From positions 62,001 through 126,000 of the forward strand of contig NZ_JAGEKR010000010.1 of NCBI RefSeq assembly GCF_017565405.1: a DNA stretch of 64,000 nt, given 5' to 3'. The translations under genes were made by a program, and so were the position numbers. Positions 1 through 64,000 of the stretch are shown here, piece after piece. Numbering within the stretch: the stretch's first letter is position 1; the number at the start of each line of letters is the position of its first letter. The stretch is from Allobranchiibius sp. CTAmp26. Its GTDB lineage: Bacteria; Actinomycetota; Actinomycetes; Actinomycetales; Dermatophilaceae. The notes below the pieces were generated by a model that did no database searches, was not told where the DNA came from, and worked only from the letters and a program-made list of their open reading frames with translations.

Positions 1-1
1 C

Positions 2-376
2 GCCACGAACGTCTACTGCGTCGGCACCCGGACCGTGCCGCACTGCGACGACCGCGCGTACTGGGTGCAGGGCTTGACCGAGCGCAACAGCTACCTCGGC
101 GGGTGGGCGTACGAGGACCAGAACCAGGCCGACGTGCTCCACGACCCGCATGCGGCGTACCGACGGAGCTTCTGGGACCCGGCACGCCTGCGACTCAACG
201 CCGCCGCATTCAGCTCACCGACGCCCGCCGTGCTGGACGCGCTCCACCGCAAGGGGGTGCGCTACCTGTACGCCGACGCCGCAGCCAGCCGCGTCTCGCC
301 GCGGCTGCGGACCCTGACCGACCTGGTGTGGAGCAGCGGCCAGGTGCAGGTCTATCGGTTGCGCACACCCGCCTGA
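2..376 (+). CDS. C-terminal part of a large membrane protein (partial at window edge)
   Basis: The reading frame is open from the first bases of the window and ends at TGA 374-376, so the true start lies upstream. The visible 124 residues begin ATNVYC and carry CDDRAYWVQGLTERNSYLGGW. From memory this pattern, ATN-x-x-C followed by a Trp/Glu-Arg/Gly-Trp block, occurs near the end of long actinobacterial multi-pass membrane proteins of unknown function, in the soluble tail after the membrane segments. No membrane span is visible in this fragment. The family assignment is tentative; that it is a real coding end is likely because the codon pattern is strongly actinobacterial. Confidence 0.7.
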   Translation, partial: ATNVYCVGTRTVPHCDDRAYWVQGLTERNSYLGGWAYEDQNQADVLHDPHAAYRRSFWDPARLRLNAAAFSSPTPAVLDALHRKGVRYLYADAAASRVSPRLRTLTDLVWSSGQVQVYRLRTPA

Positions 377-388
377 TCGAACGGTCGG

Positions 389-1162
389 TCAGGGCTGCCG
401 CGTGCCGTGCACCTGCAGCGCGCGGCGCGCATAGACCCGAGGTGCGATACGCGGGATGACCACCCGCGGCACTGTCGGCGCCGCCTTCAACATGTCGCGC
501 AACACCGCCGGATCGCCCTCGTAGGCGAACATTCCGAAGACCAGCGGCAGCGTCGACTTGGGCAGCCCCGCCGCCCCCGCCTCGCCGATCGCGGCCCACT
601 CGGCCTCGGTGAGCACACCGGCGGCGAGCGGGAGGACCGTGCGCTCCTCCAACTCCAGGTGCTCCTTCAACAGGTCGTACAACGTGCGCAACCGGCCGGC
701 CAGTTCGTCCCGGTGAGTCGATGCGGCATCCCTGCGCCAGGCGGCGCGAGCGGCGGCGACGTCCGCCAGTGCCGCGTCGAGGCGCACGTGCTGACCCTCC
801 ACCTCGTCGATGAGGACGGTCGCCTGCGCGGGCACCCGTTCGCGCATCCGTGGCCAGAGCAACGCGTCCTCACCCTCGTGGTGGTGGTGCAGCATGTCGC
901 AGAGCAGCCCGAGGTGCCGGTCGATGACCGCCGCGCGCTTGACCGCGCCCGGCTCGACCCGGGCGACCGCCTCCGGCAGCAGCCGGAACTCGCGCAGCAT
1001 GGCGGTGTGCACGACGATCATGTCGCGCACGTCGACCAGTGGCGCCTCGGCGCCCTCGGCGACCGGCTGCTCGGCGGCGGTCTCGTCGGATCGGCAGACC
1101 CAGGCGGCCCGCTCGGCGTTCCACCAGCATCGGGTGGTGTGGCTGTGGGTGTCGGTGTTCAT
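389..1162 (-). CDS. Hemerythrin HHE-domain protein
   Basis: The protein is 257 residues. It contains helical His/Glu segments typical of hemerythrin-like non-haem diiron proteins: HTAMLREF, HLGLLCDMLHHHHEGEDALLWP, EGQHVRLD and LKEHLELEERTVLP. These would supply the His-x3-Glu and HxxxE iron ligands of a four-helix bundle. Such proteins bind O2, NO or reactive species, or sense redox. The frame stays open far upstream, but ATG 1160-1162 (MNTDTHSHTT) was chosen because everything before it overlaps the divergent LuxR gene. The two genes are divergent with about 100 bases between them, so that regulator could control it; this is an inference from position. Confidence 0.82.
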   Translation of the reverse strand: MNTDTHSHTTRCWWNAERAAWVCRSDETAAEQPVAEGAEAPLVDVRDMIVVHTAMLREFRLLPEAVARVEPGAVKRAAVIDRHLGLLCDMLHHHHEGEDALLWPRMRERVPAQATVLIDEVEGQHVRLDAALADVAAARAAWRRDAASTHRDELAGRLRTLYDLLKEHLELEERTVLPLAAGVLTEAEWAAIGEAGAAGLPKSTLPLVFGMFAYEGDPAVLRDMLKAAPTVPRVVIPRIAPRVYARRALQVHGTRQP

Positions 1163-1264
1163 GCATCCAGCATCGAGATCCGTTCTCGCCGGGACCATCC
1201 CAGAAATGTGGGGACTTTCGCGGCATCGCCTCCGCCTCATCGAGGGGTGGGCCACCATGGACGG

Positions 1265-2320
1265 GTGACCACGCCGCGGCACCGTTCGCTGGCGGACGAG
1301 CTGTCCGTCGGCGCCCGCGGCGATGCCGACCTGACCGCGCTGGCAGCGCGGGTGTGCGCCGCCGTACGTCGCCACGTGCCGTTCGAGTTCGGCTGTCTGG
1401 CGACCACGGACCCGGCGACCGGTCTGATCAGCTGGACCTACAAGACGCGTCCCTTGGAGATCGGTGACGAGGAGTTCGCCGCGGCTGAGTACGGCGGCCC
1501 GGACATCAATCAGTTCAGTGAGATCGCCACGCGACACGACCAGGTCGGGGTACTCTCCATCGACACCGCGGGCGCTCCGCGAGATTGCCGCCGTTTTCGC
1601 GAATTCCTCGCCCCGCGTTTTGGATTCACCGATGAGCTGCGCGTCACATTCCGCGCGCAGGGGCTCGTCTGGGGTGCCCTCGCGATCTACCGCGGGCCCG
1701 GTGAACCGCCGTTCAGCGCCGCCGAGGCACGCGTGGTGTCGGCCGTGCACGTCCAGATCGCCGACCTGATCCGAGATGCGGCGTTCGGTTCGCGGCGTCC
1801 CGGCTCGGACCCGGTGAGCGGACCGTCGGTGATCATCGTCGACCGCCAGGACCGGGTCGCGAGCATCACGGCTGCGGCGACCGCACGGATCGAGGACCTC
1901 GGCGGGTGGGACCACGGCTCGCTGCCCGCGACGGTGCTGGCCGCGACGGCAGCTGCCCGCAGCACACCCGAGCTGGCGATGACCCGGGCCGCCGGGTGCT
2001 CGGGCACCTGGCTCACTGTGCGTGCCACGACGTTCGCCGCGACATCCGCGCACGAGGGCCCTGCGCCACGCGACGACGTGGTCGTCACCATCGAGAGTGC
2101 CACCCCGGCCGAGATCTGCGCGATGACGCTGGCCGCGCGCGGTCTCAGCCCGCGCGAGCAGGACGTGGCCGGGATGGTGCTGCAGGGGGCGGCCACGCAG
2201 GCCATCGCCGCCGCACTGCACCTGTCGCCGCACACCGTGCAGGACCACCTGAAATCGATCTTCGCCAAACTCGGCGTGAACAGTCGCCGGGAGATGGTCA
2301 GCCGCCTCGTACTTCATTGA
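1265..2320 (+). CDS. LuxR-family transcriptional regulator
   Basis: The protein is about 351 residues. The last 60 residues form a LuxR-type helix-turn-helix: LSPREQDVAGMVLQGAAT, then IAAALHLSPHTVQDHLKSIF and KLGVNSRREMVSR. The N-terminal 150 residues (HVPFEFGCLATTDPATGLISW onward) look like a GAF/PAS-type sensor region, although no ligand residues can be named. GTG 1265 was chosen as start because the frame before it reads as shadow of the opposite strand; GTG 1247 is an alternative with a better upstream GAGGGG. It is divergent from the hemerythrin gene. Function beyond DNA binding is not determined. Confidence 0.8.
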   Translation: MTTPRHRSLADELSVGARGDADLTALAARVCAAVRRHVPFEFGCLATTDPATGLISWTYKTRPLEIGDEEFAAAEYGGPDINQFSEIATRHDQVGVLSIDTAGAPRDCRRFREFLAPRFGFTDELRVTFRAQGLVWGALAIYRGPGEPPFSAAEARVVSAVHVQIADLIRDAAFGSRRPGSDPVSGPSVIIVDRQDRVASITAAATARIEDLGGWDHGSLPATVLAATAAARSTPELAMTRAAGCSGTWLTVRATTFAATSAHEGPAPRDDVVVTIESATPAEICAMTLAARGLSPREQDVAGMVLQGAATQAIAAALHLSPHTVQDHLKSIFAKLGVNSRREMVSRLVLH

Positions 2321-2460
2321 TCACTTGGTCCCTTCGGCGAGAACTCTTCCACTTCTTTGAAAGCGCCCTCCGTGAGGCCGGAAACACGCCACGCGGTCTT
2401 CGAATAAGGCAAGAAAATGGGGTGTGGATAGTACTACTGTAATGCGAACGGGTGTACTAT

Positions 2461-3855
2461 ATGGAGATGAGGCAGCCTCCCGAGACCACCGCATTTCCCG
2501 ACCGGGATGTGTCGCAGGAATGCGATCCTCAGAGTTCTCTTCATATGCCTTCGCCGGCGGCAGATATCGATGTCACTGAGGCATTGCAACAATGCAGAAG
2601 TCTGCTCGCCGCTGCGTATTCCCAGGCGAAGAAGGACCGCCACCGACTCGGCCTCAGTGAGCTCGAGTCGCAGGCTGCCGAGTGTGCTGCGATCGTCAAC
2701 GCGGCGACCGCAGTGCAGACCATTCGCGTCGCCCAGTACGCCGCGACCGAGCGGGCGAGCGACGCCGACGGTACGGACGTCGAGATCGACCGCGGCATCG
2801 GCCATGTCGAGGAATTCGCCGACACCGATCTCGCACCTGCCATGTGCTGGAGCGAACGGCAGGCCACCGCTCGGATCGCCGAGGCGGTCGACGCGGTCAC
2901 CATCGCGCCCGCGCTGTTGGACCTCATGGGTGCGGGAGTCATCGACTCCTGGCGGTTGCGCCGAATCACCGAGGTCCTGGCCTACGCACCGCACGACATC
3001 GCGGGCGATGTCGTGGACACCCTCATCGCCCGCGGCGTCACCGGATGGACTCCGACGCAGGTCAGCCGGCGCACCCGCACCCTGCTGACGCGTCTGGACC
3101 CGATTGCCGCAGAGACCCAGCACAGCGCCGCCGCTCGTGATGCGGTGGGAGTGTTCGTATCCCCCTCCGCGCACAGCGGATACACCGATTGGCGGGCAAC
3201 GCTGCCCACGGACCGCTCGAGCGCCGCGTACGCCGCGCTCGACGCACTGGCGCGGGAGTTGCACGCCGAGACCACCACCGGCAAGACGCTCGCCCAATGC
3301 CGTGCCGACGCCCTCACCGACCTCATCCTCGCCAACGCGCACATCGAGACCACCGTCGTCTTCCACGTGCCGGTCGACCGCGCATCGAAGACTCAGAGTC
3401 AGTCCGCGATCGGCGATGTTGCCGTTGCCGGCGTCGGGTCGATCAGTGGCGACACGATTCGGCGCCTGACGGCACAGCTGGGCACCCGCGTCGCTCGGGT
3501 GCTGACCGACCCGACCGCCGGCACCCACCTGGACACCACCACGCGCGCCTACTCCCCCACGATCGCGATCCGCAGGTTCGTCGAGACCAGGGATGAGCAC
3601 TGCCGATTCCCCGGCTGCACCGCACCACCGAAGGACTGCGACGCCGACCACGTCATCCCCTGGCCGCGTGGGGAGACCACTCCCGCGAATCTACAATTGC
3701 TGTGCCGCCATCACCATCGAGCAAAGCATGAAACGGGCTGGCGGGTACGAATGAGCGACAACGGTGAATGCACCTGGACCAGCCCCACCGGGCGTATCTA
3801 CGAAACTCGACCCGAGGCAATGATCGCGGCACGAGCGTCACGAATGATTGCCTGA
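2461..3855 (+). CDS. DUF222 / HNH endonuclease-domain protein
   Basis: The protein is about 464 residues. The long N-terminal part (ARTAVQTIRVAQYA-like helices, MCWSERQATARIAEA, residues about 30-370) matches the DUF222 region typical of actinobacterial HNH proteins. The C-terminus carries the HNH zinc/nuclease motif: CRFPGCTAP, DADHVIPWPRG, NLQLLCRHHHRAKH. These genes occur in many copies in high-GC actinobacteria, some as intein- or element-like nucleases and others of unknown role. Possible starts are GTG 2452, ATG 2461 and ATG 2467; none has a convincing ribosome site. The upstream 140 bases are noticeably AT-richer than the surroundings. Confidence 0.85.
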   Translation: MEMRQPPETTAFPDRDVSQECDPQSSLHMPSPAADIDVTEALQQCRSLLAAAYSQAKKDRHRLGLSELESQAAECAAIVNAATAVQTIRVAQYAATERASDADGTDVEIDRGIGHVEEFADTDLAPAMCWSERQATARIAEAVDAVTIAPALLDLMGAGVIDSWRLRRITEVLAYAPHDIAGDVVDTLIARGVTGWTPTQVSRRTRTLLTRLDPIAAETQHSAAARDAVGVFVSPSAHSGYTDWRATLPTDRSSAAYAALDALARELHAETTTGKTLAQCRADALTDLILANAHIETTVVFHVPVDRASKTQSQSAIGDVAVAGVGSISGDTIRRLTAQLGTRVARVLTDPTAGTHLDTTTRAYSPTIAIRRFVETRDEHCRFPGCTAPPKDCDADHVIPWPRGETTPANLQLLCRHHHRAKHETGWRVRMSDNGECTWTSPTGRIYETRPEAMIAARASRMIA

Positions 3856-3873
3856 CCTACACCCTTCGAGAAA

Positions 3874-4065
3874 TCAAGACGATCGTCGACTTTGACGTCG
3901 GCGTGCCAGGAACTCCATCGCGAGCGTCCACAGAATGCTCGAAATGACAGCAGCGACAATCGCCTGGGCAATCGGCTGGTGAAATATCCCGATATCGATC
4001 GCCAGCAAGATCGTCGCAAATAGCAGGCCGGACAGTACTTCGTGCCCCCGACCCTGGACAGGCAT
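3874..4065 (-). CDS. Small two-helix membrane protein (hypothetical)
   Basis: This is a 63-residue reading frame with two hydrophobic stretches, LLFATILLAIDIGIF and AIVAAVISSILWTLAMEF, ending in a basic tail ARRRQSRRSS. That is the arrangement of a small hairpin membrane protein with positive residues inside. It is convergent with the DUF222/HNH gene and on the same strand as the DivIVA-like gene that follows at higher coordinates. No family is recognised. Alternative frames of this interval give poorer proteins. Real coding is plausible but not certain. Confidence 0.42.
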   Translation of the reverse strand: MPVQGRGHEVLSGLLFATILLAIDIGIFHQPIAQAIVAAVISSILWTLAMEFLARRRQSRRSS

Positions 4066-4108
4066 TCGCCAGTACGGCGATCACCGCCATGCTGTCGTCG
4101 CCGCGGGA

Positions 4109-4678
4109 TCAGTGCAGGATCGGGCGGATCGTGCCGAGTTGGTCGAGGAAGACGTCGACCGCGATCGCGTCGTAACCACCCCGGCCGCGCTTGGGCGGAT
4201 AGAAGCGCACCGTCTCGATCCTGGGCAGCTCCTCACCCTTCGCCATGGCGAGCAGCACCTGGTCGAGGAACGCGTCGACCTCACCCTCGTCGTACGCGCG
4301 GGACCCGGTGCGCCGGGCGAAGCAGATCTCCCTCACCCAGTCCTGCTGTTTGACGGTCCACTCCCGGCGGCCGCTACGGCCGTCCGCAGCGGCCGGCTGG
4401 GACGGGTTGGGCGGCGGCGAGGCCAGATCGAAGTCGTGCTGCCACGCCGCGACGTGTGCGAGCAGCGCATCGACCGCCTCGGGGGTGTAACCCTCGCGCA
4501 ACCGCGCCCGGCGCAGGGCGAGCGTGGACACCTGCGGCACCTGCCGCTGCTGGCGCATCAGGATCGCGATACGGGCCAGCTGCCGGTCGACGTCCTCGAC
4601 GCTGTAGCCGCCCCGTTGGCGTGGCAACCGCGCGGCGCGCACGGTGTCCACGTGCGTGGACGTCCACGGTGTGCTCAT
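4109..4678 (-). CDS. DivIVA-like repeat protein
   Basis: The 189-residue protein contains four short segments resembling the N-terminal DivIVA membrane-binding motif: GGYSVEDVDRQLARI, EGYTPEAVDALLAHV, SRAYDEGEVDAFLDQVL and GGYDAIAVDVFLDQL. Each has the Gly-Tyr...Val-Asp...Leu pattern. No long coiled coil follows, so it is not a canonical DivIVA/Wag31 polar scaffold. ATG 4676-4678 was chosen because it is preceded by GGAGTGGGGAGC, a good ribosome site; a longer GTG start at 4723 is possible. It is divergent from galE. A role near the membrane or cell pole is an inference. Confidence 0.75.
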   Translation of the reverse strand: MSTPWTSTHVDTVRAARLPRQRGGYSVEDVDRQLARIAILMRQQRQVPQVSTLALRRARLREGYTPEAVDALLAHVAAWQHDFDLASPPPNPSQPAAADGRSGRREWTVKQQDWVREICFARRTGSRAYDEGEVDAFLDQVLLAMAKGEELPRIETVRFYPPKRGRGGYDAIAVDVFLDQLGTIRPILH

Positions 4679-4753
4679 GCTCCCCACTCCACTGCTGCTG
4701 TGCTCCTCAGGACCCACCGACACCCTCGCATGCTGCCCGTAGGATCGCCTTCC

Positions 4754-5776
4754 ATGCGCGTTCTCGTTTCCGGCGGCGCGGGTTACATCGGCTCACACAC
4801 CGCCATCAATCTGCTCGCCCACGGCCATGATGTCGTGCTCGCCGACGATTTTGCCAACAGCAAACCGTCAGCCGTCGACCGGCTCGAGCAGGTGAGCGGC
4901 AAGCACGTCCCCCTGCACGCGATCGATCTGTGCGACGCCGACAAGACCGACCAGATCTTCGCCGAGCAGCCGATCGACGCCGTCATCCACTTCGCCGGCC
5001 TCAAAGCCGTCGGCGAGAGCGTCGGCAAGCCCCTGGAGTACTACCGCAACAACCTCGACAGCACCTTCTCGCTGCTCAGCGCCATGCGCCGCCACGGTGT
5101 GCACAGGTTCGTCTTCTCGTCCTCCGCGACGGTGTACGGCGACCACGCGCCCGTCCCGTACAACGAGGAGTACCAGCCCCTCTCGGCCGCGTCGCCCTAC
5201 GGCCGCACGAAGGTGATGATCGAGCAGATCCTCACCGACACCGCTGCGGCCACCCCGGACCTGTCGGTCGCGCTGCTGCGTTACTTCAACCCGGTCGGCG
5301 CGCACCCGTCCGGCCGGATGGGCGAGGACCCGTCCGGAATCCCGAACAACCTGATGCCCTTCATCGCCCAGGTGGCGGTGGGACGGCGCGAGAAGCTCAG
5401 CATCTACGGCGGCGACTACCCCACCGCCGACGGCACCTGCGAGCGGGACTACATCCACGTCGAGGACCTCGCCGCCGGGCACGTCGCCGCGCTCGAACAC
5501 CTCGATTCGATGGCCGAACCGGTCCGCGCGTTCAATCTCGGCACCGGCACGGGCACCTCGGTGCTGCAGTTGCTGCACGCCTTCGAGCGGGCCGTCGGCC
5601 ACGAACTCCCCCACGAGATCGTCGACCGCCGCCCGGGTGACCTTCCCGCGTACTGGGCCGACCCCACCCGGGCGCACGAGGAGCTGGGGTGGACCGCCCA
5701 CCGGTCCATCGACGACATGTGCGCCGACACGTGGCGCTGGCAGTCCCAGAACCCGCAGGGTTACCCGGCGAGCTGA
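4754..5776 (+). CDS. galE: UDP-glucose 4-epimerase
   Basis: The 340-residue protein is an extended short-chain dehydrogenase. It begins MRVLVSGGAGYIGSH, the GxxGxxG NAD-binding motif, and carries SSSATVYG and the catalytic YxxxK pair in SPYGRTKVMIEQ. LLRYFNPVGAHPSG and GDYPTADGTCERDYIHVED are diagnostic GalE blocks. It interconverts UDP-glucose and UDP-galactose with bound NAD, supplying galactosyl donors for cell-envelope polymers and the Leloir pathway. Length matches the family (about 340). It is a single gene here, convergent with argS across a GC hairpin, and divergent from the DivIVA-like gene. Confidence 0.95.
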   Translation: MRVLVSGGAGYIGSHTAINLLAHGHDVVLADDFANSKPSAVDRLEQVSGKHVPLHAIDLCDADKTDQIFAEQPIDAVIHFAGLKAVGESVGKPLEYYRNNLDSTFSLLSAMRRHGVHRFVFSSSATVYGDHAPVPYNEEYQPLSAASPYGRTKVMIEQILTDTAAATPDLSVALLRYFNPVGAHPSGRMGEDPSGIPNNLMPFIAQVAVGRREKLSIYGGDYPTADGTCERDYIHVEDLAAGHVAALEHLDSMAEPVRAFNLGTGTGTSVLQLLHAFERAVGHELPHEIVDRRPGDLPAYWADPTRAHEELGWTAHRSIDDMCADTWRWQSQNPQGYPAS

Positions 5777-5796
5777 TCCGCCCGACACACAGGGTC

Positions 5797-5825
5797 GTCG
5801 CGCGCTATCTAGGGCGCGCCGCGAC
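5797..5825. terminator. GC hairpin between convergent galE and argS
   Basis: GTCGCGCGC and GCGCGCCGCGAC flank a short TATCTAG loop region, forming a strong imperfect stem. It lies between the stop codons of galE and argS, where a two-way transcription stop is expected. There is no T-tract. A closely similar core (CGCGCGCTAT then AG then GCGCGC) recurs after the tetR gene at 21613-21632. Confidence 0.5.
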
Positions 5826-5844
5826 TCCCGCTGGCGGCAGCCGG

Positions 5845-7608
5845 CTACATCTGCTCCGGCGCGGTGATGCCGAGCAGTCCCAGTCCGTCGACCAGCACCG
5901 CACGGGTCAGATGGCACAGCGCGAGGCGCGACTCGCGCACCTCGTCGTCCTCGGCCTTCACCACCGGGCACTGCTCGTAGAACGTCGAGAAGGTCTGGGC
6001 GAGATCGGACAGATAGGTGCACAGTCGGTGCGGCTCCAGGGTCTCGCCGACCTGCGCCACGACGGCACCGAAGTCGAGCAGCCGCAGAGCCAGGGTGCGC
6101 TCCGCCGGCTCACGGAGCACGATGGGTCCGACCGGCTCCACCACCCCGGCGCGAGCCAGGATCGAGCGGATCCGGGCCGTCGCGTACTGCAGGTACGGGC
6201 CCGTGTCGCCGGTCAGCGCGACCATCCGGTCCAGGTCGAACGTGTAGCCGCTGTCGTGCGCGACCGACAGGTCGGCGTACTTCAGCGCCGCGACGCCGAC
6301 CTGGTGGGAGATGACATCGCGCGTCTGAGCGTCGAGCTCCGGGCGGGAATCGGCAATCACCTCAGCCGACTTCGCGAACGCCGCGTCGACGAGACTCTGC
6401 AGCGCCACCAGATCGCCTGAGCGGGTGCGCAGGATCTTGCCGTCCGTGCCGACGACATTGCCGATCTGCACGTGGATCGGCTCGGTGCCCTCGATCCATC
6501 CCGCGAGCCGCGCTGTCTCCCAGACCATCTGGAAGTGCAGGTGCTGCGGCGCCCCGACGACGTACAGCGCCCGGTCGGCGTGCAGATCGAGTGAACGGTG
6601 CCGGATGGTGGCCAGATCCGTGGCGGGGTAGCCGTATCCGCCGTCGGACTTGCGCACGATCAACGGCAGCGGCTTGTCATCGCGGCCGACGTACCCGTCG
6701 AGGAAGACGCACAGAGCGCCCTCGCTCATGACCGCGAGGCCCTTCTCCTGCAGCGCGTCGCAGATCCCGGGCAGTTCGTCGTTGTACGACGATTCGCCCG
6801 CGATGTCGTCGTCGGTCAGCGTGATGTCGAGCTCGCCGTAGACCCGGTTGAGGTAGACCCGCGACAGCTCGAGGATCTCGCGCCACAGCCGCAGGGTGTC
6901 CTCCTCGCCGGCCTGCAGCAGGGTCACCCTGCGGCGCGACCGCGCGTCGAAATCGCCCGCGCTGCCTGCAGGTTCGGCCTTCTCGGCCGTCGTGAACTTG
7001 CCCCGCGCCGCACGGTAGAACGCGTTCGGGTCGCTCTGCAGCAGGCGAGCGCCGTCACTGTCCTCCCCCACGTCGAGCAGGTGCTCGATGAGCATCCCGA
7101 ACGGCGTACCCCAGTCGCCGAGGTGGTTCTGGCGGATCACATCGTGGCCGAGGTACTCCAGGGTGCGCACCAGGGAGTCGCCGACGACGGCGCTGCGCAG
7201 GTGGGCGACGTGCATCTCCTTGGCCGCGTTGACCGAGGAGTAGTCGACGACGACGGTCTGCCGCGGCGGTCGTACGACGCCGAAGTGGTCGTCCTCCCGC
7301 AGCGCCGTGGCTGCCCGAGCGATCCACGCCGAGGAGAAGGTGACGTTGAGGAACCCGGGGCCGGCGATCTCCACCTGCTCGACGAGGTCCCCTCGGTCCA
7401 GGTGCTCCACGATCGCCTGCGCGACCTCGCGCGGCGGGCGGCCCAGCCGCTTGCCGGCCGCCATGGCGGCGTTGACCTGCACGTCGGCACTGGTCTGACG
7501 CTTGTTGGCCGGGCGGATCACCGGGTCCGCGGCGGCCCAGTCGGCACCGAACGCGGCAGCCATCGCCTGCTGGACGCGCGGGGTGAGGGCGGCAATCGGG
7601 TCAGCCAT
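5845..7608 (-). CDS. argS: Arginyl-tRNA synthetase
   Basis: The 587-residue class I synthetase charges tRNA-Arg. The N-terminal domain (QVNAAMAAGKRLGRPPREVA) is the Arg-specific Add-1 domain. The HIGH signature appears as HVAHLRS in AAKEMHVAHLRSAVVGDS. The C-terminal anticodon-binding DALR domain contains QYATARIRSIL and ends DGLGLLGITAPEQM, the usual end of bacterial ArgRS. The KMSKS loop is degenerate, as is common for this enzyme. It starts at ATG 7606-7608. It is a housekeeping gene, convergent with galE and 30 bases downstream of the MmcQ/YjbR gene on the same strand. Confidence 0.95.
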   Translation of the reverse strand: MADPIAALTPRVQQAMAAAFGADWAAADPVIRPANKRQTSADVQVNAAMAAGKRLGRPPREVAQAIVEHLDRGDLVEQVEIAGPGFLNVTFSSAWIARAATALREDDHFGVVRPPRQTVVVDYSSVNAAKEMHVAHLRSAVVGDSLVRTLEYLGHDVIRQNHLGDWGTPFGMLIEHLLDVGEDSDGARLLQSDPNAFYRAARGKFTTAEKAEPAGSAGDFDARSRRRVTLLQAGEEDTLRLWREILELSRVYLNRVYGELDITLTDDDIAGESSYNDELPGICDALQEKGLAVMSEGALCVFLDGYVGRDDKPLPLIVRKSDGGYGYPATDLATIRHRSLDLHADRALYVVGAPQHLHFQMVWETARLAGWIEGTEPIHVQIGNVVGTDGKILRTRSGDLVALQSLVDAAFAKSAEVIADSRPELDAQTRDVISHQVGVAALKYADLSVAHDSGYTFDLDRMVALTGDTGPYLQYATARIRSILARAGVVEPVGPIVLREPAERTLALRLLDFGAVVAQVGETLEPHRLCTYLSDLAQTFSTFYEQCPVVKAEDDEVRESRLALCHLTRAVLVDGLGLLGITAPEQM

Positions 7609-7638
7609 GGTCGCAAGGATAGGGAACCCGCACGTTGG

Positions 7639-8052
7639 TCATTCCGGACGGTGTTGCTCCAGCCAGGCCCGCCGTCGCGCCGCGGACGCGCGCGACAGCC
7701 AGGCGTCGGCGACGATCTCGGTCAGCTCCTCCAGCTCGACCTCGCCGATGCGGCTCGCGCGCACCAGCACCGAGGCGTGACCGTCGAAGTGCGGTGTCGT
7801 GAAGAACGGCGAGCGCGCGTCCTGCACCAGGGCCTGCTTGTCCTGCTCGTCGGCGACTCGCAGCATGACCACGTCGGTGTACCGCTCCCCGGTGTCCGGA
7901 TCCACCGCGTCCGGCCGCGGATTGCGGAAGAGGACGAACGTCCTGCCACCGACCTGGTAGACGGGGTTGTCCTTGCTGCCCGACTTCTGCTCGGCGTACG
8001 GCATCCCTGCTGCGAGACGATGGACGTCCGCGACCGTCGCCGACCTGCTCAT
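7639..8052 (-). CDS. MmcQ/YjbR family DNA-binding-like protein
   Basis: The 137-residue protein has the YjbR/MmcQ layout: an N-terminal VADVHRLAAGMPYAEQK, a central GGRTFVLFRNPRPDA and YTDVVMLRVADEQDKQALV, then FFTTPHFDGHASVLVRASRI and a C-terminal WLSRASAARRRAWLEQH helix. The fold resembles the CyaY/double-wing DNA-binding fold, but a biochemical function is not established. It lies 30 bases upstream of argS on the same strand and may be cotranscribed. It is divergent from uppP. Confidence 0.85.
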   Translation of the reverse strand: MSRSATVADVHRLAAGMPYAEQKSGSKDNPVYQVGGRTFVLFRNPRPDAVDPDTGERYTDVVMLRVADEQDKQALVQDARSPFFTTPHFDGHASVLVRASRIGEVELEELTEIVADAWLSRASAARRRAWLEQHRPE

Positions 8053-8168
8053 CGTGGAAGGCTAGTCGCGCGACGGCGCCGTAGCGGGGGGTCACAGGCA
8101 ACTTTCAGGCTGCCCCGGCTACCGTCCGCCGCCGTACGCCGAATGCCACCCCGACGAGAGCCGAGCCC

Positions 8169-9065
8169 TTGAATCACCTCAGTTACCTGCAGGCCGTCGT
8201 CATGGGTCTGCTCCAAGGCGTGACCGAGTTGTTCCCGGTCTCGAGCCTCGGGCACTCCCTGCTGGTCCCGGCGTGGATCGGCGGGTCCTGGTCGAACCTG
8301 GTGACCCAGCAGGGCTCGAAGAGCGCGACACCGTTCCTGGCGTTCATCGTCGCGCTGCACGTGGCGACCGCGTTCGCGCTGATCGCCTTCCAGTGGCGCG
8401 ACTGGCTGCAGGTGGTCGGCGGGGTGGGCGACCTGGCCCGCGACCGCGGCATGCGTACGCCGCGCGCCCGGCTGCTCGTCCTGCTGGTTGCGGCGACCAT
8501 CCCGATCGGCATCATCGGGCTGGTCCTCGACAAGCCGCTGCGGCACCTCTTCTCCCACCCGCTGGCCGCTGCGATCTTCCTGACCGTCAACGGACTCGTG
8601 CTGCTGGCCGTGGAGCTGCTCACCCGGCGCGCCCGGCGCACCCCGGAGCGCTCGCACGCTGCCGGTGACGGTGGCGCCGAGCTGGACTTCTCGCACACCG
8701 GCTTCGGCGAGGCAATCGCCATCGGCACCAGCCAGGCGCTGGCCCTGCTCCCCGGCATCTCCCGGTCGGGCGTGACGATCTCCGCCGGCCTGCTGCGCGG
8801 CTGGAGTCACGAGCGCGCCGTGCACTTCGCGTTCCTGCTCGCCACCCCGATCATCCTGGCCGCGGGCGTCCTGAAGATCCCGGAGCTCTTCGGCCCCGAG
8901 GGCGACGGCATCCGCGGGCAGGTCCTCGTGGGCTTCGTGGTCGCCTTCATCGCGGCGTACGCCGCAGCTCGCTGGCTCACCCGGTTCCTGCGCACCCGCA
9001 CGCTCTACCCGTTCGTGATCTACTGCCTGATCGCCGGTGTCGTCAGCATCATCCGCTTCGCCTGA
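8169..9065 (+). CDS. uppP: Undecaprenyl-diphosphatase (BacA/UppP type)
   Basis: The 298-residue integral membrane enzyme dephosphorylates undecaprenyl diphosphate to recycle the lipid carrier of peptidoglycan synthesis; overproduction gives bacitracin resistance in known cases. Diagnostic motifs are QGVTELFPVSSLGHS near the N-terminus, with catalytic Glu and Ser, and LPGISRSGVTISAGLLRG with the conserved Arg-Ser. About eight hydrophobic helices are visible, ending IYCLIAGVVSIIRFA. The start is a TTG at 8169, placed by homology with the usual YLQAVVMGLLQG start; ACGAGAG lies upstream. Confidence 0.93.
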   Translation: MNHLSYLQAVVMGLLQGVTELFPVSSLGHSLLVPAWIGGSWSNLVTQQGSKSATPFLAFIVALHVATAFALIAFQWRDWLQVVGGVGDLARDRGMRTPRARLLVLLVAATIPIGIIGLVLDKPLRHLFSHPLAAAIFLTVNGLVLLAVELLTRRARRTPERSHAAGDGGAELDFSHTGFGEAIAIGTSQALALLPGISRSGVTISAGLLRGWSHERAVHFAFLLATPIILAAGVLKIPELFGPEGDGIRGQVLVGFVVAFIAAYAAARWLTRFLRTRTLYPFVIYCLIAGVVSIIRFA

Positions 9066-9190
9066 GGAAGATTTTCGGGACGGCGAACGAGCCGTGCAGA
9101 GTCCGCGATTCGCGGCTCGGCGCGCCTCTCGGCGTCGAAGACCAGCCCGCGCTGGCGCGCACCACCCCTTCGGGCGGTCACACTAGGGGT

Positions 9191-9409
9191 ATGGCTTCCT
9201 CTGGAAACAATCGGCCGCGTCACGCCAACAGCCCCTTCGCGGCTCACGTAGAGCCCGACGTCGAGGACTTCGCACTCGCCGACCGGGTCTGCCACGACAC
9301 CTTCGGAATGGGTCGCGTGGTCGGCGTCGACAAGAGCGGTCTGACCGTCGACTTCGGCAGCTCGACGCGCCGCATCGAGACCCCCTTCCGCAAGATGACC
9401 AAGCTCTAG
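9191..9409 (+). CDS. Small Tudor-like (PcrA C-terminal-like) protein
   Basis: The 72-residue protein has a variable first 25 residues and then ADRVCHDTFGMGRVVGV, VDFGSSTRRIETPFRKMTKL. This resembles the Tudor-like tail of UvrD/PcrA helicases (DxVxHxxFGxGxVV), which binds RNA polymerase. Free-standing versions are common in actinobacteria and their role is unknown. It starts at ATG 9191 and ends 11 bases before the GDSL hydrolase, so the two are probably cotranscribed. Confidence 0.8.
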   Translation: MASSGNNRPRHANSPFAAHVEPDVEDFALADRVCHDTFGMGRVVGVDKSGLTVDFGSSTRRIETPFRKMTKL

Positions 9410-9420
9410 AGCACGAGCGG

Positions 9421-10143
9421 GTGACGCACCCGAGCCTCGGCTACGACAACCGGACCGGGCGCAGGCCCGGACGGGTCGTACGCACGATGAGCGCGCTCGT
9501 TCCCGGCGTGCGGCGGGTCTGGCGACAGGCGGCGCCGTACGCGGACGCCTGGCACGGTCGGAACCTCGAGACCATCGACCGACCAGGTCGCCGCTGGATC
9601 GTGCTGGGCGACTCGATGTCGCAGGGCATCGGCGCCTCCTCGTACGACGCGGGGTGGGTCGGGCAGCTCGCGGCACGCGTGGCGGCCGACGGCTACGACC
9701 TGCAGATCGTCAACCTGTCGGCGACGGGTGCCTGCGTGGCCGACGTGCTGGCCCAGCAGCTCCCCGCGCTGGAGCGGCTCGGCGTACGACCGGACGATCT
9801 CGTCACCGTCATGGTGGGTTCGAACGACCTCTTCGGAGGGCGCGCGCGACGCGCGGGCCTCCCCGGCGCGTACGCGCGGATGGTCGATGCCGTGCCGGCG
9901 GGTTCGCTCGTCGCCACCCTCCCCCAGCCCAGCGGCCCCGCGCGCGCCGCGAACGTCTTCGTCGAAGCAGCCGACGCGTCCGGCCGGATCGTGATGGTCG
10001 ACCTACGGGTCACCGGCCCCTCGTCGTGGCGCGGCCGACTCGCGGCGGACTACTTCCACCCCAACGATGCCGGGTACGCCGCGATCGCCGAAGCGTTCGA
10101 ACCCACCGTCCGCCGGGTGCTCGCCCTACCCGTCGAGGGGTAG
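9421..10143 (+). CDS. SGNH/GDSL-family hydrolase
   Basis: The 240-residue protein carries the SGNH blocks: WIVLGDSMSQGIG (block I, catalytic Ser), a Gly in LSATGACVADV, MVGSNDLFGG (block III Asn) and DYFHPNDAGYAAIAEAF (block V Asp-x2-His). It is a predicted esterase/lipase of the single-domain bacterial type with no signal peptide, so it is likely cytoplasmic; the substrate is unknown. GTG 9421 was chosen as start, 11 bases after the previous gene; ATG 9487 would also leave the catalytic blocks intact. Its last codons and stop lie inside the 77-base repeat starting at 10129. Confidence 0.88.
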   Translation: MTHPSLGYDNRTGRRPGRVVRTMSALVPGVRRVWRQAAPYADAWHGRNLETIDRPGRRWIVLGDSMSQGIGASSYDAGWVGQLAARVAADGYDLQIVNLSATGACVADVLAQQLPALERLGVRPDDLVTVMVGSNDLFGGRARRAGLPGAYARMVDAVPAGSLVATLPQPSGPARAANVFVEAADASGRIVMVDLRVTGPSSWRGRLAADYFHPNDAGYAAIAEAFEPTVRRVLALPVEG

Positions 10144-10205
10144 CGAACCCACCGAGGGGTGGAGATATATCGCCACCCCTCGTTGATTGCTCCACCCCCC
10201 GATGG
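10129..10205 (+). repeat. 77-base nested palindromic element, family A, copy 1
   Basis: It spans the end of the GDSL hydrolase gene and the gap to the convergent UvrA-like gene. It contains a perfect inner inverted repeat, CGAGGGGTGG and CCACCCCTCG, separated by AGATATATCG, and imperfect outer arms (CGTCGAGGGGTAG against CTCCACCCCCCGATGG). The reverse complement of 40372-40448 aligns to it over all 77 positions without gaps, with about 63 matches counted by hand. It may also act as a two-way terminator here. Confidence 0.8.
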
Positions 10206-12752
10206 CTAGGCGTTGGTCAGCCGGGCGAGCAGGTACGGCGCCGTGGCGCTGCCGGCCGCTCGGGCGACCGTCTCCGGAGTGCCCGTCGCGACCACGCGGC
10301 CGCCCTCGTCGCCACCACCCGGCCCGAGATCGATCACCCAGTCCGCGCTGACGATCGTGTCGAGGTCGTGCTCGACCAGCACCACGGTGTTTCCGGCGTC
10401 GACCAGCCGGTGCAACTGCCGCACCAGCAACGCGATGTCGGCGGGGTGCAACCCCGCGGTGGGCTCGTCGAGCAGGTAGAGCGCATGCCCGCGCCGGGCG
10501 CGCTGCAGCTCGGTCGCCAGCTTGATCCGCTGGGCCTCCCCACCGCTCAGCTCGGTCGCCGGCTGTCCCAGCCGCAGATAGCCCAGCCCTACCTCTCGCA
10601 ACGTGGTCAGGCTGCGGGCCGCGGCAGGGACGTCGGCCAGGAAGTCGGCCGCCTCCTCGACCGACAGCGCGAGCACGTCGGCGACATTCTTGCCGCGGTA
10701 CTCGATCTCCAGGGTCTCGGCGTTGTAGCGCGCCCCGTGGCAGGTGGGGCACGGCGCGTATGTGCCCGGCAGGAAGAGCAGCTCGACGGACACGAACCCC
10801 TCGCCCTGGCAGGTCTCGCACCGCCCTTCCGCGACGTTGAAGGAGAACCGACCCGCGCCGTACCCGCGCTCGCGGGCCTCCGGGGTCGCGGCGTACAGCT
10901 TGCGCACCGCGTCGAACAACCCTGTGTACGTCGCGAGGTTGGAGCGGGGCGTGCGCCCGATCGGGCGTTGATCGACCCGCACGAGCCGATCGAAGGACTC
11001 CAGGCCCGTCGCGTCGTCGACATCCACCTCGAACGCCGTGTCTTCCTCGGACCCCTCCGCTCCGTCGCTCGCCTGCCCCAGATGCTGGCGCACTAGCTCC
11101 GACAGCACCTGGGTGACCAGCGTCGACTTGCCCGATCCGGACACCCCGGTGACAGCCGTGAGCACGCACAGCGGCACGTCGACGCTCAGGTCGTCGAGGT
11201 TGTGCCGGCTGATGCCCCGCAGATGCAGCCACCCGTGCGGCGAGCGCCCGGGGCGCTCCAGCGGCTCCGCGCGACCGAAGAGATAGTCACCGGTGACCGA
11301 CTCCTCGACCTGCTCCAGACCGTCGACCGGGCCGGAGTAGAGCACCTGGCCCCCGTGCTCACCGGCACCCGGGCCGATGTCGACGATCCAGTCGGCGCGG
11401 CGTACGACGTCCAGGTCGTGCTCGACGACGAAGAGGGAGTTGCCCGAGCTCTTCAGCCGGTCCAGCACGTCCAACAGCGGAGCGGCGTCGGCGGGGTGCA
11501 GTCCGGCGGACGGTTCGTCGAGGACGTAGACGACCCCGAAGAGCCCAGACCGCAGCTGCGTGGCGATCCGCAGCCGCTGCGCCTCGCCGGACGACAGGGT
11601 CGTGGAGCTGCGCCCGAGCGCGAGATAGCCCAACCCCAGGTCGAGCAGCACCTGAACGCGGCTCACGAGATCCCCGGCGATGCGGACAGCGACCTCGGTC
11701 GCCTCGCCCGAGTCGGCGTACGACGTCGCGGCACCGGCCTCGGTGAGCTCGGCGACCGGCCGCAGCAATGCCGCCAGCTCGACGAACGACAGCGCGTTGA
11801 TCTGCCCGATGTTCAGCCCGCGGACGGTGACGGCCAGCGATTCGGGCTCCAGCCCAGTGCCCCCGCACGCGGCACAGGCGTCGCTGCGGACGAAGCGCAT
11901 GGCCTTGTCGCGCATCATCTGACTCTTGGTGTCAGCCAGCGTGTGTCGCACGTACTTGCGAGCACTCCAGAAGGTGCCGTAGTAGTCGCGACCGGTGGAG
12001 TCGTCGACCTCCCCGCGGCGGTCGATGAGCACCCGCGGCTGCTCGTCGGTGTAGAGCAGCCAGTCCCGATCCTTACGAGCCAGATCGCGCCATGGCATCT
12101 CGACGTCGATACCGACGGTCTTGGTGATCCGCAGCAGGTTCTTGCCCTGCCAGGCCCCCGGCCACGCGGCGATCGCACCGTCGCGGATGCTCAGCGACCG
12201 GTCGGGCACGAGGAGATCCTCGGCGACATCGTGCACCTCGCCCAGCCCGTGGCACACGGGGCAGGCACCGGCAGCAGTGTTCGGCGAGAACGCCTCAGCC
12301 CCCAGCCGTTTCGCGCCCTCTGGGTAGGTGCCGGCGCGGGAGTAGAGCATCCGCAGCAGGTTCGACAGCGTGGTCAGCGTGCCGACCGTCGAGCGCGAGC
12401 TCGGGGCACCGCGTCGCTGCTGCAGCGCGACCGCAGGTGGCAGGCCGGTGATCTCCTCCACGTGCGGTGCGCCCACCTGTTGCAGGAGACGGCGGGCGTA
12501 CGGCGCCACCGACTCGAAATAGCGCCGCTGCGCCTCGGCGTACAACGTGCCGAAGGCCAGCGAGGACTTACCGGAACCGGAGACGCCGGTGAACGCGACC
12601 ATCGCGTCACGCGGCAGGTCGACGTCGATGTGCTTCAGGTTGTGCTCGCTGGCTCCGCGGACGTGCACGAAGTGGTCGCTCAGGTCATCGGGCACGTCTC
12701 CATCTAACAGACGGCGGCGCGCCGCGTGGTCAGCGCACCCAGCGTTAGACAC
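10206..12752 (-). CDS. UvrA-like excinuclease ATPase (class II, short form)
   Basis: The protein is up to 848 residues with two ABC ATPase halves. Walker A sites are GVSGSGKSS (about residues 56-64) and GVSGSGKST in the second half; signature motifs are LSSGEAQR and LSGGEAQR. The zinc module of the second half is intact: CETCQGEG then CPTCHGARYN. Compared with UvrA1 (about 950 residues) the segment between the first Walker A and CPVCHG is short, so the UvrB-binding region appears missing. This is the pattern of UvrA2/DrrC-type proteins linked to drug tolerance or DNA-damage responses. GTG 12750-12752 is the longest start; GTG 12693-12695 (VPDDLSDHF) may be the true one. Confidence 0.9.
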   Translation of the reverse strand: MSNAGCADHAARRRLLDGDVPDDLSDHFVHVRGASEHNLKHIDVDLPRDAMVAFTGVSGSGKSSLAFGTLYAEAQRRYFESVAPYARRLLQQVGAPHVEEITGLPPAVALQQRRGAPSSRSTVGTLTTLSNLLRMLYSRAGTYPEGAKRLGAEAFSPNTAAGACPVCHGLGEVHDVAEDLLVPDRSLSIRDGAIAAWPGAWQGKNLLRITKTVGIDVEMPWRDLARKDRDWLLYTDEQPRVLIDRRGEVDDSTGRDYYGTFWSARKYVRHTLADTKSQMMRDKAMRFVRSDACAACGGTGLEPESLAVTVRGLNIGQINALSFVELAALLRPVAELTEAGAATSYADSGEATEVAVRIAGDLVSRVQVLLDLGLGYLALGRSSTTLSSGEAQRLRIATQLRSGLFGVVYVLDEPSAGLHPADAAPLLDVLDRLKSSGNSLFVVEHDLDVVRRADWIVDIGPGAGEHGGQVLYSGPVDGLEQVEESVTGDYLFGRAEPLERPGRSPHGWLHLRGISRHNLDDLSVDVPLCVLTAVTGVSGSGKSTLVTQVLSELVRQHLGQASDGAEGSEEDTAFEVDVDDATGLESFDRLVRVDQRPIGRTPRSNLATYTGLFDAVRKLYAATPEARERGYGAGRFSFNVAEGRCETCQGEGFVSVELLFLPGTYAPCPTCHGARYNAETLEIEYRGKNVADVLALSVEEAADFLADVPAAARSLTTLREVGLGYLRLGQPATELSGGEAQRIKLATELQRARRGHALYLLDEPTAGLHPADIALLVRQLHRLVDAGNTVVLVEHDLDTIVSADWVIDLGPGGGDEGGRVVATGTPETVARAAGSATAPYLLARLTNA

Positions 12753-12829
12753 TCACCCGGTTGTTACGACGTCGCAACCAACCACGGGAGCTTGCCGCAC
12801 CGCGATGGACTCCCCGGGGGCGGGGGATC

Positions 12830-13563
12830 TCAGCTGAGGTGCAGGGCGTCAATCCGAGCACTGCGTGCTTCCAGGAAGGCAATACTTAGTCGCCTATATT
12901 CCACATAGGTGCTGAGGTCTTGTGGAATCGCAGGCGTGGTGAAGTCTTCGAATGGTGTGAAGAAACTGACGAAGTAGTCGTCGTTCACCATGTCTTGCAG
13001 CAGCCAGAAGTCTACGTATCCCCGGAAATCCCTGAAGGCCGCGAAGAAGTCGCCATATCGGCCGAGAACCTGCGCCAGGGGACTGGGTTGGCCCAGGTAG
13101 TGGCGCCGGATGCATTCAAGCGTCAGGTCCATCCGGTCACCGATCGCGCTGCGCATGCATCCGCGAGTTTGGTTGATGGTCCATTTCCCATCGACTCGGA
13201 TTGCGGGCCAAAGGATCAGCCCACCGATGGTGTAGCCGATCGTGTTGAAGTGATCATGCTCGGCTTGAGGCAGCTGCTCGATGACAGGGCGAGGGACACC
13301 GTAACGGGTGTACGCCGGGACAAAAGCGTCGCTGGAGAGGACGAAATCACCGAGCTCCGAAGAGTGTGTGAAGTAGTACGGAGGCGATGTGTCGTCGTGA
13401 GGTCGAACTGAACTCCGCTAGGAAGCGCCTTGCTCCACAGAAGCTGGTGGTAACGGCACAGCGTCGGACTCCAGGTATCAGGGTCTCTGCCTTGGGCATC
13501 GGCGCGGACATCGAACGCGGTGTCGATAAGTCGCGCCGCTGGCCCAGCCGATCCGTCGTTCAT
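12830..13563 (-). pseudogene. DUF6994-like gene broken by a frameshift
   Basis: Two reading frames together make one protein. The 5' part runs from ATG 13561-13563 (MNDGSAGPAARLIDTAFDVR, then DPDTWSPTLCRYHQLLWSK and LPSGVQFDL). The 3' part, in another frame, continues PPYYFTHSSELGDFVLSS, IGYTIGGLILWPA, RVDGKWTINQTRG and LTLECIRRHYLGQ to LHLS at 12830. The switch is needed around 13391-13402 (CTCACGACGAC on the minus strand), by loss of one base or gain of two. From memory the joined protein matches an uncharacterised actinobacterial family of about 240 residues (DUF6994-like). It could be a true pseudogene or a sequencing error. Confidence 0.75.
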
Positions 13564-13762
13564 GACAGCGACCGTAGCGATTATCGGCCACTTCACAGCC
13601 GAAGTGGGGCCGCGCAGGGCACCGGCACGACCTCATCTCACCGCCCTCGGCGCATCCCCAGCCTTCGACCGGACGCCGCCCACGCAGGATCGAGCGGTGC
13701 CGCGCCGCGGCACCTAGCGTGGTGGTCATGGTGCACCCATCCCGCCGGTCCCGGCCGCGCGC

Positions 13763-14590
13763 GTGAGCGAAGACTCCGGCGGTTCCGAGAGCATCACCCC
13801 GGCCAAGGGGTCGCGCGACGAGCCGGCGCTGGAGGAGGCTTACGAACGACTGGTCTACGAAGGGCATGAGCGACTCGATCGGCCACTGCTCCCGCTGCTC
13901 TCGACCGGCTTCCTGGGCGGCGTCGACGTCGGGGTGGGCGTCCTCATCTATCTGGTGGTGGACGCCAAGACGGGCAACGCTCTTCTCGCATCGTTGACGT
14001 TCACCATCGGCTTCGTGGCCCTGCTGCTGGCCAACAGCGAGCTCTTCACCGAGAACTTCCTGGTGCCCGTGATCGCCGTGGTCGCCAAGGTGGGCACCCT
14101 CTCGCAACTGATCAGGCTGTGGATCGTCACGCTGGCCGCCAACCTGGTCGCGGGCTTCGCGATGGCGGGGATGATCGTGGTGGCCCTGCCCGACGTACGG
14201 GACGCCGCCATCACGGCGGGCTCCCACTACGCCCACCTCGGCGTCTCGTTCCGTTCGTTCTTCCTCGCGGTGCTCGCCGGCGCGGTCATCACGCTCCTGA
14301 CCCGAATGCAGCACGCGACGGAGAACCTCGGTGTCCGTGCTGTGGCCGCGGTGATGATGTCGTTCGTGCTCGTCGGAGCCCAGCTCTTCCACTCCGTGCT
14401 GGACTCGATCCTGATGTTCGCCGGGCTGTTGACCGGTCGGGCCGACTACGGATATCTCAACTGGTTGGGAGCGCTCGGCTGGTCCGCGTTCGGCAACCTG
14501 GTCGGGGGTCTGGTGCTCGTCACCGGCCTACGCCTGCTGCGTACGTCGCACCGCATCGCCGAGAGCCGCGACGAGGGCCAGACCGGCTGA
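13763..14590 (+). CDS. Formate/nitrite transporter (FNT) family protein
   Basis: The 275-residue protein has six hydrophobic helices. FNT features include LLSTGFLGGVDVGVGVL near helix 1, the NSELFTENFLVPV segment and WGALGWSAFGNLVGG-like C-terminal half (LGWSAFGNLVGGLVLV). ELFTENF is typical of the YfdC-like FNT subgroup. It would form a pentameric channel for small monovalent anions such as formate or nitrite; the substrate cannot be told from sequence. It starts at GTG 13763 with no strong ribosome site. No linked formate or nitrite enzyme is present, so its role is open. Confidence 0.85.
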   Translation: MSEDSGGSESITPAKGSRDEPALEEAYERLVYEGHERLDRPLLPLLSTGFLGGVDVGVGVLIYLVVDAKTGNALLASLTFTIGFVALLLANSELFTENFLVPVIAVVAKVGTLSQLIRLWIVTLAANLVAGFAMAGMIVVALPDVRDAAITAGSHYAHLGVSFRSFFLAVLAGAVITLLTRMQHATENLGVRAVAAVMMSFVLVGAQLFHSVLDSILMFAGLLTGRADYGYLNWLGALGWSAFGNLVGGLVLVTGLRLLRTSHRIAESRDEGQTG

Positions 14591-14639
14591 GCCTCAGAGT
14601 CGTGCGGCGCGGACCGGCTCGCTCGCGCCGGTCCGCGCG

Positions 14640-15545
14640 TCAGTGCTGCATGAAGTCGGCGATGACACGACCCAGCTGCGGTCCAGCGTCCTCCTGCAGG
14701 AAGTGCCCGGCGTTCTCGATGGTGGGGTGGCGCAGGTCCCGGGCGCCGGGGACGTGCCGCCGCAGGATCGGGGCCATCGCACCGGTGATGGGGTCGGAGT
14801 CGCTGAACGGCAGGAGGAACGGCACCTCGCTCACTGAAAGCTGCTGCCACGCAGCGCGATTCGCCTCACTGGCCGGGTCATCGGGGCGGGTCGGCACCAG
14901 CGACGGCATGACCCGGGGGCCCGCCTTCGAGCGTTCGTCGGGGAACGGCGCGTCGTACGCCGCGCGCACCTCGTCGGCCATCGGCCGCGCGCAGCCACTC
15001 GCTACCAGTCGACCGACATCGAGCACCTCGGCCTTCTCGACCGCCCGCCGGAACTGCCACCACACGGGTGGCATGTCGACGTCGCCGGTCGGCAACCCCG
15101 TATTGGCCGCCACCACCCGCGCGAAGCGGTCGGGGTGCTCGGCGACCAGCCGCAGCCCGAGCAGGCCGCCCCAGTCCTGCCCCACCAGGGTCACGTCGCG
15201 CACGTCGAGGTGGTCGAACAGCAACTCCCGCGTCCATTCGAGCAGTCGCGCGTATGAGTAGTCGGATCCGTGGACCGGCTTGTCAGAGCGGCCGAAACCG
15301 ATCAGGTCCGGTGCCACGCACCGGATTCCGCGGTCGACGAGCACCCGCATCACGTGCCGGTAGAGGAAGGACCACGACGGCTCACCGTGCAGCAGCACCG
15401 CCACCGGCCCGTCGACCGGCCCCGCGTCGACATACGCCATCCGCAGCGTGCCGCCGTCGGGGTCGGCGACCTGCGCGTACGACGGCTTCCACGGGAAGTC
15501 CGGCAGCAGCGCGAAAGCATCGTCCGGGGTTCGAAAGACCTCCAC
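14640..15545 (-). CDS. Haloalkane dehalogenase (alpha/beta hydrolase)
   Basis: The 301-residue protein has the haloalkane dehalogenase pattern: LLHGEPSWSFLYR (oxyanion region), VGQDWGGLLGL with the nucleophile Asp followed by the halide-binding Trp, a likely acid Asp in LLPFSDSDPITG, and the catalytic His in IENAGHFLQEDAG. It would hydrolyse carbon-halogen bonds to alcohols; natural substrates are unknown. GTG 15543-15545 was chosen as start because GAGAGG lies about 10 bases upstream. It begins 13 bases after the stop of the FAD oxidoreductase and is probably translated from the same mRNA. Confidence 0.88.
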   Translation of the reverse strand: MEVFRTPDDAFALLPDFPWKPSYAQVADPDGGTLRMAYVDAGPVDGPVAVLLHGEPSWSFLYRHVMRVLVDRGIRCVAPDLIGFGRSDKPVHGSDYSYARLLEWTRELLFDHLDVRDVTLVGQDWGGLLGLRLVAEHPDRFARVVAANTGLPTGDVDMPPVWWQFRRAVEKAEVLDVGRLVASGCARPMADEVRAAYDAPFPDERSKAGPRVMPSLVPTRPDDPASEANRAAWQQLSVSEVPFLLPFSDSDPITGAMAPILRRHVPGARDLRHPTIENAGHFLQEDAGPQLGRVIADFMQH

Positions 15546-15558
15546 GCCGGTCAGCCTC

Positions 15559-16518
15559 TCAGCCGCGACGCTCGACGATGGCTTGACCGAGCAGGGTGCC
15601 CGAGAGCCATGCCGCTTCGACCCTGGGCTTCTCCGACCAGGAGTCACCGCAGAAGCCGACGCCGTCGTCCCCGAGGTGGAAGGCGTCCTCGTGGGTTTCG
15701 GTGGGGTGGGCGAACAACCATCGCTGCACCCGCGACCAGGTCGGCCGGTCGCGGATACCGAGCAGATCGGTGAGCGCCTCCAGCATCGCCGGCTCGGCGC
15801 CCTCCGGGTCCGCGAGATGCTGCTGCGCGAGCTCTTCGGTCGCGTGGGCCACCAGCACCGGTGCACCGTCGCCACGACGAGCGCCGTCGTCCGCGACCCA
15901 GGTCAGGCTGGCATCACCGTTGACGAAGGCGCCGTCGAATCCCTCGTGCCACGAACGCCGTTCCCACCCTGCGAGCAACGCCAGCGTCGGTGCGTACTCG
16001 CCACTGAGCTGCGACCGTGAGGTGATCGACGGGTCCAGGAGCCTGTGCGCCTGCGGGTCCGGCATCGCCAGCACGACCGTGTCGGCGGGCCGGCCGTCCA
16101 CCGCGAGCGTGCCGGTGTGCTCGTCACGGGTCACCGCCTGCACGTCGCTCTGCTCCGTGGGCACGCCCTCGGCCAGGTCCTCGACGAGGCAGCGCAGCCC
16201 ACGCGGGGACGCCCAGCGCATCGAGCCCTCCTTCGGCTCGCCGCGCTCACCGTCGTCGTACACCTCGAAGGTGTCGGTCCACTCCCGGGCGAGGCCACGC
16301 GCCTTCCATTCGCCGACGACTGCGGCGAACCGATCATCGCTGACGGTGAAGTACGACGCGCCGGTGTCGACCGGGTGTCCGTCGACGGTCCGTACGGCCA
16401 TCCGCCCGCCGAGGCGTCGGCCACGGTCGAGCAACCGCACATCGACACCGCCCTCGGTCAGCGCGCGGGCGCACGCGACCCCTGAGATGCCTCCACCGAC
16501 GACGATCACGGGATCCAT
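15559..16518 (-). CDS. Renalase-like NAD(P)/FAD-dependent amine oxidoreductase
   Basis: The 319-residue protein starts MDPVIVVGGGISGVACARAL, an FAD Rossmann motif, followed by RLGGRMAVR and DTGASYFTV, the renalase/amine-oxidase second motif. The tail GVGFCGDSWSEKPRVEAAWLSG is the C-terminal FAD-binding block. Length matches bacterial renalase-type enzymes, which oxidise isomeric dihydronicotinamides or amines. ATG 16516-16518 was chosen over an upstream GTG/ATG because AGGATGGGG precedes it. It is the first gene of a two-gene unit with the haloalkane dehalogenase. Confidence 0.85.
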   Translation of the reverse strand: MDPVIVVGGGISGVACARALTEGGVDVRLLDRGRRLGGRMAVRTVDGHPVDTGASYFTVSDDRFAAVVGEWKARGLAREWTDTFEVYDDGERGEPKEGSMRWASPRGLRCLVEDLAEGVPTEQSDVQAVTRDEHTGTLAVDGRPADTVVLAMPDPQAHRLLDPSITSRSQLSGEYAPTLALLAGWERRSWHEGFDGAFVNGDASLTWVADDGARRGDGAPVLVAHATEELAQQHLADPEGAEPAMLEALTDLLGIRDRPTWSRVQRWLFAHPTETHEDAFHLGDDGVGFCGDSWSEKPRVEAAWLSGTLLGQAIVERRG

Positions 16519-16559
16519 GCACCCCATCCTGCCGCCGACCAATGCGCGGTCGCGGTCGG

Positions 16560-18212
16560 TCAGCTCACCTGTGCGGCCGTGACCGTGCCGTCCTGGACGT
16601 GCCAGCGCTGATCGAGCCGGACGTTGTCCAGCATCCGCCGGTCGTGCGAGACGAGCAGCAGTGCCCCGTCGTAGGACTCGAGGGCCTGCTCGAGCTGCTC
16701 GATGGCCGGCAGGTCGAGGTGATTGGTGGGCTCGTCCAGCACGAGGAGATTGACGCCGCGGGCCTGCAGCAGCGCCATGGCCGCGCGAGTGCGCTCACCG
16801 GGTGAGAGCCGGTTGACCAGACTGGTGACCTGGTCGGCCTTGAGGCCGAACTTGGCGAGCAGGGTGCGGACGTCGGCTGGCGCCATCTGGGGCATCGCGG
16901 CCTCGAACGCATCGCCCAAGGACTGGTCCTCGGCCAGCCCGGTGCGGGCCTGGTCGATCTCACCGACCGCGACCGAGGCGCCGAGGCCGGCCCGTCCGGT
17001 CGTGGGGGCAAGCCGTCCGAGAAGCAGCCGCAGCAGCGTGGACTTGCCCGCGCCGTTGGGACCGGTGACCCCGATCCGGTCACCGGCGCTGATCTGGAGT
17101 GTCACCGGCCCGAGGGTGAAGTTGCCGAGAGTCGCGGTGGCTTGGTCCAGCGTCGCGACGACGGAGCTGGACCGTGGAGCGCCGGCGATCGTGAACTGCA
17201 GCGCCCACTCCTTCCGCGGTTCCGCCACCTCCTCCAGACGCGCGATGCGCGACTCCATCTGGCGGACCTTCTGGCCCTGCTTCTCCGAGGACTCGGTCTG
17301 CGCCTTGCGGCGGATCTTGTCGTTGTCCGGCGACTTCTTGATGGCGTTGCGGACACCTTGGGAGCTCCACTCACGCTGGGTGCGCGCCCGGCTGACGAGG
17401 TCGGCCTTCTTGTCGGCGAACTCCTCGTACGCCTCGCGGGCGTGACGGCGCGCGATCGCCCGCTCCTCCAGGAAGGCGTCGTACCCGCCGTCGTACACCG
17501 CGACCTGACGTTGGGCCAGGTCGAGCTCGACCACGCGGGTCACCACTCGGGAGAGGAACTCGCGGTCGTGGGAGACGAGCACGACCCCGGAGCGCAACTC
17601 CCGGACGAACCCCTCGAGTCGATCCAGCCCGGCCAGGTCGAGATCGTTCGTGGGCTCGTCGAGCATCACCAGGTCGAACCGGCTGAGCATCAACGAGGCC
17701 AACGCCGCTCGGGCGGCCTGCCCGCCCGAGAGGGAGGTCATCAGCGCGTCCGGCCCCACGTCGAGACCGAGGTCGGCGAGCACCGCGGGGAGCCGTTCGT
17801 CCAGGTCCGGCGCCCCGCTGGCCATCCAGCGGTCGAAGCTCTCCGCGTACGCGTCGTCGACCGCCCGGGACGCGGGCCCTTCGGCGAGCGCGGTGGCGGC
17901 ACGCTCCATCGCCGTCGTCGCGGCCTCGGCGCCCGTACGGCGTGCCACGAACCGGCCGATGGTCTCGCCCTCGATCCGTTCGTGCTCCTGGGGGAGCCAG
18001 CCCACGAAGGCGTCGCTCGTCGAGGTGGACACCGTGCCGTCGAGTGGCTCCAGGTCACCGGCGAGGATCCGCAACAGGGTGGTCTTGCCGGCGCCGTTGG
18101 CACCGACCACGCCGACCACGTCCCCGGGCGCGACGGTGAGGTCCAGCGCGCTGAACAGGGTGCGGTGAGCGTGCCCGCCGGCGAGGTTCTTCGTCACAAG
18201 GCTCGCGCTCAC
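16560..18212 (-). CDS. ABC-F family ATP-binding protein
   Basis: The 550-residue soluble protein has two ABC cassettes and no membrane segment. Walker A sites are GANGAGKTT and GPNGAGKST; signatures are LSGGQAARAALA and LSPGERTRAAMAL; Walker B regions are LVMLDEPTNDLDL and LLVLDEPTNHLDL. The linker KKADLVSRARTQREWSSQG to EVAEPRKEW is charged and helical as in ABC-F proteins. Members act on the ribosome, some protecting it from antibiotics (Vga/Msr-type ARE) and others as translation factors (EttA-like); which applies here is unclear. The start GTG 18210-18212 gives MSASLVTKNL, the usual start. Confidence 0.92.
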   Translation of the reverse strand: MSASLVTKNLAGGHAHRTLFSALDLTVAPGDVVGVVGANGAGKTTLLRILAGDLEPLDGTVSTSTSDAFVGWLPQEHERIEGETIGRFVARRTGAEAATTAMERAATALAEGPASRAVDDAYAESFDRWMASGAPDLDERLPAVLADLGLDVGPDALMTSLSGGQAARAALASLMLSRFDLVMLDEPTNDLDLAGLDRLEGFVRELRSGVVLVSHDREFLSRVVTRVVELDLAQRQVAVYDGGYDAFLEERAIARRHAREAYEEFADKKADLVSRARTQREWSSQGVRNAIKKSPDNDKIRRKAQTESSEKQGQKVRQMESRIARLEEVAEPRKEWALQFTIAGAPRSSSVVATLDQATATLGNFTLGPVTLQISAGDRIGVTGPNGAGKSTLLRLLLGRLAPTTGRAGLGASVAVGEIDQARTGLAEDQSLGDAFEAAMPQMAPADVRTLLAKFGLKADQVTSLVNRLSPGERTRAAMALLQARGVNLLVLDEPTNHLDLPAIEQLEQALESYDGALLLVSHDRRMLDNVRLDQRWHVQDGTVTAAQVS

Positions 18213-18295
18213 CCGGTGATCGTAGTTGCGCCCGACCGACGCCCGACGAGCCCGATCTCTGGTCTCCGGCACACGCACGGCGGTAGCGTTCCCGG

Positions 18296-19369
18296 ATGGT
18301 GCTGCGAGGACGACTCCTGGTCATGCTGTCCGCGATCCTGACGGTCCTCGGGCTCGTCGTCGCCACTCCGGCGCACGCGGCGGTGCCCGACCACGGGCGC
18401 CAAGGGCCGCCGTCGTGGCATCTGCTCTCCACCGGATCCACGAGCCACTTCCGCGGCCTGGCCGCGGTCAGCCGCCACGTCGCCTGGCTGGGCGGGTACG
18501 ACGGCACGGTGCTGCGGACCGTGGACGGCGGCCGCACCTGGGAGAACCGGTCACCGGCGGGCGCGTCCACGCTGCAGTTCCGCGACATCTCGGCCACCGA
18601 CGCGGACCACGCCGTCGCCATGGCGGCCGGCACCGGCACCGACTCGCGGCTGTACGCGACCTCGGACGGCGGCCGCACCTGGCAGCTGACCTACACGAAC
18701 ACCGATCCGGCCGCGTTCTTCGACTGCATGTCCTTCTCCGACCGGCAGCACGGGCTGGTGCTCAGCGACCCGGTCGACGGGCGCTTCCGCATCCTGTCCA
18801 CCCGCGACGGCGGCCGCAGCTGGAGCGTGCTGCCGAACTCCGGCATGCCGCTGGCGCAGACGGGCGAGGCCGGGTTCGCCGCGAGTGGTGAGTGCCTGAC
18901 GACCCTCGGTCGCGACGCGTGGTTCGGCTCCGGCGGCGGCGCGGTCTCGCGGATCTACCACTCCCGCGACGGAGGCCTCACCTGGACGGCGCAGTCCACC
19001 CCGATCGTCAGCTCCGCCAGCGCGGGCGTCTTCGGCCTCGCGTTCCGTACGCCGTGGCTGGGCGTCGCCGTGGGTGGCGACTTCACCCAGCCAGCCGCGA
19101 ACACCAACGTGGCGGCGTACTCCTGGTTCGGGTCGCCGTGGGTCAGTGCTGCACAGCAGCCCTCCGGTTACCGGTCGGGTGTGACGTTCGTGCCGCACAC
19201 GTTCGCGACGGCGATCTCGGTGGGGCTGACCGGATCGGACGTCTCCTACGACGCCGGCCGCGACTGGCACACCTTCGACACCGGGCAGTTCGACACGGTC
19301 AGCTGCGCGCACGACGGGGCGTGCTGGGCCAGCGGCGACCTCGGCCGCGTGGCGGTGCTGCGGCGCTGA
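18296..19369 (+). CDS. Secreted beta-propeller protein (BNR/Ycf48-like repeats)
   Basis: The 357-residue protein begins with a signal peptide: MVLRGRLLVML, a hydrophobic core, and ATPAHAA cleavage. The rest contains repeated Asp-box-like motifs: RTVDGGRTWE, ATSDGGRTWQ, STRDGGRSWS, HSRDGGLTWT and YDAGRDWHT. These are the S/T-x-D-x-G-x-x-W signature of sialidase/BNR and Ycf48-type propellers, here about six to seven blades. No catalytic residues can be assigned, so it may be a binding scaffold. It is on its own strand between the ABC-F and MFS genes. Confidence 0.82.
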   Translation: MVLRGRLLVMLSAILTVLGLVVATPAHAAVPDHGRQGPPSWHLLSTGSTSHFRGLAAVSRHVAWLGGYDGTVLRTVDGGRTWENRSPAGASTLQFRDISATDADHAVAMAAGTGTDSRLYATSDGGRTWQLTYTNTDPAAFFDCMSFSDRQHGLVLSDPVDGRFRILSTRDGGRSWSVLPNSGMPLAQTGEAGFAASGECLTTLGRDAWFGSGGGAVSRIYHSRDGGLTWTAQSTPIVSSASAGVFGLAFRTPWLGVAVGGDFTQPAANTNVAAYSWFGSPWVSAAQQPSGYRSGVTFVPHTFATAISVGLTGSDVSYDAGRDWHTFDTGQFDTVSCAHDGACWASGDLGRVAVLRR

Positions 19370-19373
19370 CCGG

Positions 19374-20909
19374 TCACTGAGCCACCCGGTCGCCCAACGG
19401 CGCGGGACGAGGCGCGCGCGCCGGTCGTACGAGGGCCGATCCGGCCAGAGCGAGAGCCGCGACGGCCAGCAGGGCGGCGCCGGCGACCAGGCCGTGCTGG
19501 ATGCCGGTGGTGTACGCCGTGAGCGCGGCAACACGCACCTGCGGCACCGGCGCGTGGGTGCCGGCCGCCGCGGAGTCGAGCACCAGGTGACGCACCTGCG
19601 GCGGGATCATCCGCAGATCGAGGTGGTCGCGGTAGGCGGAGGTCGCCACGCTCGACAGCGCCGCGATGCCGATGGCACCGCCGAGCTCGCGGGCCAGGTC
19701 GTTAACGGCGGAGGCGACTCCCTGCTGAGCCTTCGGTAGCGCGGTGGTGATGGCGGTGGTGGCGGCCGGCATCGCGAGCCCTCCCCCGACACCCAGCACG
19801 AACAGCCCGATCGCGACGACCCAGTACGACGTGCCGCCGTCCGCGCTGGACAGCCACCAGAGCGCGACCGCCATCGTGCCCAGCCCGAGAGCACTCTGTG
19901 CCCACTGGCCGAGGCGCCCCTCGAGGCGCGGCGCGAGTCCCCGCGCGGCGGGCATGAGCCCGAGCGGCAACGGCAGCATCGCGCACGCCGCTTCGAGCGG
20001 ACTGTCGCCGCGCACCAGCTGCAGGTACTGCAGGAAGAGCAGGATGAAACCGAAGAAGCCGAAGAACATGGCGGCCAGCGACAGCGATCCCGAGGAGAAG
20101 CCGACGTTGCGGAAATGCTGCAGCGCGAGCAGCGGTCGGGACGCGCGCGATTCCCAGATCAGGAAGAGCGCGCCGACGAGCACGGAGGCGCCGACGATGG
20201 CGAGCGTGGACGCCGAGGTCCAGCCCTGGGTGGGCGCCTCGACGATCGCGTAGACCAAGAGGACGAGGCCGCTTACCGACAACAGGGCCCCGACCGGGTC
20301 GTTCGACGCCTCGTCCGGCGCGGCCGACTCAGGGACGGCGAGGACGACGCCGATCAGGGCGACCACCGCCATCACGGCACTGGCCACGAAGACGGCGTGC
20401 CACTGCCACTGCCACTGCCGCAGCACCAGTCCGGCGATGAACAACCCGAGGACCGCGCCCGCGGCCGCGACGCCGGCCCACGTGGCCACGGCCACCTCGC
20501 GACGTTCCTTGGGAAACGACGCGGTGATCGTGGACAGCGTCGCCGGCATCACCAGCGCTGCTGCGACGCCCATCGCGGCCCGCACGACGATGAGGGTCGT
20601 GGTGTCGTCCCGGACCAGCGGCACCAGACCGGCGACGGCGAAGATGGCCAGCCCGACCATCAGCGTCCGGCGGCGGCCGAACCGGTCGCCGAGCGCGCCG
20701 GCGGGCAGCAGGAGCGAGGCGAACGCCAGCGCGTACGCGTCGACGATCCACGTCAGTTGCGTCTCCGACGCGTGCGTGTCGACCGCGATCGACGGCAGCG
20801 CGGAGAGCAGCGACGACACGGCCGAAACGACGGTCGCTAAGGCCAGCAGGATGACCGGCAGGGTGGCTCTGCCCTGGTGGTGAGGGGTTGTGGGGGTGGG
20901 GTGTGACAT
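19374..20909 (-). CDS. MFS drug exporter, DHA2 (14-TM) family
   Basis: The 511-residue protein has about 14 hydrophobic helices. It carries the MFS motif A region GALGDRFGRRRTLMVG and the motif C-like AGVAAAGAVLGLFIAG of drug/proton antiporters. TWIVDAYALAFASLLLPAGAL is typical of the EmrB/QacA-like DHA2 group. The protein would export toxic organic compounds using the proton gradient. The start is ATG 20907-20909. It is divergent from a TetR-type gene 64 bases away, so the regulator very likely represses it. Confidence 0.9.
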   Translation of the reverse strand: MSHPTPTTPHHQGRATLPVILLALATVVSAVSSLLSALPSIAVDTHASETQLTWIVDAYALAFASLLLPAGALGDRFGRRRTLMVGLAIFAVAGLVPLVRDDTTTLIVVRAAMGVAAALVMPATLSTITASFPKERREVAVATWAGVAAAGAVLGLFIAGLVLRQWQWQWHAVFVASAVMAVVALIGVVLAVPESAAPDEASNDPVGALLSVSGLVLLVYAIVEAPTQGWTSASTLAIVGASVLVGALFLIWESRASRPLLALQHFRNVGFSSGSLSLAAMFFGFFGFILLFLQYLQLVRGDSPLEAACAMLPLPLGLMPAARGLAPRLEGRLGQWAQSALGLGTMAVALWWLSSADGGTSYWVVAIGLFVLGVGGGLAMPAATTAITTALPKAQQGVASAVNDLARELGGAIGIAALSSVATSAYRDHLDLRMIPPQVRHLVLDSAAAGTHAPVPQVRVAALTAYTTGIQHGLVAGAALLAVAALALAGSALVRPARAPRPAPLGDRVAQ

Positions 20910-20936
20910 GGCGGGTCCTGTCCGAGGTGCGGGTGT

Positions 20937-20952
20937 GTGCGACGCGTTGCAC
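20937..20952. promoter_or_regulatory. Candidate TetR operator between mfs and tetR
   Basis: The 16-base sequence GTGCGACGCGTTGCAC is nearly a perfect palindrome, with one unmatched pair out of eight. It sits midway in the 64-base gap between the divergent exporter and tetR starts, where a shared operator would block both promoters. Assignment is by position and symmetry only. Confidence 0.55.
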
Positions 20953-20973
20953 TCTCCGACCCGGCGGCGCAGG

Positions 20974-21582
20974 ATGTCACGGGTGGTGAATAAATCTGCT
21001 GGCCGACCACGCGGTGGCAGCGATGCCCGGGAGCGCATCCTCGCTGCAGCTCGGATGCGGTTCGAGCAGGACGGGTACGCCGCGGTCTCGGTGCGCTCGA
21101 TCGCCCGAGAGGCGGGTGTCGACCACTCCCTGGTGAATTACCACTTCGGGAGCAAGGAAGCGCTCTTCGGCCACGTGCTGGCGATCGGGCTGACCCCCGG
21201 CGAGGTGATGGACCGGGTCTTCGCGGCCGGCGACGATCACCTCGCGGAGCGGTTGGTGGCGACGGCCGTGACGGTGTGGGATCAGCCGGTCTTCAGCGGT
21301 CCGCTGCTCGGCGTGCTGCGCTCGGCTGACGGTGACGCCGGTCTGCGGCAGACGCTCGCCACCTTCATCAGCACCGAGGTGCACGGCCGGCTGCGCGAGC
21401 ACATCGGCGGGCCGGACGCGTCGGCGCACACCACCGCCGTGGTCACCGTGATGGCCGGGCTGATCTTTTCCCGGTACGTGCTCGCTGCCGAACCGATGGC
21501 GTCGATGAGCCGCGAGAAGATCGTCGCGACTCTGGCCCCCATGCTGGCCCCGCACCTGGGTCGACGGTCATCGAGTCGGTAA
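20974..21582 (+). CDS. TetR-family transcriptional repressor
   Basis: The 202-residue protein has an N-terminal TetR helix-turn-helix: RERILAAARMRFEQDGYAAV, SVRSIAREAGVDHSLVNYHF, then GSKEALFGHVLA. The C-terminal two thirds is the helical ligand/dimer domain, resembling the TetR_C-type of exporter regulators. ATG 20974 is preceded by GGCGCAGG. Its divergent neighbour is a drug exporter, which suggests it senses an exported compound and represses both genes. Confidence 0.9.
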   Translation: MSRVVNKSAGRPRGGSDARERILAAARMRFEQDGYAAVSVRSIAREAGVDHSLVNYHFGSKEALFGHVLAIGLTPGEVMDRVFAAGDDHLAERLVATAVTVWDQPVFSGPLLGVLRSADGDAGLRQTLATFISTEVHGRLREHIGGPDASAHTTAVVTVMAGLIFSRYVLAAEPMASMSREKIVATLAPMLAPHLGRRSSSR

Positions 21583-21612
21583 GGGACACGGCAGCCGACT
21601 TGTGGGAACGTG

Positions 21613-21632
21613 CGCGCGCTATAGAGCGCGCG
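21613..21632. terminator. GC hairpin downstream of tetR
   Basis: CGCGCGCT and AGCGCGCG form a perfect 8-base stem around ATAG, 30 bases after the tetR stop, followed by AGTTCTT. It is a likely transcription stop and is similar in core to the galE/argS hairpin. Confidence 0.5.
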
Positions 21633-21705
21633 AGTTCTTACAACGCGCTACGCCGGCCGGCCACGTCGATACGGGGTCAGAACGAGCGCTCTCTACTGTG
21701 ACCTG

Positions 21706-22335
21706 ATGAAGACAGCCTCGGAGGGGAACGACGACCGGGTCACCGGGTCCGCGCTCGAGCGCTGGGGAGCGCTGGCACTTCTCGTCCGGCCGGCGTACAT
21801 CGGCACCGAGTTCGTGGTCGCTGCGGCGACGAAGGGCGGCTACAGCTTCCTGGCTGACTCGGTCAGCCGGCTCGGTGAGATCGGGTGCTCGCCGGCGTAC
21901 TGCTCACCGCGTCACGAGGTGATGAACGGCTCCTTCATGACGTTCGGGGCGCTGCTGGCCGGCGGCGCGGCCCTGCTGTCACGGCCGCTGGGGCCGTGGG
22001 CCGCCGGGCTGCTCGTGGTCTCCGGGTTGAGCTCGGTCGCCACCGGCCTCGCGCCGCTGGACCAGGACGGCACCCTGCACGCGATCGCCGCGACGCCGCT
22101 CTTCGTCGCCCAGCCGATCGCGCTGATCGTCCTCGGAGTCCGGGTGCGCGACGAGCAGCCGCGCTTCGGCCGAGCGCTCATCGCAACGGGTGCCGTCACC
22201 GCTGCCGCGGCCGTCGCATTCGTCACCACCGGAGACAGCCCGGTGTCAGGTGGACTCGAACGCCTTGCGCTCTGGCCGGTGCTGCTCGGCACGGCGGCCT
22301 TCGCATGGACGCGGCTCTCGCGTCGCGGCCGATAG
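21706..22335 (+). CDS. DUF998 membrane protein
   Basis: The 209-residue protein has about six hydrophobic helices and matches the DUF998 pattern: RPAYIGTEFVVAAAT, ADSVSRLGEIGC, SPRHEVMNGSFMTFGALL and a conserved HAIAATPLF in helix 4-5. DUF998 proteins are polytopic membrane proteins of unknown function. It starts at ATG 21706. It is followed 54 bases later on the same strand by a luciferase-like oxidoreductase, with no obvious functional link. Confidence 0.78.
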   Translation: MKTASEGNDDRVTGSALERWGALALLVRPAYIGTEFVVAAATKGGYSFLADSVSRLGEIGCSPAYCSPRHEVMNGSFMTFGALLAGGAALLSRPLGPWAAGLLVVSGLSSVATGLAPLDQDGTLHAIAATPLFVAQPIALIVLGVRVRDEQPRFGRALIATGAVTAAAAVAFVTTGDSPVSGGLERLALWPVLLGTAAFAWTRLSRRGR

Positions 22336-22389
22336 AGGCTCGCCCCAAGCGGCACCGTCCGTGCTCAGCTGCGTCGGCATGATGGTGGC

Positions 22390-23175
22390 ATGACCACGCG
22401 CCGCGGGCTCTTCGTCGCCCCGTTCGATGCCCTGGCCGACCCGCGGGTGGTCGGCGACCTGGCCGCCAGCGCCGAGGCCGCCGGGTGGGACGGCTTCTTC
22501 CTCTGGGACCACCTGCAGTACGGCGATCGTGTCGACGCGATCGCCGACGTGTGGACCTGCTGCGCGGCGGTGGCGATGCGGACCGAGCGGCTGCTGTTCG
22601 GCCCGATGGTGACCCCGCTGGCGCGGCGTCGGCCGCAGGTCCTCGCTCGGCAGGCAGCCAGCTTGGCGGTGCTCTCGGAGGGCAGATTCGTCCTCGGCCT
22701 GGGGCTGGGGGACGACGGGTTGGGCGAGTTCAGCGCGTTCGGCGACGAAACGGATCCCAAGGTGCGCGGCCGGATGCTCGACGAGGGGCTGGAGGTCCTG
22801 ACCGCGCTGCTGACCGGCGAGCCGGTCGATCACGAGGGGACTCACTACACGGCCCACGACGCCCGCTTCCGACCCGCTGCGAACGTGCCGGTCTGGCTGG
22901 CGGGCCGGTTCGGCAACCGGGCACCGATGCGCCGGGCCGCCCGATATGACGGCTTCTTCGTCATCGGGTTGGACGGGCCACCGGACCTTGATGAGGTCAC
23001 CGCTGGTCTCGCCACGCACGACTCGGCCCCCGGATTCGACGTGGTGCTCGACCTCCAGCCCGAGCAGGACCCAGCTCCGTGGCTCGACCGCGGCGCGTCC
23101 TGGGTACTTACCCGAATCGGGCCATTCGACCTCGATCTCGCCGAGGTCCGGAGAATCGTCGAAGCGGGTCCCTGA
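22390..23175 (+). CDS. Luciferase-like (LLM class) flavin-dependent oxidoreductase
   Basis: The 261-residue protein follows the bacterial luciferase/F420 oxidoreductase pattern: GLFVAPFDALADP at strand 1, AAGWDGFFLWDHLQYG at strand 2, LLFGPMVTPLARRRPQVLARQAASLAVLSEGR, then GLGLGDDGLGEFSAFG. Actinobacterial members often use F420 rather than FMN; the substrate is not known. The C-terminal part is shorter than usual (family about 280-350), lacking the extended insertion. It starts at ATG 22390. Confidence 0.87.
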   Translation: MTTRRGLFVAPFDALADPRVVGDLAASAEAAGWDGFFLWDHLQYGDRVDAIADVWTCCAAVAMRTERLLFGPMVTPLARRRPQVLARQAASLAVLSEGRFVLGLGLGDDGLGEFSAFGDETDPKVRGRMLDEGLEVLTALLTGEPVDHEGTHYTAHDARFRPAANVPVWLAGRFGNRAPMRRAARYDGFFVIGLDGPPDLDEVTAGLATHDSAPGFDVVLDLQPEQDPAPWLDRGASWVLTRIGPFDLDLAEVRRIVEAGP

Positions 23176-23360
23176 ACCAACCGTCACAGGCCGAGTCCGC
23201 CGGTGACACTCGTGAGCCCAGGGGACCCCGGAGCTCCCGACTCATCAGCAGACCCGGATGCGGCGGAGTGGGGCACTCGCGGCGACGTCACCGGTGTCGT
23301 GAGCCGGGCCACCACGACGCCGTATCGGCTGCCGGCGCCCGCACCCACTACCGTCGACGG

Positions 23361-25160
<1,800 letters not shown>

Positions 25161-25384
25161 CCGGGTCGGCTGCACCGGCGCATCGGCCCCAACAGGGTCA
25201 GTGTGCGGGACCGGCTGACCTCAGCAGCTTCGCTCAGCGCATCAGGACCGTTCCGGCAAATGCGTCGCCGGCCACGGTTGGACGTCGCATCTGCGCCCCT
25301 TCGCTGCCGTATGACGCACGCCGTCGAACAACCCGACACGTTTCTTTCGCGACGTGCCTCGTTGATGCGTCCGTCTACAGTGAG

Positions 25385-26545
25385 GTGGTGTTTGAACGCT
25401 CGGCCCTAGAAGGCCTCAAGCAGTTCGAGCGCCGCGAGGGGCTTGATCCCGCCGGATGGCAGATAACCGGCAGATACCGCAATCCGTGGGGTCGTGTACC
25501 CATGACTGCGGGCGGGAAGTCCCTGGGTGGCGGCTCGCGCGAGTACATGGATCGGCTCCTTGCGACGCAACGACAGCCGGACCCAATGAGCCGTCGGCAC
25601 CACTACGTTCCGAGGACCTACTTGAAGCGGTGGTCGTTCGACAACCGGCGGGTGTGGAGCTTGGACACAGTCGCTGGGCGCTTACGGCCTCTGTCGGTTA
25701 ACGACGTGTGTGTGGAAGAGAACTTCTACCGCGTCATCGGTCCGGACGGGGAGGCGCACAACCGGGTGGAGGCAATGTTCGGGATTGTCGACACCGAGTT
25801 GCATCGTATACAGGCTCTATTCGACAGTCTCGACGACCCGGAAGAGCTCGAGTTTGACGACCTTATTGGCTTGGGGGTCACTGTTGCGGTCCAGCGAATA
25901 AGGACCGCACAACAGCGTCGTCTTCGATTGCAGCAGGACGCGTGGATGGTGGCACAGGACCCGGAACGATTCAGGTCCATATCCGATCCATTGAATCCAC
26001 TCCGTGTCGCGAGTATCCACACCGAACTACTCTTCACGAGCATGTGGGAGGCGGCTGACGTCATGACCACACGCTCGATCGAGGTGTGGGATGACCCCCG
26101 CGGCCGGTTCTGGACCTGCGATGCCCAAGTTCTGGTGCCGTTCCAAAAGAACACGAGACCGAACCTAGCGTCGGCCCGGCACATCCTGTGGCCAATCAGT
26201 CCGCGCAGAGTCGTCGCCCTGACTAACGTGCCGTCGGGCGAGAAGGCCGTCATTCATCCTGCGACGGCCAAGGAGCGTGGCCTAGTGCGGGAGGCGGTCG
26301 AGCAGGGTCGCGAGCGATGGATTTTCGCGTCAGCTGATCAGTCTGGTCACCTTCCGCGGAGGAAGAGGTTCCGTCGACGGACCCAGATCCGGTTGCGGTG
26401 TTCCCATTGGACGCCACAGGGTCGCCTTGTAGACCCGCCGGGGTGTTGCGTCGAGCAGGCTGAGGGTTTCAGCGCCGGCCCGGATGTCGCTCTGTGCAAC
26501 CAAGGCTTGCATGTCGACGCACCGTCTATGTGGGATTACGGCTGA
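25385..26545 (+). CDS. DUF4238 domain protein
   Basis: The protein is up to 386 residues. A conserved N-terminal block RRHHYVPRTYLKRWSFDN (near residue 69) is the DUF4238 signature, followed by SLDTVAGRLRPLSVNDVCVEENFY. The middle contains HTELLFTSMWEAADVMTTR and WDDPRGRFWTCDAQVLVP. DUF4238 has no established function; members often lie in defence or mobile islands. The start is uncertain: GTG 25385, ATG 25502 or ATG 25588. The last 60 residues are Arg/Cys-rich and unlike the rest. Codon use is less G/C-biased than in the genes upstream, suggesting transfer. Confidence 0.72.
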   Translation: MVFERSALEGLKQFERREGLDPAGWQITGRYRNPWGRVPMTAGGKSLGGGSREYMDRLLATQRQPDPMSRRHHYVPRTYLKRWSFDNRRVWSLDTVAGRLRPLSVNDVCVEENFYRVIGPDGEAHNRVEAMFGIVDTELHRIQALFDSLDDPEELEFDDLIGLGVTVAVQRIRTAQQRRLRLQQDAWMVAQDPERFRSISDPLNPLRVASIHTELLFTSMWEAADVMTTRSIEVWDDPRGRFWTCDAQVLVPFQKNTRPNLASARHILWPISPRRVVALTNVPSGEKAVIHPATAKERGLVREAVEQGRERWIFASADQSGHLPRRKRFRRRTQIRLRCSHWTPQGRLVDPPGCCVEQAEGFSAGPDVALCNQGLHVDAPSMWDYG

Positions 26546-26732
26546 GGGTGTGCTTGGTGTCGGCTAGCTGGTGCGGGTCCGACTGCCGCCTGGATGTGGC
26601 TGTCAACGTCACACCGAGCGTAACGCGGCGGAATGGGGCACCTCCTGTGGTCGAGCGATCACCGGTGACCGCAGCCGACCTGCGTGGCCAACGGAGCCGA
26701 CAATTGTCGGTAGCGTGCGGCAGGATCACTGC

Positions 26733-27800
26733 GTGACCGACGAGCCGCAACCAAGAGTGCCCCCAGTGCTTCCCACGTTGGCATCAGCTGGCTACGAGCG
26801 CCGCCGCCATGGCGCCCTTCGCGTCGCGCTCTGGGACACCGACTACCTACTGAATCAGGTGCGGGCCAGCACGGCGCCCCTTACATCGGTCCGTGCAGGG
26901 TTCTCAGGTGTTCAGCTTAGGCAATACGCATCGCATCATGTTCTGACCGAGCTCTATCGTGACGACGGTCACGGCCATCCGACTAAGTGGCACAAGTTGA
27001 GCGAACAGCATGAAGCGAGCAGCGCACCGGCACCGCCCGACATCTTTCGCGCTGCCTTCGAGACAAAGTTCTTGCCAGGGATCAGCTTCGTCGAGATGGG
27101 CGATCTGTTCGCCGACCACCCGCTGGCTCTCGCCGTTGGTGCTGTACGCAACGGCAAGGGCGCCAGTGACATCCCAACGGCTCAACTGGCCGTGCTCCTG
27201 TCGCGGCTGCGGCCGGTCGCGTACTCCCACGACGAACACCTGTACAAGTCGAGGGTCGCTCCGCGCCCAGCAAACCTGCGGTCGGTCCAAAACGCTGAGC
27301 ACTATGTCGCACAAGGCGAGCACGTACAGCTCGGAGCCGCCGGCTTGAGCGCCGCTGCCATCGCTGGCATCGACTTCCTTGCGCGAGCCGTGGGGAGCAG
27401 ACTCGGCTCGCCAGACTGGCTAGCTCGACTGCTCTACCTCGGGGTGGGCACCGCAGCACTCTCGAGTCGGACGCGACGCGAAGCCGTCGGCCAACTGCTG
27501 TTGCCCATCGGGGAGTTCGTTCTTGAACAAGTCGAGCGGGGCCATGAGGCGCTCGCTCACCTTGATGAGCACGCCGTCGATGTCGCCCCAAGTGACGCCG
27601 TCGAAGCGCGGATCGCGGAGGTGATGGTTCTGCGAACATCAGAGGGCCCGCTCCTTGCTCGCGAAATTCAAGACGCCGTCGCGAGCTGTGATTCGGACCT
27701 GGACACCATCCCCTCGCTACATGAGTTGCGGGTGGTCCTCGAACGCTCCCAGTGCTTCATCGAGGGACCGCGATGGAGATACTCCCTCGGCCGCCGCTAG
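26733..27800 (+). CDS. PIN-domain protein with C-terminal extension
   Basis: The 355-residue protein has a PIN-like nuclease pattern in its first 180 residues: ALRVALWDTDYLLNQV (Asp35 or Asp37), HHVLTELYRDD (Glu73), GASDIPTAQLAVLL (Asp146) and PVAYSHDEHLYKSR (Asp167). These could be the four acidic metal ligands of a PIN RNase. A hydrophobic helical region follows (about 195-245), and the last 70 residues look like a winged helix (GPLLAREIQDAV, LHELRVVLERSQCF). GTG 26733 is preceded by AGGA at good spacing. No antitoxin gene is adjacent. Possible RNase effector; assignment by eye. Confidence 0.6.
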   Translation: MTDEPQPRVPPVLPTLASAGYERRRHGALRVALWDTDYLLNQVRASTAPLTSVRAGFSGVQLRQYASHHVLTELYRDDGHGHPTKWHKLSEQHEASSAPAPPDIFRAAFETKFLPGISFVEMGDLFADHPLALAVGAVRNGKGASDIPTAQLAVLLSRLRPVAYSHDEHLYKSRVAPRPANLRSVQNAEHYVAQGEHVQLGAAGLSAAAIAGIDFLARAVGSRLGSPDWLARLLYLGVGTAALSSRTRREAVGQLLLPIGEFVLEQVERGHEALAHLDEHAVDVAPSDAVEARIAEVMVLRTSEGPLLAREIQDAVASCDSDLDTIPSLHELRVVLERSQCFIEGPRWRYSLGRR

Positions 27801-27943
27801 GAGGGCTTCTGACGCGACGCGGACGGTACGGGGCGGAAGGAAGTGCGCTGCCCGCGATATCAGCCGGCACCTTTGCGATTGCGGGCGAGCCGTTCATTTA
27901 CTCTCACATCATCGATTCGTGCGAGCACCTTAAGGAGGCAGGG

Positions 27944-28534
27944 ATGACGGGCGTTGGCTTCATTCGGGCGTATGGCCTTCATTGGGCCTGGGACGAGGTT
28001 CATCACAGGGAGCTATGGGGCAAGCGGGGCCGCAGCATCGCGACGCATCGGTTGACAAACTTCTGGGAGCAGACTGGCATATATGTGTTGCATGATCCCT
28101 GGGGTGCATACTATGTGGGCCAGGTGGCCGAGCAAATGATTGGTGAGCGTCTGACTCAACATTCCAGGCCCAAACTCAGCAGCGGGAAGGATAATCCTCA
28201 CTATAAGAAGTGGACTCACTTCTCATGGTTTGGATTCCATGCCCTGTTGCTGCCGAGGCAACCAACTGGGATCACGCTCGTTAAGGAAAAGCGACCCGAG
28301 GCGCTACTCGCGAACATCGGGAACACGATCAACGACGTGGAAGCCCTTCTCATGATGACGCTCGGCACCACGCGCGTTGGCAACAAGCACTCGGAGAAGT
28401 TCACAAGTGCGGAGCAGTGGGATCAGGTGACCCTGCATGAACTCCCGGCAGCTATGGAGTTGGCTAAGAGGCAGGCCGTGGAAGTTAAATCCGGGGTGCG
28501 ACGATGGCCCGCAGCGTCGTCGGGACCACTGTGA
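27944..28534 (+). CDS. GIY-YIG nuclease-domain protein
   Basis: The 196-residue protein contains the GIY-YIG pattern: TGIYVLHD (residues 44-51), AYYVGQVAE (55-63), a conserved Arg in GERLTQH (Arg69) and a catalytic-type Glu in INDVEALLMM (Glu133). The HWTHFSWF-like segment (KWTHFSWFGF) is often seen in the T5orf172/GIY-YIG group. ATG 27944 is fixed by the near-perfect ribosome site TAAGGAGG at 27931-27938; upstream in-frame ATGs overlap the PIN gene. Together with that gene it may form a nuclease-containing defence or mobile unit, which is inference. Confidence 0.75.
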   Translation: MTGVGFIRAYGLHWAWDEVHHRELWGKRGRSIATHRLTNFWEQTGIYVLHDPWGAYYVGQVAEQMIGERLTQHSRPKLSSGKDNPHYKKWTHFSWFGFHALLLPRQPTGITLVKEKRPEALLANIGNTINDVEALLMMTLGTTRVGNKHSEKFTSAEQWDQVTLHELPAAMELAKRQAVEVKSGVRRWPAASSGPL

Positions 28535-28688
28535 TGGCTCTTCTCGGACTCAGCCGAGGTCCTTAGTTCGATACGGGCGCGTGTTCGACCTGTCCCGCAG
28601 GCGGCGAAAGGACGCACCACGACTCGTCGGTCCAGAGATGGTGAAGCAGGCGTCAACACATCCAGTCAACGATTTCCCTGGGATTGAG

Positions 28689-29687
28689 CTACCGGCATTC
28701 GCCGCACACGCCGTTCTCAAGCTCGGGTGCTTGGAGGAAGCACTTGATACATGTGCCTTGGGCTCGGTCGCGTCGTGGGCAGTCGCACTCTTCGCACTTC
28801 GGGCAATACTGGCGCCCGCACGTGGTGCAGGGCCATCCGAATGCCCGACCGACGTATCCGCAGTGACAGCGGATTCCGAGGCGAGGTGCCTTTGACATCG
28901 CGGGTGGGGCATGACCTCCGTGGAAGACTTCCACTCCCCAGAGGTCAGTGGTGCTGAAGATTGCGTATAGCCGCTTCTCGGTAGCGGTGGCGCTCACGTA
29001 GTACTCCTGTATGCGCATCCATTGGTCGGCCCAGAACGTCTTTCGCGTCGCCGTTTCACCTGGTCGGAGCATCAGCAACGGATGGTTAACTGGAACTTCG
29101 GTGTTGCGCCAGGGGTAGACAGTTAGGTCGTCGCCACGCAGGGCTGAGTGAACGACCCGGCCGATGGCGCGATCAATGATGACGACCGCCCCTGAAGACA
29201 GGCGGTTCGACAGGGCGATCGCGCATGCCGGGCCACTAGCGACCGACCGGGCAACAAGCGCCTTTAGGTCTTCGCCCGTGATGGGGCCGGTGCCGACGAC
29301 GTCATCAACCATGCGCTCGGGAATGGCGAGATCAGCGGCGATCTCCTCACAGAGGCGCTCCACCTCCGAGTCCGGGTTGTCACGATCGGCCAGCCAGTTG
29401 AGCGCATCCTCGTCGCGTTCGACGAGAATGTGTCCAACCTCGTGAAGGAGTGTGAAGTTCTCTTTTTTCGAGCCAGGGGTCGGCGAGTACATGACTGTGC
29501 TGTGCTCTGCGAAGGACAGCCCGTCGCATAAGCCGCCCGCGCCTCGCTGAGAGGTGAGCGTCGGTTCCGCAACCACGGTGTAGCCCAGGCTCTTGATGCC
29601 AGTGATGGGGTGGCTGGCAATGGCGGCACGTTGTCTCGGCTTGATGGCCTCGACGAGGCGGCGTGCGTGGTCGCGACGAGTGCTCAC
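28689..29687 (-). CDS. ImmA/IrrE metallopeptidase with 12-cysteine C-terminal zinc domain
   Basis: The 332-residue protein has a gluzincin-type site HEVGH at residues 82-86 and the third ligand region LCEEIAADLAIP (about Glu115), as in ImmA/IrrE peptidases that cleave repressors. After a middle domain, the last 60 residues hold twelve Cys: 273, 275, 286, 289, 294, 297, 300, 302, 312, 315, 327 and 330. The CxC, CxxC, CxxC, CxxCxC and CxxC pairs suggest two to three zinc sites of treble-clef or RING-like type. It is the last gene of the seven-gene operon, overlapping the XRE gene by ATGA. A plausible substrate is that XRE protein; an E3-like role for the tail is speculation. Confidence 0.82.
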   Translation of the reverse strand: MSTRRDHARRLVEAIKPRQRAAIASHPITGIKSLGYTVVAEPTLTSQRGAGGLCDGLSFAEHSTVMYSPTPGSKKENFTLLHEVGHILVERDEDALNWLADRDNPDSEVERLCEEIAADLAIPERMVDDVVGTGPITGEDLKALVARSVASGPACAIALSNRLSSGAVVIIDRAIGRVVHSALRGDDLTVYPWRNTEVPVNHPLLMLRPGETATRKTFWADQWMRIQEYYVSATATEKRLYAIFSTTDLWGVEVFHGGHAPPAMSKAPRLGIRCHCGYVGRAFGWPCTTCGRQYCPKCEECDCPRRDRAQGTCIKCFLQAPELENGVCGECR

Positions 29688-30385
29688 GCCGGGTCCTGGA
29701 AATTGGGCAGGTTTTTGAGGTGCTGAAGGATCGCCAGGAGTGTCTGGGGTGTCGCGGATGTGGCGTTGCGTTTGCCAGCGGTGGCAAGCAGTCGTTTTGA
29801 ATGTTCAGCGAGTCGTTCGACGGGCACGTTACTTTCCCGGGACCATTCATCCAGGAACGCGGCGATGATCGCGTCGTCGAAGAGGACGTCGAGGGTATGA
29901 GCCGGCCGCGTGATGGCCGTCAACATCGAGTCAGCGTCGGCGCTGAGGATTTCGGCGACAGCGTTGATGATTGCTGGTGGCGGATTGAGCTTGTCGCGTT
30001 CCCATGAGAAGACAGTGTTCGTGGTCACGTTCCAGCCTCGTTTGTTAAGGCGCTGTGCCAGGTCGCCGACAGTGAGGCCTACTGACTTTCGGATGGCGGC
30101 GAGCTGGCGGCCGTTGATGAGAACTGCCGGATCTTCCACGAGGCCAAGCATCTGGGCGATCGGGTCATCTATTCGAACTGGTGCCGGTCCGCTTTGGTCC
30201 CTCTCGGCGTCGAGCTCGGCGAGTGCTCCTGGAAGTCCAGGTGCCCACTCTGCGATGGCGGCGATCAAGTCACGTTCGTCGTCCGTGAGGTCGGCGGACG
30301 TCCGGTGCCCGGCCACTGTGTCGATCAGTGCTTCGACGAACGGGTCTGTCGCGGGCGACGTCTTCTCGTTGTTCGGGTCATTCAT
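29684..30385 (-). CDS. XRE-type helix-turn-helix regulator
   Basis: The 233-residue protein has a helix-turn-helix in the middle: QLAAIRKSVGLTVGDLAQRL, then KRGWNVTTNTVFSWER and LNPPPAIINAVAEIL (about residues 93-145). Flanking regions are acidic at the N-terminus and helical at the C-terminus (RLAEHSKRLLATAGKR). It overlaps the downstream ImmA/IrrE gene by four bases and the upstream sigma factor by eight. In known systems such as ICEBs1, a paired ImmA peptidase cleaves an XRE repressor to switch genes on; the same may apply here. Confidence 0.82.
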   Translation of the reverse strand: MNDPNNEKTSPATDPFVEALIDTVAGHRTSADLTDDERDLIAAIAEWAPGLPGALAELDAERDQSGPAPVRIDDPIAQMLGLVEDPAVLINGRQLAAIRKSVGLTVGDLAQRLNKRGWNVTTNTVFSWERDKLNPPPAIINAVAEILSADADSMLTAITRPAHTLDVLFDDAIIAAFLDEWSRESNVPVERLAEHSKRLLATAGKRNATSATPQTLLAILQHLKNLPNFQDPA

Positions 30386-30962
30386 CCTTCGTCACCTCCT
30401 CATGACACTTCTTGATGATGGTTCTGAGCTGGTCGCCGACTCCCTGACCGGTGACGCCGAGCTCTTCGCCGATCTGCTTGTTCGTCTCTCCGTTCAAGAC
30501 GTGCCGGACGATCATGACCTGCCGTTCGGTCAGGTTCTCGACAGCTGTGTTCAGTTTCTCCTGCCGCCGACGCGCGAGGTCCTCGGCCGCGACATAATCC
30601 CCGAGCGGGTCGTGATCGATAACGCGAGGTTCTTCGGGGTCACCGGGAGGGAATCGCTCCCGCGTCTTCTTCTCGCTGCGCACCAGGTCGATGCACCGGT
30701 TCAGGATCGCCCTGCGGAGGTAGGCGGGCCAGCCCTCGCCCCGGTCGGTGACCTTCCGCTCCTGGACCAGCTCGAGGAGATGGGCGAACAGCACGCCCAT
30801 CGCCTCGTCGGCTAGGTCGGGCCGCTTGCCGTCGAAGAATCGGTTCGCAACCCTGCGCAGCCACTCGTGGTGCTGCTGGTACTGGGCGGCGATGTCGGAC
30901 GGGGTGCAGACGCGCGCATCCTCACCTGGGTCATCCAGGTCGTCGGCCACCGCGTCGGTCAT
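30378..30962 (-). CDS. RNA polymerase sigma-70 family factor (ECF-like)
   Basis: The 194-residue protein has sigma region 2 (YQQHHEWLRRVANRFF, ADEAMGVLFAHLLEL, GWPAYLRRAILNRCIDLVR) and region 4 (LTERQVMIVRHVLNG, TNKQIGEELGVTGQGVGDQL). There is no region 1.1 or 3, as in ECF sigma factors. The acidic first 20 residues are extra. It overlaps the E1-like gene by four bases and the XRE gene by eight, so it is made together with the ubiquitin-like system. No anti-sigma factor is recognised nearby; the XRE or the conjugation machinery could fill that role. Confidence 0.87.
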   Translation of the reverse strand: MTDAVADDLDDPGEDARVCTPSDIAAQYQQHHEWLRRVANRFFDGKRPDLADEAMGVLFAHLLELVQERKVTDRGEGWPAYLRRAILNRCIDLVRSEKKTRERFPPGDPEEPRVIDHDPLGDYVAAEDLARRRQEKLNTAVENLTERQVMIVRHVLNGETNKQIGEELGVTGQGVGDQLRTIIKKCHEEVTKDE

Positions 30963-32653
30963 CCTTCAAGTATCGGCGATGCCCCCGACAGCACGGGTGA
31001 GTTATCGGCTCTGTCTACAGAGGAATCCGCCGCACGACCCACCTCAGTCGCCGGGGGGTCGCCGTACATCCTCCGATACCAGCGTCGGCGTACGCCGGAG
31101 TGGCAGATGCAGGTGCCGGTGCTGTCGGCGTGCGGTCGGCGCACGATGCCGGCCGGCAGGCCTGCGACGTCGAGGTCGACCCGTCGGTCAACAGTGGGAA
31201 GGCCGAGCATGTGCTTCACCAGCTCGGCGGCGATCAGGGTACCGGCGAACCAGGACACCTGTGGCGACGCCACCGCGACGACGTCGCTGTCACCGCTTGC
31301 CGCATCGGCACCGGCGTCGCCGCCCTGGGGACGCATCTCGGCTTCGGCGTATGCCTGACGGATCAGGTCGCTGAGCGGGGCGCTGACCAGAGCATCACGT
31401 CGCGGCGCGGGCACGCGGCCCGCCGTGATCGCCATGTCGACGTCGGAGGCCTCCAAGACGGCTCCGTCCTGGAGCAGAGCGAGCACCCGCGGGATCGGGA
31501 TGCCAGTGACCTGGGAGTACACGCCGGCTTGAGTGAGTGGCGGTTCAGCACGGACGAAGTCGCAGAACGGGCAGGCGAACCCGTCGGCGAACCGCTCCCA
31601 CTGCACGTGAAGTTCGGTCCCAGACACCCCGGCAGACAAGGTCGCCTTGCTGAGCACGTCGGCGACGTCGAGCCGCCCGCTAAGAGTGTCGACGCTCGAG
31701 ATCACGACGCCATGCCAACCGGGTTCCTTCTTGTTGGTATTCCAGGTGGAGACGTCCGTGTCGTGAGCCTCGGCGGTAAGCCCGAGCTGCAGGAGGCGCT
31801 TGACCATCTCCGTGGACTTCTTGCCGGTCTCGCCTCCCAACAGGGCCGGGTAACGGTACGGGTTCCGGTCGGGGTCGAACACGTCCTTGTCGACCGCGGT
31901 CACCTCCAGTGCTGCGGCCAACGCCCCAGCTACCGCCGATCCGTTCAGCATCGGCGACGATGCCGTTGCGAGCAGGGCCACCGCGCTGGTGCCGACCGAT
32001 CCGACGCCGAGGAACCCGATCCGCGCAACGTCGAACCCCGCGGTTGGGTGAGTGACCGGGAGGTCGGGGTCGTCGACTAGGCACAGACGGTGGTCGATCA
32101 GGTTGGTTTCAACCGACCCACTCACCTCCACGCCCGGGAAGCCCAGGTCGGCAAGGACCTTGATGAGGACCTGGCTGACCGCCAGGCACCCTGCGGCATG
32201 AAGCCCGAAGCCGTGGATGGCGCCGATCTCCAAAACGACTGGGTAGTCGGCGAGAACGACGTTCCAGTCACCGCCGCCGACGTAGACATCGCAGACGGGC
32301 TGGACGACGCCGAAACCGACCGAGATCTGTCGGGTGGCGGGCAGATCGGTGACGGGGCGCACCGGCGTCAGCCTGTGTAACAGGTCAGCCCACGATGCCG
32401 CCTGCCACCAGTTATTCGGCAGGCGACCGTCGCCAGACGAATCGACGACGACGACGCGCGGCACCAGCCGGGCAATCATGGTCACGAACGCCGCGACAGC
32501 GACGCGCGCAGCATCATTGGCGTCCGCTGCCACGGCCACGCACACTTCGGTCTCATCGAGACGGTGCAGAACCTGGATAGCCGACTCCTGCGGACCGCCG
32601 ACGGTCTGGCTTCCGAGGAGCCGCAGCCGCGGGTCCTCGACCCAGGAGTTCAC
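30959..32653 (-). CDS. ThiF/E1-like activating enzyme
   Basis: The 564-residue protein contains a ThiF/E1 adenylation domain from about residue 208: ARIGFLGVGSVGTSAVALL (nucleotide loop 216-221), VTAVDKDVFDPDRNPYRY (Asp255/257, Asn264), GKKSTEMVKRLL (Lys278/279) and VVISSVDTLSGR. Zinc ligands are probably CPFC (361-364) and CIC (515-517). The 200 residues before it form an unassigned domain, as in several bacterial E1-like fusions. It would adenylate the C-terminus of the ubiquitin-like protein encoded three genes upstream. A catalytic thioester cysteine cannot be singled out. It overlaps its neighbours by four bases on each side. Confidence 0.82.
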   Translation of the reverse strand: MNSWVEDPRLRLLGSQTVGGPQESAIQVLHRLDETEVCVAVAADANDAARVAVAAFVTMIARLVPRVVVVDSSGDGRLPNNWWQAASWADLLHRLTPVRPVTDLPATRQISVGFGVVQPVCDVYVGGGDWNVVLADYPVVLEIGAIHGFGLHAAGCLAVSQVLIKVLADLGFPGVEVSGSVETNLIDHRLCLVDDPDLPVTHPTAGFDVARIGFLGVGSVGTSAVALLATASSPMLNGSAVAGALAAALEVTAVDKDVFDPDRNPYRYPALLGGETGKKSTEMVKRLLQLGLTAEAHDTDVSTWNTNKKEPGWHGVVISSVDTLSGRLDVADVLSKATLSAGVSGTELHVQWERFADGFACPFCDFVRAEPPLTQAGVYSQVTGIPIPRVLALLQDGAVLEASDVDMAITAGRVPAPRRDALVSAPLSDLIRQAYAEAEMRPQGGDAGADAASGDSDVVAVASPQVSWFAGTLIAAELVKHMLGLPTVDRRVDLDVAGLPAGIVRRPHADSTGTCICHSGVRRRWYRRMYGDPPATEVGRAADSSVDRADNSPVLSGASPILEG

Positions 32654-33162
32654 GACGGCTCCTCAGCGACGATCCAGCGGTCGCGATCCGGTCCAGCCAT
32701 CAGCTCTTTCCAGGACCCGTCGCAGAATTGGTAGACGGCGCATGCGTCCAGGCCGCGCCGCAGGCCCAGCCCGAAGAACGGAACGACGATCGAGATGCCG
32801 CCCTGAAACGAGATGACCGGGTTAACGTCGTCGGCGGCAGAGTGGAACGCATCGCCGGGGTGGCTGTGGATGCGCGCCACGTACAAGTCGTCGGGGCCCA
32901 CCGCGAGGGCGAGGTCCATCTGACCTCCCCGGGGAACCTCTACGTTGACGTTTCCGTGGGCGTCGCGGTGCGCGTTCTGCCGTGGGACGACGAGCTCAAG
33001 GCCGGTGCCCTTTTTGATCATGGCGGTGCCTTCGAGGCCGAAGGTGCCGCGGTGCTCGAAGAAGGTGCGCGCGTCCTGGAGGACGTTCGAGGTCAGCACC
33101 AATGGTGCCTCTTGGGTCGGCGGCGTCGTTGAAGGTGGCGGAGACCTGTGGTGGTTACGCAT
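32650..33162 (-). CDS. JAMM/MPN (Mov34-type) metallopeptidase
   Basis: The 170-residue protein has the JAMM zinc site: Glu44 in FGLEGTAMI, and IHSHPGDAFHSAADD giving His99, His101, Ser108 and Asp111. The spacing between HSHP and Ser is five, one less than in many JAMM proteins. Such enzymes cleave ubiquitin-like proteins from precursors or conjugates. The first 25 residues are Pro/Thr-rich. It overlaps the E1-like gene by four bases (ATGA) and the upstream E2-like gene by eight, so translation is coupled. Confidence 0.85.
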   Translation of the reverse strand: MRNHHRSPPPSTTPPTQEAPLVLTSNVLQDARTFFEHRGTFGLEGTAMIKKGTGLELVVPRQNAHRDAHGNVNVEVPRGGQMDLALAVGPDDLYVARIHSHPGDAFHSAADDVNPVISFQGGISIVVPFFGLGLRRGLDACAVYQFCDGSWKELMAGPDRDRWIVAEEPS

Positions 33163-33574
33163 GGATGCCTGCCTTCCGGAGCAGGGATTCGATCAAGGAG
33201 TCGAGCCGCATGCTGAAGCGGTGGGAGTCCCAGCGCTCGGTGAAGTGGCTCTCGTGGGCGTAGTAGCCGCGCGTGCCGCTGACGCACACGAACGGAACGC
33301 CAAGGCTGGGATGTATCCCGAGCGGGAAGCCAGGAATCCACCGCTCCAACGCCAGAATCTGGCCACCGTCGTCGACCAGTGTCGCGTCGAACGGTTCGGA
33401 GTCGTAGCGTGCGCCGTCCAGCAGCAGGTTCCATTCGCCGTCGTCACGGGTCAGGGTCATCAAGATGTTCGACCCGTCCCGGTGGAGATCGCCGGCCAGG
33501 TCGCCTAGCTTCAAGCGGGCCCGGCCGACCTCCGCGTTGAGGAGGTCGGCCAGGACAGCCGGGTGGAGAGCCAC
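33155..33574 (-). CDS. Putative E2-like (UBC-fold) protein of the ubiquitin-like operon
   Basis: The 139-residue protein is not clearly similar to a named family by eye. Its second half, RWIPGFPLGIHPSLGVPFVC then SG, a Tyr-Tyr-x-His-Glu stretch, RWDSHRFSM and LDSLIESLLRKAG, follows the order seen in E2 enzymes: Pro-rich strand, HP(N/S), a Cys (Cys97) where the E2 catalytic cysteine lies, Trp, then helices. It sits exactly where an E2 is expected, between the ubiquitin-like and JAMM genes. The gap to the ubiquitin-like stop is six bases, and the JAMM gene overlaps by eight. Assignment is inference. Confidence 0.6.
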   Translation of the reverse strand: MALHPAVLADLLNAEVGRARLKLGDLAGDLHRDGSNILMTLTRDDGEWNLLLDGARYDSEPFDATLVDDGGQILALERWIPGFPLGIHPSLGVPFVCVSGTRGYYAHESHFTERWDSHRFSMRLDSLIESLLRKAGIHA

Positions 33575-33580
33575 AGCCTG

Positions 33581-33916
33581 CTACTTGATGAGGGTGATGC
33601 CGGCGCCGTCGACCTGGGGCTTGCGGTTGACCAGCACCAGGACGTCGCCCTCGACGATGCCGAGGTCGCCGAAGGTCGCCGACGGGTCGAGTTCGTTGTT
33701 GGAGAACCGCGGCAGGCTCAGCGAGTAGTCGCCGACGGTCAGCCAGCCCTTGGCGATGAACCGCTTCACCTCCTTGTCGGTGGCCTCGCCGACGGTGTCG
33801 GACGGCTTGACCGTCACCTTGTCGCTGTGGCCCGCCAAGGACCGACAGATGACCTTGAATGGGTGGTCGGTGTGATCCGGCTTGGACGTCGTGTCGCTCT
33901 CGGAGTGAGTGCTCAC
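33581..33916 (-). CDS. Ubiquitin-like beta-grasp protein
   Basis: The 111-residue protein has a 19-residue polar leader and one ubiquitin-like domain: FKVICRSLAGHSDKVTVKPS (strands 1-2), DKEVKRFIAKGWL (helix), YSLSLPRF, then LDPSATFGDLGIVEGDVLVL, matching the ubiquitin loop before the last strand. The C-terminus is QVDGAGITLIK, without the usual Gly-Gly; Gly-Ala-Gly six to four residues from the end could be a processing point. GTG 33914-33916 was chosen because AAAGGAG lies seven bases upstream. It is the first gene of the operon. It is not Pup-like, since Pup is disordered and ends GGQ/E. Confidence 0.8.
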   Translation of the reverse strand: MSTHSESDTTSKPDHTDHPFKVICRSLAGHSDKVTVKPSDTVGEATDKEVKRFIAKGWLTVGDYSLSLPRFSNNELDPSATFGDLGIVEGDVLVLVNRKPQVDGAGITLIK

Positions 33917-34574
33917 TGTGGGCTCCTTTCTGTTTGTGCCCGCTTTGCCTGATAGACGTCGTCGCGAGGGTCCGTGAAAGCCTCCTGCCGGAAGATTTTT
34001 CGCGACATGCTCGTTCCCGCGTGTTTTGGGCGATCGCGGTCGGAGAGGCCGAGAGAGGCGTGACCCGCGCACCGGGCACAGTCGAACGCATAGTCCCGCA
34101 GGACAGTGCGGTGAACGACCGGTCGGGACCCTATGGCCGCCCTCCAGCTGTGCTGCGAGCCCTAAAGATCCCGATGAACGTCAATCTGGGCGACAGGACG
34201 TGGTGGCCCGCGCGTGCTGACAAGGCAGAAGGGCGCAGGCTTCAGCCTCCGGAGAGCGTCTCGTGCGTGGGGCAGCTTCCGTGGCGCCGCGCCAGGTGCT
34301 AAGAACGATCGCACGGAAGCGAGGCGGTCGGCCGCGTCCCCTTAAGGGGGCGTTCGGGCACGTACCGCAGACAACAGTCAGACACCGCACAACGCGAAGC
34401 TCGAGGTGCAGACCGAGAACCGGCAGCTTGTATTCGATGTCGACGGGGCGCCTGCGTATCAGTCCACTAGCTCGTCTGAGGACAACGACGGATGACACTG
34501 TCGTCTCGGGATACCTGAGATTCACACGGAACTGAGGGGCCCCTCCCTAGCAAAGGGTGACCGTCACCGGCGAC
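33917..34574. other. 658-base gap upstream of the ubiquitin-like operon
   Basis: No convincing gene is seen on either strand; the open frames here lack codon bias and ribosome sites. The first 150 bases should hold the operon promoter on the minus strand: GGAAC at about 34012-34016 read on that strand resembles an ECF -35 element, but no clear matching -10 was found. A perfect 12-base palindrome CCCCTTAAGGGG lies at 34338-34349. Confidence 0.5.
34338..34349. promoter_or_regulatory. Perfect 12-base palindrome
   Basis: CCCCTTAAGGGG is fully self-complementary and lies in the gene-free stretch between the ubiquitin-like operon and a hypothetical gene. It could be a protein-binding site or a hairpin; there is no further evidence. 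Confidence 0.3.
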
Positions 34575-35231
34575 CTATCGCCGTTCCCAGATTTGCTTCA
34601 CCAGGTCATATGACGCTGCAGCCAAAACGCCCGCACCGACTGCCGCCGCCGCCCTCTCCAGTGCTTCCTCCAACCGGCCGTCCTGGCCGTCGGTGCGCCT
34701 CTTCAACTGGCTAGCCCAGAACAGGGGGTCATCCCGGCCCTGGCTCCAGCGTTCCTGAGCCGAGGCAACCTCGGCCAACGTCAAAGTCGATTCAGCACTG
34801 TCTATTCTGGACGCGGTGAGGGACAGCCAATCCGGCTCACCATGATGACAAAGGAAGCTGACCAGATCCGTCCCACCCGAGTGACGCCATGCGCGCGCAG
34901 CCGGTAGGCCCTCGCGCTCAAGGGCGTTGGCGTGCTTGCGGTACACCTCGTGCTCCACCTCAAAAAACTTCTCGGGTTGGTAGTACCTACGCCAGCGCAG
35001 GGGTGCACCAATCTGTCGTCGCGGCATAGACGGCACCCCTATGAAAAACAGATCCCAGCGGGTGTTCGTGCTCGCGTTGAGGTAGGCCTCCGAGCCCGTA
35101 AGCTCGGTCCATATCTGAGCCTGTGGGGGAGCGAACAGTAGCGAGACCAGACGCTCCCCGAGTGGGACAGTGGCGTCAGTTGCGGCAGTAGCACGCGCTA
35201 GGACCTGATCCAGATTAAGCGCCGGAAGCAT
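34575..35231 (-). CDS. Hypothetical protein, unrecognised
   Basis: The 218-residue protein starts at ATG 35229-35231 and has coding-like codon use. No family is recognised. Features include a Trp/Arg-rich middle (RWDLFFIGVP, LRWRRYYQPEKFFEVEHEVY), an AWRHSGGTDLVSFLCHHGEPDWLS stretch and a Glu/Ala-rich C-terminal helix ending LAAASYDLVKQIWERR. There is no signal peptide or clear membrane span, although AAAAVGAGVLAAASYD is weakly hydrophobic. It is on the same strand as the ubiquitin-like operon but 658 bases upstream of it, so membership is doubtful. Confidence 0.6.
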   Translation of the reverse strand: MLPALNLDQVLARATAATDATVPLGERLVSLLFAPPQAQIWTELTGSEAYLNASTNTRWDLFFIGVPSMPRRQIGAPLRWRRYYQPEKFFEVEHEVYRKHANALEREGLPAARAWRHSGGTDLVSFLCHHGEPDWLSLTASRIDSAESTLTLAEVASAQERWSQGRDDPLFWASQLKRRTDGQDGRLEEALERAAAAVGAGVLAAASYDLVKQIWERR

Positions 35232-35304
35232 TAGGACATGGTGTCAGCGCATTGCCCGACACCACCAGCGATTCAGCGAATTGGGTCACTCGCTGGCGGG
35301 GATC

Positions 35305-35544
35305 CTACGTGGACGCACCGGCGGTCGTGGCTCCTGGATCTTTTTGCACGTCGTGCGGTGAGTCTGAGGCCTGTCTCAGTCGCTCCCGTGATTCGTATGC
35401 TTCGGCGCCAATGCTAAAGGAATCGCTACTCGTGACGAGGCGGGTTCGCTTGCGTGCCGCTGCGACGCGTGCGCGCCGTGCTGCGGGGCCGGGCATCGCC
35501 TCGACGTTACGGTCACGCCGGTCTTTGCGGCATGGTTTGCTCAT
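35305..35544 (-). CDS. Possible small basic protein (hypothetical)
   Basis: This is a 79-residue frame starting MSKPCRKDRRDRNVEAMPG, very basic in its first half (ARRARVAAARKRTRLV) and polar after. ATG 35542-35544 has GAAAGAG about seven bases upstream, which is the main support. No family is recognised, and the rest of the 35232-35745 stretch shows no other candidate. It may be a chance frame. Confidence 0.35.
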   Translation of the reverse strand: MSKPCRKDRRDRNVEAMPGPAARRARVAAARKRTRLVTSSDSFSIGAEAYESRERLRQASDSPHDVQKDPGATTAGAST

Positions 35545-35745
35545 CGCTGACTCTTTCTTGCCTGATGAGCTGTTGGTCTGTTCAGCACGAGCGGTCAATC
35601 TGGGCGGTAGGACGCACGTAGCTCACGAAAGTCCTGCAAGCATCTCGAACGGAGCCCACGGCCACGAGCTCCTGACGGGCCGCCGCCGCGCCAGAACCGG
35701 CGACGACAACCGGAGGTTAGCGACAGGCCACTGCGTGTTCGCGGT

Positions 35746-36078
35746 TCAGCCGGACGCTCGGCCGGGCAGGGGCGCGCCAGCAAGGAACGCGTTGTACTCA
35801 TCGCGCACGTCGGGGTCGACTGGGGGCTGCTGCGCGGAGTACCGGCCGTCGGTGCGATCCCGCTTCGGGCCGGAGATCCAGAAGCCCTCACCGCTATCCA
35901 CGTCGTAGAAGTTCGAGTCGAAGTTCGCTCGGTAGGTGCCGGTCACGCGCTTCAGCGTCCGACCGTGGACGTACGCGGTCCGCCACGTCCGGGTGAAGCG
36001 GACCCGGGTGATCCAGGCGGGGCCACCGTCGGTGTCGTAGGCGCTCTTCAGCTGCACGTGCATGATCCGGTCGGCCAT
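35746..36078 (-). CDS. Conserved small actinobacterial protein, function unknown
   Basis: The 110-residue protein begins MADRIMHVQLKSAYDTDGGP, continues ITRVRFTRTWRTAYVHGRTL, NFYDVDSGEGFWISGPKRDR and ends YNAFLAGAPLPGRASG. From memory this is a widespread actinobacterial protein of this length with no assigned role. ATG 36076-36078 fits the usual start, so longer versions are not preferred. It lies divergent from cydA with about 150 bases between the starts. Confidence 0.75.
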   Translation of the reverse strand: MADRIMHVQLKSAYDTDGGPAWITRVRFTRTWRTAYVHGRTLKRVTGTYRANFDSNFYDVDSGEGFWISGPKRDRTDGRYSAQQPPVDPDVRDEYNAFLAGAPLPGRASG

Positions 36079-36168
36079 CCGCCGACCGTACGGCCGACTT
36101 GGGCACACAAGCATCCGGTTTTCGCCGCCGTGGCCCGGCTCTGAGCACCGAGGCAAACTACGGTGTGC

Positions 36169-36191
36169 GTAGTACTACGTTGAGTAGTACT
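36169..36191. promoter_or_regulatory. Direct repeats GTAGTACT upstream of cydA
   Basis: GTAGTACT occurs at 36169-36176 and again at 36184-36191, 15 bases apart start to start; the first is also part of the palindrome GTAGTACTAC. They lie 42-64 bases upstream of cydA in an AT-richer patch, a sensible place for a regulator of the cyd genes. No known regulator motif is matched. Confidence 0.4.
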
Positions 36192-36232
36192 GTGGGAAGC
36201 AGCCACAGACCGCACGCCGAGAGGGAACCCCC

Positions 36233-37705
36233 GTGAGCAACCTGGACCTCGCCAGATGGCAGTTCGCGATCACGACCGTCTACCACTTCCTCTTCGTCCC
36301 GATCACGATCGGCCTGTCGGCGATGGTCGCGGGCTTCGAGACCCAGTGGCTGCGGAGGCGCAACCCGGAGATGCTGCGGCTGGCGAAGTTCTTCGGCAAG
36401 CTGCTGCTCATCAACTTCGCGCTCGGACTGGTGACCGGCATCGTGCAGGAGTTCCAGTTCGGGATGAACTGGTCGGCGTACAGCCGCTTCTTCGGTGACA
36501 TCTTCGGCGCACCGCTGGCGTTCGAGGCGCTGCTCGCGTTCTTCCTCGAGTCCACGTTCCTCGGCGTCTGGATCTTCGGCTGGGGCCGGATCCCGGAGAA
36601 GGCGCACGCCGCGTGCATGTGGCTGGTGCACATCGGCACCCTGCTCTCGGCGTACTTCATCCTCGCCGCCAACTCCTTCATGCAGCACCCGGTCGGCTGG
36701 AAGTACAACGCCGCCACCGGCCGCGCCGAGCTCACCGACTTCGTTGCCGTGCTGACCAACAAGGTGCAGCTGGTCACCTTCCCGCACGTCGTGGCGAGTG
36801 CCTACCTCGTCGGCGGCGGTGTCGTGATGGGCGTCGGGCTGTGGCTGCTGCACAAGCACCGCGGCACGAAGGACTCGCTCATGTACCGCAAGGCTGCCCG
36901 GATCGGCGCCGTCGTCACGCTGCTGGCCGGCGCGGGCGTGGCCGTCACCGGCGACACCCAGGGCAAGATCATGACCGAGGTGCAGCCGATGAAGATGGCC
37001 GCCGCCGAAGCGCTCTACACCACCCAGGACCACTGCGCCGCGTTCTCCCTCTTCACCATCGGCTCCCTCAACGGGCAGTCGCAGAAGGCCGCCGTCAAGG
37101 TGCCCTGCGTGCTGTCCTTCCTCGCCACCGGCAGCTTCGAGGGCAAGGTCGACGGGATCAACGACCTCAAGGCGAGCCTGCCCGCCCAGCTGCAGAAGCA
37201 GGCCCGCGCCGAGGGCGTGCCCGCGGCGTACAGCCAGCCCGCCGACGCCGTCTACACGCCCAACATCCCGCTCGCCTACTGGTCCTTCCGGCTCATGATC
37301 GGTGTCGGAATGACGTCCACGATCGTCGCGCTCGGCGTCCTGTGGGCCACCCGCAAGGGCCGCACCGCGCTGGCGAAACCGTGGGTCTGGGCGGGCATCG
37401 CGGTGCCGTTGCTGCCGGTACTCGGCAACAGCTTCGGCTGGATCTTCACCGAGACCGGTCGCCAGCCGTGGCTGGTGTACGGCGTGATGAGCACCAAGAC
37501 CGGTGTCTCCGGCAACGGGGCGGGCACCGTGCTGACCTCGATGGTCGTCTTCACCCTCCTGTACGCCGCCCTCGCCGTCGTCGAGGTGCGCCTCTTCCTG
37601 GACTACACGCGCCGGGGCGCCGATCCCGCGCCGCCCGAGCTCGACCCGGACGCCGCTTCCGCCGACGAGCACGAGGCGCCCGCACCCGTGTCGTTCGTCT
37701 ACTGA
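36233..37705 (+). CDS. cydA: Cytochrome bd ubiquinol oxidase subunit I
   Basis: The 490-residue membrane protein begins LDLARWQFAITTVYHFLFVP, with the His that ligates haem b595/d, and has ETQWLRRRNPEM, IFGWGRIPEKAHAACMW and GRQPWLVYGVM, all typical of CydA. Nine or so helices are visible. It oxidises quinol and reduces O2 to water with high affinity, helping growth at low oxygen or under inhibitor stress. The Q-loop is of the short actinobacterial type. GTG 36233 is preceded by GAGAGGGAA. It is followed by cydB after 25 bases. Confidence 0.96.
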   Translation: MSNLDLARWQFAITTVYHFLFVPITIGLSAMVAGFETQWLRRRNPEMLRLAKFFGKLLLINFALGLVTGIVQEFQFGMNWSAYSRFFGDIFGAPLAFEALLAFFLESTFLGVWIFGWGRIPEKAHAACMWLVHIGTLLSAYFILAANSFMQHPVGWKYNAATGRAELTDFVAVLTNKVQLVTFPHVVASAYLVGGGVVMGVGLWLLHKHRGTKDSLMYRKAARIGAVVTLLAGAGVAVTGDTQGKIMTEVQPMKMAAAEALYTTQDHCAAFSLFTIGSLNGQSQKAAVKVPCVLSFLATGSFEGKVDGINDLKASLPAQLQKQARAEGVPAAYSQPADAVYTPNIPLAYWSFRLMIGVGMTSTIVALGVLWATRKGRTALAKPWVWAGIAVPLLPVLGNSFGWIFTETGRQPWLVYGVMSTKTGVSGNGAGTVLTSMVVFTLLYAALAVVEVRLFLDYTRRGADPAPPELDPDAASADEHEAPAPVSFVY

Positions 37706-37730
37706 CCACCACGAAAAGGACTGCAGAACA

Positions 37731-38819
37731 ATGACTCTCGAGACGTTCTGGTTCATCCTCATCGCGGTGCTGTGGACCTCCTACCTCATGCTCGAAGGCT
37801 TCGACTTCGGCGTCGGGATGCTGCTCGGCATCTTCGGCCGGGACTCGCAGGGCTCGCACGAAGAGCTGAGCGAGGACGGCGCCACCCGCAAACGCGTGCT
37901 GCTCAACGCGATCGGCCCGTTCTGGGACGGCAACGAGGTGTGGCTGCTGACCGCCGGCGGCGCGACCTTCGCGGCGTTCCCGGCCTGGTACGCCTCGATG
38001 TTCAGCGGTTTCTACCTGGCGTTCCTGCTCGTGCTGGTCGCGCTCATCCTGCGCAATATGGGGCTGGAGTACCGCCACAAACGCCATGGCACAACCTGGC
38101 AACGCCGCTGGGACGCGATCATCGTGACCTGCTCGGTGATCGCCCCGCTGCTGGTCGGCACCGCCCTCACCAACCTGGTGCGCGGCGTACCGCTGAACAA
38201 GGCGGGCGACTTCACCGGCACGCTGCTCACCCTGCTCAACCCGTGGAGCCTCCTCGGTGGCCTCACCATCCTCGCCCTCAGCCTCACCCACGGCTGCTTC
38301 TTCATCGCCCTGAAGACCGACGGACAGGTACGACGCGACGCACGCGCCCTCGGCATGAAGGCCGCAGTGGTCAGCGCCGTCCTCGCCGTCGTCCTGCTCG
38401 GCTGGGTCAACGTGCACACCGGCACCACCTGGTCCTGGATCACTGCGGTGGTCGCGGCAGTGGCCCTGCTCGGCGCGCTCGCCGCAAACCTCCGCGGGCG
38501 CGAGGGATTCGCGTTCTCCGGCACCATGCTCACAATCGGGATGGCGGTCGCGACCTACTTCCTCGCGCTCTTCCCCGACGTGATGCCGAGCACGACGAAC
38601 ACCGCCTACTCCTTGACCGTCACCAACGCGTCCAGCTCGCACCTGACGCTGCAGATCATGACCGGCGCCGCCGTCGTCATGACGCCCATCGTGATCGGCT
38701 ACTCGGCCTGGAACTACTGGGTCTTCCGCAAGCGGATCTCGGCCAGCACCCTCCCCACCAAGCACGACCCGCTCGCACCGCTGGCCCCGTCCGAGTCACT
38801 GCAGGAGGCGCGTCACTGA
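37731..38819 (+). CDS. cydB: Cytochrome bd ubiquinol oxidase subunit II
   Basis: The 362-residue membrane protein starts MTLETFWFILIAVLWTSYLMLEGFDFGVGML, the standard CydB N-terminus with GFDFGVG. GPFWDGNEVWLLTAGGATFAAFP and FYLAFLLVLVALILRNMGLEYR are further CydB blocks. It pairs with CydA. AAAAGGA lies upstream of ATG 37731. Its TGA overlaps the ATG of cydDC (TGATG), so translation is probably coupled. Confidence 0.96.
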   Translation: MTLETFWFILIAVLWTSYLMLEGFDFGVGMLLGIFGRDSQGSHEELSEDGATRKRVLLNAIGPFWDGNEVWLLTAGGATFAAFPAWYASMFSGFYLAFLLVLVALILRNMGLEYRHKRHGTTWQRRWDAIIVTCSVIAPLLVGTALTNLVRGVPLNKAGDFTGTLLTLLNPWSLLGGLTILALSLTHGCFFIALKTDGQVRRDARALGMKAAVVSAVLAVVLLGWVNVHTGTTWSWITAVVAAVALLGALAANLRGREGFAFSGTMLTIGMAVATYFLALFPDVMPSTTNTAYSLTVTNASSSHLTLQIMTGAAVVMTPIVIGYSAWNYWVFRKRISASTLPTKHDPLAPLAPSESLQEARH

Positions 38820-41800
38820 TGGCCGCGCCGTTCGACCCGCGACTGCTGCGGGAGGTGCCGCAGACCCGGGGTCCAGTCGCCGCCCTCGGCGTGCTCGGCG
38901 TCGCGCTGGGCGTCGTCGCGATCGCGCAAGCCGTCGCGGTGGCCCACCTCGTGGTCGCGCTCGTCGAACGCCGCTCGCTCACCGCCTGGGCCGTCACCGT
39001 CCTGGCACTGCTTGCGCTGCGCGGACTGCTCAGCGCGGCCAGCGAGATCACCGCAGCGTGGGCCGGCACGCGGGTGGCGGGGCTGCTGCGGCGCCGGGTG
39101 CTCGCCGCCTGGCTGCACCGGCCGGTCGACACGTCCCCCGACCCCACCACCATGCTCACCCGCTCCACCCTCGGAGCCGGCAGTGTCGAACCGTACGTCG
39201 CGCGCTACCTCCCCGCCCTGGTCAGCGCCGCGGTCGTGCCACCGCTGGCGATCGCCGCGATGGCCTGGGTCGACTGGGTCACCGCCCTCATCGTCGTGCT
39301 GACCGTCCCGCTGCTCCCGCTCTTCGCTGCCCTCATCGGGATGCACACGCGCGACGAGACGCAGGCGCGGTGGGCCGAATCGCACCGGTTAGCAGGTCAT
39401 TTCGTCGACGTGACGCGCGGACTCCCGACCCTGGTCAACTACCAGCGCGCCGACGCGCAGGTCGACGTCGTCGCGGAAGTCGGCGACCGGCACCGTCGGG
39501 CGACCGTGCGCACGCTACGTACGGCGTTCCTCAGCTCGGCCGCCCTGGAGCTGCTCGCGACGATCTCGGTCGCCATCGTCGCGGTCTTCGTCGGGCTGCG
39601 GCTGACCTACGGCAGCATCTCGCTCACCGTCGCGCTGACGGCGATCCTGCTCGCGCCCGAGGCGTACTGGCCGATCCGCCGGGTCGGCCAGGAGTTCCAC
39701 TCCGCCGCCGACGGCGCCGAGGCCATCGACGGACTCCTCGACGAGGCGGTGCCCACGGCGCACACCTCGGGTGGCGGACCGGTCCCTCGTGCGGCGATCG
39801 CCGACCTGTCCTACCGCTACCCGGGAACGGACACCGACGTGCTCCACGACGTCAGTCTCGACCTGCCAGCGGCAGGGATCATGGCCGTTACCGGACCGTC
39901 GGGATGCGGCAAGACGACGCTGCTCGAGCTGCTCGCCGGGCTGCGCACGCCAACCTCCGGCGACGTAGCGGCGCCTGAGTCACATCTGGTCACTCAGCGT
40001 CTGTTCGTCACACCGGGGACGTTGCGAGACAACCTCGGTGGCGAGCTCCCGGACGGCGTCGACTGGCTGCCCGCCCCGCTGCGGACACTGCCGGACGGGC
40101 TCGACACCGTCCTCGGCGACGACGGCTACGGCCTGTCCGCCGGCCAGCGCGCCCTGCTCGCGCTCACCCGTGCCCGCCTCAGTGACGAGCGGCTGATCCT
40201 GCTGGACGAACCCACCGCACACCTGGACGCTGCCGCGGCGTACGACGTGCAGGTCATGATCCGCGACCTGGCAACCACACGAACCGTCGTCCTGGTCACC
40301 CACGACCCGGACCTGATGACCGTCGCCGACCGACGCATCGACCTACCCCTCCGGCTCCCCGCCACCGCCCCTCATCGGGGGGTGGAGCAGCCGTCGAAGG
40401 GTGGCGATATAGCCCCACCCCCCGGTGATATCCCTACCCCCCGACGGGAAGGGACCGCGCCGGACACCGTCCCGAGTCCTCGCCGAGCGCTCCTGCGACC
40501 CACCCCGGGCGTACTGCGCGCCGCAGTCCTCGGCGGGCTCGCCGCCACCTGCGGGGTCGCCCTGACCGCCACGTCCGGCTGGCTCATCGTGCAGGCCAGC
40601 ACCCGGCCGGTCATCCTCACCCTGCTCACCGCGATCGTCGCCGTCCGTGCGTTCGGCATCGGCCGACCGATCTTCCGGTACGTCGAGCGCATCCGCTCCC
40701 ACGACGCGGCCCTGCACCTGCTCGCCCACCGGCGCACGGACCTCTACCGCACCCTCATCCCGCTGACCCCGGCTCGGCTGGGCCGGCGGCGCCGCGCGGA
40801 CCTGCTCGGCGCCCTGGTGCGCGACGTGGACGACGAGGTCGACGTGCAGGTCCGCAGCCTCGTGCCGCTGCTCGCTGCGGCCATGACCTGCCTTGTCGCC
40901 GCCATCGCGGCCGCGATCCTCTACCCGCCAGCGGCCCCCGTCGTCGTCGCGATCGCCCTCCTGGCGGCCCTTATCGGTGCGATCGACTGGTCCCTCGAGC
41001 GAACCGGCCACCGCGCGAGCCTGGACGCACGGGGCGCGGTGACCTCGAGCGCCGCTGCGATCAGCCTGAACAACTCGGCGCTGCAGGCGATCCGCGGCGA
41101 CGACACCGAGCTCGCCCGGCTCGATGCCGCTCAGCTCGACCTGGAGCGTGCCGTACGTCGGCAGGCCCGCGGGCGGGCTGCCGGCTTCGGCCTCAGCTTC
41201 CTGCTCACCGCGGGCGCCGCGATCGGGATGGCGCTGATGCTGCGCAGCGCCCTTGCGAGCGGCGACATCGGCGCCCCGTTCGCCGCACTGCTGGTGCTCG
41301 GCCCTATCGCCCTGACCGACATCCTGGGCTCGATCCCGGACGCCGTCGGCGCGCTGGCCCGCGGCCAGGCAGCCCGCCGCCGGCTCGACGCCCTCACCGG
41401 GCAGACGCCCGCCGTCCACGACACCGGCCGCTCCGTCGACATCCCCGCGCCGACCACCCTGCAGCTGTCCGGTATCGCCGCGTCTTGGACGGACGGGCCG
41501 GACCAGATCCACGGGATCGACCTCCACGTGAGTCCGGGCGAGCACCTCGCCGTCACCGGACCCAACGGCATCGGCAAGTCGACCGTGCTCGCCGTCCTCG
41601 CGCGTCATCTCGACCCGAGCCGCGGCCGGTACGACGTCGCGGGCCACGACGCGCTGGGCTGCCGACCGGACGACGTACGCCGGCACGTGGCCGTCGTCGA
41701 TGACGAGCCGCATCTCTTCGCCGGCTCGCTGCGCGCCAACCTGCTGCTCGCACACCCGGGCGCGAGCGACGCCCAGGTGGCGAGCGCACTGATCGACGCG

Positions 41801-42148
41801 GGCCTCGGACGGTGGCTCGCCGGGCTGCCTGCCCGGCTCGACACGCTGCTCGGATCCGATGCCCGAGGGGTGTCCGGCGGCGAGCGCACCCGGATCGCCA
41901 TAGCGCGCGCGGTGCTCGCGGATCGCCGCGTCATACTTCTGGACGAACCGGTGGCCCACCTCGATCACCCGACCGCGTCCGCGCTGATGCGCGATCTGCA
42001 CGATGCGACCCGCGACGCCTCGGTGGTCGTGGTCAGTCACCAGCAGATCGGCGTGCAGGGCTGCGACCGCGTGATCGAGCTCGGCCGCGAGAATGTGGAA
42101 GACGGAGGTGGGGCGCATGCCCACGAGTGGGCGAGCCGAGCTCGGTGA
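38819..42148 (+). CDS. cydDC: Fused CydDC ABC transporter required for cytochrome bd assembly
   Basis: The 1109-residue protein joins two half-transporters. The first half (CydD-like, about 1-510) has six helices, Walker A GPSGCGKTT (about 359), LSAGQRALLAL and LILLDEPTAHLD. The second (CydC-like, about 555-1100) has six helices, GPNGIGKST (about 914), VSGGERTRIAIA and VILLDEPVAHLD. CydDC exports reducing thiols or handles haem and is needed for bd oxidase assembly. The linker, residues about 518-544 (GVEQPSKGGDIAPPPGDIP and on), is encoded by a 77-base family A repeat, an unusual origin for coding sequence. It overlaps cydB at its start. Confidence 0.93.
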   Translation: MAAPFDPRLLREVPQTRGPVAALGVLGVALGVVAIAQAVAVAHLVVALVERRSLTAWAVTVLALLALRGLLSAASEITAAWAGTRVAGLLRRRVLAAWLHRPVDTSPDPTTMLTRSTLGAGSVEPYVARYLPALVSAAVVPPLAIAAMAWVDWVTALIVVLTVPLLPLFAALIGMHTRDETQARWAESHRLAGHFVDVTRGLPTLVNYQRADAQVDVVAEVGDRHRRATVRTLRTAFLSSAALELLATISVAIVAVFVGLRLTYGSISLTVALTAILLAPEAYWPIRRVGQEFHSAADGAEAIDGLLDEAVPTAHTSGGGPVPRAAIADLSYRYPGTDTDVLHDVSLDLPAAGIMAVTGPSGCGKTTLLELLAGLRTPTSGDVAAPESHLVTQRLFVTPGTLRDNLGGELPDGVDWLPAPLRTLPDGLDTVLGDDGYGLSAGQRALLALTRARLSDERLILLDEPTAHLDAAAAYDVQVMIRDLATTRTVVLVTHDPDLMTVADRRIDLPLRLPATAPHRGVEQPSKGGDIAPPPGDIPTPRREGTAPDTVPSPRRALLRPTPGVLRAAVLGGLAATCGVALTATSGWLIVQASTRPVILTLLTAIVAVRAFGIGRPIFRYVERIRSHDAALHLLAHRRTDLYRTLIPLTPARLGRRRRADLLGALVRDVDDEVDVQVRSLVPLLAAAMTCLVAAIAAAILYPPAAPVVVAIALLAALIGAIDWSLERTGHRASLDARGAVTSSAAAISLNNSALQAIRGDDTELARLDAAQLDLERAVRRQARGRAAGFGLSFLLTAGAAIGMALMLRSALASGDIGAPFAALLVLGPIALTDILGSIPDAVGALARGQAARRRLDALTGQTPAVHDTGRSVDIPAPTTLQLSGIAASWTDGPDQIHGIDLHVSPGEHLAVTGPNGIGKSTVLAVLARHLDPSRGRYDVAGHDALGCRPDDVRRHVAVVDDEPHLFAGSLRANLLLAHPGASDAQVASALIDAGLGRWLAGLPARLDTLLGSDARGVSGGERTRIAIARAVLADRRVILLDEPVAHLDHPTASALMRDLHDATRDASVVVVSHQQIGVQGCDRVIELGRENVEDGGGAHAHEWASRAR
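40372..40448 (-). repeat. 77-base nested palindromic element, family A, copy 2 (inside cydDC)
   Basis: This copy is reversed relative to 10129-10205 and aligns with it over 77 positions without gaps, with about 63 matches by hand count. It lies wholly inside the cydDC reading frame between the two half-transporters and stays open in that frame. The same frame of copy 1 read backwards also gives a similar peptide (GGDISPP against GGDIAPP), which confirms the relationship. Confidence 0.82.
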
Positions 42149-42527
42149 GCTGGAGGGCGCGGTCATGTCCCGGCTGTGGGACATGCCGACCGGCGGCACG
42201 TTGTCGGTCCGCGATGTCTTCGAATCGCTCTCCAGGGAGCGCGAACTGGCCTACACGACAGTGATGACGGTGCTCGACCGGCTCGCCAAGAAGGGGATGG
42301 CCGACCGGGTCCGCGACGGGCGCGCCTGGCGGTACGCCGCCGCCGCGACCCGCGAGCAGATGACAGCCCGCGCCCTGCACCAGACACTCGCCGACCTCGA
42401 CGGTGGCGAGCGGCAGGCGGCGTTCGCGCACTTCCTGGGCGACGCCTCGCACGCCGACCTCGCGGCCCTGCGGGCCGAGCTCGACCGAATCGAGTCGGAC
42501 GCTTCGCAGGACGACCGGCGCCCCTGA
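42117..42527 (+). CDS. BlaI/MecI/CopY-family transcriptional repressor
   Basis: The 136-residue protein is a winged-helix repressor: GELEGAVMSRLWDMPTGGTL, SVRDVFESLSRERELAYTTV and MTVLDRLAKKGMADRVRDGR are the BlaI DNA-binding blocks, followed by a dimer domain ending ALRAELDRIESDA. ATG 42117 has GGAGGTGGGG just upstream and overlaps the cydDC end by 32 bases. BlaI repressors are normally inactivated by an M56 (BlaR1-like) peptidase; one lies 2 kb away on the other strand at 43631-44509. Targets could include the cyd genes. Confidence 0.9.
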   Translation: MPTSGRAELGELEGAVMSRLWDMPTGGTLSVRDVFESLSRERELAYTTVMTVLDRLAKKGMADRVRDGRAWRYAAAATREQMTARALHQTLADLDGGERQAAFAHFLGDASHADLAALRAELDRIESDASQDDRRP

Positions 42528-42546
42528 CCGCGGCCGCGGCCCTCTT

Positions 42547-42622
42547 CATCGAGCGGAGGGGTCCGCTGCCCAATGGAGGGGTCATAGCCCCTCCACTTGA
42601 GGGTGGACCCCTCCGCTCGACG
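42547..42622. repeat. 76-base nested palindromic element, family B, copy 1
   Basis: Outer arms TCGAGCGGAGGGGTCC and GGACCCCTCCGCTCGA are perfect over 16 bases; inner arms TGGAGGGG and CCCCTCCA flank TCATAG. It lies between the BlaI-type gene and the convergent alpha/beta hydrolase, and recurs at 49534-49609. It could fold as two stacked hairpins and act as a terminator. Confidence 0.8.
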
Positions 42623-42650
42623 TGGAGCCGGGGTGAGGTCGGGTCGGCGG

Positions 42651-43571
42651 TCAGTCGGCCAGGAACGCGCGGACGCGCTGCCCGACCACGTCGTGCCGCC
42701 ACAGGCCCAGATGGTCGGCCCCCGGCACCGCCACCAGCGTCGCGCCGGGGATCCGCTCGGCGGCCGTCTGCGCCTGGGCGAAGGGGACGTCGACGTCCGC
42801 GGTGCCGTGGATCACCAGTGTCGGGGAGCTGATCTGCTCGAACGGGTAGTCGGGCACGTCCTCGAAGAGACGCATGTCGGCGGCGTACCCGGCCTTGCGG
42901 AGGTCGAAGCGGATGGCGGCCGCGGCCACTGCTCGGCCGGGGTCCGAGCGCGGCGTCACGAGCAGGTACCCGGCGATGACCGCGTCGACCTGGGACAGCC
43001 GCTCCCCCAGCCACTTCCCGACCCGCGTGAGCGGCGGCAGGGCCGCGTACATCTCATGCTCGGTGAAGGTCTGCACCAGCGATTCGATCAACACCAGCCG
43101 GGTGCAGCGGGACGCGTGCCGCAGGGCGAACTGCACCGCGGCCGGTCCGCCACCCGACACGGCGATGACGACGGCACGCTCGATCCCGAGCGTGTCGAGC
43201 ACGTCCGCGAAGAGGTCGGCCTGCTCCTCGGGAGTGGGACCGCTGTCCAGCGGGGTGCGCAGGTAGCCGGGTCGCGACACCGACACCACCCGTCGGTCGT
43301 CGAGGCCGAGGCCGGAGGCCGTGACCTGTGCCAGGTCGTAACCGCCTGGCGTGCCGTGGATGACGACGACCGCCGGCTCGTCCGTCATACGTCGGCCGCC
43401 CGCCGGCACCCCGGAGTCGAGCACCTCGACGGGTCCACGCGGCAGCGGCAGCACCTGGGCGCCCGCATCCAGTCGGTCCGCGCTAGCCCGCCGCCACCGC
43501 TGCAGCCCGACGACTGACGCGAGCAGGCCGACCCCGGCAGAAGCCACGATCGACTCCCCCATCCTCCGCAT
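42651..43571 (-). CDS. Alpha/beta-fold hydrolase
   Basis: The 306-residue protein has an N-terminal hydrophobic stretch (SIVASAGVGLLASVVGLQRW) that may anchor it to the membrane, then a hydrolase core: VVVIHGTPGGYD (oxyanion), VVSVSRPGYLRT, the nucleophile elbow AVSGGGPAAVQ and the catalytic His in VPGADHLGLWRHD. An acid Asp is likely in HGTADVDVP. The substrate is unknown. ATG 43569-43571 is preceded by AAGGAGAGG. It lies between the BlaI repressor and the M56 peptidase. Confidence 0.85.
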   Translation of the reverse strand: MRRMGESIVASAGVGLLASVVGLQRWRRASADRLDAGAQVLPLPRGPVEVLDSGVPAGGRRMTDEPAVVVIHGTPGGYDLAQVTASGLGLDDRRVVSVSRPGYLRTPLDSGPTPEEQADLFADVLDTLGIERAVVIAVSGGGPAAVQFALRHASRCTRLVLIESLVQTFTEHEMYAALPPLTRVGKWLGERLSQVDAVIAGYLLVTPRSDPGRAVAAAAIRFDLRKAGYAADMRLFEDVPDYPFEQISSPTLVIHGTADVDVPFAQAQTAAERIPGATLVAVPGADHLGLWRHDVVGQRVRAFLAD

Positions 43572-43630
43572 CGACCTCTCCTTGTGTCCCGACGTACGAC
43601 GGCACCGGTCCGATGCCGCTCACGCCGACC

Positions 43631-44509
43631 TCAGATGTTCAGAAGCATCAGCGCTGCCAATGCCAACGGCGCCAACACCGCTGCCATTCCGAGCAGCCCG
43701 GCGCACGTGGCGAGGGCGGGGTGGCGCCGCTCTACCGTCAGCTGTTCCAGGCGGATGCGGGCGAAGTCCTCGTGTCCGAGCGTGCCGGTCGGATGCTCGG
43801 CCCGTGCGAGGGCGACCAGCGCTCGCGCCACCGGCACCCGGCCCACGGCGCGTTCGGCGCTGCGGTCCGCGAGCAGCTCGATCAGCAGGCGCACGGTCTC
43901 CAGGCCGCGGTCGCTGCGCAGCCGCCGCGGCACCGCCGTGTGCCACACCGTGAAGAACTCCAGGACCAGGTCGTGGCGGTGGCGCAGATGCGCCAGTTCG
44001 TGGGCGAGGACGGCGCGCAACTCCGCCGGAGGAAGCGCCTCGATGGTGCCGCTGGTGAGCACGACCCGCCGGGAGAGGCCGGGCACGCAGTACGCCGTCG
44101 CTGTGGGATGGGAGAGCACGCGCACCTGCGCGGGGAGTCCCGCGGCGTGGACCGGCTCGTCGAGCAGGTCCACCAGCTCGCGGTGTTCGCGGCGTACCTT
44201 CCGCAACCGCCGGCCGACCACGTGTGCCCGCGCGAGCAACCGGCCGGCGAGCAGCGCCGACACCAGGGCGGCGATCGCGGCAAGGACGATGTGGTCGCGT
44301 GGCGCGGGGAGGCCGTCCCCCACGCGCACGACGTACAGGACGGCCAGCGGTGCCAGCTCCAGACCGGCCACCACCGCGCCGAGCGAGACCCCCTGCCACA
44401 GCCAGAGGGCGGGACCGGGCACCCCTCGCAGGGCGGTCCACCGTGGCAACAACCGCGGCGCGGGCCAGGCGAGCACCACCGTCAGCAACAGCAGCCACCC
44501 GAGGTACAC
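43631..44509 (-). CDS. M56 family (BlaR1-like) membrane metallopeptidase
   Basis: The 292-residue protein has hydrophobic helices at both ends (LGWLLLLTVVLAWPA; ATCAGLLGMAAVLAPLAL) and the zinc motif AVLAHELAHLRHRHDL with HExxH as HELAH. CVPGLSRRVVLTSGTIEALP precedes it, as in BlaR1/MecR1 peptidase domains. It has no C-terminal penicillin-binding sensor domain, so the stimulus differs from BlaR1. GTG 44507-44509 has GGAG eight bases upstream. It probably works with the BlaI-type repressor at 42117-42527, from which it is separated by a hydrolase gene. Confidence 0.88.
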   Translation of the reverse strand: MYLGWLLLLTVVLAWPAPRLLPRWTALRGVPGPALWLWQGVSLGAVVAGLELAPLAVLYVVRVGDGLPAPRDHIVLAAIAALVSALLAGRLLARAHVVGRRLRKVRREHRELVDLLDEPVHAAGLPAQVRVLSHPTATAYCVPGLSRRVVLTSGTIEALPPAELRAVLAHELAHLRHRHDLVLEFFTVWHTAVPRRLRSDRGLETVRLLIELLADRSAERAVGRVPVARALVALARAEHPTGTLGHEDFARIRLEQLTVERRHPALATCAGLLGMAAVLAPLALAALMLLNI

Positions 44510-44545
44510 CCCCGCATTCTCCGTCAGCCTCCCCGGACCCCACCC

Positions 44546-44606
44546 GCCGACTGCGCACGTCGCGGGCCGAAACGACCCGAGAAGCAGCGCGACATGCGCA
44601 GTCGGC
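44546..44606. repeat. Palindromic element, family C, copy 1
   Basis: Arms GCCGACTGCGCACGTCGCG and CGCGACATGCGCAGTCGGC match over 19 bases with one mismatch, separated by about 23 bases. It lies between the M56 and MMPL genes and recurs at 53800-53860. A role as terminator or protein site is possible. Confidence 0.78.
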
Positions 44607-44623
44607 GAAATGAGGTGTACGGG

Positions 44624-46948
44624 TCAGGCTCGGGAGCCCTCCGGCTCGACCTGGTGCGCGGGCTTCCGCTGCTCGTGCGGGGCGCCCGCGCCGGTCAGCT
44701 TCTCGCCCTCGACGTCGACCCGCGGCAGGATCTTGTCCAGCCACTTCGGCAGCCACCACGCGCGCTCACCGAGCAGGTAGAGCAGCGCGGGCATGAGCGT
44801 CATCCGCACCACGAACGCGTCGAAGAAGACCGCGATCGCGAGCGCGAAACCGATCGACATGATGAACGAGACGCCCTGCAGGATGAACGCCGCGAAGACC
44901 GACATCATGATCGCCGCGGCCGCCGCGACCACCCGGGCGCTGTTGCGGAACCCGTCGACCACGGCCTCGCGCGCCGACATGCCGTGCACGTGCGCCTCCC
45001 GCATCCGGGTCACCAGGAACACCTGGTAGTCCATCGCGAGCCCGAAGACGATCCCGATCAGGATGATCGGCATGAAACTGACCAGCGGTGCGCCCTCGAC
45101 GATCCCGAAGCGGCCCTTCTGGAAGACCTCGACGGTCGCCCCGAGGGTGGCGAGGATCGATAGCAGGAAGCCCAGCGTCGCGACGAGCGGCACCAGCACC
45201 GAACGGAAGACGACCATCAGCACCAGGAACGCCAGCCCGATCACCACTGCCAGGTAGACCGGCAACGCGCTGGTGAGCCGGTCCGAGACGTCGGTCTGGA
45301 TGGCCACCAGCCCGGTGACGCCGACCGTCGTACCCGTCGACTTCTCGATGCCGGACTGCCCGTTGCGCAGCGCGTGCAGCAGCGACAGCGTCTTCTCGTC
45401 GTCGGCGCCCGACTTGGGCGTGATCAGGATCTGCGCTCCGGTGCCGGGCTTGTTGAGGCCGACGATCTGGGCGTTCGCGACGTCGGGCTTGGTGCCCGCC
45501 CAGGTCGCGACCTTCCCGTACGCCGTCGTCCGCGCCTTGGCGCCGCCGGTCACCTTCGTGCCGTCGACCACCACGAGCAGCGGCGCCGCACGACCTGGGC
45601 CGAACGCCTCGGACTGCAGGTCGGCGGCCTTGCGCTGGGTGGTCGACTTCGCGGCCGTCGAGTCGCTGGGCAGCGCTAGGTGCAGGCTCTTGGCGGGCAC
45701 CGCGATGAGGCCGAGCACCACCACGACGAGCGCGACGACGATGGCCGGCTTGCGGCCGATCAGGCGAGCCCACCGGGTGCCGTTGTTGACCGCGTGACCG
45801 TCGGCGTCGCGCGGGTCCTCGCGCTTGCGCACCTGCGCGCCGAACGCCTTGGACTTGAACATCCCGAGCACGGCGGGCAGCAGGGTGAGCGCGACCAGCA
45901 CGGCAAAGAACACGGTCTCGGCCGCGGCCAGACCCATCGCGGTGAGGAACGGGATGCCGACCACCGAGAGCGCGATGAGCGCGATCAGCACGGTCAGACC
46001 GGCGAAGACGACCGCCGTACCCGCCTTGCCGACCGCCAACCCGACGGCGTGAGCCCGGTCGTCGGTGGAGCGCAGCTCGGTGCGGTATCTGGACAGGATG
46101 AAGAGCGTGTAGTCGATGCCGACGGCGAGGCCGATCATGCTCGACAGGATCGGGGTCGTGGTGCCGACGGTGGTGAACGCCGTGGCGAGTTGCACCCCGA
46201 TGGTGCCCATCGCGACGCCCACGAACGCCGAGACGATCGGCATACCGGCAGCGATGAGCGAACCGAAGGTGATGACCAGGACGACGGCGGCGAACGCGAC
46301 GCCGATCAGCTCACTACTGCCGCCCGGGTCGGGGGCGATCTGGATGCCGGCACCGTTGACCTCGGCGGTCAGACCGGACGCGCGGGCCTTCTTCAGGTCG
46401 TCCACGACCTTGTTCTGCGTCGCGGGCTTCACGTCCTGCACGGTCTTCACGTCGAACGCGAAGTCGATCGTGCCGATCCGGCCGTCGGGCGACAGCGGCA
46501 GCAGGGTGTTCGCGTTGCGCTCGGCGACCGCCTTCGGCGTGCCCTGCTTGGCCGCGGCCGAGGTCGCCGCCTTGAACTGCGCGGCCGACGCGGTCACCGG
46601 GTTGACCAGCTTGGTCTTGGGCATCTGCGGGGCCTTCTGCAGATCCGCGATGAGCGCGTTCACCGCGTTGGAGTACTTCGCCTCCTTCAGGGTGTGCCCC
46701 TTCGGAGCAGCCACCACCACCGAGACGCCGGCCTCGTTGATCGCGTCACCGGTGCCGGGGAAGAGCTTCTGCTGCATCGACTGCGCCTTGAGCGACGGGA
46801 TGCCGGGGATGGAGAAGGAGTCGACCAGCGGTTTGTGGATCGCCTGGGACAGCCCGCCGAGCCCGACGAGCAGGACCAGCCACCCGATGATGAAGAACGG
46901 CCACTTCCGGTACGCCGTTCGGCCCAGTCGATATAGAGCGGTCGCCAT
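44624..46948 (-). CDS. MMPL/RND-family transporter
   Basis: The 774-residue protein has about 12 hydrophobic helices in two repeats, each a single N-terminal helix (WPFFIIGWLVLLVGLGGLS), an outside loop of about 150-190 residues, and a five-helix block. GLAVGIDYTLFILSRYR and FGLAMDYQVFLVTRMRE are the conserved Asp-Tyr proton-relay motifs of MMPL proteins. Members export lipids, glycolipids or drugs across actinobacterial membranes. ATG 46946-46948 has GAGAGG six bases upstream. It is divergent from bioB. The substrate is unknown. Confidence 0.93.
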   Translation of the reverse strand: MATALYRLGRTAYRKWPFFIIGWLVLLVGLGGLSQAIHKPLVDSFSIPGIPSLKAQSMQQKLFPGTGDAINEAGVSVVVAAPKGHTLKEAKYSNAVNALIADLQKAPQMPKTKLVNPVTASAAQFKAATSAAAKQGTPKAVAERNANTLLPLSPDGRIGTIDFAFDVKTVQDVKPATQNKVVDDLKKARASGLTAEVNGAGIQIAPDPGGSSELIGVAFAAVVLVITFGSLIAAGMPIVSAFVGVAMGTIGVQLATAFTTVGTTTPILSSMIGLAVGIDYTLFILSRYRTELRSTDDRAHAVGLAVGKAGTAVVFAGLTVLIALIALSVVGIPFLTAMGLAAAETVFFAVLVALTLLPAVLGMFKSKAFGAQVRKREDPRDADGHAVNNGTRWARLIGRKPAIVVALVVVVLGLIAVPAKSLHLALPSDSTAAKSTTQRKAADLQSEAFGPGRAAPLLVVVDGTKVTGGAKARTTAYGKVATWAGTKPDVANAQIVGLNKPGTGAQILITPKSGADDEKTLSLLHALRNGQSGIEKSTGTTVGVTGLVAIQTDVSDRLTSALPVYLAVVIGLAFLVLMVVFRSVLVPLVATLGFLLSILATLGATVEVFQKGRFGIVEGAPLVSFMPIILIGIVFGLAMDYQVFLVTRMREAHVHGMSAREAVVDGFRNSARVVAAAAAIMMSVFAAFILQGVSFIMSIGFALAIAVFFDAFVVRMTLMPALLYLLGERAWWLPKWLDKILPRVDVEGEKLTGAGAPHEQRKPAHQVEPEGSRA

Positions 46949-47157
46949 CAGATGCCTCTCGTGGAAAAGATTCTCGGACGCACCAACGACTTTCGCGCCC
47001 CTGGCACTCATCATGGGTCGCCGTGCGGCCTGGGCCAACCCGGTAGCGGCCCCCACGGGACAATCGTGACGACTGTCACGCGTTCGGGGTGATGTCCCTA
47101 CCGGTGCGTACCCGACCGCGCGGCGCGACGGGTCCTCCATGCAGCACAATCGCGTCC

Positions 47158-48189
47158 ATGACCTCGACCTCCACCGCCCCAGAATCCGACGTCAGCAACG
47201 CCCCGCTCGACCGTGCCCGCGAGGTCGTCCTCGGCCAGGGCGAGGGCCTCGGCCACGACGACCTCGTCGCGGTGCTCAACACCCCCGACGAGCAGCTTCC
47301 CGACCTGCTGGCCCTGGCCCACGAGGTGCGCCTCGCCTACAACGGCGAAGAGGTCGAGGTCGAGGGGATCGTCTCGCTGAAGACCGGCGGATGCCCCGAG
47401 GACTGCCACTTCTGCAGCCAGTCCGGTCAGTTCACCTCACCGGTGCGCTCGGTGTGGCTGAACATCCCCGAGCTGGTGCGCGCCGCCGAGCAGACCGCAG
47501 CGACCGGCGCCAGCGAGTTCTGCATCGTGGCCGCCGTCCGCGGGCCGGACGCGAAGCTGATGAGCCAGATGCGCGACGGGGTCAAGGCGATCAAGGACGC
47601 GGTCGACATCGAGGTGGCCGCCTCGCTCGGCATGCTCGACCAGGAGCAGGTCGACGACCTGGTCGACATGGGCGTGCACCGCTACAACCACAACCTCGAG
47701 GCCGCCCGCTCCTACTTCCCCCAGGTCGTCACCACGCACTCGTACGAAGAGCGCTGGGACACCTGCACGATGGTCAAGGCATCCGGCATGGAGCTGTGCT
47801 GCGGCGGCCTCGTCGGGATGGGCGAGACCATCGAGCAGCGCGCCGAACTCGCCTCTCAACTGGCCGAACTCGAGCCCCACGAGGTGCCGCTGAACTTCCT
47901 CAACCCCCGCCCCGGTACGCCGTTCGGCGACCTGGAGCCGATGGGCTCGGCCGACGCGCTGCGCACCATCGCGGCGTTCCGGTTGGCGCTGCCGCGCACG
48001 ATCCTGCGGTACGCCGGCGGCCGCGAGCTCACGCTCGGCGACCTCGGCACCCGCGACGGGCTGCTCGGCGGCATCAACGCCGTCATCGTCGGCAACTACC
48101 TGACCACCCTGGGCCGCGACCCGCGCGAGGACCTGGCGCTGCTGGACGAGCTGCAGATGCCGATCAAGGCGCTCAACGCGACGCTGTGA
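47158..48189 (+). CDS. bioB: Biotin synthase
   Basis: The 343-residue radical SAM enzyme inserts sulfur into dethiobiotin. The 4Fe-4S motif is [14 protein letters not shown] (Cys-x3-Cys-x2-Cys); the 2Fe-2S cluster ligands lie in later Cys residues, including CIVAAVRGP and [14 protein letters not shown] with its Arg in [26 protein letters not shown] is typical of BioB. ATG 47158 begins [10 protein letters not shown]. The stop overlaps the GTG of the BsaP-like gene, so the two are made together. Confidence 0.96.
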
Positions 48190-48485
48190 ACCCTCCCGCC
48201 GACGCGGCGTACTGCGGCCTGTGCGGTGAGCCGGTGGCTGACGGCCCGCACCCGGCGTGCGAGCGCGCGCTCGAGCTGGAACCCCCGCGGTTCTGCGCGG
48301 TCTGCGCGCGGCGGATGAAGGTGCAGGTGACGCCCACCGGGTGGCGCGCGGAGTGCTCGCGGCACGGCGAACGTGCCGCGCCGGGCTCCGACCTTGCTGG
48401 CAATCCTCGCGCAAACCCACGACGATGGGCCGAGCACACGACCCAAGGAGGTTCGCATGTCACAGCCGACGAACGGCGAAGGTAG
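48186..48485 (+). CDS. bsaP: BsaP-like biotin synthase auxiliary protein
   Basis: The 99-residue protein starts at GTG 48186, overlapping the bioB stop by four bases. The first 60 residues hold two Cys pairs and further Cys: [35 protein letters not shown] and CSRHGER. Mycobacterial BioB needs a small Cys-rich partner encoded next to it to make biotin, thought to help rebuild the iron-sulfur cluster; position and Cys pattern match. The last 35 residues look like read-through into the next gene's leader and overlap its start. Confidence 0.8.
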
Positions 48486-49503
48486 GTCCGGGGAACAGTC
48501 CGGCGGATACCAGCAGGGCGGGAGTCTCGGCCAAGGCTGGGAGCAGGACGAGCAGTCCGACACGCCGTACGACGCGCAGAACACCGGATGGGACGCCACA
48601 CAGGCGGTCCCGGCGGCCTCCCACGAGGACTCCCCGCACGGTGCGTCGCCCGCCCAGGGCAGCGAAGCCGCGGGCGTCGCCGGTTCCGCCGAGTCCGGCC
48701 CCTCGTCGGCCGGTGAGCAGGGGTACGCCGCGCCGGACCAGCACGGCTACAGCCAGCCGAGCGGCCAGGAGCCGACCGGGTACGCGCAGCCGTCCGGCGG
48801 CTTTGGCCAGCAGAGTGGCGCCTACGGCCAGCAGGGCCAGTCCGACTCCGGCTACGGCCAACAGGGTGGTGCCTACGGCCAGCATGGCCAGTCCGACTCC
48901 GGCTACGGCCAGCAGAGTGGCGCCTACGGCCAGCAGGGCCAGTCCGGTTCGGGCTACGGCCAGCAGTCGCCGTCCGACGCGCAGGGCCAGCAGGGCTGGG
49001 GTCAGCAGAGTCAGCAGGGCCAGGGCGCTTACGGGCAGCAGTCGCCGGCATACGGCGCAGGTCAGGCTGGCCAGCAGGGACAGAGCGACCAGGCGGGCCA
49101 GTCCGGCACGAAGGGTCGACTCGGCCTGGGCCGCAAGGGCGGCCCGCGCGACCCCAACAGCCCCCAGGGGCAGGTCAGCCAGGTCATGGGCGGTGCCGGT
49201 GACGGCATCGGTGCGCTCTTCAGCGACCTGCACTTCAAGAAGTCCCTCACCGAGCGCATTGCGTCGCTGATCTTCCTGGTGACGATCGTCTGGGCGGTGC
49301 TGCACTTCCTGGCGAACACGATCTACAACTTCAGCAGCGAGAGCGTCGGCAACGGCATCTCGGTCAAGCACATGGGCACGGGCAACGCGCTGATCCACCT
49401 TCTAACCGACCTGGTGGCGCTCGTCCTCACCGTCGGGGTGACCCGGCTGCTGCTCGAGCTCGCGGTGCACGTCTCCCGGATCGCCGGGCGCACCAAGGAC
49501 TGA
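48457..49503 (+). CDS. DUF4282 membrane protein with Gln/Gly/Tyr-rich repeats
   Basis: The 348-residue protein has a long low-complexity N-terminus (about 1-225) rich in Gly, Gln, Tyr and Ser with SGYGQQ/GAYGQQ repeats, then a DUF4282 domain: HFKKSLTERIASLIFLVTIV helix, a loop, and LIHLLTDLVALVLTVGVTRLL helix. AAGGAGG at 48445-48451 gives a strong ribosome site for ATG 48457. Three 51-base DNA units (17 residues each) lie at 48799-48951. The composition resembles proteins that form condensates, but that is speculation. It lies between bsaP and bioA without a clear link to biotin. Confidence 0.82.
   Translation: MSQPTNGEGRSGEQSGGYQQGGSLGQGWEQDEQSDTPYDAQNTGWDATQAVPAASHEDSPHGASPAQGSEAAGVAGSAESGPSSAGEQGYAAPDQHGYSQPSGQEPTGYAQPSGGFGQQSGAYGQQGQSDSGYGQQGGAYGQHGQSDSGYGQQSGAYGQQGQSGSGYGQQSPSDAQGQQGWGQQSQQGQGAYGQQSPAYGAGQAGQQGQSDQAGQSGTKGRLGLGRKGGPRDPNSPQGQVSQVMGGAGDGIGALFSDLHFKKSLTERIASLIFLVTIVWAVLHFLANTIYNFSSESVGNGISVKHMGTGNALIHLLTDLVALVLTVGVTRLLLELAVHVSRIAGRTKD
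48799..48951 (+). repeat. Three tandem 51-base units in the DUF4282 gene
   Basis: Units start at 48799, 48850 and 48901, each encoding 17 residues such as GYGQQSGAYGQQGQSDS; a partial unit follows from 48952. Units one and three are almost identical at the DNA level, unit two differs at a few positions. This suggests recent duplication and likely length variation between strains. Confidence 0.8.
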
Positions 49504-49533
49504 GCACTCCAGCACTACCCGCACCACCTCTCC

Positions 49534-49609
49534 CGTCGAGCGGAGGGGTCCAGGTGCGAGTGGAGGGGTTACGACCCCTCCACTCGGCGCCGGACCCCTC
49601 CGCTCGACG
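49534..49609. repeat. 76-base nested palindromic element, family B, copy 2
   Basis: Outer arms CGTCGAGCGGAGGGGTCC and GGACCCCTCCGCTCGACG are perfect over 18 bases; inner arms GAGTGGAGGGGT and ACCCCTCCACTC are perfect over 12 around TACG. It lies between the DUF4282 gene and bioA and matches 42547-42622 closely in the outer arms. Confidence 0.82.
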
Positions 49610-49675
49610 TTTCGGTCTACTGAGAGGTACGCGCGCAGATGACCGGTCGCGCGCGCCGGCTGAGAGGATGCCCGG

Positions 49676-50992
49676 GTGTCCGACCCGTCTGAGCTGCTGT
49701 CCTACGACCGTGACCACCTGTGGCACCCGTACTCCTCGGTCACCGAGCCGGCGACGACCCGGCTCGTGGAGTCCGCCCGCGGGATCTGCCTGACGCTGCA
49801 GGACCCCGACGGCACCCGCCGCGAGGTCATCGACGGCATGTCGTCGTGGTGGTGCGCGATCCACGGCTACGCCGTCCCCGAGCTCGACGCCGCGGCGCAG
49901 CAGCAGCTCGGCCGGATGAGCCACGTGATGTTCGGCGGCCTCACCCACGAACCGGCGATCACGTTGGCGCGCAAGCTGATCGAGCGCGCACCGGCGTTCG
50001 ACGGACAGTCCCGGCTGGAGCACGTCTTCCTGGCCGACTCCGGCTCCGTCAGCGTCGAGGTCGCGCTCAAGATGGCCTGGCAGGCGCATCTGAGCAGCGG
50101 GCGGCCGCGGCGCAAGATGTTCACCATCCGCGGCGGCTACCACGGCGACACGCTCGCCCCGATGAGCGTCTGCGACCCCGTCGGCGGCATGCACCGGCTC
50201 TTCACCGGAGTGCTCCCCGAGCAGGTCTTCGCCCCCCTGCCGCCGGCCGGGCTCGATGGTGACGACGCGTCGTACGACGAGTGGGAGAACGCCACCCGGC
50301 GGCTCTTCGAGCAGCACGCGCCGGACATCGCCGCGGTGGTGTTGGAGCCGGTGCTGCAGGGCGCCGGCGGGATGCGCATCTACCCACCGCGCGCGGTGCG
50401 TTTCCTGGCCGCACTGGCGCGCGAACACGGCGCTCTGGTGATCTTCGATGAGATCGCGACCGGCTTCGGTCGGCTGGGCACGATGTGGGCCGCCGACCAG
50501 GTCGAGGTCGTTCCCGACATCATGTGCGTCGGCAAGGCACTCACCGGCGGTTACCTCACCCTCGCCGCCGTCCTGTGCACGGCGGATGTCGCCCGGGCGG
50601 TCAGCGGCGGGGAGGCCGGCGCGCTGATGCACGGTCCGACGTTCATGGGCAACCCCTTGGCCTGCGCGATCGCGGCGGCCAGCATGGACCTGGTGACACC
50701 CACCCGCATCGGCCGCGCGCGGCAGATCGAAGCGGAGCTGCGCGGGACGCTCGAGCCCGCGCGGGCGCTCGCGAGCGTCCGCGACGTACGCGCCATCGGG
50801 GCGGTCGGTGTCATCCAGCTGCACTCCCCCGTCGACACCGAGGCGGTCACGCGGGTCGCGCTGGACCACGGCGTCTGGCTGCGGCCGTTCCGCGACCTGG
50901 TCTATGCGATGCCACCCCTCGTGAGCGATGCTGATGCCATCGAAACCGTCGGTGGGGCGATGGTCTCCGCAGTGGAACAGGTGCATGGATGA
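49676..50992 (+). CDS. bioA: Adenosylmethionine-8-amino-7-oxononanoate aminotransferase
   Basis: The 438-residue class III PLP aminotransferase converts KAPA to DAPA in biotin synthesis. It opens DRDHLWHPYSSV, a BioA hallmark, with SSWWCAIHGYA, FLADSGSVSVEVALKMAWQ, IRGGYHGDTLAPMSV and VIFDEIATGFGRLG; the PLP lysine is in VGKALTGGYL. GTG 49676 was chosen as start. Its end overlaps the bioF start by four bases. Confidence 0.95.
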   Translation: MSDPSELLSYDRDHLWHPYSSVTEPATTRLVESARGICLTLQDPDGTRREVIDGMSSWWCAIHGYAVPELDAAAQQQLGRMSHVMFGGLTHEPAITLARKLIERAPAFDGQSRLEHVFLADSGSVSVEVALKMAWQAHLSSGRPRRKMFTIRGGYHGDTLAPMSVCDPVGGMHRLFTGVLPEQVFAPLPPAGLDGDDASYDEWENATRRLFEQHAPDIAAVVLEPVLQGAGGMRIYPPRAVRFLAALAREHGALVIFDEIATGFGRLGTMWAADQVEVVPDIMCVGKALTGGYLTLAAVLCTADVARAVSGGEAGALMHGPTFMGNPLACAIAAASMDLVTPTRIGRARQIEAELRGTLEPARALASVRDVRAIGAVGVIQLHSPVDTEAVTRVALDHGVWLRPFRDLVYAMPPLVSDADAIETVGGAMVSAVEQVHG

Positions 50993-52107
50993 GCAACTTC
51001 GAGCAGTACCTGAAGTCGGCGGCCGCGGAGCGGGATGCGGCCGGTCTGACGCGGCGGGTGGTCGTAGGTGGGGGCCACCAGTCCATCGACCTGGCCGGCA
51101 ACGACTACCTAGGTCTGCGCCGGGATCCCGCGGTGATCGATGCGGCGGTCGCAGCCCTGGAGTACTTCGGCTCCGGCGCTGGAGCGTCCCGCCTGGTGAC
51201 CGGCACCTGGCCGATCCACGAGGACCTCGAGGCCGCGCTGGCCGAGCACCTGCAGATGGATTCGGCGTTGGTCTTCTCCACCGGCTACCAGGCCAACCTG
51301 GCGGCCATGACCGCGCTGGCCGATGACGACACCCTCATCGTCTCGGATGCGCACAACCACGCCTCGATCATCGACGGTGCGCGCCTGTCCCGGGCGGCGG
51401 TCGAGGTGGTCGCGCACGGTGACCTGGCGGCGTACGAACGTGCCCTGCAGGACCGCACGCAGTCCCGTGCCCTGATCGTGGTCGAGTCGATCTACTCGGT
51501 CTTCGGCGACACCTCCCCGGTGGCCGCACTGGCCGACCTCGCCACGAGGTACGACGCGCTCCTGGTCGTCGACGAGGCGCACGGCCTCGGTGTGGTCGGC
51601 GATCACGGCGAGGGCCTGGTCGCCTCGCTCGGGCTCGCGGGCGCCCCGCACATCGTGGTGACGGTCAGCCTGGCCAAGTCCCTGGCGTCACAGGGTGGCG
51701 CGGTGCTGGGCTCGGAACTGGTGCGAAGCCACCTGGTCAACACCGCGCGACCCTTCATCTACGACACCGGGCTGGCTCCGGTATCCGCTGGCGGTGCGCT
51801 CGGCGCACTCGATGTGCTGGTGGAGCGGCCCTCCCTGGCCAAGGAGGTCCGGGAGATCGCCGCGGAACTCGCTGCGGCCTGCGATGCACCCACGCCGGCG
51901 GGCGCCGTCCTGTCTGTGCCGATGCCTGGACCGCGCGAGGCGCTGGCCGCCGTCGACGTGTGCGCTGCGCACGGTGTCCGCATCGGCTGCTTCCGGCCGC
52001 CGTCGACCCCCGACGGCAGTTCGCGACTGCGGCTGACGGCTCACGCCGGACTCTCGGCCAAGGACGTCGAGCACTGCGCGCGCGTGCTGCGCACGGTCAC
52101 CCGGTGA
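50989..52107 (+). CDS. bioF: 8-amino-7-oxononanoate synthase
   Basis: The 372-residue PLP enzyme condenses pimeloyl-CoA/ACP with alanine. Motifs: LAGNDYLGLRRDP, GSGAGASRLVTGTWPIHEDLE, VFSTGYQANLAAM, VVDEAHGLGVVGDHGEG and the PLP lysine in VTVSLAKSLASQGG. ATG 50989 overlaps the bioA stop (ATGA). Its stop overlaps the bioD GTG. The pimeloyl-synthesis genes bioC/bioH or bioI/bioZ are not in this window. Confidence 0.95.
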   Translation: MSNFEQYLKSAAAERDAAGLTRRVVVGGGHQSIDLAGNDYLGLRRDPAVIDAAVAALEYFGSGAGASRLVTGTWPIHEDLEAALAEHLQMDSALVFSTGYQANLAAMTALADDDTLIVSDAHNHASIIDGARLSRAAVEVVAHGDLAAYERALQDRTQSRALIVVESIYSVFGDTSPVAALADLATRYDALLVVDEAHGLGVVGDHGEGLVASLGLAGAPHIVVTVSLAKSLASQGGAVLGSELVRSHLVNTARPFIYDTGLAPVSAGGALGALDVLVERPSLAKEVREIAAELAAACDAPTPAGAVLSVPMPGPREALAAVDVCAAHGVRIGCFRPPSTPDGSSRLRLTAHAGLSAKDVEHCARVLRTVTR

Positions 52108-52799
52108 GCAGCCCCTGCCCGGTCATCTGCGTCAGCGGCACCGATACCGAGATCGGCAAGACCATTGCCACTGCTGCTATCGCGGCGGCCCTCACCGGTC
52201 ACGGCCAGCGGGTGGTCGCGGTCAAACCGACCCAGACCGGACTCGCCCCCGGCGAGCCCGGTGACGCCGACGAGGTCGCCCGGCTGAGCGGCGTCGACGT
52301 CCGCGAGTACGTCCGGCTCCCCGAACCCCTCGCTCCCGACATCGCGGGGCGCCGGGCCGGGGTCGCCCTGCCGACCGTGGCCGAGCACGCCGTGCGGATC
52401 GCGGACCTGGCCCGCAGCGGCGACTACGACGTGGTGCTCGTGGAGGGCGCCGGCGGCCTGCTGGTCCGACTGGACGCCGATGGCGGCACGCTCGCCGACC
52501 TCGCGACCGCGTTGGGGCGCGACGGGGTGCGCGCGGGGTTCGCCATCGTCGTACGCGCCGGGCTCGGCACCCTCAACCACACGGCGCTGACCCTGGAAGC
52601 GCTGAAGGCTCGCGACCTGGATCTCGTGGGCCTGATCGTCGGTTCGCTGCCCGACGCGCCGGACCTGGCCGCCGAGACCAACCTGGACCAGCTGCGGGAC
52701 CTGGCCGACGGCCGGTGGGTCGGCGCGATCCCGCAGGGAGCCGCGGGGCTGGCGCCGGAGGAGTTCAGCCGCGCGGCCGGCGACTGGGTGGTGCTCTAG
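52104..52799 (+). CDS. bioD: Dethiobiotin synthetase
   Basis: The 231-residue ATPase makes the ureido ring of dethiobiotin. It begins with the P-loop-like ICVSGTDTEIGKTIATAA and has AVKPTQTGL and VLVEGAGGLLVRLD, all typical of BioD. GTG 52104 overlaps the bioF stop (GTGA), so bioA-bioF-bioD form one coupled unit. The end is followed by the 51-base-period repeat pair. Confidence 0.95.
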   Translation: MSSPCPVICVSGTDTEIGKTIATAAIAAALTGHGQRVVAVKPTQTGLAPGEPGDADEVARLSGVDVREYVRLPEPLAPDIAGRRAGVALPTVAEHAVRIADLARSGDYDVVLVEGAGGLLVRLDADGGTLADLATALGRDGVRAGFAIVVRAGLGTLNHTALTLEALKARDLDLVGLIVGSLPDAPDLAAETNLDQLRDLADGRWVGAIPQGAAGLAPEEFSRAAGDWVVL

Positions 52800-52835
52800 C
52801 CGGAGCGCACCGGGGCGTCGCCCGGGTGCCCTGCC

Positions 52836-52930
52836 CACCGACGGGCACGTTTCGGCCCGAGCGGGCCATCACGAGCAGCACCCTGCCACCGACGACCACG
52901 TTTCGGCCCGAGCGGGCCATCACGAGCAAA
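52836..52930 (-). repeat. Two tandem 51-base-period units, family D (reverse orientation)
   Basis: The 32-base core CACGTTTCGGCCCGAGCGGG plus CCATCACGAGCA occurs at 52846-52877 and 52897-52928, exactly 51 bases apart and identical. Its reverse complement (CTCGTGATGGCCCGCTCGG) matches the core of the array at 55364-55600. It lies in the 207-base gap between bioD and the VOC gene, where no gene is seen. Confidence 0.8.
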
Positions 52931-53006
52931 TGCTCGTCGTGCGGGTCGCTAGGGTCGGGTTCGTCTCTCCACCACCGGTGGACCCGCCTGCGAAGGAGCA
53001 CCCCCG

Positions 53007-53792
53007 ATGCCCGTGCGTGACGTCAACTGGCCGGTCGGCAGCCCCTGCTGGGCGGAGTGTGCCTTCGAACCGGAGCACCGCGGGATGCTGCACGCCCGCG
53101 ACTTCTACGAGAAGCTCTTCGGCTGGCGCACCGATGAGGGCGTCTCGACGAGCGGCGGCGCGGGGAGCGCGGCATACGTCACCTGCTTCAAGGACGAGCG
53201 TGCGGCCGCCGGGCTCTCACCCATGCTGGCCGAGGGCGAGCGCCCGTCGTGGCTGACCTATTTCGCCACCGACGACATCGAGAAGGCCGCGCAGACGGTG
53301 CAGCGCGCGGGCGGCATCGTGCACATTCCGCCGGCCGACGCTGGCGACCTCGGGCGACTGGCGTTCTGCACCGACCCCACGGGCGCGTACTTCGCGCTGT
53401 GGCAGGCGGGCGCCCACAAGGGTTTCGGCATCGTGGCGGAGCCGGACACGGTCGTGTTCCACACCCTGCTCACCCGCGATCTCGCCGGTGCCAAGGCGTT
53501 CTACACCGAGCTCTTCGGCTACACGTACGACGATCGCTCACCCGACCTCAGCATCGCGCGACTGCCGGACGGCGCCGAGGTGGCCGGCTTCCACCAGGCC
53601 GACCAGATGGCCGCCGATGTCCCCGCCAACTGGCTGGTGCACTTCGCGGTGAGCGACCGCGACTCCTCCGCGCAGATCGCGCAGAGCCTGGGCGCCCAGG
53701 TGCTGATGACCAGCGACTCCCCGATGGGCCCGGAGGCGCTGCTCCAGGGCAAGCACGGCGAGGTCTTCACCGTCGTACAGGTCACCGACTGA
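53007..53792 (+). CDS. Two-domain VOC (glyoxalase-like) protein
   Basis: The 261-residue protein has two VOC modules: SPCWAECAFE, ARDFYEKLFGWRTDEG, then ADAGDLGRLAFCTDPTGAYFALWQ; and VVFHTLLTRDLAGAKAFYTELFGYTYDD to the C-terminal half. The module pattern is that of bacterial 'glyoxalase/bleomycin resistance' proteins, metal-binding enzymes or binders with varied substrates. The activity here cannot be told. ATG 53007 is preceded by GCGAAGGAGCACC. Confidence 0.85.
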   Translation: MPVRDVNWPVGSPCWAECAFEPEHRGMLHARDFYEKLFGWRTDEGVSTSGGAGSAAYVTCFKDERAAAGLSPMLAEGERPSWLTYFATDDIEKAAQTVQRAGGIVHIPPADAGDLGRLAFCTDPTGAYFALWQAGAHKGFGIVAEPDTVVFHTLLTRDLAGAKAFYTELFGYTYDDRSPDLSIARLPDGAEVAGFHQADQMAADVPANWLVHFAVSDRDSSAQIAQSLGAQVLMTSDSPMGPEALLQGKHGEVFTVVQVTD

Positions 53793-53799
53793 CCACCTT

Positions 53800-53860
53800 G
53801 CCGACTGCGCATGTCGTAGCCGGATCCGACCCGAAACGGCGCGCGACATGCGCAGTCGGC
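53800..53860. repeat. Palindromic element, family C, copy 2
   Basis: Arms GCCGACTGCGCATGTCG and CGACATGCGCAGTCGGC are perfect over 17 bases around a 27-base middle. It sits just after the VOC stop codon and before purB; a near copy lies at 44546-44606. Confidence 0.8.
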
Positions 53861-53906
53861 GGATCGGCCCGGAGCGATTCGCGGGGTACGACGGTGGGCT
53901 GAGAGG

Positions 53907-55328
53907 ATGACCGCCATGCGTTCGCTCGCCTCCGCCACCCCGCCGATCGCCCTCGGTGCCCTCGACGGCCGGTATCGCGGAGTCGTCTCCGCGCTGGTCG
54001 ACCACCTCTCGGAGCCGGCCCTCAACCGGCAACGCGTGCACGTCGAGGTGGAGTGGCTGATCCACCTCACCACGGTCGGCGCGGTGCCCGGCGTTCGCGC
54101 CCTCACCGAGGCCGAGCAGGCCCAGCTGCGCGCGATCCCGCAGGACTTCGACCTCGCCGACATCGAGGAGCTCGCCGAGATCGAGCGCGAGACCGTGCAC
54201 GACGTCAAGGCGGTCGAGTACTACCTGAAGCGCCGGCTGCCCTCGATCGTCGGCGAGCAGGACGCGCCCGCGCTCTCCGAGCTGATCCACTTCGCGTGCA
54301 CCAGCGAGGACATCAACAACCTGTCGTACGCGCTGATGGTGCAAGGCGCCGTCACCGGCGTCTGGGCACCCAAGGCGGCGCGCCTCGTCGAGCAGATCGC
54401 CGGCATGGCGCGCGAGCTGGCCGACGTGCCGCTGCTCGCGCACACCCACGGACAGCCGGCCACGCCCACCACGATGGGCAAGGAGATCGCCGTCCTGGCC
54501 CACCGCCTGGGCCGGCAGCTGCGCCGCGTCGAAGGCGCCGAGTACCTCGGCAAGATCAACGGGGCCACCGGCACGTACGGCGCGCACACCGCCGCCGTGC
54601 CCGGCACCGACTGGATCTCCATCAGCCGCGACTTCGTGGAATCCCTCGGCCTGCAGTGGAATCCGCTGACCACCCAGATCGAGAGCCACGACTGGCAGGC
54701 CGAGCTCTACGCCGACGTGGCGCGCTTCAACCGAGTGCTGCACAACCTGTGCACCGACTTCTGGACCTACATCTCGATGGGCTACTTCGCGCAGGTGCGC
54801 GGCCAGGGCACGGTCGGGTCGAGCACGATGCCGCACAAGGTCAACCCGATCCGGTTCGAGAACGCCGAGGCCAACCTCGAGGTCAGCAACGCGCTGCTCG
54901 ACGTCCTCGCCGCGACCCTCGTGCAGTCACGCCTGCAGCGCGACCTCACCGACTCCTCGATGCAGCGCAACATCGGCACGGCCTTCGGGCACTCGATCCT
55001 GGCGCTGGACAACGCCGGCCGTGGCCTCGCCGGCCTGGACGCCGTCCCCGCGGCCATGGCCGCCGACCTGGACCGCAACTGGGAGGTGCTCGGTGAGGCG
55101 ATCCAGTCCGCGATGCGCGCGCTCGGAGCGGCCGGCGTCGACGGAATGGACCAGCCCTACGAACGCCTCAAAGAGCTCACCCGCGGGCGCCGGATCACCG
55201 GTGACGATCTGCGCGAGTTCGTCCGGGGGCTCGGCTTCCCGGCGGAGGTCCAGGAGCGGATGCTCGCGCTGACGCCCGCAACGTACGTCGGCCTCGCACC
55301 GCAGCTGGTGGACTTCCTCGACCGCTGA
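53907..55328 (+). CDS. purB: Adenylosuccinate lyase
   Basis: The 473-residue enzyme acts twice in purine synthesis, on SAICAR and adenylosuccinate, releasing fumarate. It is of the E. coli-like long type: ALGALDGRYRGVVSALVDHL at the start, HFACTSEDINNLSYALM, AHTHGQPATPTTMGKEIAVL with the catalytic His, and the fumarase signature GSSTMPHKVNPIRFENAEAN. ATG 53907 gives MTAMRSLASA; ATG 53916 is also possible. It is a single gene, preceded by a family C palindrome and followed by the family D array. Confidence 0.96.
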   Translation: MTAMRSLASATPPIALGALDGRYRGVVSALVDHLSEPALNRQRVHVEVEWLIHLTTVGAVPGVRALTEAEQAQLRAIPQDFDLADIEELAEIERETVHDVKAVEYYLKRRLPSIVGEQDAPALSELIHFACTSEDINNLSYALMVQGAVTGVWAPKAARLVEQIAGMARELADVPLLAHTHGQPATPTTMGKEIAVLAHRLGRQLRRVEGAEYLGKINGATGTYGAHTAAVPGTDWISISRDFVESLGLQWNPLTTQIESHDWQAELYADVARFNRVLHNLCTDFWTYISMGYFAQVRGQGTVGSSTMPHKVNPIRFENAEANLEVSNALLDVLAATLVQSRLQRDLTDSSMQRNIGTAFGHSILALDNAGRGLAGLDAVPAAMAADLDRNWEVLGEAIQSAMRALGAAGVDGMDQPYERLKELTRGRRITGDDLREFVRGLGFPAEVQERMLALTPATYVGLAPQLVDFLDR

Positions 55329-55363
55329 GCACCAGCCGAACGACCGGTGCGCGCCCGCGTCCC

Positions 55364-55600
55364 TCGTTGTGGCCCGCTCGGCCCCACACGGCGCCCGCCC
55401 GAGTACGTCGTTATGGCCCGCTCGGCCCCAAACGGCACCCGCCCGCACACCGCGGGCCTCGTTATGGCCCGCTCGGCCACAAACGGCGCCCGCCCGCACA
55501 CCGCGGGCCTCGTTATGGCCCGCTCGGCCCCCAACGACCCGCCCGCGCGCCCCGCGTACGTCGTTACGGCCCGCTCGGCCCCGAACGATCCGCCCGCGCC
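55364..55600 (+). repeat. Five tandem units, mostly 51-base period, family D
   Basis: The core TCGTTATGGCCCGCTCGGCC (first and fifth copies vary at one or two bases) starts at 55364, 55408, 55459, 55510 and 55561: one step of 44 bases and three of 51. The spacer is CGCCCGC-rich. It fills most of the 347-base gap between purB and csoR, in which no gene is seen. The same core, reversed, is at 52836-52930. Confidence 0.85.
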
Positions 55601-55611
55601 CTCCGGTCGGA

Positions 55612-55626
55612 TACCCCCGGAGGGTA
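55612..55626. promoter_or_regulatory. Candidate CsoR operator
   Basis: TACCCCCGGAGGGTA is a near-perfect palindrome (TACCC arms, G/C centre), 50 bases upstream of the CsoR-type ATG. Known CsoR/RcnR-family sites are G/C-tract palindromes flanked by TA, so an autoregulatory operator is likely. Confidence 0.6.
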
Positions 55627-55675
55627 CCCTTGGGTCACTATCAGCGGCACGGCGAGATGTAGAGGATTGGTCGAG

Positions 55676-55957
55676 ATGGCCGGTTATTCAGGCAGCAAGC
55701 AGGACTACCTCACCCGTCTGCGCCGGGTGGAGGGCCAGGTCCGGGGCATCCAGCGGATGGTGCAGGAGGACACCTACTGCATCGACGTGCTCACCCAGGT
55801 CAGCGCGATCACCAAGGCACTGCAGTCGGTGAGCCTCGGGCTGCTGGAGGACCACATCGGGCACTGCGTGGTCGATGCCGCACGGGACTCCGATGAAGCC
55901 GCGCACGACAAGGTGGCGGAGGCCTCGGCGGCGATCGCCCGGCTCGTGAAGAGCTGA
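55676..55957 (+). CDS. csoR: CsoR/RcnR-family metal-sensing repressor
   Basis: The 93-residue all-helical repressor has YLTRLRRVEGQVRGIQRMVQ, EDTYCIDVLTQVSAITKAL and LEDHIGHCVVD. The ligand triad Cys-His-Cys (Cys in TYCIDV, His and Cys in HIGHC) is that of Cu(I)-sensing CsoR, although persulfide sensors share the two Cys. ATG 55676 is preceded by GAGGATTGGTCGAG. No copper ATPase or chaperone gene is adjacent, so its regulon lies elsewhere or is only itself. A palindrome upstream fits as its operator. Confidence 0.9.
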   Translation: MAGYSGSKQDYLTRLRRVEGQVRGIQRMVQEDTYCIDVLTQVSAITKALQSVSLGLLEDHIGHCVVDAARDSDEAAHDKVAEASAAIARLVKS

Positions 55958-55970
55958 GCGACGCCCGCGA

Positions 55971-56624
55971 TCAGATGGTGACGGGACCGGCAGCGGTCTC
56001 GAAGCTCACCGAGATCAGGCCGGGCGTGCCGTGCGGTGCGGCGAAGTCGAAGATGATGCCGGGCTCCCACTCGTCGCGGTCGACGCCGGGCTCGCCGTTG
56101 AGCCCGAGCCAGTCGCGCACCCGCACGGGCGAACCACCGATCTGCAGGCGCGTCAGGCTCGCGTCCGTCGGACCGTCGCTGGATGGATGCGGCACACCGT
56201 CGGCCCACTGGATGAAGTAGGGCACCTGGGCATCGGACGTCAGGCCCTTCACGCCGAGCTGCTTCCAGGACAGTTCGACGCCGTCCGGACGGTGCCGGTT
56301 GCCCGGGGCGGCCGCCCGTCCGACCAGTCCCTCGGCGATGCCGATGTCGCTGACGCGCACGACCCAGGCGAGCCATCCACCGCCGGCTTCGGAGCACGCG
56401 CGGACGGCCTGCCCGAAGGGCGCCTTGTCCGATGCGGGGTGGTCGAGCACCTCGACGACCTCGACGAAGCGCTCATTGCGCAGCGGGATGATCATGTTGC
56501 GAGTGCCGAACCGCGGGTGGATCCCGCCATCGCCGGGTTCGACCCCGAGGAGGGCCCCGACGCGCTTCGCCGTCGCGATCAATCCGTCTGCGCCGGCGGC
56601 GTACACCACATGGTCGACTCGCAT
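55971..56624 (-). CDS. VOC/glyoxalase-like domain protein
   Basis: The 217-residue protein starts MRVDHVVYAAGADGLIATAK and has GGIHPRFGTRNMIIPLRNER with FVEVVEVLDHP, the beta-alpha-beta pattern of the 'glyoxalase-like' VOC group (PF13468-type). Two modules are present, the second beginning VPYFIQWADGVPHP. Such proteins are found in many actinobacteria with no assigned reaction. The start is ATG 56622-56624, or ATG 56631-56633 three codons upstream. It is convergent with csoR, with 13 bases between the stops. Confidence 0.8.
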   Translation of the reverse strand: MRVDHVVYAAGADGLIATAKRVGALLGVEPGDGGIHPRFGTRNMIIPLRNERFVEVVEVLDHPASDKAPFGQAVRACSEAGGGWLAWVVRVSDIGIAEGLVGRAAAPGNRHRPDGVELSWKQLGVKGLTSDAQVPYFIQWADGVPHPSSDGPTDASLTRLQIGGSPVRVRDWLGLNGEPGVDRDEWEPGIIFDFAAPHGTPGLISVSFETAAGPVTI

Positions 56625-56691
56625 GCTGAGCATCGTGCCACCCGTTGCCAGGCGGCTCCAAGTTGGGTATGAGATGGCGACTCGGGCGCCC

Positions 56692-57519
56692 TCAGCCGGG
56701 GGTGTGGACGGTGGCCGAGCGACGCTGCCGGACCGCCTCGTAGAGGAGGATCGCCGCCGAGGTGGCGACGTTCAACGAGTTGGCGGTGCCGGACATCGGG
56801 ATGGCGACCCGCTCGTCCGCCGCGTCGAGCACCTGGTCGGTCAGACCCTGCTTCTCGGTGCCTACCGCGATCGCGACCGCGCCGGTGAGATCGACGTCGG
56901 TGTACGACGTGCGGGTGTCGGGGGTGGCCGCCACCAGCCGCACTCCGCGGGCGCGCAGCCAGGCCAGCGTCTCCTCGGTGGGGGCCGTCGCGACCGGCAC
57001 CGCGAAGACCGTGCCCTTGGAAGCACGTACGACGTTGGGGTTGCCCCAGTCGGTGACCGGGTCGGCCGAGACGACGGCGTCGACCCCGGCGGCGTCGGCC
57101 GTGCGGAGCATCGCTCCCAGGTTGCCCGGCTTCTCGACGCCCTCGGCGAGCAGGATCAGCGAGTCATCCTCTGTCGCAACGTCGGTCAATGCCGCCCCCG
57201 CGAGCGCGACGACGGCCACGAAGCCGTCGGCGCCTTCCCGGTAGGCGATCTTCTCGAACGCCACACGGTTCAACCTGGCGATCTGCGCGCCCCGCTCGTC
57301 GGCTTCCCGGACCAGCTGCGCGACCTCGGTGCCGGCGGATGCCAACTCCGGGCAGTAGAGCAGCTGCCGGGGCGCGACTCCGGCATCCAGCGCGAGCCGC
57401 AACTCGTCGTACCCCTCGATCAACGTCAGCCCGAGATCGTCGCGTCGCCGGCGCTTGCGCAGCGCGACCACGTCCTTCAGCCGCGGGTTGGACGGCGAGG
57501 TGATGAGGAGTTCGGACAC
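56692..57519 (-). CDS. SpoU/TrmH-family RNA methyltransferase
   Basis: The 275-residue protein has an N-terminal substrate-binding domain (ITSPSNPRLKDVVALRKRRR, LIEGYDELRLAL) and a C-terminal SPOUT knot: LLAEGVEKPGNLGAMLRTAD, VRASKGTVFAVPVA, AVGTEKQGLT and VAIPMSGTANSLNVATSAAILLYE. These are the three SpoU motifs of 2'-O-methyltransferases acting on rRNA or tRNA. The target nucleotide is unknown. It starts at ATG 57517-57519. Confidence 0.93.
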   Translation of the reverse strand: MSELLITSPSNPRLKDVVALRKRRRRDDLGLTLIEGYDELRLALDAGVAPRQLLYCPELASAGTEVAQLVREADERGAQIARLNRVAFEKIAYREGADGFVAVVALAGAALTDVATEDDSLILLAEGVEKPGNLGAMLRTADAAGVDAVVSADPVTDWGNPNVVRASKGTVFAVPVATAPTEETLAWLRARGVRLVAATPDTRTSYTDVDLTGAVAIAVGTEKQGLTDQVLDAADERVAIPMSGTANSLNVATSAAILLYEAVRQRRSATVHTPG

Positions 57520-57571
57520 GACGACGACCCTACGGTCCGAACCTGCCCCGCTCCGCCGACCCGGCCGAGGA

Positions 57572-58870
57572 TCACTGGAGGCGCCGGGCGACTCCTACCG
57601 CCGCACGCCGGCCGCTACCGTGCGGCGCCTGTGGTGGAACCGCGTCGAGACCCCCCAGCACCTCCGTCTGGCTGCGGTGTGCCGATGCCGTCTCCAACGG
57701 GTCGCTGAGCAGACCGGCGAAGACGAGCTCCGCTGCTCCCAATAGGGGCGCGTCCTCGCCGAGAGCGCCGATGCACACCCGCGCCGGTTCACCGGGTGCT
57801 CTGGCCATCAGCGCGTCGAGCGACAGTTGCAGACGCTCCTGGCGCTCGTTCAGGAGCAGACTGAGCGACCCGCCGATGACGATGAGCTGCGGGTTGACGA
57901 GGTGCGAGATGCTCGCCAGCCCGACGGCCAGCCACTGACACACATCGTCGATCGCCGTCTGAGCGAAGACATTTCCGCCGTCGGCGTCTCGCATGACGTC
58001 TTCGATGCCCGCCGCGGGCGTCGGTCCGGAGCGGCCGGCCCGGGCGAACAGGGCGCGCTCACCGACGACCTGCTCGAAACATCCCTGGTTGCCGCAGTAA
58101 CACAGCGGTCCCCCCGGCTGCACCACGATGTGGCCGATCTCCCCCGCGAGCCCGTGGGCACCCAGCAGCGGGCCGCCGTCGACGAGAAAGCCTGCCCCGA
58201 CACCCACCCGGGCGATCAGGTACGCGACGTCGTCGACGTCGCGCGCAACCCCGCGCAGATGCTCGGCCACCACACCGAGGTTCGCGTCGTTCCCGAGATA
58301 GATCGGGATGTCCGCGCCGAACGCGGCCCCGAGCATCGCGATCAGGTCCACGTCCGCCCAGTGCAGGTTCGGGGCCGTGAGGATCCGGGAGTCGTGCCGG
58401 CGGACCGTTCCCGGCACACTCACGCCGACACCGATGAGCCAGCTCTGCCCCGGGATGCTGTCGGCCAGGACGCGGACGCCGGCGACGACCTCTGCGACGA
58501 TCTCCTGGGGCGCGACCAGATCGGCCAGGTCGATGGAATGGCGCGCCAACACCCGGCCTCCGAGAGCGACCGCCGCCACCGTCAGATGACTGACGGCGAC
58601 GTCGACCGCCACGGCGTACGGGCCATCGGTCCGCGGCCCGACGATCGGCGATGGCCGACCCGCCGTGCCACGCGCGGCGGGCGCGTACTCGGAGACCAAC
58701 CCCATTTCCTCGAGCTGCGCGACCAGCACCTTGATCGTGCTGCGGTTGAAACCGGTGTTGTGCGTCAGCTCCGCACGTGACAGGCGACCGTGCCGATGGA
58801 TCTCGGACAGGACGATGCAGAGGTTCTGACTTCGGATGGACTGGTGGCCAGATGGAGTCGGACGCGCCAT
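57572..58870 (-). CDS. xylR: ROK-family xylose-type transcriptional repressor
   Basis: The 432-residue protein joins a winged helix-turn-helix (SRAELTHNTGFNRSTIKVLV) with a ROK kinase-like domain: GVGVSVPGTVR, YLGNDANLGVVAEHL, GLAGEIGHIVVQPGGP and the zinc motif CYCGNQGCFEQV. It follows xylH after 20 bases on the same strand and faces xylA, so it very likely represses the xyl genes without xylose. The ATG is at 58868-58870. A large inverted repeat between xylF and xylA is a candidate target. Confidence 0.88.
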   Translation of the reverse strand: MARPTPSGHQSIRSQNLCIVLSEIHRHGRLSRAELTHNTGFNRSTIKVLVAQLEEMGLVSEYAPAARGTAGRPSPIVGPRTDGPYAVAVDVAVSHLTVAAVALGGRVLARHSIDLADLVAPQEIVAEVVAGVRVLADSIPGQSWLIGVGVSVPGTVRRHDSRILTAPNLHWADVDLIAMLGAAFGADIPIYLGNDANLGVVAEHLRGVARDVDDVAYLIARVGVGAGFLVDGGPLLGAHGLAGEIGHIVVQPGGPLCYCGNQGCFEQVVGERALFARAGRSGPTPAAGIEDVMRDADGGNVFAQTAIDDVCQWLAVGLASISHLVNPQLIVIGGSLSLLLNERQERLQLSLDALMARAPGEPARVCIGALGEDAPLLGAAELVFAGLLSDPLETASAHRSQTEVLGGLDAVPPQAPHGSGRRAAVGVARRLQ

Positions 58871-58890
58871 AACCCAAACCCGCCGGGACT

Positions 58891-60306
58891 CTAGAGGCCG
58901 GAGGAACCTGCTCGACGACGAGACAGCGCGTCGACGGCGGCGGCCAACATCAGGACCACTCCAGTAACGATGTACTGCACAGCGGCGCTGTTAGTGCCCT
59001 TGACGAGGTTCGACATGCCGTTGTAAATGACCTCGACCACGGCACCACCGACCACGGCATCGATCATCCGGCCCTTCCCGCCGAAGAGGCTGGTGCCACC
59101 GATGACGGCCGCACCGACCGCCAGCAGCAGGGTGTTGCCGCCGTAGTTGGCGACGCTGACCGACTGCACGTTGGAGCCGATCATGATGCCGCCGATGGCT
59201 GCCATCGCCGAACACAGCACGAACACCGAGATCCGGATCCGATCGACCGGGATACCGGCTCGTCGTGCTGCTTCCTCGTTACCGCCGACCGCGTAGACGT
59301 GACGGCCGTAGCGGGTGCGGCTCAGGACGAAGGTCCACACGACGAAGAACGCGATGATGATCGGCACGACCCACGGCACACCGAGCAGCTCCGCCGCAGC
59401 CACTTTCACCAGCTTGCCGTCGACGGTCTTGAAGCCGGCCGCCTGGTTGATCGAGCGGTTCTTGTTGAGCGCGTAGACGGCGAGGAACGTGCCCACAGCG
59501 ACGGCGCCGATCTTGAAGGCCAGGACGCCGAGGGGCTCGGTGTTGAGGCCGCGAGTGCGGCGGCCGTTCTGAGCGAGCAGCTTCACGGCCGCGTACCCGG
59601 CCACGATGAGGATCGCGAGCAACCACCCCGCCCATACGGGCATCTGGTTGCCTTCGAAACCGTTGACCACCGGGTCGGTGATCGTGATGTCGCCCTTCTG
59701 GCCCTTGCCGTTGTTCGCGATGTACAACGCGACACCCTGGAACGCCAGGAAGAAGGCGAGGGTCACGACGAAGGAGGGAATGCGCACCTTCGCGCGCAGG
59801 AACCCGATCAGGAATCCGATGATGACGCCGGTGAGGATGGCGGCACCGATGGAGACCGGCCACGGGGCGTGGTAACCCACCATCAGTCGCACCATGACCG
59901 TGGCACAGACGCCGGCGGCGAAACCGGCGGAGAGGTCGATCTCACCGAGCAGCAGGACGAAGACCAGTCCCATGGCGATGAAGATCGGGCCGGCGCCCTC
60001 GGTCAGCATGTTGCCGAAGTTGAACAGACCCTTGAACGTCGGTTGCAGGATGCTGAACACGATGACGAGCAGGACGAGGCCGGTGACCGCGGGGAGCGAG
60101 CCCATCTCGCCGCCGCGCAGCCGCTGCACGTAGTTGGTGACGTACGCCGACACGCTGTTGCCCGTGGGCACCGTCGACGCGACGGCCTCGAGGGAACCGG
60201 GACTCGGCGTCGCGGTCTTCGAACCAGCGTCGTTCGCGCTGTGCGCGCCCTCGGCGTTCTCGCCCTGAGCGTCGAGCGGGGCCTGGGGTGTGCTGCTGTC
60301 GTTCAT
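58891..60306 (-). CDS. xylH: Xylose-type ABC transporter permease
   Basis: The 471-residue permease has a 65-residue polar N-terminal extension, then about ten helices. Family features: PIFIAMGLVFVLLLGEIDLSAG, RIPSFVVTLAFFLAFQG and AVGGNEEAARRAGIPVDRIR, which is the cytoplasmic coupling region of RbsC/XylH permeases. GGTSLFGGKGRMIDAVVGG is also typical. ATG 60304-60306 overlaps the xylG stop (ATGA). It forms the membrane channel of the XylFGH importer. Confidence 0.92.
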   Translation of the reverse strand: MNDSSTPQAPLDAQGENAEGAHSANDAGSKTATPSPGSLEAVASTVPTGNSVSAYVTNYVQRLRGGEMGSLPAVTGLVLLVIVFSILQPTFKGLFNFGNMLTEGAGPIFIAMGLVFVLLLGEIDLSAGFAAGVCATVMVRLMVGYHAPWPVSIGAAILTGVIIGFLIGFLRAKVRIPSFVVTLAFFLAFQGVALYIANNGKGQKGDITITDPVVNGFEGNQMPVWAGWLLAILIVAGYAAVKLLAQNGRRTRGLNTEPLGVLAFKIGAVAVGTFLAVYALNKNRSINQAAGFKTVDGKLVKVAAAELLGVPWVVPIIIAFFVVWTFVLSRTRYGRHVYAVGGNEEAARRAGIPVDRIRISVFVLCSAMAAIGGIMIGSNVQSVSVANYGGNTLLLAVGAAVIGGTSLFGGKGRMIDAVVGGAVVEVIYNGMSNLVKGTNSAAVQYIVTGVVLMLAAAVDALSRRRAGSSGL

Positions 60307-61076
60307 TCTCCGACTCCCGTTGTCATGGCCGGCACGCCAGCGGTCTTGCCGGTGGTGATGAGTTCGACCAGCTGCGTCTGATTGACCTGGGAGCGGTCCA
60401 CGATGGCGGCCATCTTGCCCAGATAGAGCGCGGCGATCCGATCGGACACCTGCAGCACGTCGAGCATGTTGTGGGAGATCAGCACGACGGCCAGACCCCG
60501 ATCGGCCAGCCGGCGTACGAGCGCCAGCACCTGTGCCGTCTGGGCGACGCCGAGGGCCGCGGTGGGTTCGTCGAGGACGACGAGCTTGGAGTTCCAGAGC
60601 ACCGCCTTGGCGATGGCGACCGTCTGGCGCTGGCCTCCGGACAGGCTGGAGACGCGCTGACGCACCGACTTCACGGTGCGGACGGACAGCGACGCGAGGG
60701 TCTCCTCGGCCGCGTGCTCCATCGAGTTCTCGTCCAGCACCACCCGCGAAACGCGCTCCCGACCGAGGAACATGTTCTGGACGATGTCCAGGTTGTCGCA
60801 CAACGCGAGGTCCTGGTAGACGATCTCGATCCCCAACGCCGACGCGTCGCGCGGCGTGTGGATGTTCGTCCCCTGTCCGTCGAACGCGTATTCGCCGGAA
60901 TCGATCGTGTAGGTGCCGCTGATGCACTTGACCAGCGTCGACTTGCCCGCGCCGTTGTCGCCGACCAGGGACGTCACTTCGCCGGCGCGAGCCTCGAAAT
61001 CGACGTTCTGCAGGACGTGGACCGGACCGAAGCTTTTGTTGATGCCGCGCATCTGTAGGAGTGGCTGATCGGGCAC
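60303..61076 (-). CDS. xylG: Xylose-type ABC transporter ATP-binding protein (single cassette)
   Basis: The 257-residue protein has one ABC cassette: VGDNGAGKSTLVK (Walker A), LSGGQRQTVAIAK (signature), LVVLDEPTAALGV (Walker B) and LISHNMLDVLQ. E. coli XylG has two cassettes (about 510 residues); here only one is present, as in many actinobacterial sugar importers that work as homodimers. It begins at ATG 61074-61076 and overlaps xylH by four bases. Confidence 0.9.
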   Translation of the reverse strand: MPDQPLLQMRGINKSFGPVHVLQNVDFEARAGEVTSLVGDNGAGKSTLVKCISGTYTIDSGEYAFDGQGTNIHTPRDASALGIEIVYQDLALCDNLDIVQNMFLGRERVSRVVLDENSMEHAAEETLASLSVRTVKSVRQRVSSLSGGQRQTVAIAKAVLWNSKLVVLDEPTAALGVAQTAQVLALVRRLADRGLAVVLISHNMLDVLQVSDRIAALYLGKMAAIVDRSQVNQTQLVELITTGKTAGVPAMTTGVGE

Positions 61077-61145
61077 TGGGGCGATACCTCCGGTTCGATG
61101 TGTGCCAGGCAGCGTCCCGGAAAAGACACGACCCAGTGATGCCCG

Positions 61146-61183
61146 CTTCCGGGTCGGCCGGCGGATGCCGACCGACCCGGAAG
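61146..61183. promoter_or_regulatory. Strong hairpin between xylF and xylG
   Basis: CTTCCGGGTCGG (61146-61157) and CCGACCCGGAAG (61172-61183) form a perfect 12-base stem with a 14-base loop. It lies in the 153-base gap between the binding-protein gene and the ATPase gene. Such hairpins often stabilise the binding-protein mRNA or reduce read-through, giving more XylF than XylGH. Confidence 0.65.
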
Positions 61184-61229
61184 GGCGGACCTTATTGCTC
61201 CGACACCTGGGTGCCGGTCGAGCGGTTCG

Positions 61230-62402
61230 TTACTTGACGCCGTTGCTGGTGCACATGGCCGCGTAGCTGCCGGTGCACACGGTGTTCTTCGGCACGTAAC
61301 CGTCGTTGACCGGTCGCGCCACGTTCGCCTTGGTGATCACGATCGGCGTTGCCAGGATCGAGGGCACCTTGGCCTTGGTGGTGGGGTCCTCGACCGTGGC
61401 CGTGGTCGAGGGAACCTTGCCGGTCACCAGCTGCGCGATCGCGTTGATCGCCGGGCTGGCCTCTTCGGTGGTCGGCTTGTAGATGGTGAAGCACTGGGTG
61501 CCGTCCATGACGCGCTGCAGACCGGCTGCCGAGGCATCCTGTCCGGACACCGCGACCTGACCGGCGAGCTTGGAGTTCTTCAGATCCGTGATCACGGCGC
61601 CGGCCATCGTGTCGTTGGCGACCATGACGGCCTTGATCCCCGGGTTCGCGGCGAGCATGGTGCTGAACTCACGTCCGGCGGTCGGTGCGTCCCAGTTACC
61701 GTCCTGCTCGGCCACCTTCGACCAGCCGGCGGTCTTGCTGAGAACGCTCTCGTAGCCCTGCTTGAAGAGGGTCGCGTTGTTGTCGGTGGACGCTCCGTCG
61801 ATCTGCGCGTACTTGACCGCGGACTTGCCCTTGACCTGCGAGCACTGGGTCAGGGCAGTGCCCTGAGCGACGCCGACCTTGACGTTGTCGAACGACACGT
61901 AGAGGGACGCGCCGCCACCCGGGGTCAACCGGTCGTAGTCGACGGTCAGGACGCCGTTCTTCTTGGCCTGCTGCTCGATGGCCGCGCCCGATGCCGGGTC
62001 GAGGTTGACGATCATCAGGACCTTGACCTTGTTCGCCAGCATGCCGTTGGCGATGGTCTTCATCGTGGCCGCGGAGCCGTTGGCGTTCTGGATGTCGCAG
62101 TCCAGGTTGTCCTTCTTGCAGTCCGCCTTCAAGGCCGTGGGGTCCGCGGTGATCCAGCGCGGCGAGGAGGTCGTGTCCGGCAGGATGATGCCCACCTTGG
62201 CGCCCTTGCCGTCGAACGAGCCGCTCGCTGCCCCGCCGGAACTGCTGGAGGAACTGCCCGAGGAGGACGCAGAAGAGCTCGAAGAGCTCGACCCCGAGGC
62301 GCTGCTGGAGCTGCCGCCCGACTTGCTGGAGCTGCCACAGCCGGTGAGGGCCATGGTCCCCACCGCCCCGGCTGCGATGAGGATGTTCATGCCTTTGCGC
62401 AT
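61230..62402 (-). CDS. xylF: Xylose-type substrate-binding lipoprotein
   Basis: The 390-residue protein has a lipoprotein signal ending LTGCGSSS, with Cys as the anchor, then a Ser-rich linker of about 45 residues, then a periplasmic binding fold: KVGIILPDTTSSPRWI, ANKVKVLMIVNLDP, VLTVDYDRLTPGGGASLYVSF and KAVMVANDTMAGAV. It would bind the pentose outside the cell and deliver it to XylGH. ATG 62400-62402 has AAAGGCGGGA five bases upstream. It is the first gene of the minus-strand xyl operon. Confidence 0.92.
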   Translation of the reverse strand: MRKGMNILIAAGAVGTMALTGCGSSSKSGGSSSSASGSSSSSSSASSSGSSSSSSGGAASGSFDGKGAKVGIILPDTTSSPRWITADPTALKADCKKDNLDCDIQNANGSAATMKTIANGMLANKVKVLMIVNLDPASGAAIEQQAKKNGVLTVDYDRLTPGGGASLYVSFDNVKVGVAQGTALTQCSQVKGKSAVKYAQIDGASTDNNATLFKQGYESVLSKTAGWSKVAEQDGNWDAPTAGREFSTMLAANPGIKAVMVANDTMAGAVITDLKNSKLAGQVAVSGQDASAAGLQRVMDGTQCFTIYKPTTEEASPAINAIAQLVTGKVPSTTATVEDPTTKAKVPSILATPIVITKANVARPVNDGYVPKNTVCTGSYAAMCTSNGVK

Positions 62403-62748
62403 CAATCCCGCCTTTCGCGGTTGTCTGAACGCGCCGGCCTCTACGGTCGACACGGTGATGTAACGCAGCACAACTTATGCCGGTAGCGTTGCTCTCGGTA
62501 GCAACCGATCATAAGCGTAACGATTCTGTGACCTGCGCCACAGTCAACCATCAGGGAGCGGCTGATCTCAGTCGTTCCACGAGGCCGCCCCGACAGATCG
62601 AACACGCGATTGTGCCGCCACCAGCGGCATATGTCCGCCGTCGAGGGTGCAACGTCATACCCCTGCGGGCGCCGTGGACCGTCATGCGGCCGCGCTGGGT
62701 TCGACCAGCAACGATCGTGATCCGCCTACCGACGCATGGGAGTTATGT
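62403..62748. promoter_or_regulatory. Divergent control region between xylF and xylA
   Basis: This 346-base stretch holds no gene and should carry promoters for xylF (left) and xylA (right). It contains the large inverted repeat at 62474-62515. AT-richer patches lie around 62470-62560. A poorly conserved open frame upstream of xylA is not credible as coding. Confidence 0.7.
62474..62515. promoter_or_regulatory. Candidate ROK/XylR operator
   Basis: CTTATG at 62474-62479 pairs with CATAAG at 62510-62515; inside, GTTGCT (62488-62493) pairs with AGCAAC (62500-62505), and CGGT on the left pairs with ACCG on the right with shifted spacing. The element is 42 bases long and 72 bases upstream of the xylF start. 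It is a good candidate for the XylR-type repressor site. Confidence 0.55.
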
Positions 62749-63942
62749 ATGGCACTCATCCCTACCCGCGAAGACAAGTTCAGCTTCGGGCTCTGGACGG
62801 TCGGGTGGCAGGCGCGAGATCTGTTCGGTGAGGCCACCCGGCCGGTGCTGGCCGGCGTCGCGGCGGTGCACAAGCTCGCCGAACTGGGCGCGTACGGCAT
62901 CACCTTCCACGACGACGACCTGATCCCACCGGGCAGCTCGACCACCGAGCGGGACCGCATCGTCACCGAGTTCAAGCAGGCGCTCACCGACACCGACATG
63001 GTCGTGCCGATGGTGACCACAAACCTGTTCGGCGACCCCATCTTCAAGGACGGCGGTTTCACCAGCAACAATCGCTCGGTGCGCCGGTACGCGCTGCGCA
63101 AGGTGATGCGCAACATGGACCTGGCCGCCGAACTCGGCGCGGAGATCTACGTGTTCTGGGGTGGCCGCGAGGGCTCCGAGGTGGACTTCGCCAAGGACGT
63201 CCGCTCTGCACTGGACCGCTACCGCGAAGGCATCGACCTGCTCGCTCAGTACTCGATCGACAAGGGGTACGGGATGCGGTTCGCCATCGAGCCCAAGCCC
63301 AACGAGCCCCGTGGGGACATCCTGCTGCCCACGATCGGGCACGCCCTCGCGTTCATCTCCCAGCTCGAGCACGCCGACATGGTCGGCATCAACCCCGAGA
63401 CCGGCCACGAGCAGATGGCCAGCTTGAACTACACCCACGGCATCGCCCAGGCGCTGTGGCAGGACAAGCTGTTCCACATCGACCTCAACGGTCAGAAGGG
63501 TCCGCGCTACGACCAGGACATGGTGTTCGGGTACGGCGACCTGCTGCAGGCGTTCTCCACCGTGGACCTGCTCGAGAACGGCGCCCCCGGCGGCGGCCCG
63601 GCGTACACCGGGGACCGGCACTTCGACTACAAGCCGTTGCGCACCGAGGACATGGACGGAGTCTGGGAGTCGGCACTCGCCAACATGGAGCTCTACCTCG
63701 AGCTGCGCGAACGGTCCAAGGCGTTCCGGGCCAGCCCGACGGTGCAGGAGGCCCTGGCGGCGTCAGAGGTCGCCGAGCTGGCCCAGCCGACGCTTAACAA
63801 GGACGAGACCTGGGAGATGCTGCTGACCGACGACGCGGCGTACGAGGGCTTCGACCGCGACGCAGCGGCCACCAGGGGATACGGCTTCGCGCGCATCCAG
63901 CGCCTGACCATGGAGCACCTGCTCGGGGTCGCAGCGGACTGA
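62749..63942 (+). CDS. xylA: Xylose isomerase
   Basis: The 397-residue enzyme converts xylose to xylulose (and glucose to fructose), using two divalent metals. Motifs: [32 protein letters not shown] with the catalytic His, [31 protein letters not shown] (metal ligands) and [16 protein letters not shown]. This is the class I, short actinobacterial form (Streptomyces type, about 390). ATG 62749 has GGGAG nearby. No xylulokinase gene is seen before the window ends 58 bases later; the tail holds nothing recognisable. Confidence 0.96.
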
Positions 63943-64000
63943 TCACCGAGCTCGGGTCGTCCGCGGGTGCCGGGTTCCGGCCCGATCCCGCGGACGACAC

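What the first reader, a model, noticed from the sequence alone, without database searches (positions are those of the whole stretch)
28689..33916. Seven-gene ubiquitin-like operon joined to a sigma factor, an XRE regulator and an ImmA/IrrE peptidase
Seen: seven minus-strand genes in the order ubiquitin-like, E2-like, JAMM, E1-like, sigma-70, XRE, ImmA/IrrE. Between the first two genes there is a gap of six bases; every other junction overlaps by four or eight bases, so the whole set is one coupled unit. Known: bacteria carry Ub-E1-E2-JAMM operons in several forms (CBASS accessory genes, Bil, multi-ubiquitin operons). Inference: here conjugation or its reversal may control a sigma factor, with the XRE-ImmA pair as a proteolytic switch, giving a regulated stress or anti-phage response. 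I do not recognise this exact combination as a described system.
Basis: partly seen in the sequence, partly recalled or inferred. Interest (0 to 1): 0.92.

Follow-up and report, generated by a model that had tools for sequence, protein, structure and literature searches.

The report
Ubiquitin-like defence operon with sigma switch
An actinobacterium carries a distant relative of the Bil ubiquitin-like anti-phage system in one operon with a sigma factor, a DNA-binding regulator and a protease, and those last three recur elsewhere as what looks like a portable on-switch beside different immune operons.

Summary
The seven genes and their junctions are as described. The first four form a divergent Bil (bacterial ISG15-like) core: E1, E2 and JAMM align by profile with the Bil families; the Ubl match is weak. 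One relative (MAG CAN_BIN24, about 75% identity) keeps six genes, their order and overlaps; its contig ends before the Ubl. In both, the E1 has Ala at the BilD catalytic cysteine. The last three genes are separable: the same sigma-XRE-ImmA trio, with a CapP-like, Cys-tailed ImmA, occurs beside other Ub-type operons, and a second lineage with such an ImmA sits beside multi-ubiquitin, ThiF/DUF6527 and CBASS operons; half of the further loci show no recognised immune core. In five trios a near-identical two-block site, GCTAAC-N15-CTCGACTAC, stands before the sigma gene and again before the payload, so there sigma probably drives the payload. The window lacks this site. Best reading: a damage- or infection-triggered ImmA cleaves XRE, freeing a dedicated sigma factor that switches on a Bil-type system. 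New variant of known kinds.

The parts
33581..33916 (-). Ubiquitin-like protein, 111 aa (candidate BilA); C-terminus QVDGAGITLIK, i.e. GAG plus a 5-residue tail that would need trimming
   Evidence: The only four Pfam hits up to E 1 are beta-grasp families, all below cut-off, at residues 67-99 (YukD 0.024, DUF2604 0.028, Rad60-SLD 0.029, ubiquitin 0.1). Against the BilA/DUF2604 alignment probability 8.9. Fold prediction failed. Weakest assignment of the set.
33155..33574 (-). E2-like protein, 139 aa, BilB/Metal_CEHH family; C97 and H110 match catalytic C138 and H151 of BilB; E144 and H146 are G103 and Y105
   Evidence: hhalign against the CEHH family probability 96.8, E 2e-10; that family's profile, window included, hits PDB 8tyz_C E2(BilB) E 1.4e-78, but the window protein alone only E 0.88. 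Motif roles from passages of PMC11354881. Residues.
32650..33162 (-). JAMM/JAB isopeptidase, 170 aa, BilC type; E44, H99, H101, S108, D111 kept
   Evidence: PADLOC BilC E 4.3e-9; hhalign E 2e-17 to a family whose profile hits 8tyx_B DUB(BilC) E 1.3e-73. Same residues in L004.
30959..32653 (-). E1-like protein, 564 aa, BilD type; GxGxxG 216-221, D255, N264, R267, D322, R327 and C361/C364/C515/C517 kept; catalytic Cys417 of BilD is A436
   Evidence: Profile of window+L004 alone hits 8tyz_A E1(BilD) E 2.5e-11; hhalign 463 columns E 4e-21; alignment A12; Cys positions.
30378..30962 (-). Sigma-70 family (ECF-like) sigma factor, 194 aa
   Evidence: TIGR02937 57.3 bits over cut-off 42.9; Sigma70_r2 over cut-off.
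29684..30385 (-). XRE-type HTH regulator, 233 aa, HTH about 92-150, conserved DPxAxMLGxVxDP-like motif before it
   Evidence: HTH_3 23.1 bits at cut-off 23; phmmer relatives in L034, L035, L036; alignment A17.
28689..29687 (-). ImmA/IrrE (M78) metallopeptidase, 332 aa, HEVGH at 82-86, Cys-rich C-terminal tail (12 Cys from 274 to 331)
   Evidence: Peptidase_M78 over cut-off; PADLOC capP E 1.2e-12; profile A14 hits IrrE 8slm E 3e-17 and CapP 7t5t E 7e-6; alignment A14; Cys count.

Best explanation
A two-part anti-phage or stress operon. Part one is a divergent Bil core: the JAMM trims the Ubl to end in GAG, the E1 adenylates it, the E2 (C97) carries it to targets, the JAMM can remove it. Part two is a self-contained controller: the XRE protein keeps the operon or the sigma factor off; the CapP-like ImmA, activated by a damage signal such as single-stranded DNA, cleaves XRE; the sigma factor then directs RNA polymerase to its own promoter and to the immune genes, giving positive feedback. 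Here the core lies upstream of the controller in what looks like one transcript, so core and switch would rise together. Shown: gene content, homology, linkage of six genes in two species, recurrence of the trio, repeated site in five relatives. Inferred: cleavage of XRE, ssDNA sensing, sigma driving the core in this window, conjugation, defence.
For: Core. Linkage. Regulators found without regard to Ub genes: ImmA queries gave 16 further distinct loci with a Cys-tailed ImmA or ImmA fragment; 8 of 16 carry next to it a Ub-type E1 (L035, L037, L048, L049, L063) or a CBASS cyclase-E2-TM set (L038, L040, L050). Sigma-XRE-ImmA in that order in 7 of 8 loci of the window's own lineage (window, L004, L034, L035, L036, L062, L063; L067 is a fragment): sigma over the TIGR02937 cut-off in window, L034, L035, L036, L063, by homology in L004 and L062. 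Two copies of GCTAAC-N15-CTCGACTAC (0-2 mismatches) in 5 of 5 intact relatives, one before sigma, one between ImmA and payload. CapH+CapP and ssDNA: passages of PMC13373217.
Against: The site is not found near the window's operon: best score upstream of the Ubl is 6 mismatches, background level, and 0 in its genome at up to 1 mismatch. The window's sigma is 22-25% and its XRE 27-31% identical to the relatives beyond L004. The E1 lacks the catalytic cysteine. 8 of the 16 further loci have no recognised immune core. Only one relative of the whole unit was found, with the Ubl cut off. In the second lineage the gene in the sigma position has no convincing Pfam, NCBIfam or PDB match.
Confidence: 0.62

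Rival explanations
1. The core has lost ordinary Ubl conjugation: an E1 without its catalytic cysteine only adenylates the Ubl, or passes it straight from the adenylate to the E2 or another acceptor, and the operon is a signalling or sulfur-transfer variant.
For: The BilD Cys417 position is Ala in window and L004; the window E1 has no other Cys between C364 and C515. CEHH structural E and H replaced.
Against: Adenylation motifs, E2 C97/H110 and the full JAMM set are kept in both species, and the genes are under purifying selection; a JAMM is of use mainly if an isopeptide is made or a tail is trimmed (inference).
Confidence: 0.22
2. A sub-version of the best explanation: XRE is an anti-sigma factor rather than a DNA-binding repressor; ImmA frees sigma by cutting XRE bound to it.
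For: Sigma and XRE frames overlap by 4 or 8 bases in 7 of 7 intact loci of the window's lineage; a sigma factor needs holding off (inference).
Against: XRE has an HTH at the Pfam cut-off; CapH is a DNA-binding repressor (passages of PMC13373217) and DdrO a repressor (start of abstract of PMC10904395).
Confidence: 0.3
3. One reading: Ubl attachment to or removal from sigma or XRE controls transcription.
For: Overlapping frames only.
Against: Related trios stand beside different Ubl systems or beside payloads without any recognised Ubl (L034, L036, L062); the promoter-like site places sigma above the payload.
Confidence: 0.07
4. The regulators are a mobile-element switch merely fused to the operon, without control over it.
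For: Variable locus: window 22.3-36.2 kb is replaced by unrelated sequence in a same-genus genome; XRE-ImmA pairs also run mobile elements (recalled).
Against: Overlapping reading frames kept over about 25% protein divergence; the trio recurs beside immune cores in different gene order.
Confidence: 0.08

Closest known systems
Bil (bacterial ISG15-like) system, BilABCD; operon type 6c of Iyer, Burroughs and Aravind 2006 (PMC1779556), prototype pNGR234a
   Same: Order Ubl-E2-JAMM-E1; E1 homologous to BilD nearly over its length; E2 of the Metal_CEHH/BilB family with catalytic C and H; JAMM with all metal and catalytic residues
   Different: E1 catalytic Cys replaced by Ala; CEHH E and first H replaced; short E2 (139 aa against 204 in 8tyz_C); Ubl hardly recognisable; controller in the same overlapping gene row
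CapH+CapP controller of CBASS, Bub, DISARM and Pycsar operons (PMC13373217 and PMC10693628, passages)
   Same: HTH protein plus ImmA-type peptidase beside immune operons; PADLOC capP is the best hit of the window ImmA
   Different: Added dedicated sigma factor; Cys-rich tail on the peptidase; controller downstream of the core in the window, upstream of the payload in the relatives
PprI/IrrE-DdrO damage switch of Deinococcus
   Same: M78 peptidase related by sequence (8slm, 3dte)
   Different: No sigma factor and a dispersed regulon (recalled)
Bub operons (multi-ubiquitin with JAB-E1; ThiF with DUF6527; equating these with Bub is recalled)
   Same: Payloads beside a tailed ImmA in L035, L037, L048, L049, L063
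   Different: Different Ubl, E2 and E1 architecture from the window core

Membership tests
Bil system | Four genes Ubl, E2, JAMM, E1 adjacent on one strand | tested here: met
   order as in L014-L017
Bil system | E1 homologous to BilD over both halves | tested here: met
   hhalign 463 columns E 4e-21; PDB 8tyz_A E 2.5e-11 over the C-terminal half
Bil system | E1 catalytic Cys (BilD Cys417) | tested here: not met
   Ala436 in window, Ala in L004; CGG present in L012-L015 and L017
Bil system | E2 CEHH motif with catalytic C and H | tested here: inconclusive
   C97 and H110 kept, E and first H not; family match
Bil system | JAMM active site | tested here: met
   E44, H99, H101, S108, D111
Bil system | Ubl of the BilA/DUF2604 family with processable Gly end | tested here: inconclusive
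   DUF2604 E 0.028, hhalign probability 8.9, GAG plus tail seen in sequence
Bil system | Ubl conjugation to phage proteins and defence | not testable with these tools
   Needs bench work
CapH+CapP controller | HTH protein next to ImmA-type peptidase with HExxH | tested here: met
CapH+CapP controller | Adjacent to an immune operon | tested here: met
   Window core; 8 of 16 further loci
CapH+CapP controller | Two-gene module without sigma factor | tested here: not met
   Sigma in 7 of 8 loci of this lineage
CapH+CapP controller | ssDNA-activated cleavage of the HTH protein | not testable with these tools
   Needs purified proteins

The most novel reading that the evidence does not exclude
Sigma-XRE-ImmA is a further class of portable immune controller in actinobacteria, the first with its own dedicated sigma factor and promoter pair, shared by Bil-like, other Ub-type and (in a diverged form) CBASS operons; and the window's Bil core works with an E1 that has no catalytic cysteine, handing the Ubl from the adenylate directly to the E2.
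Probability: 0.4. Interest if true: 0.85.

Novelty: new variant of a known kind. Interest (0 to 1): 0.74.

Why it matters
How bacteria keep self-damaging immune operons silent and switch them on is an open question; the controllers described so far (CapW, CapH+CapP, CapK+CapS; PMC13373217, passages) act by lifting repression. A sigma factor locked to immune payloads by its own promoter pair would be a positive-feedback switch, would predict its targets from DNA sequence, and would give a way to find unknown payloads (the 303-aa and 237-aa proteins of L034 and L062). A Bil-type E1 without its cysteine would test how far the E1 thioester step is dispensable.

Tried and rejected
E1 tblastn in 248 order genomes, 396 phylum genomes, plasmids, phages and, by peptide patterns, viral contigs: only the own copy and two short matches at E 5e-4 and 7e-4 (L002, L003), whose surroundings show no such operon and which I judged chance. 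The profile of window+L004 in 394 class genomes gave the window, the same MAG again (G668 = L004, same coordinates) and two marginal matches (L007, L008; E about 0.009) that I did not read. The E2-family profile A13 in 246 class genomes gave only these two.

I first took the E2-like gene to be a metal-binding protein and the E1 N-terminus to be the E2, following the Pfam names Metal_CEHH and Prok-E2_C and the 2006 paper; the solved Bil structures showed that the CEHH protein is the E2, so I dropped that.

A dyad TTCGA-N16-TGCCG shared by five payload-side regions of the second lineage lies inside the conserved end of the ImmA coding sequence and was rejected. The GCTAAC site does not have this fault on the payload side: it lies between ImmA and the next gene, overlapping the ImmA stop by 5 bases in L035 and L063. 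On the sigma side it lies before the start codon annotated in L034, L035 and L036; in L062 I set the start by alignment and the site is inside the longest open frame. Over 759,577 bases of held loci (some overlapping) three other places match with 2 mismatches (L007, L062:3228, L080). A search for a repeated dyad in the window gave only background.

Genome-wide, the site is not enriched: at up to 1 mismatch 1 hit in G193 against 2 for the backward-read control, 3 against 0 in G829, 2 against 0 in each of three plasmids, 0 against 1 in the window's genome. Its position supports it, not its number. The resampling control used first-order Markov sequences, 100 rounds.

The control for linkage is weak: five M78 loci matched only in the peptidase part (L043-L047) have none of the cores, but the core set was drawn from the linked loci, so it can miss other cores, and L044-L047 were not read gene by gene. 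Sigma and XRE of the two lineages are joined only weakly (hhalign probability 59 and 44). Structure predictions were too poor to search, so no fold search was made. Metagenome contigs were not searched.
Full report
Observation. All seven genes are at the stated places with a 6-base gap and overlaps of 8, 4, 4, 8 and 4 bases. The genome holds one match to the E1. The window's genome is in the same class as the MAG called Actinomycetes bacterium.

A close relative. In genome contigs (84,980 species by the tool's description), scanned with six peptide patterns of the E1 core, 50 stretches matched a pattern and one was confirmed as a relative: L004, MAG CAN_BIN24, with E2, JAMM, E1, sigma, XRE and ImmA in the same order, 71-87% identical, with the same overlaps. 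The contig ends in a run of G and C before the Ubl. All six genes show dN/dS of 0.13-0.28 (my own Nei-Gojobori script; E2 over 121 codons). This scan finds close relatives only; the unit is rare in what I could search.

What the core is. Pfam places Ubl, E2 and JAMM below cut-off and finds nothing for the E1. PF14455 rang in 2 of 198 phylum genomes: L012 has Ubl, CEHH, JAMM and E1 in a row, L013 CEHH, JAMM and E1 (Ubl not identified). The rhizobial plasmid loci L014-L017 have all four; this is row 6c of PMC1779556 (one section and passages read). Profile comparison joins the window E2, E1 and JAMM to these, and the solved Bil proteins to the same families. The window+L004 E1 profile alone hits BilD. 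The Ubl stays weak. So the core is a divergent Bil core, with the Ubl assigned mostly by position.

Active sites. JAMM is intact. The E2 keeps the catalytic C and H but not the structural E and H of CEHH. The E1 keeps the adenylation motifs and the four cysteines that look like a zinc site, but has Ala at BilD Cys417 in both species (roles from passages of PMC11354881). This is the main evidence against an ordinary Bil cycle.

What the regulators are. The ImmA is closest to CapP in PADLOC and matches IrrE and CapP in the PDB, with a Cys-rich tail. I searched with ImmA only: plasmids (8, 9 and 5 records), phages (none) and class genomes (11 of 197 at E 0.001 with the two-row profile; 11 of 296 at E 1e-12 with the nine-row profile; the window and L004 genomes are in both counts). 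Leaving out the five weak, peptidase-only hits (L043-L047, used as control) and counting near-identical records once, there are 16 further loci with the tailed ImmA or a fragment of it.

Lineage A (window type) has 8 loci: window, L004, L034, L035, L036, L062, L063, L067. Seven have sigma-XRE-ImmA in that order; L067 is a fragment. Payloads: Bil core upstream (window, L004); Multi_ubiq-like Ubl (E 0.006, below cut-off), a 116-aa protein without Pfam match and a ThiF protein with a JAB-like N-terminus by eye (L035); DUF6791-ThiF with a DUF6527-like protein (L063); unknown proteins (L034, L062); an 89-aa protein that looks Cas2-like to me (L036, no Pfam match); nothing readable (L067). A small basic protein of about 51 aa follows ImmA in L034, L035, L036, L062, L063 and L067.

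Lineage B has 10 loci. Five (L037, L038, L040, L049, L050) have a long protein of unknown family in the sigma position and L048 a 59-aa remnant; next comes a protein in the XRE position (called helix-turn-helix in the L050 record, weak HTH in L038, none in L037), then ImmA (split in two frames in L048). Payloads: multi-ubiquitin, E2-like, ThiF (L037, L048); DUF3892, ThiF, DUF6527 (L049); CD-NTase, E2, TM effector (L038, L040, L050). Four (L042, L064, L065, L066) have the ImmA, a relative of the XRE-position protein in L042, L064 and L065 but not L066, and no recognised Ub or CBASS core; L065 has what looks like a TIR protein next door by eye. I do not claim that lineage B has a sigma factor: no library gives it a convincing match and profile comparison to lineage A reaches probability 59 over 54 columns only. 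In total 8 of 16 loci found through ImmA alone have a Ub-type or CBASS core; the control is small (0 of 5).

The promoter-like site. In 250 bases before sigma (before the Ubl for the window), five of six regions tested share GCTAAC-N15-CTCGACTAC (L036 with one mismatch); 100 first-order Markov resamplings gave no pair of 5-mers shared by four or five. The site appears again just after ImmA, before the payload, in the same five cassettes with 0-2 mismatches and the same spacer, and after the ImmA fragment of L067. A two-block site with fixed spacing, one before the sigma gene itself, is how ECF-type sigma factors mark their own promoters (established knowledge, recalled). The simplest reading is that the sigma factor drives both its own trio and the payload. 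The sixth region, before the window's Ubl, has no such site, which fits a sigma factor only 22-25% identical to those relatives, or another control; this remains open. Whole-record counts do not add support for the chromosomes (figures under Tried and rejected).

Setting. Window 22.3-36.2 kb is a variable stretch: a same-genus genome (G964) has about 13 kb there without BLAST similarity to it, and none of the seven proteins matched the three relatives' stretches compared. GC falls from about 0.69-0.74 to 0.59-0.68. No tRNA lies in the window.

Literature. [quoted passage not shown] The rows listed by nine paper searches (each lists at most 20) show no sigma-XRE-ImmA controller by title or start of abstract. 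The Bub structure paper and the CapP paper I asked for are not held, and no main Bil paper was listed, so absence from print is not shown.

Verdict. A new variant: a Bil-like core with a missing E1 cysteine, joined to a sigma-bearing relative of the CapH+CapP switch.

Noticed in passing
L012:5818-7578 and L013:11829-13471: Two Bil-type operons of the same phylum have a fused XRE-ImmA protein and a PIN-like protein (by eye) beside them on the other strand, with no sigma factor seen; L043 shows the same kind of fused pair with a PIN-like neighbour but no Bil core.
   Followed up: partly
L034:6118-6273, L035:9116-9271, L036:9079-9234, L063:7811-7966, L062, L067: A highly conserved basic protein of about 51 aa follows ImmA directly after the second promoter-like site; not seen in the window or L004.
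   Followed up: no
L034:6469-7380 and L062:5377-6090: Unknown 303-aa and 237-aa proteins sit where immune payloads sit in related cassettes: candidate new effectors.
   Followed up: no
L015:8265-9623: The Bil operon of Rhizobium etli p42a is followed by TIR-domain and caspase-family genes (record annotation).
   Followed up: no
L019:3433-6900: Rhizobium leguminosarum pRLN3 has multiubiquitin, metal-binding (BilB-like), JAB and ThiF genes next to an Xre/MbcA/ParS antitoxin and RES toxin pair.
   Followed up: no
window 27752-28534: Convergent 260-aa ORF beside the operon looks GIY-YIG-like by eye (TGIYVLHDPWGAYYVGQV); Pfam gave no such match.
   Followed up: no
window 25385-26545: DUF4238 protein (E 2.6e-26), a further gene of the variable stretch between a DEAD helicase and the operon.
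   Followed up: no
L020 (Natrinema plasmid) 4030-6792: Archaeal plasmid carries a JAB and ThiF pair after two small genes, one alignable with the E2 family; its E1 has a gap at the BilD Cys417 region.
   Followed up: partly
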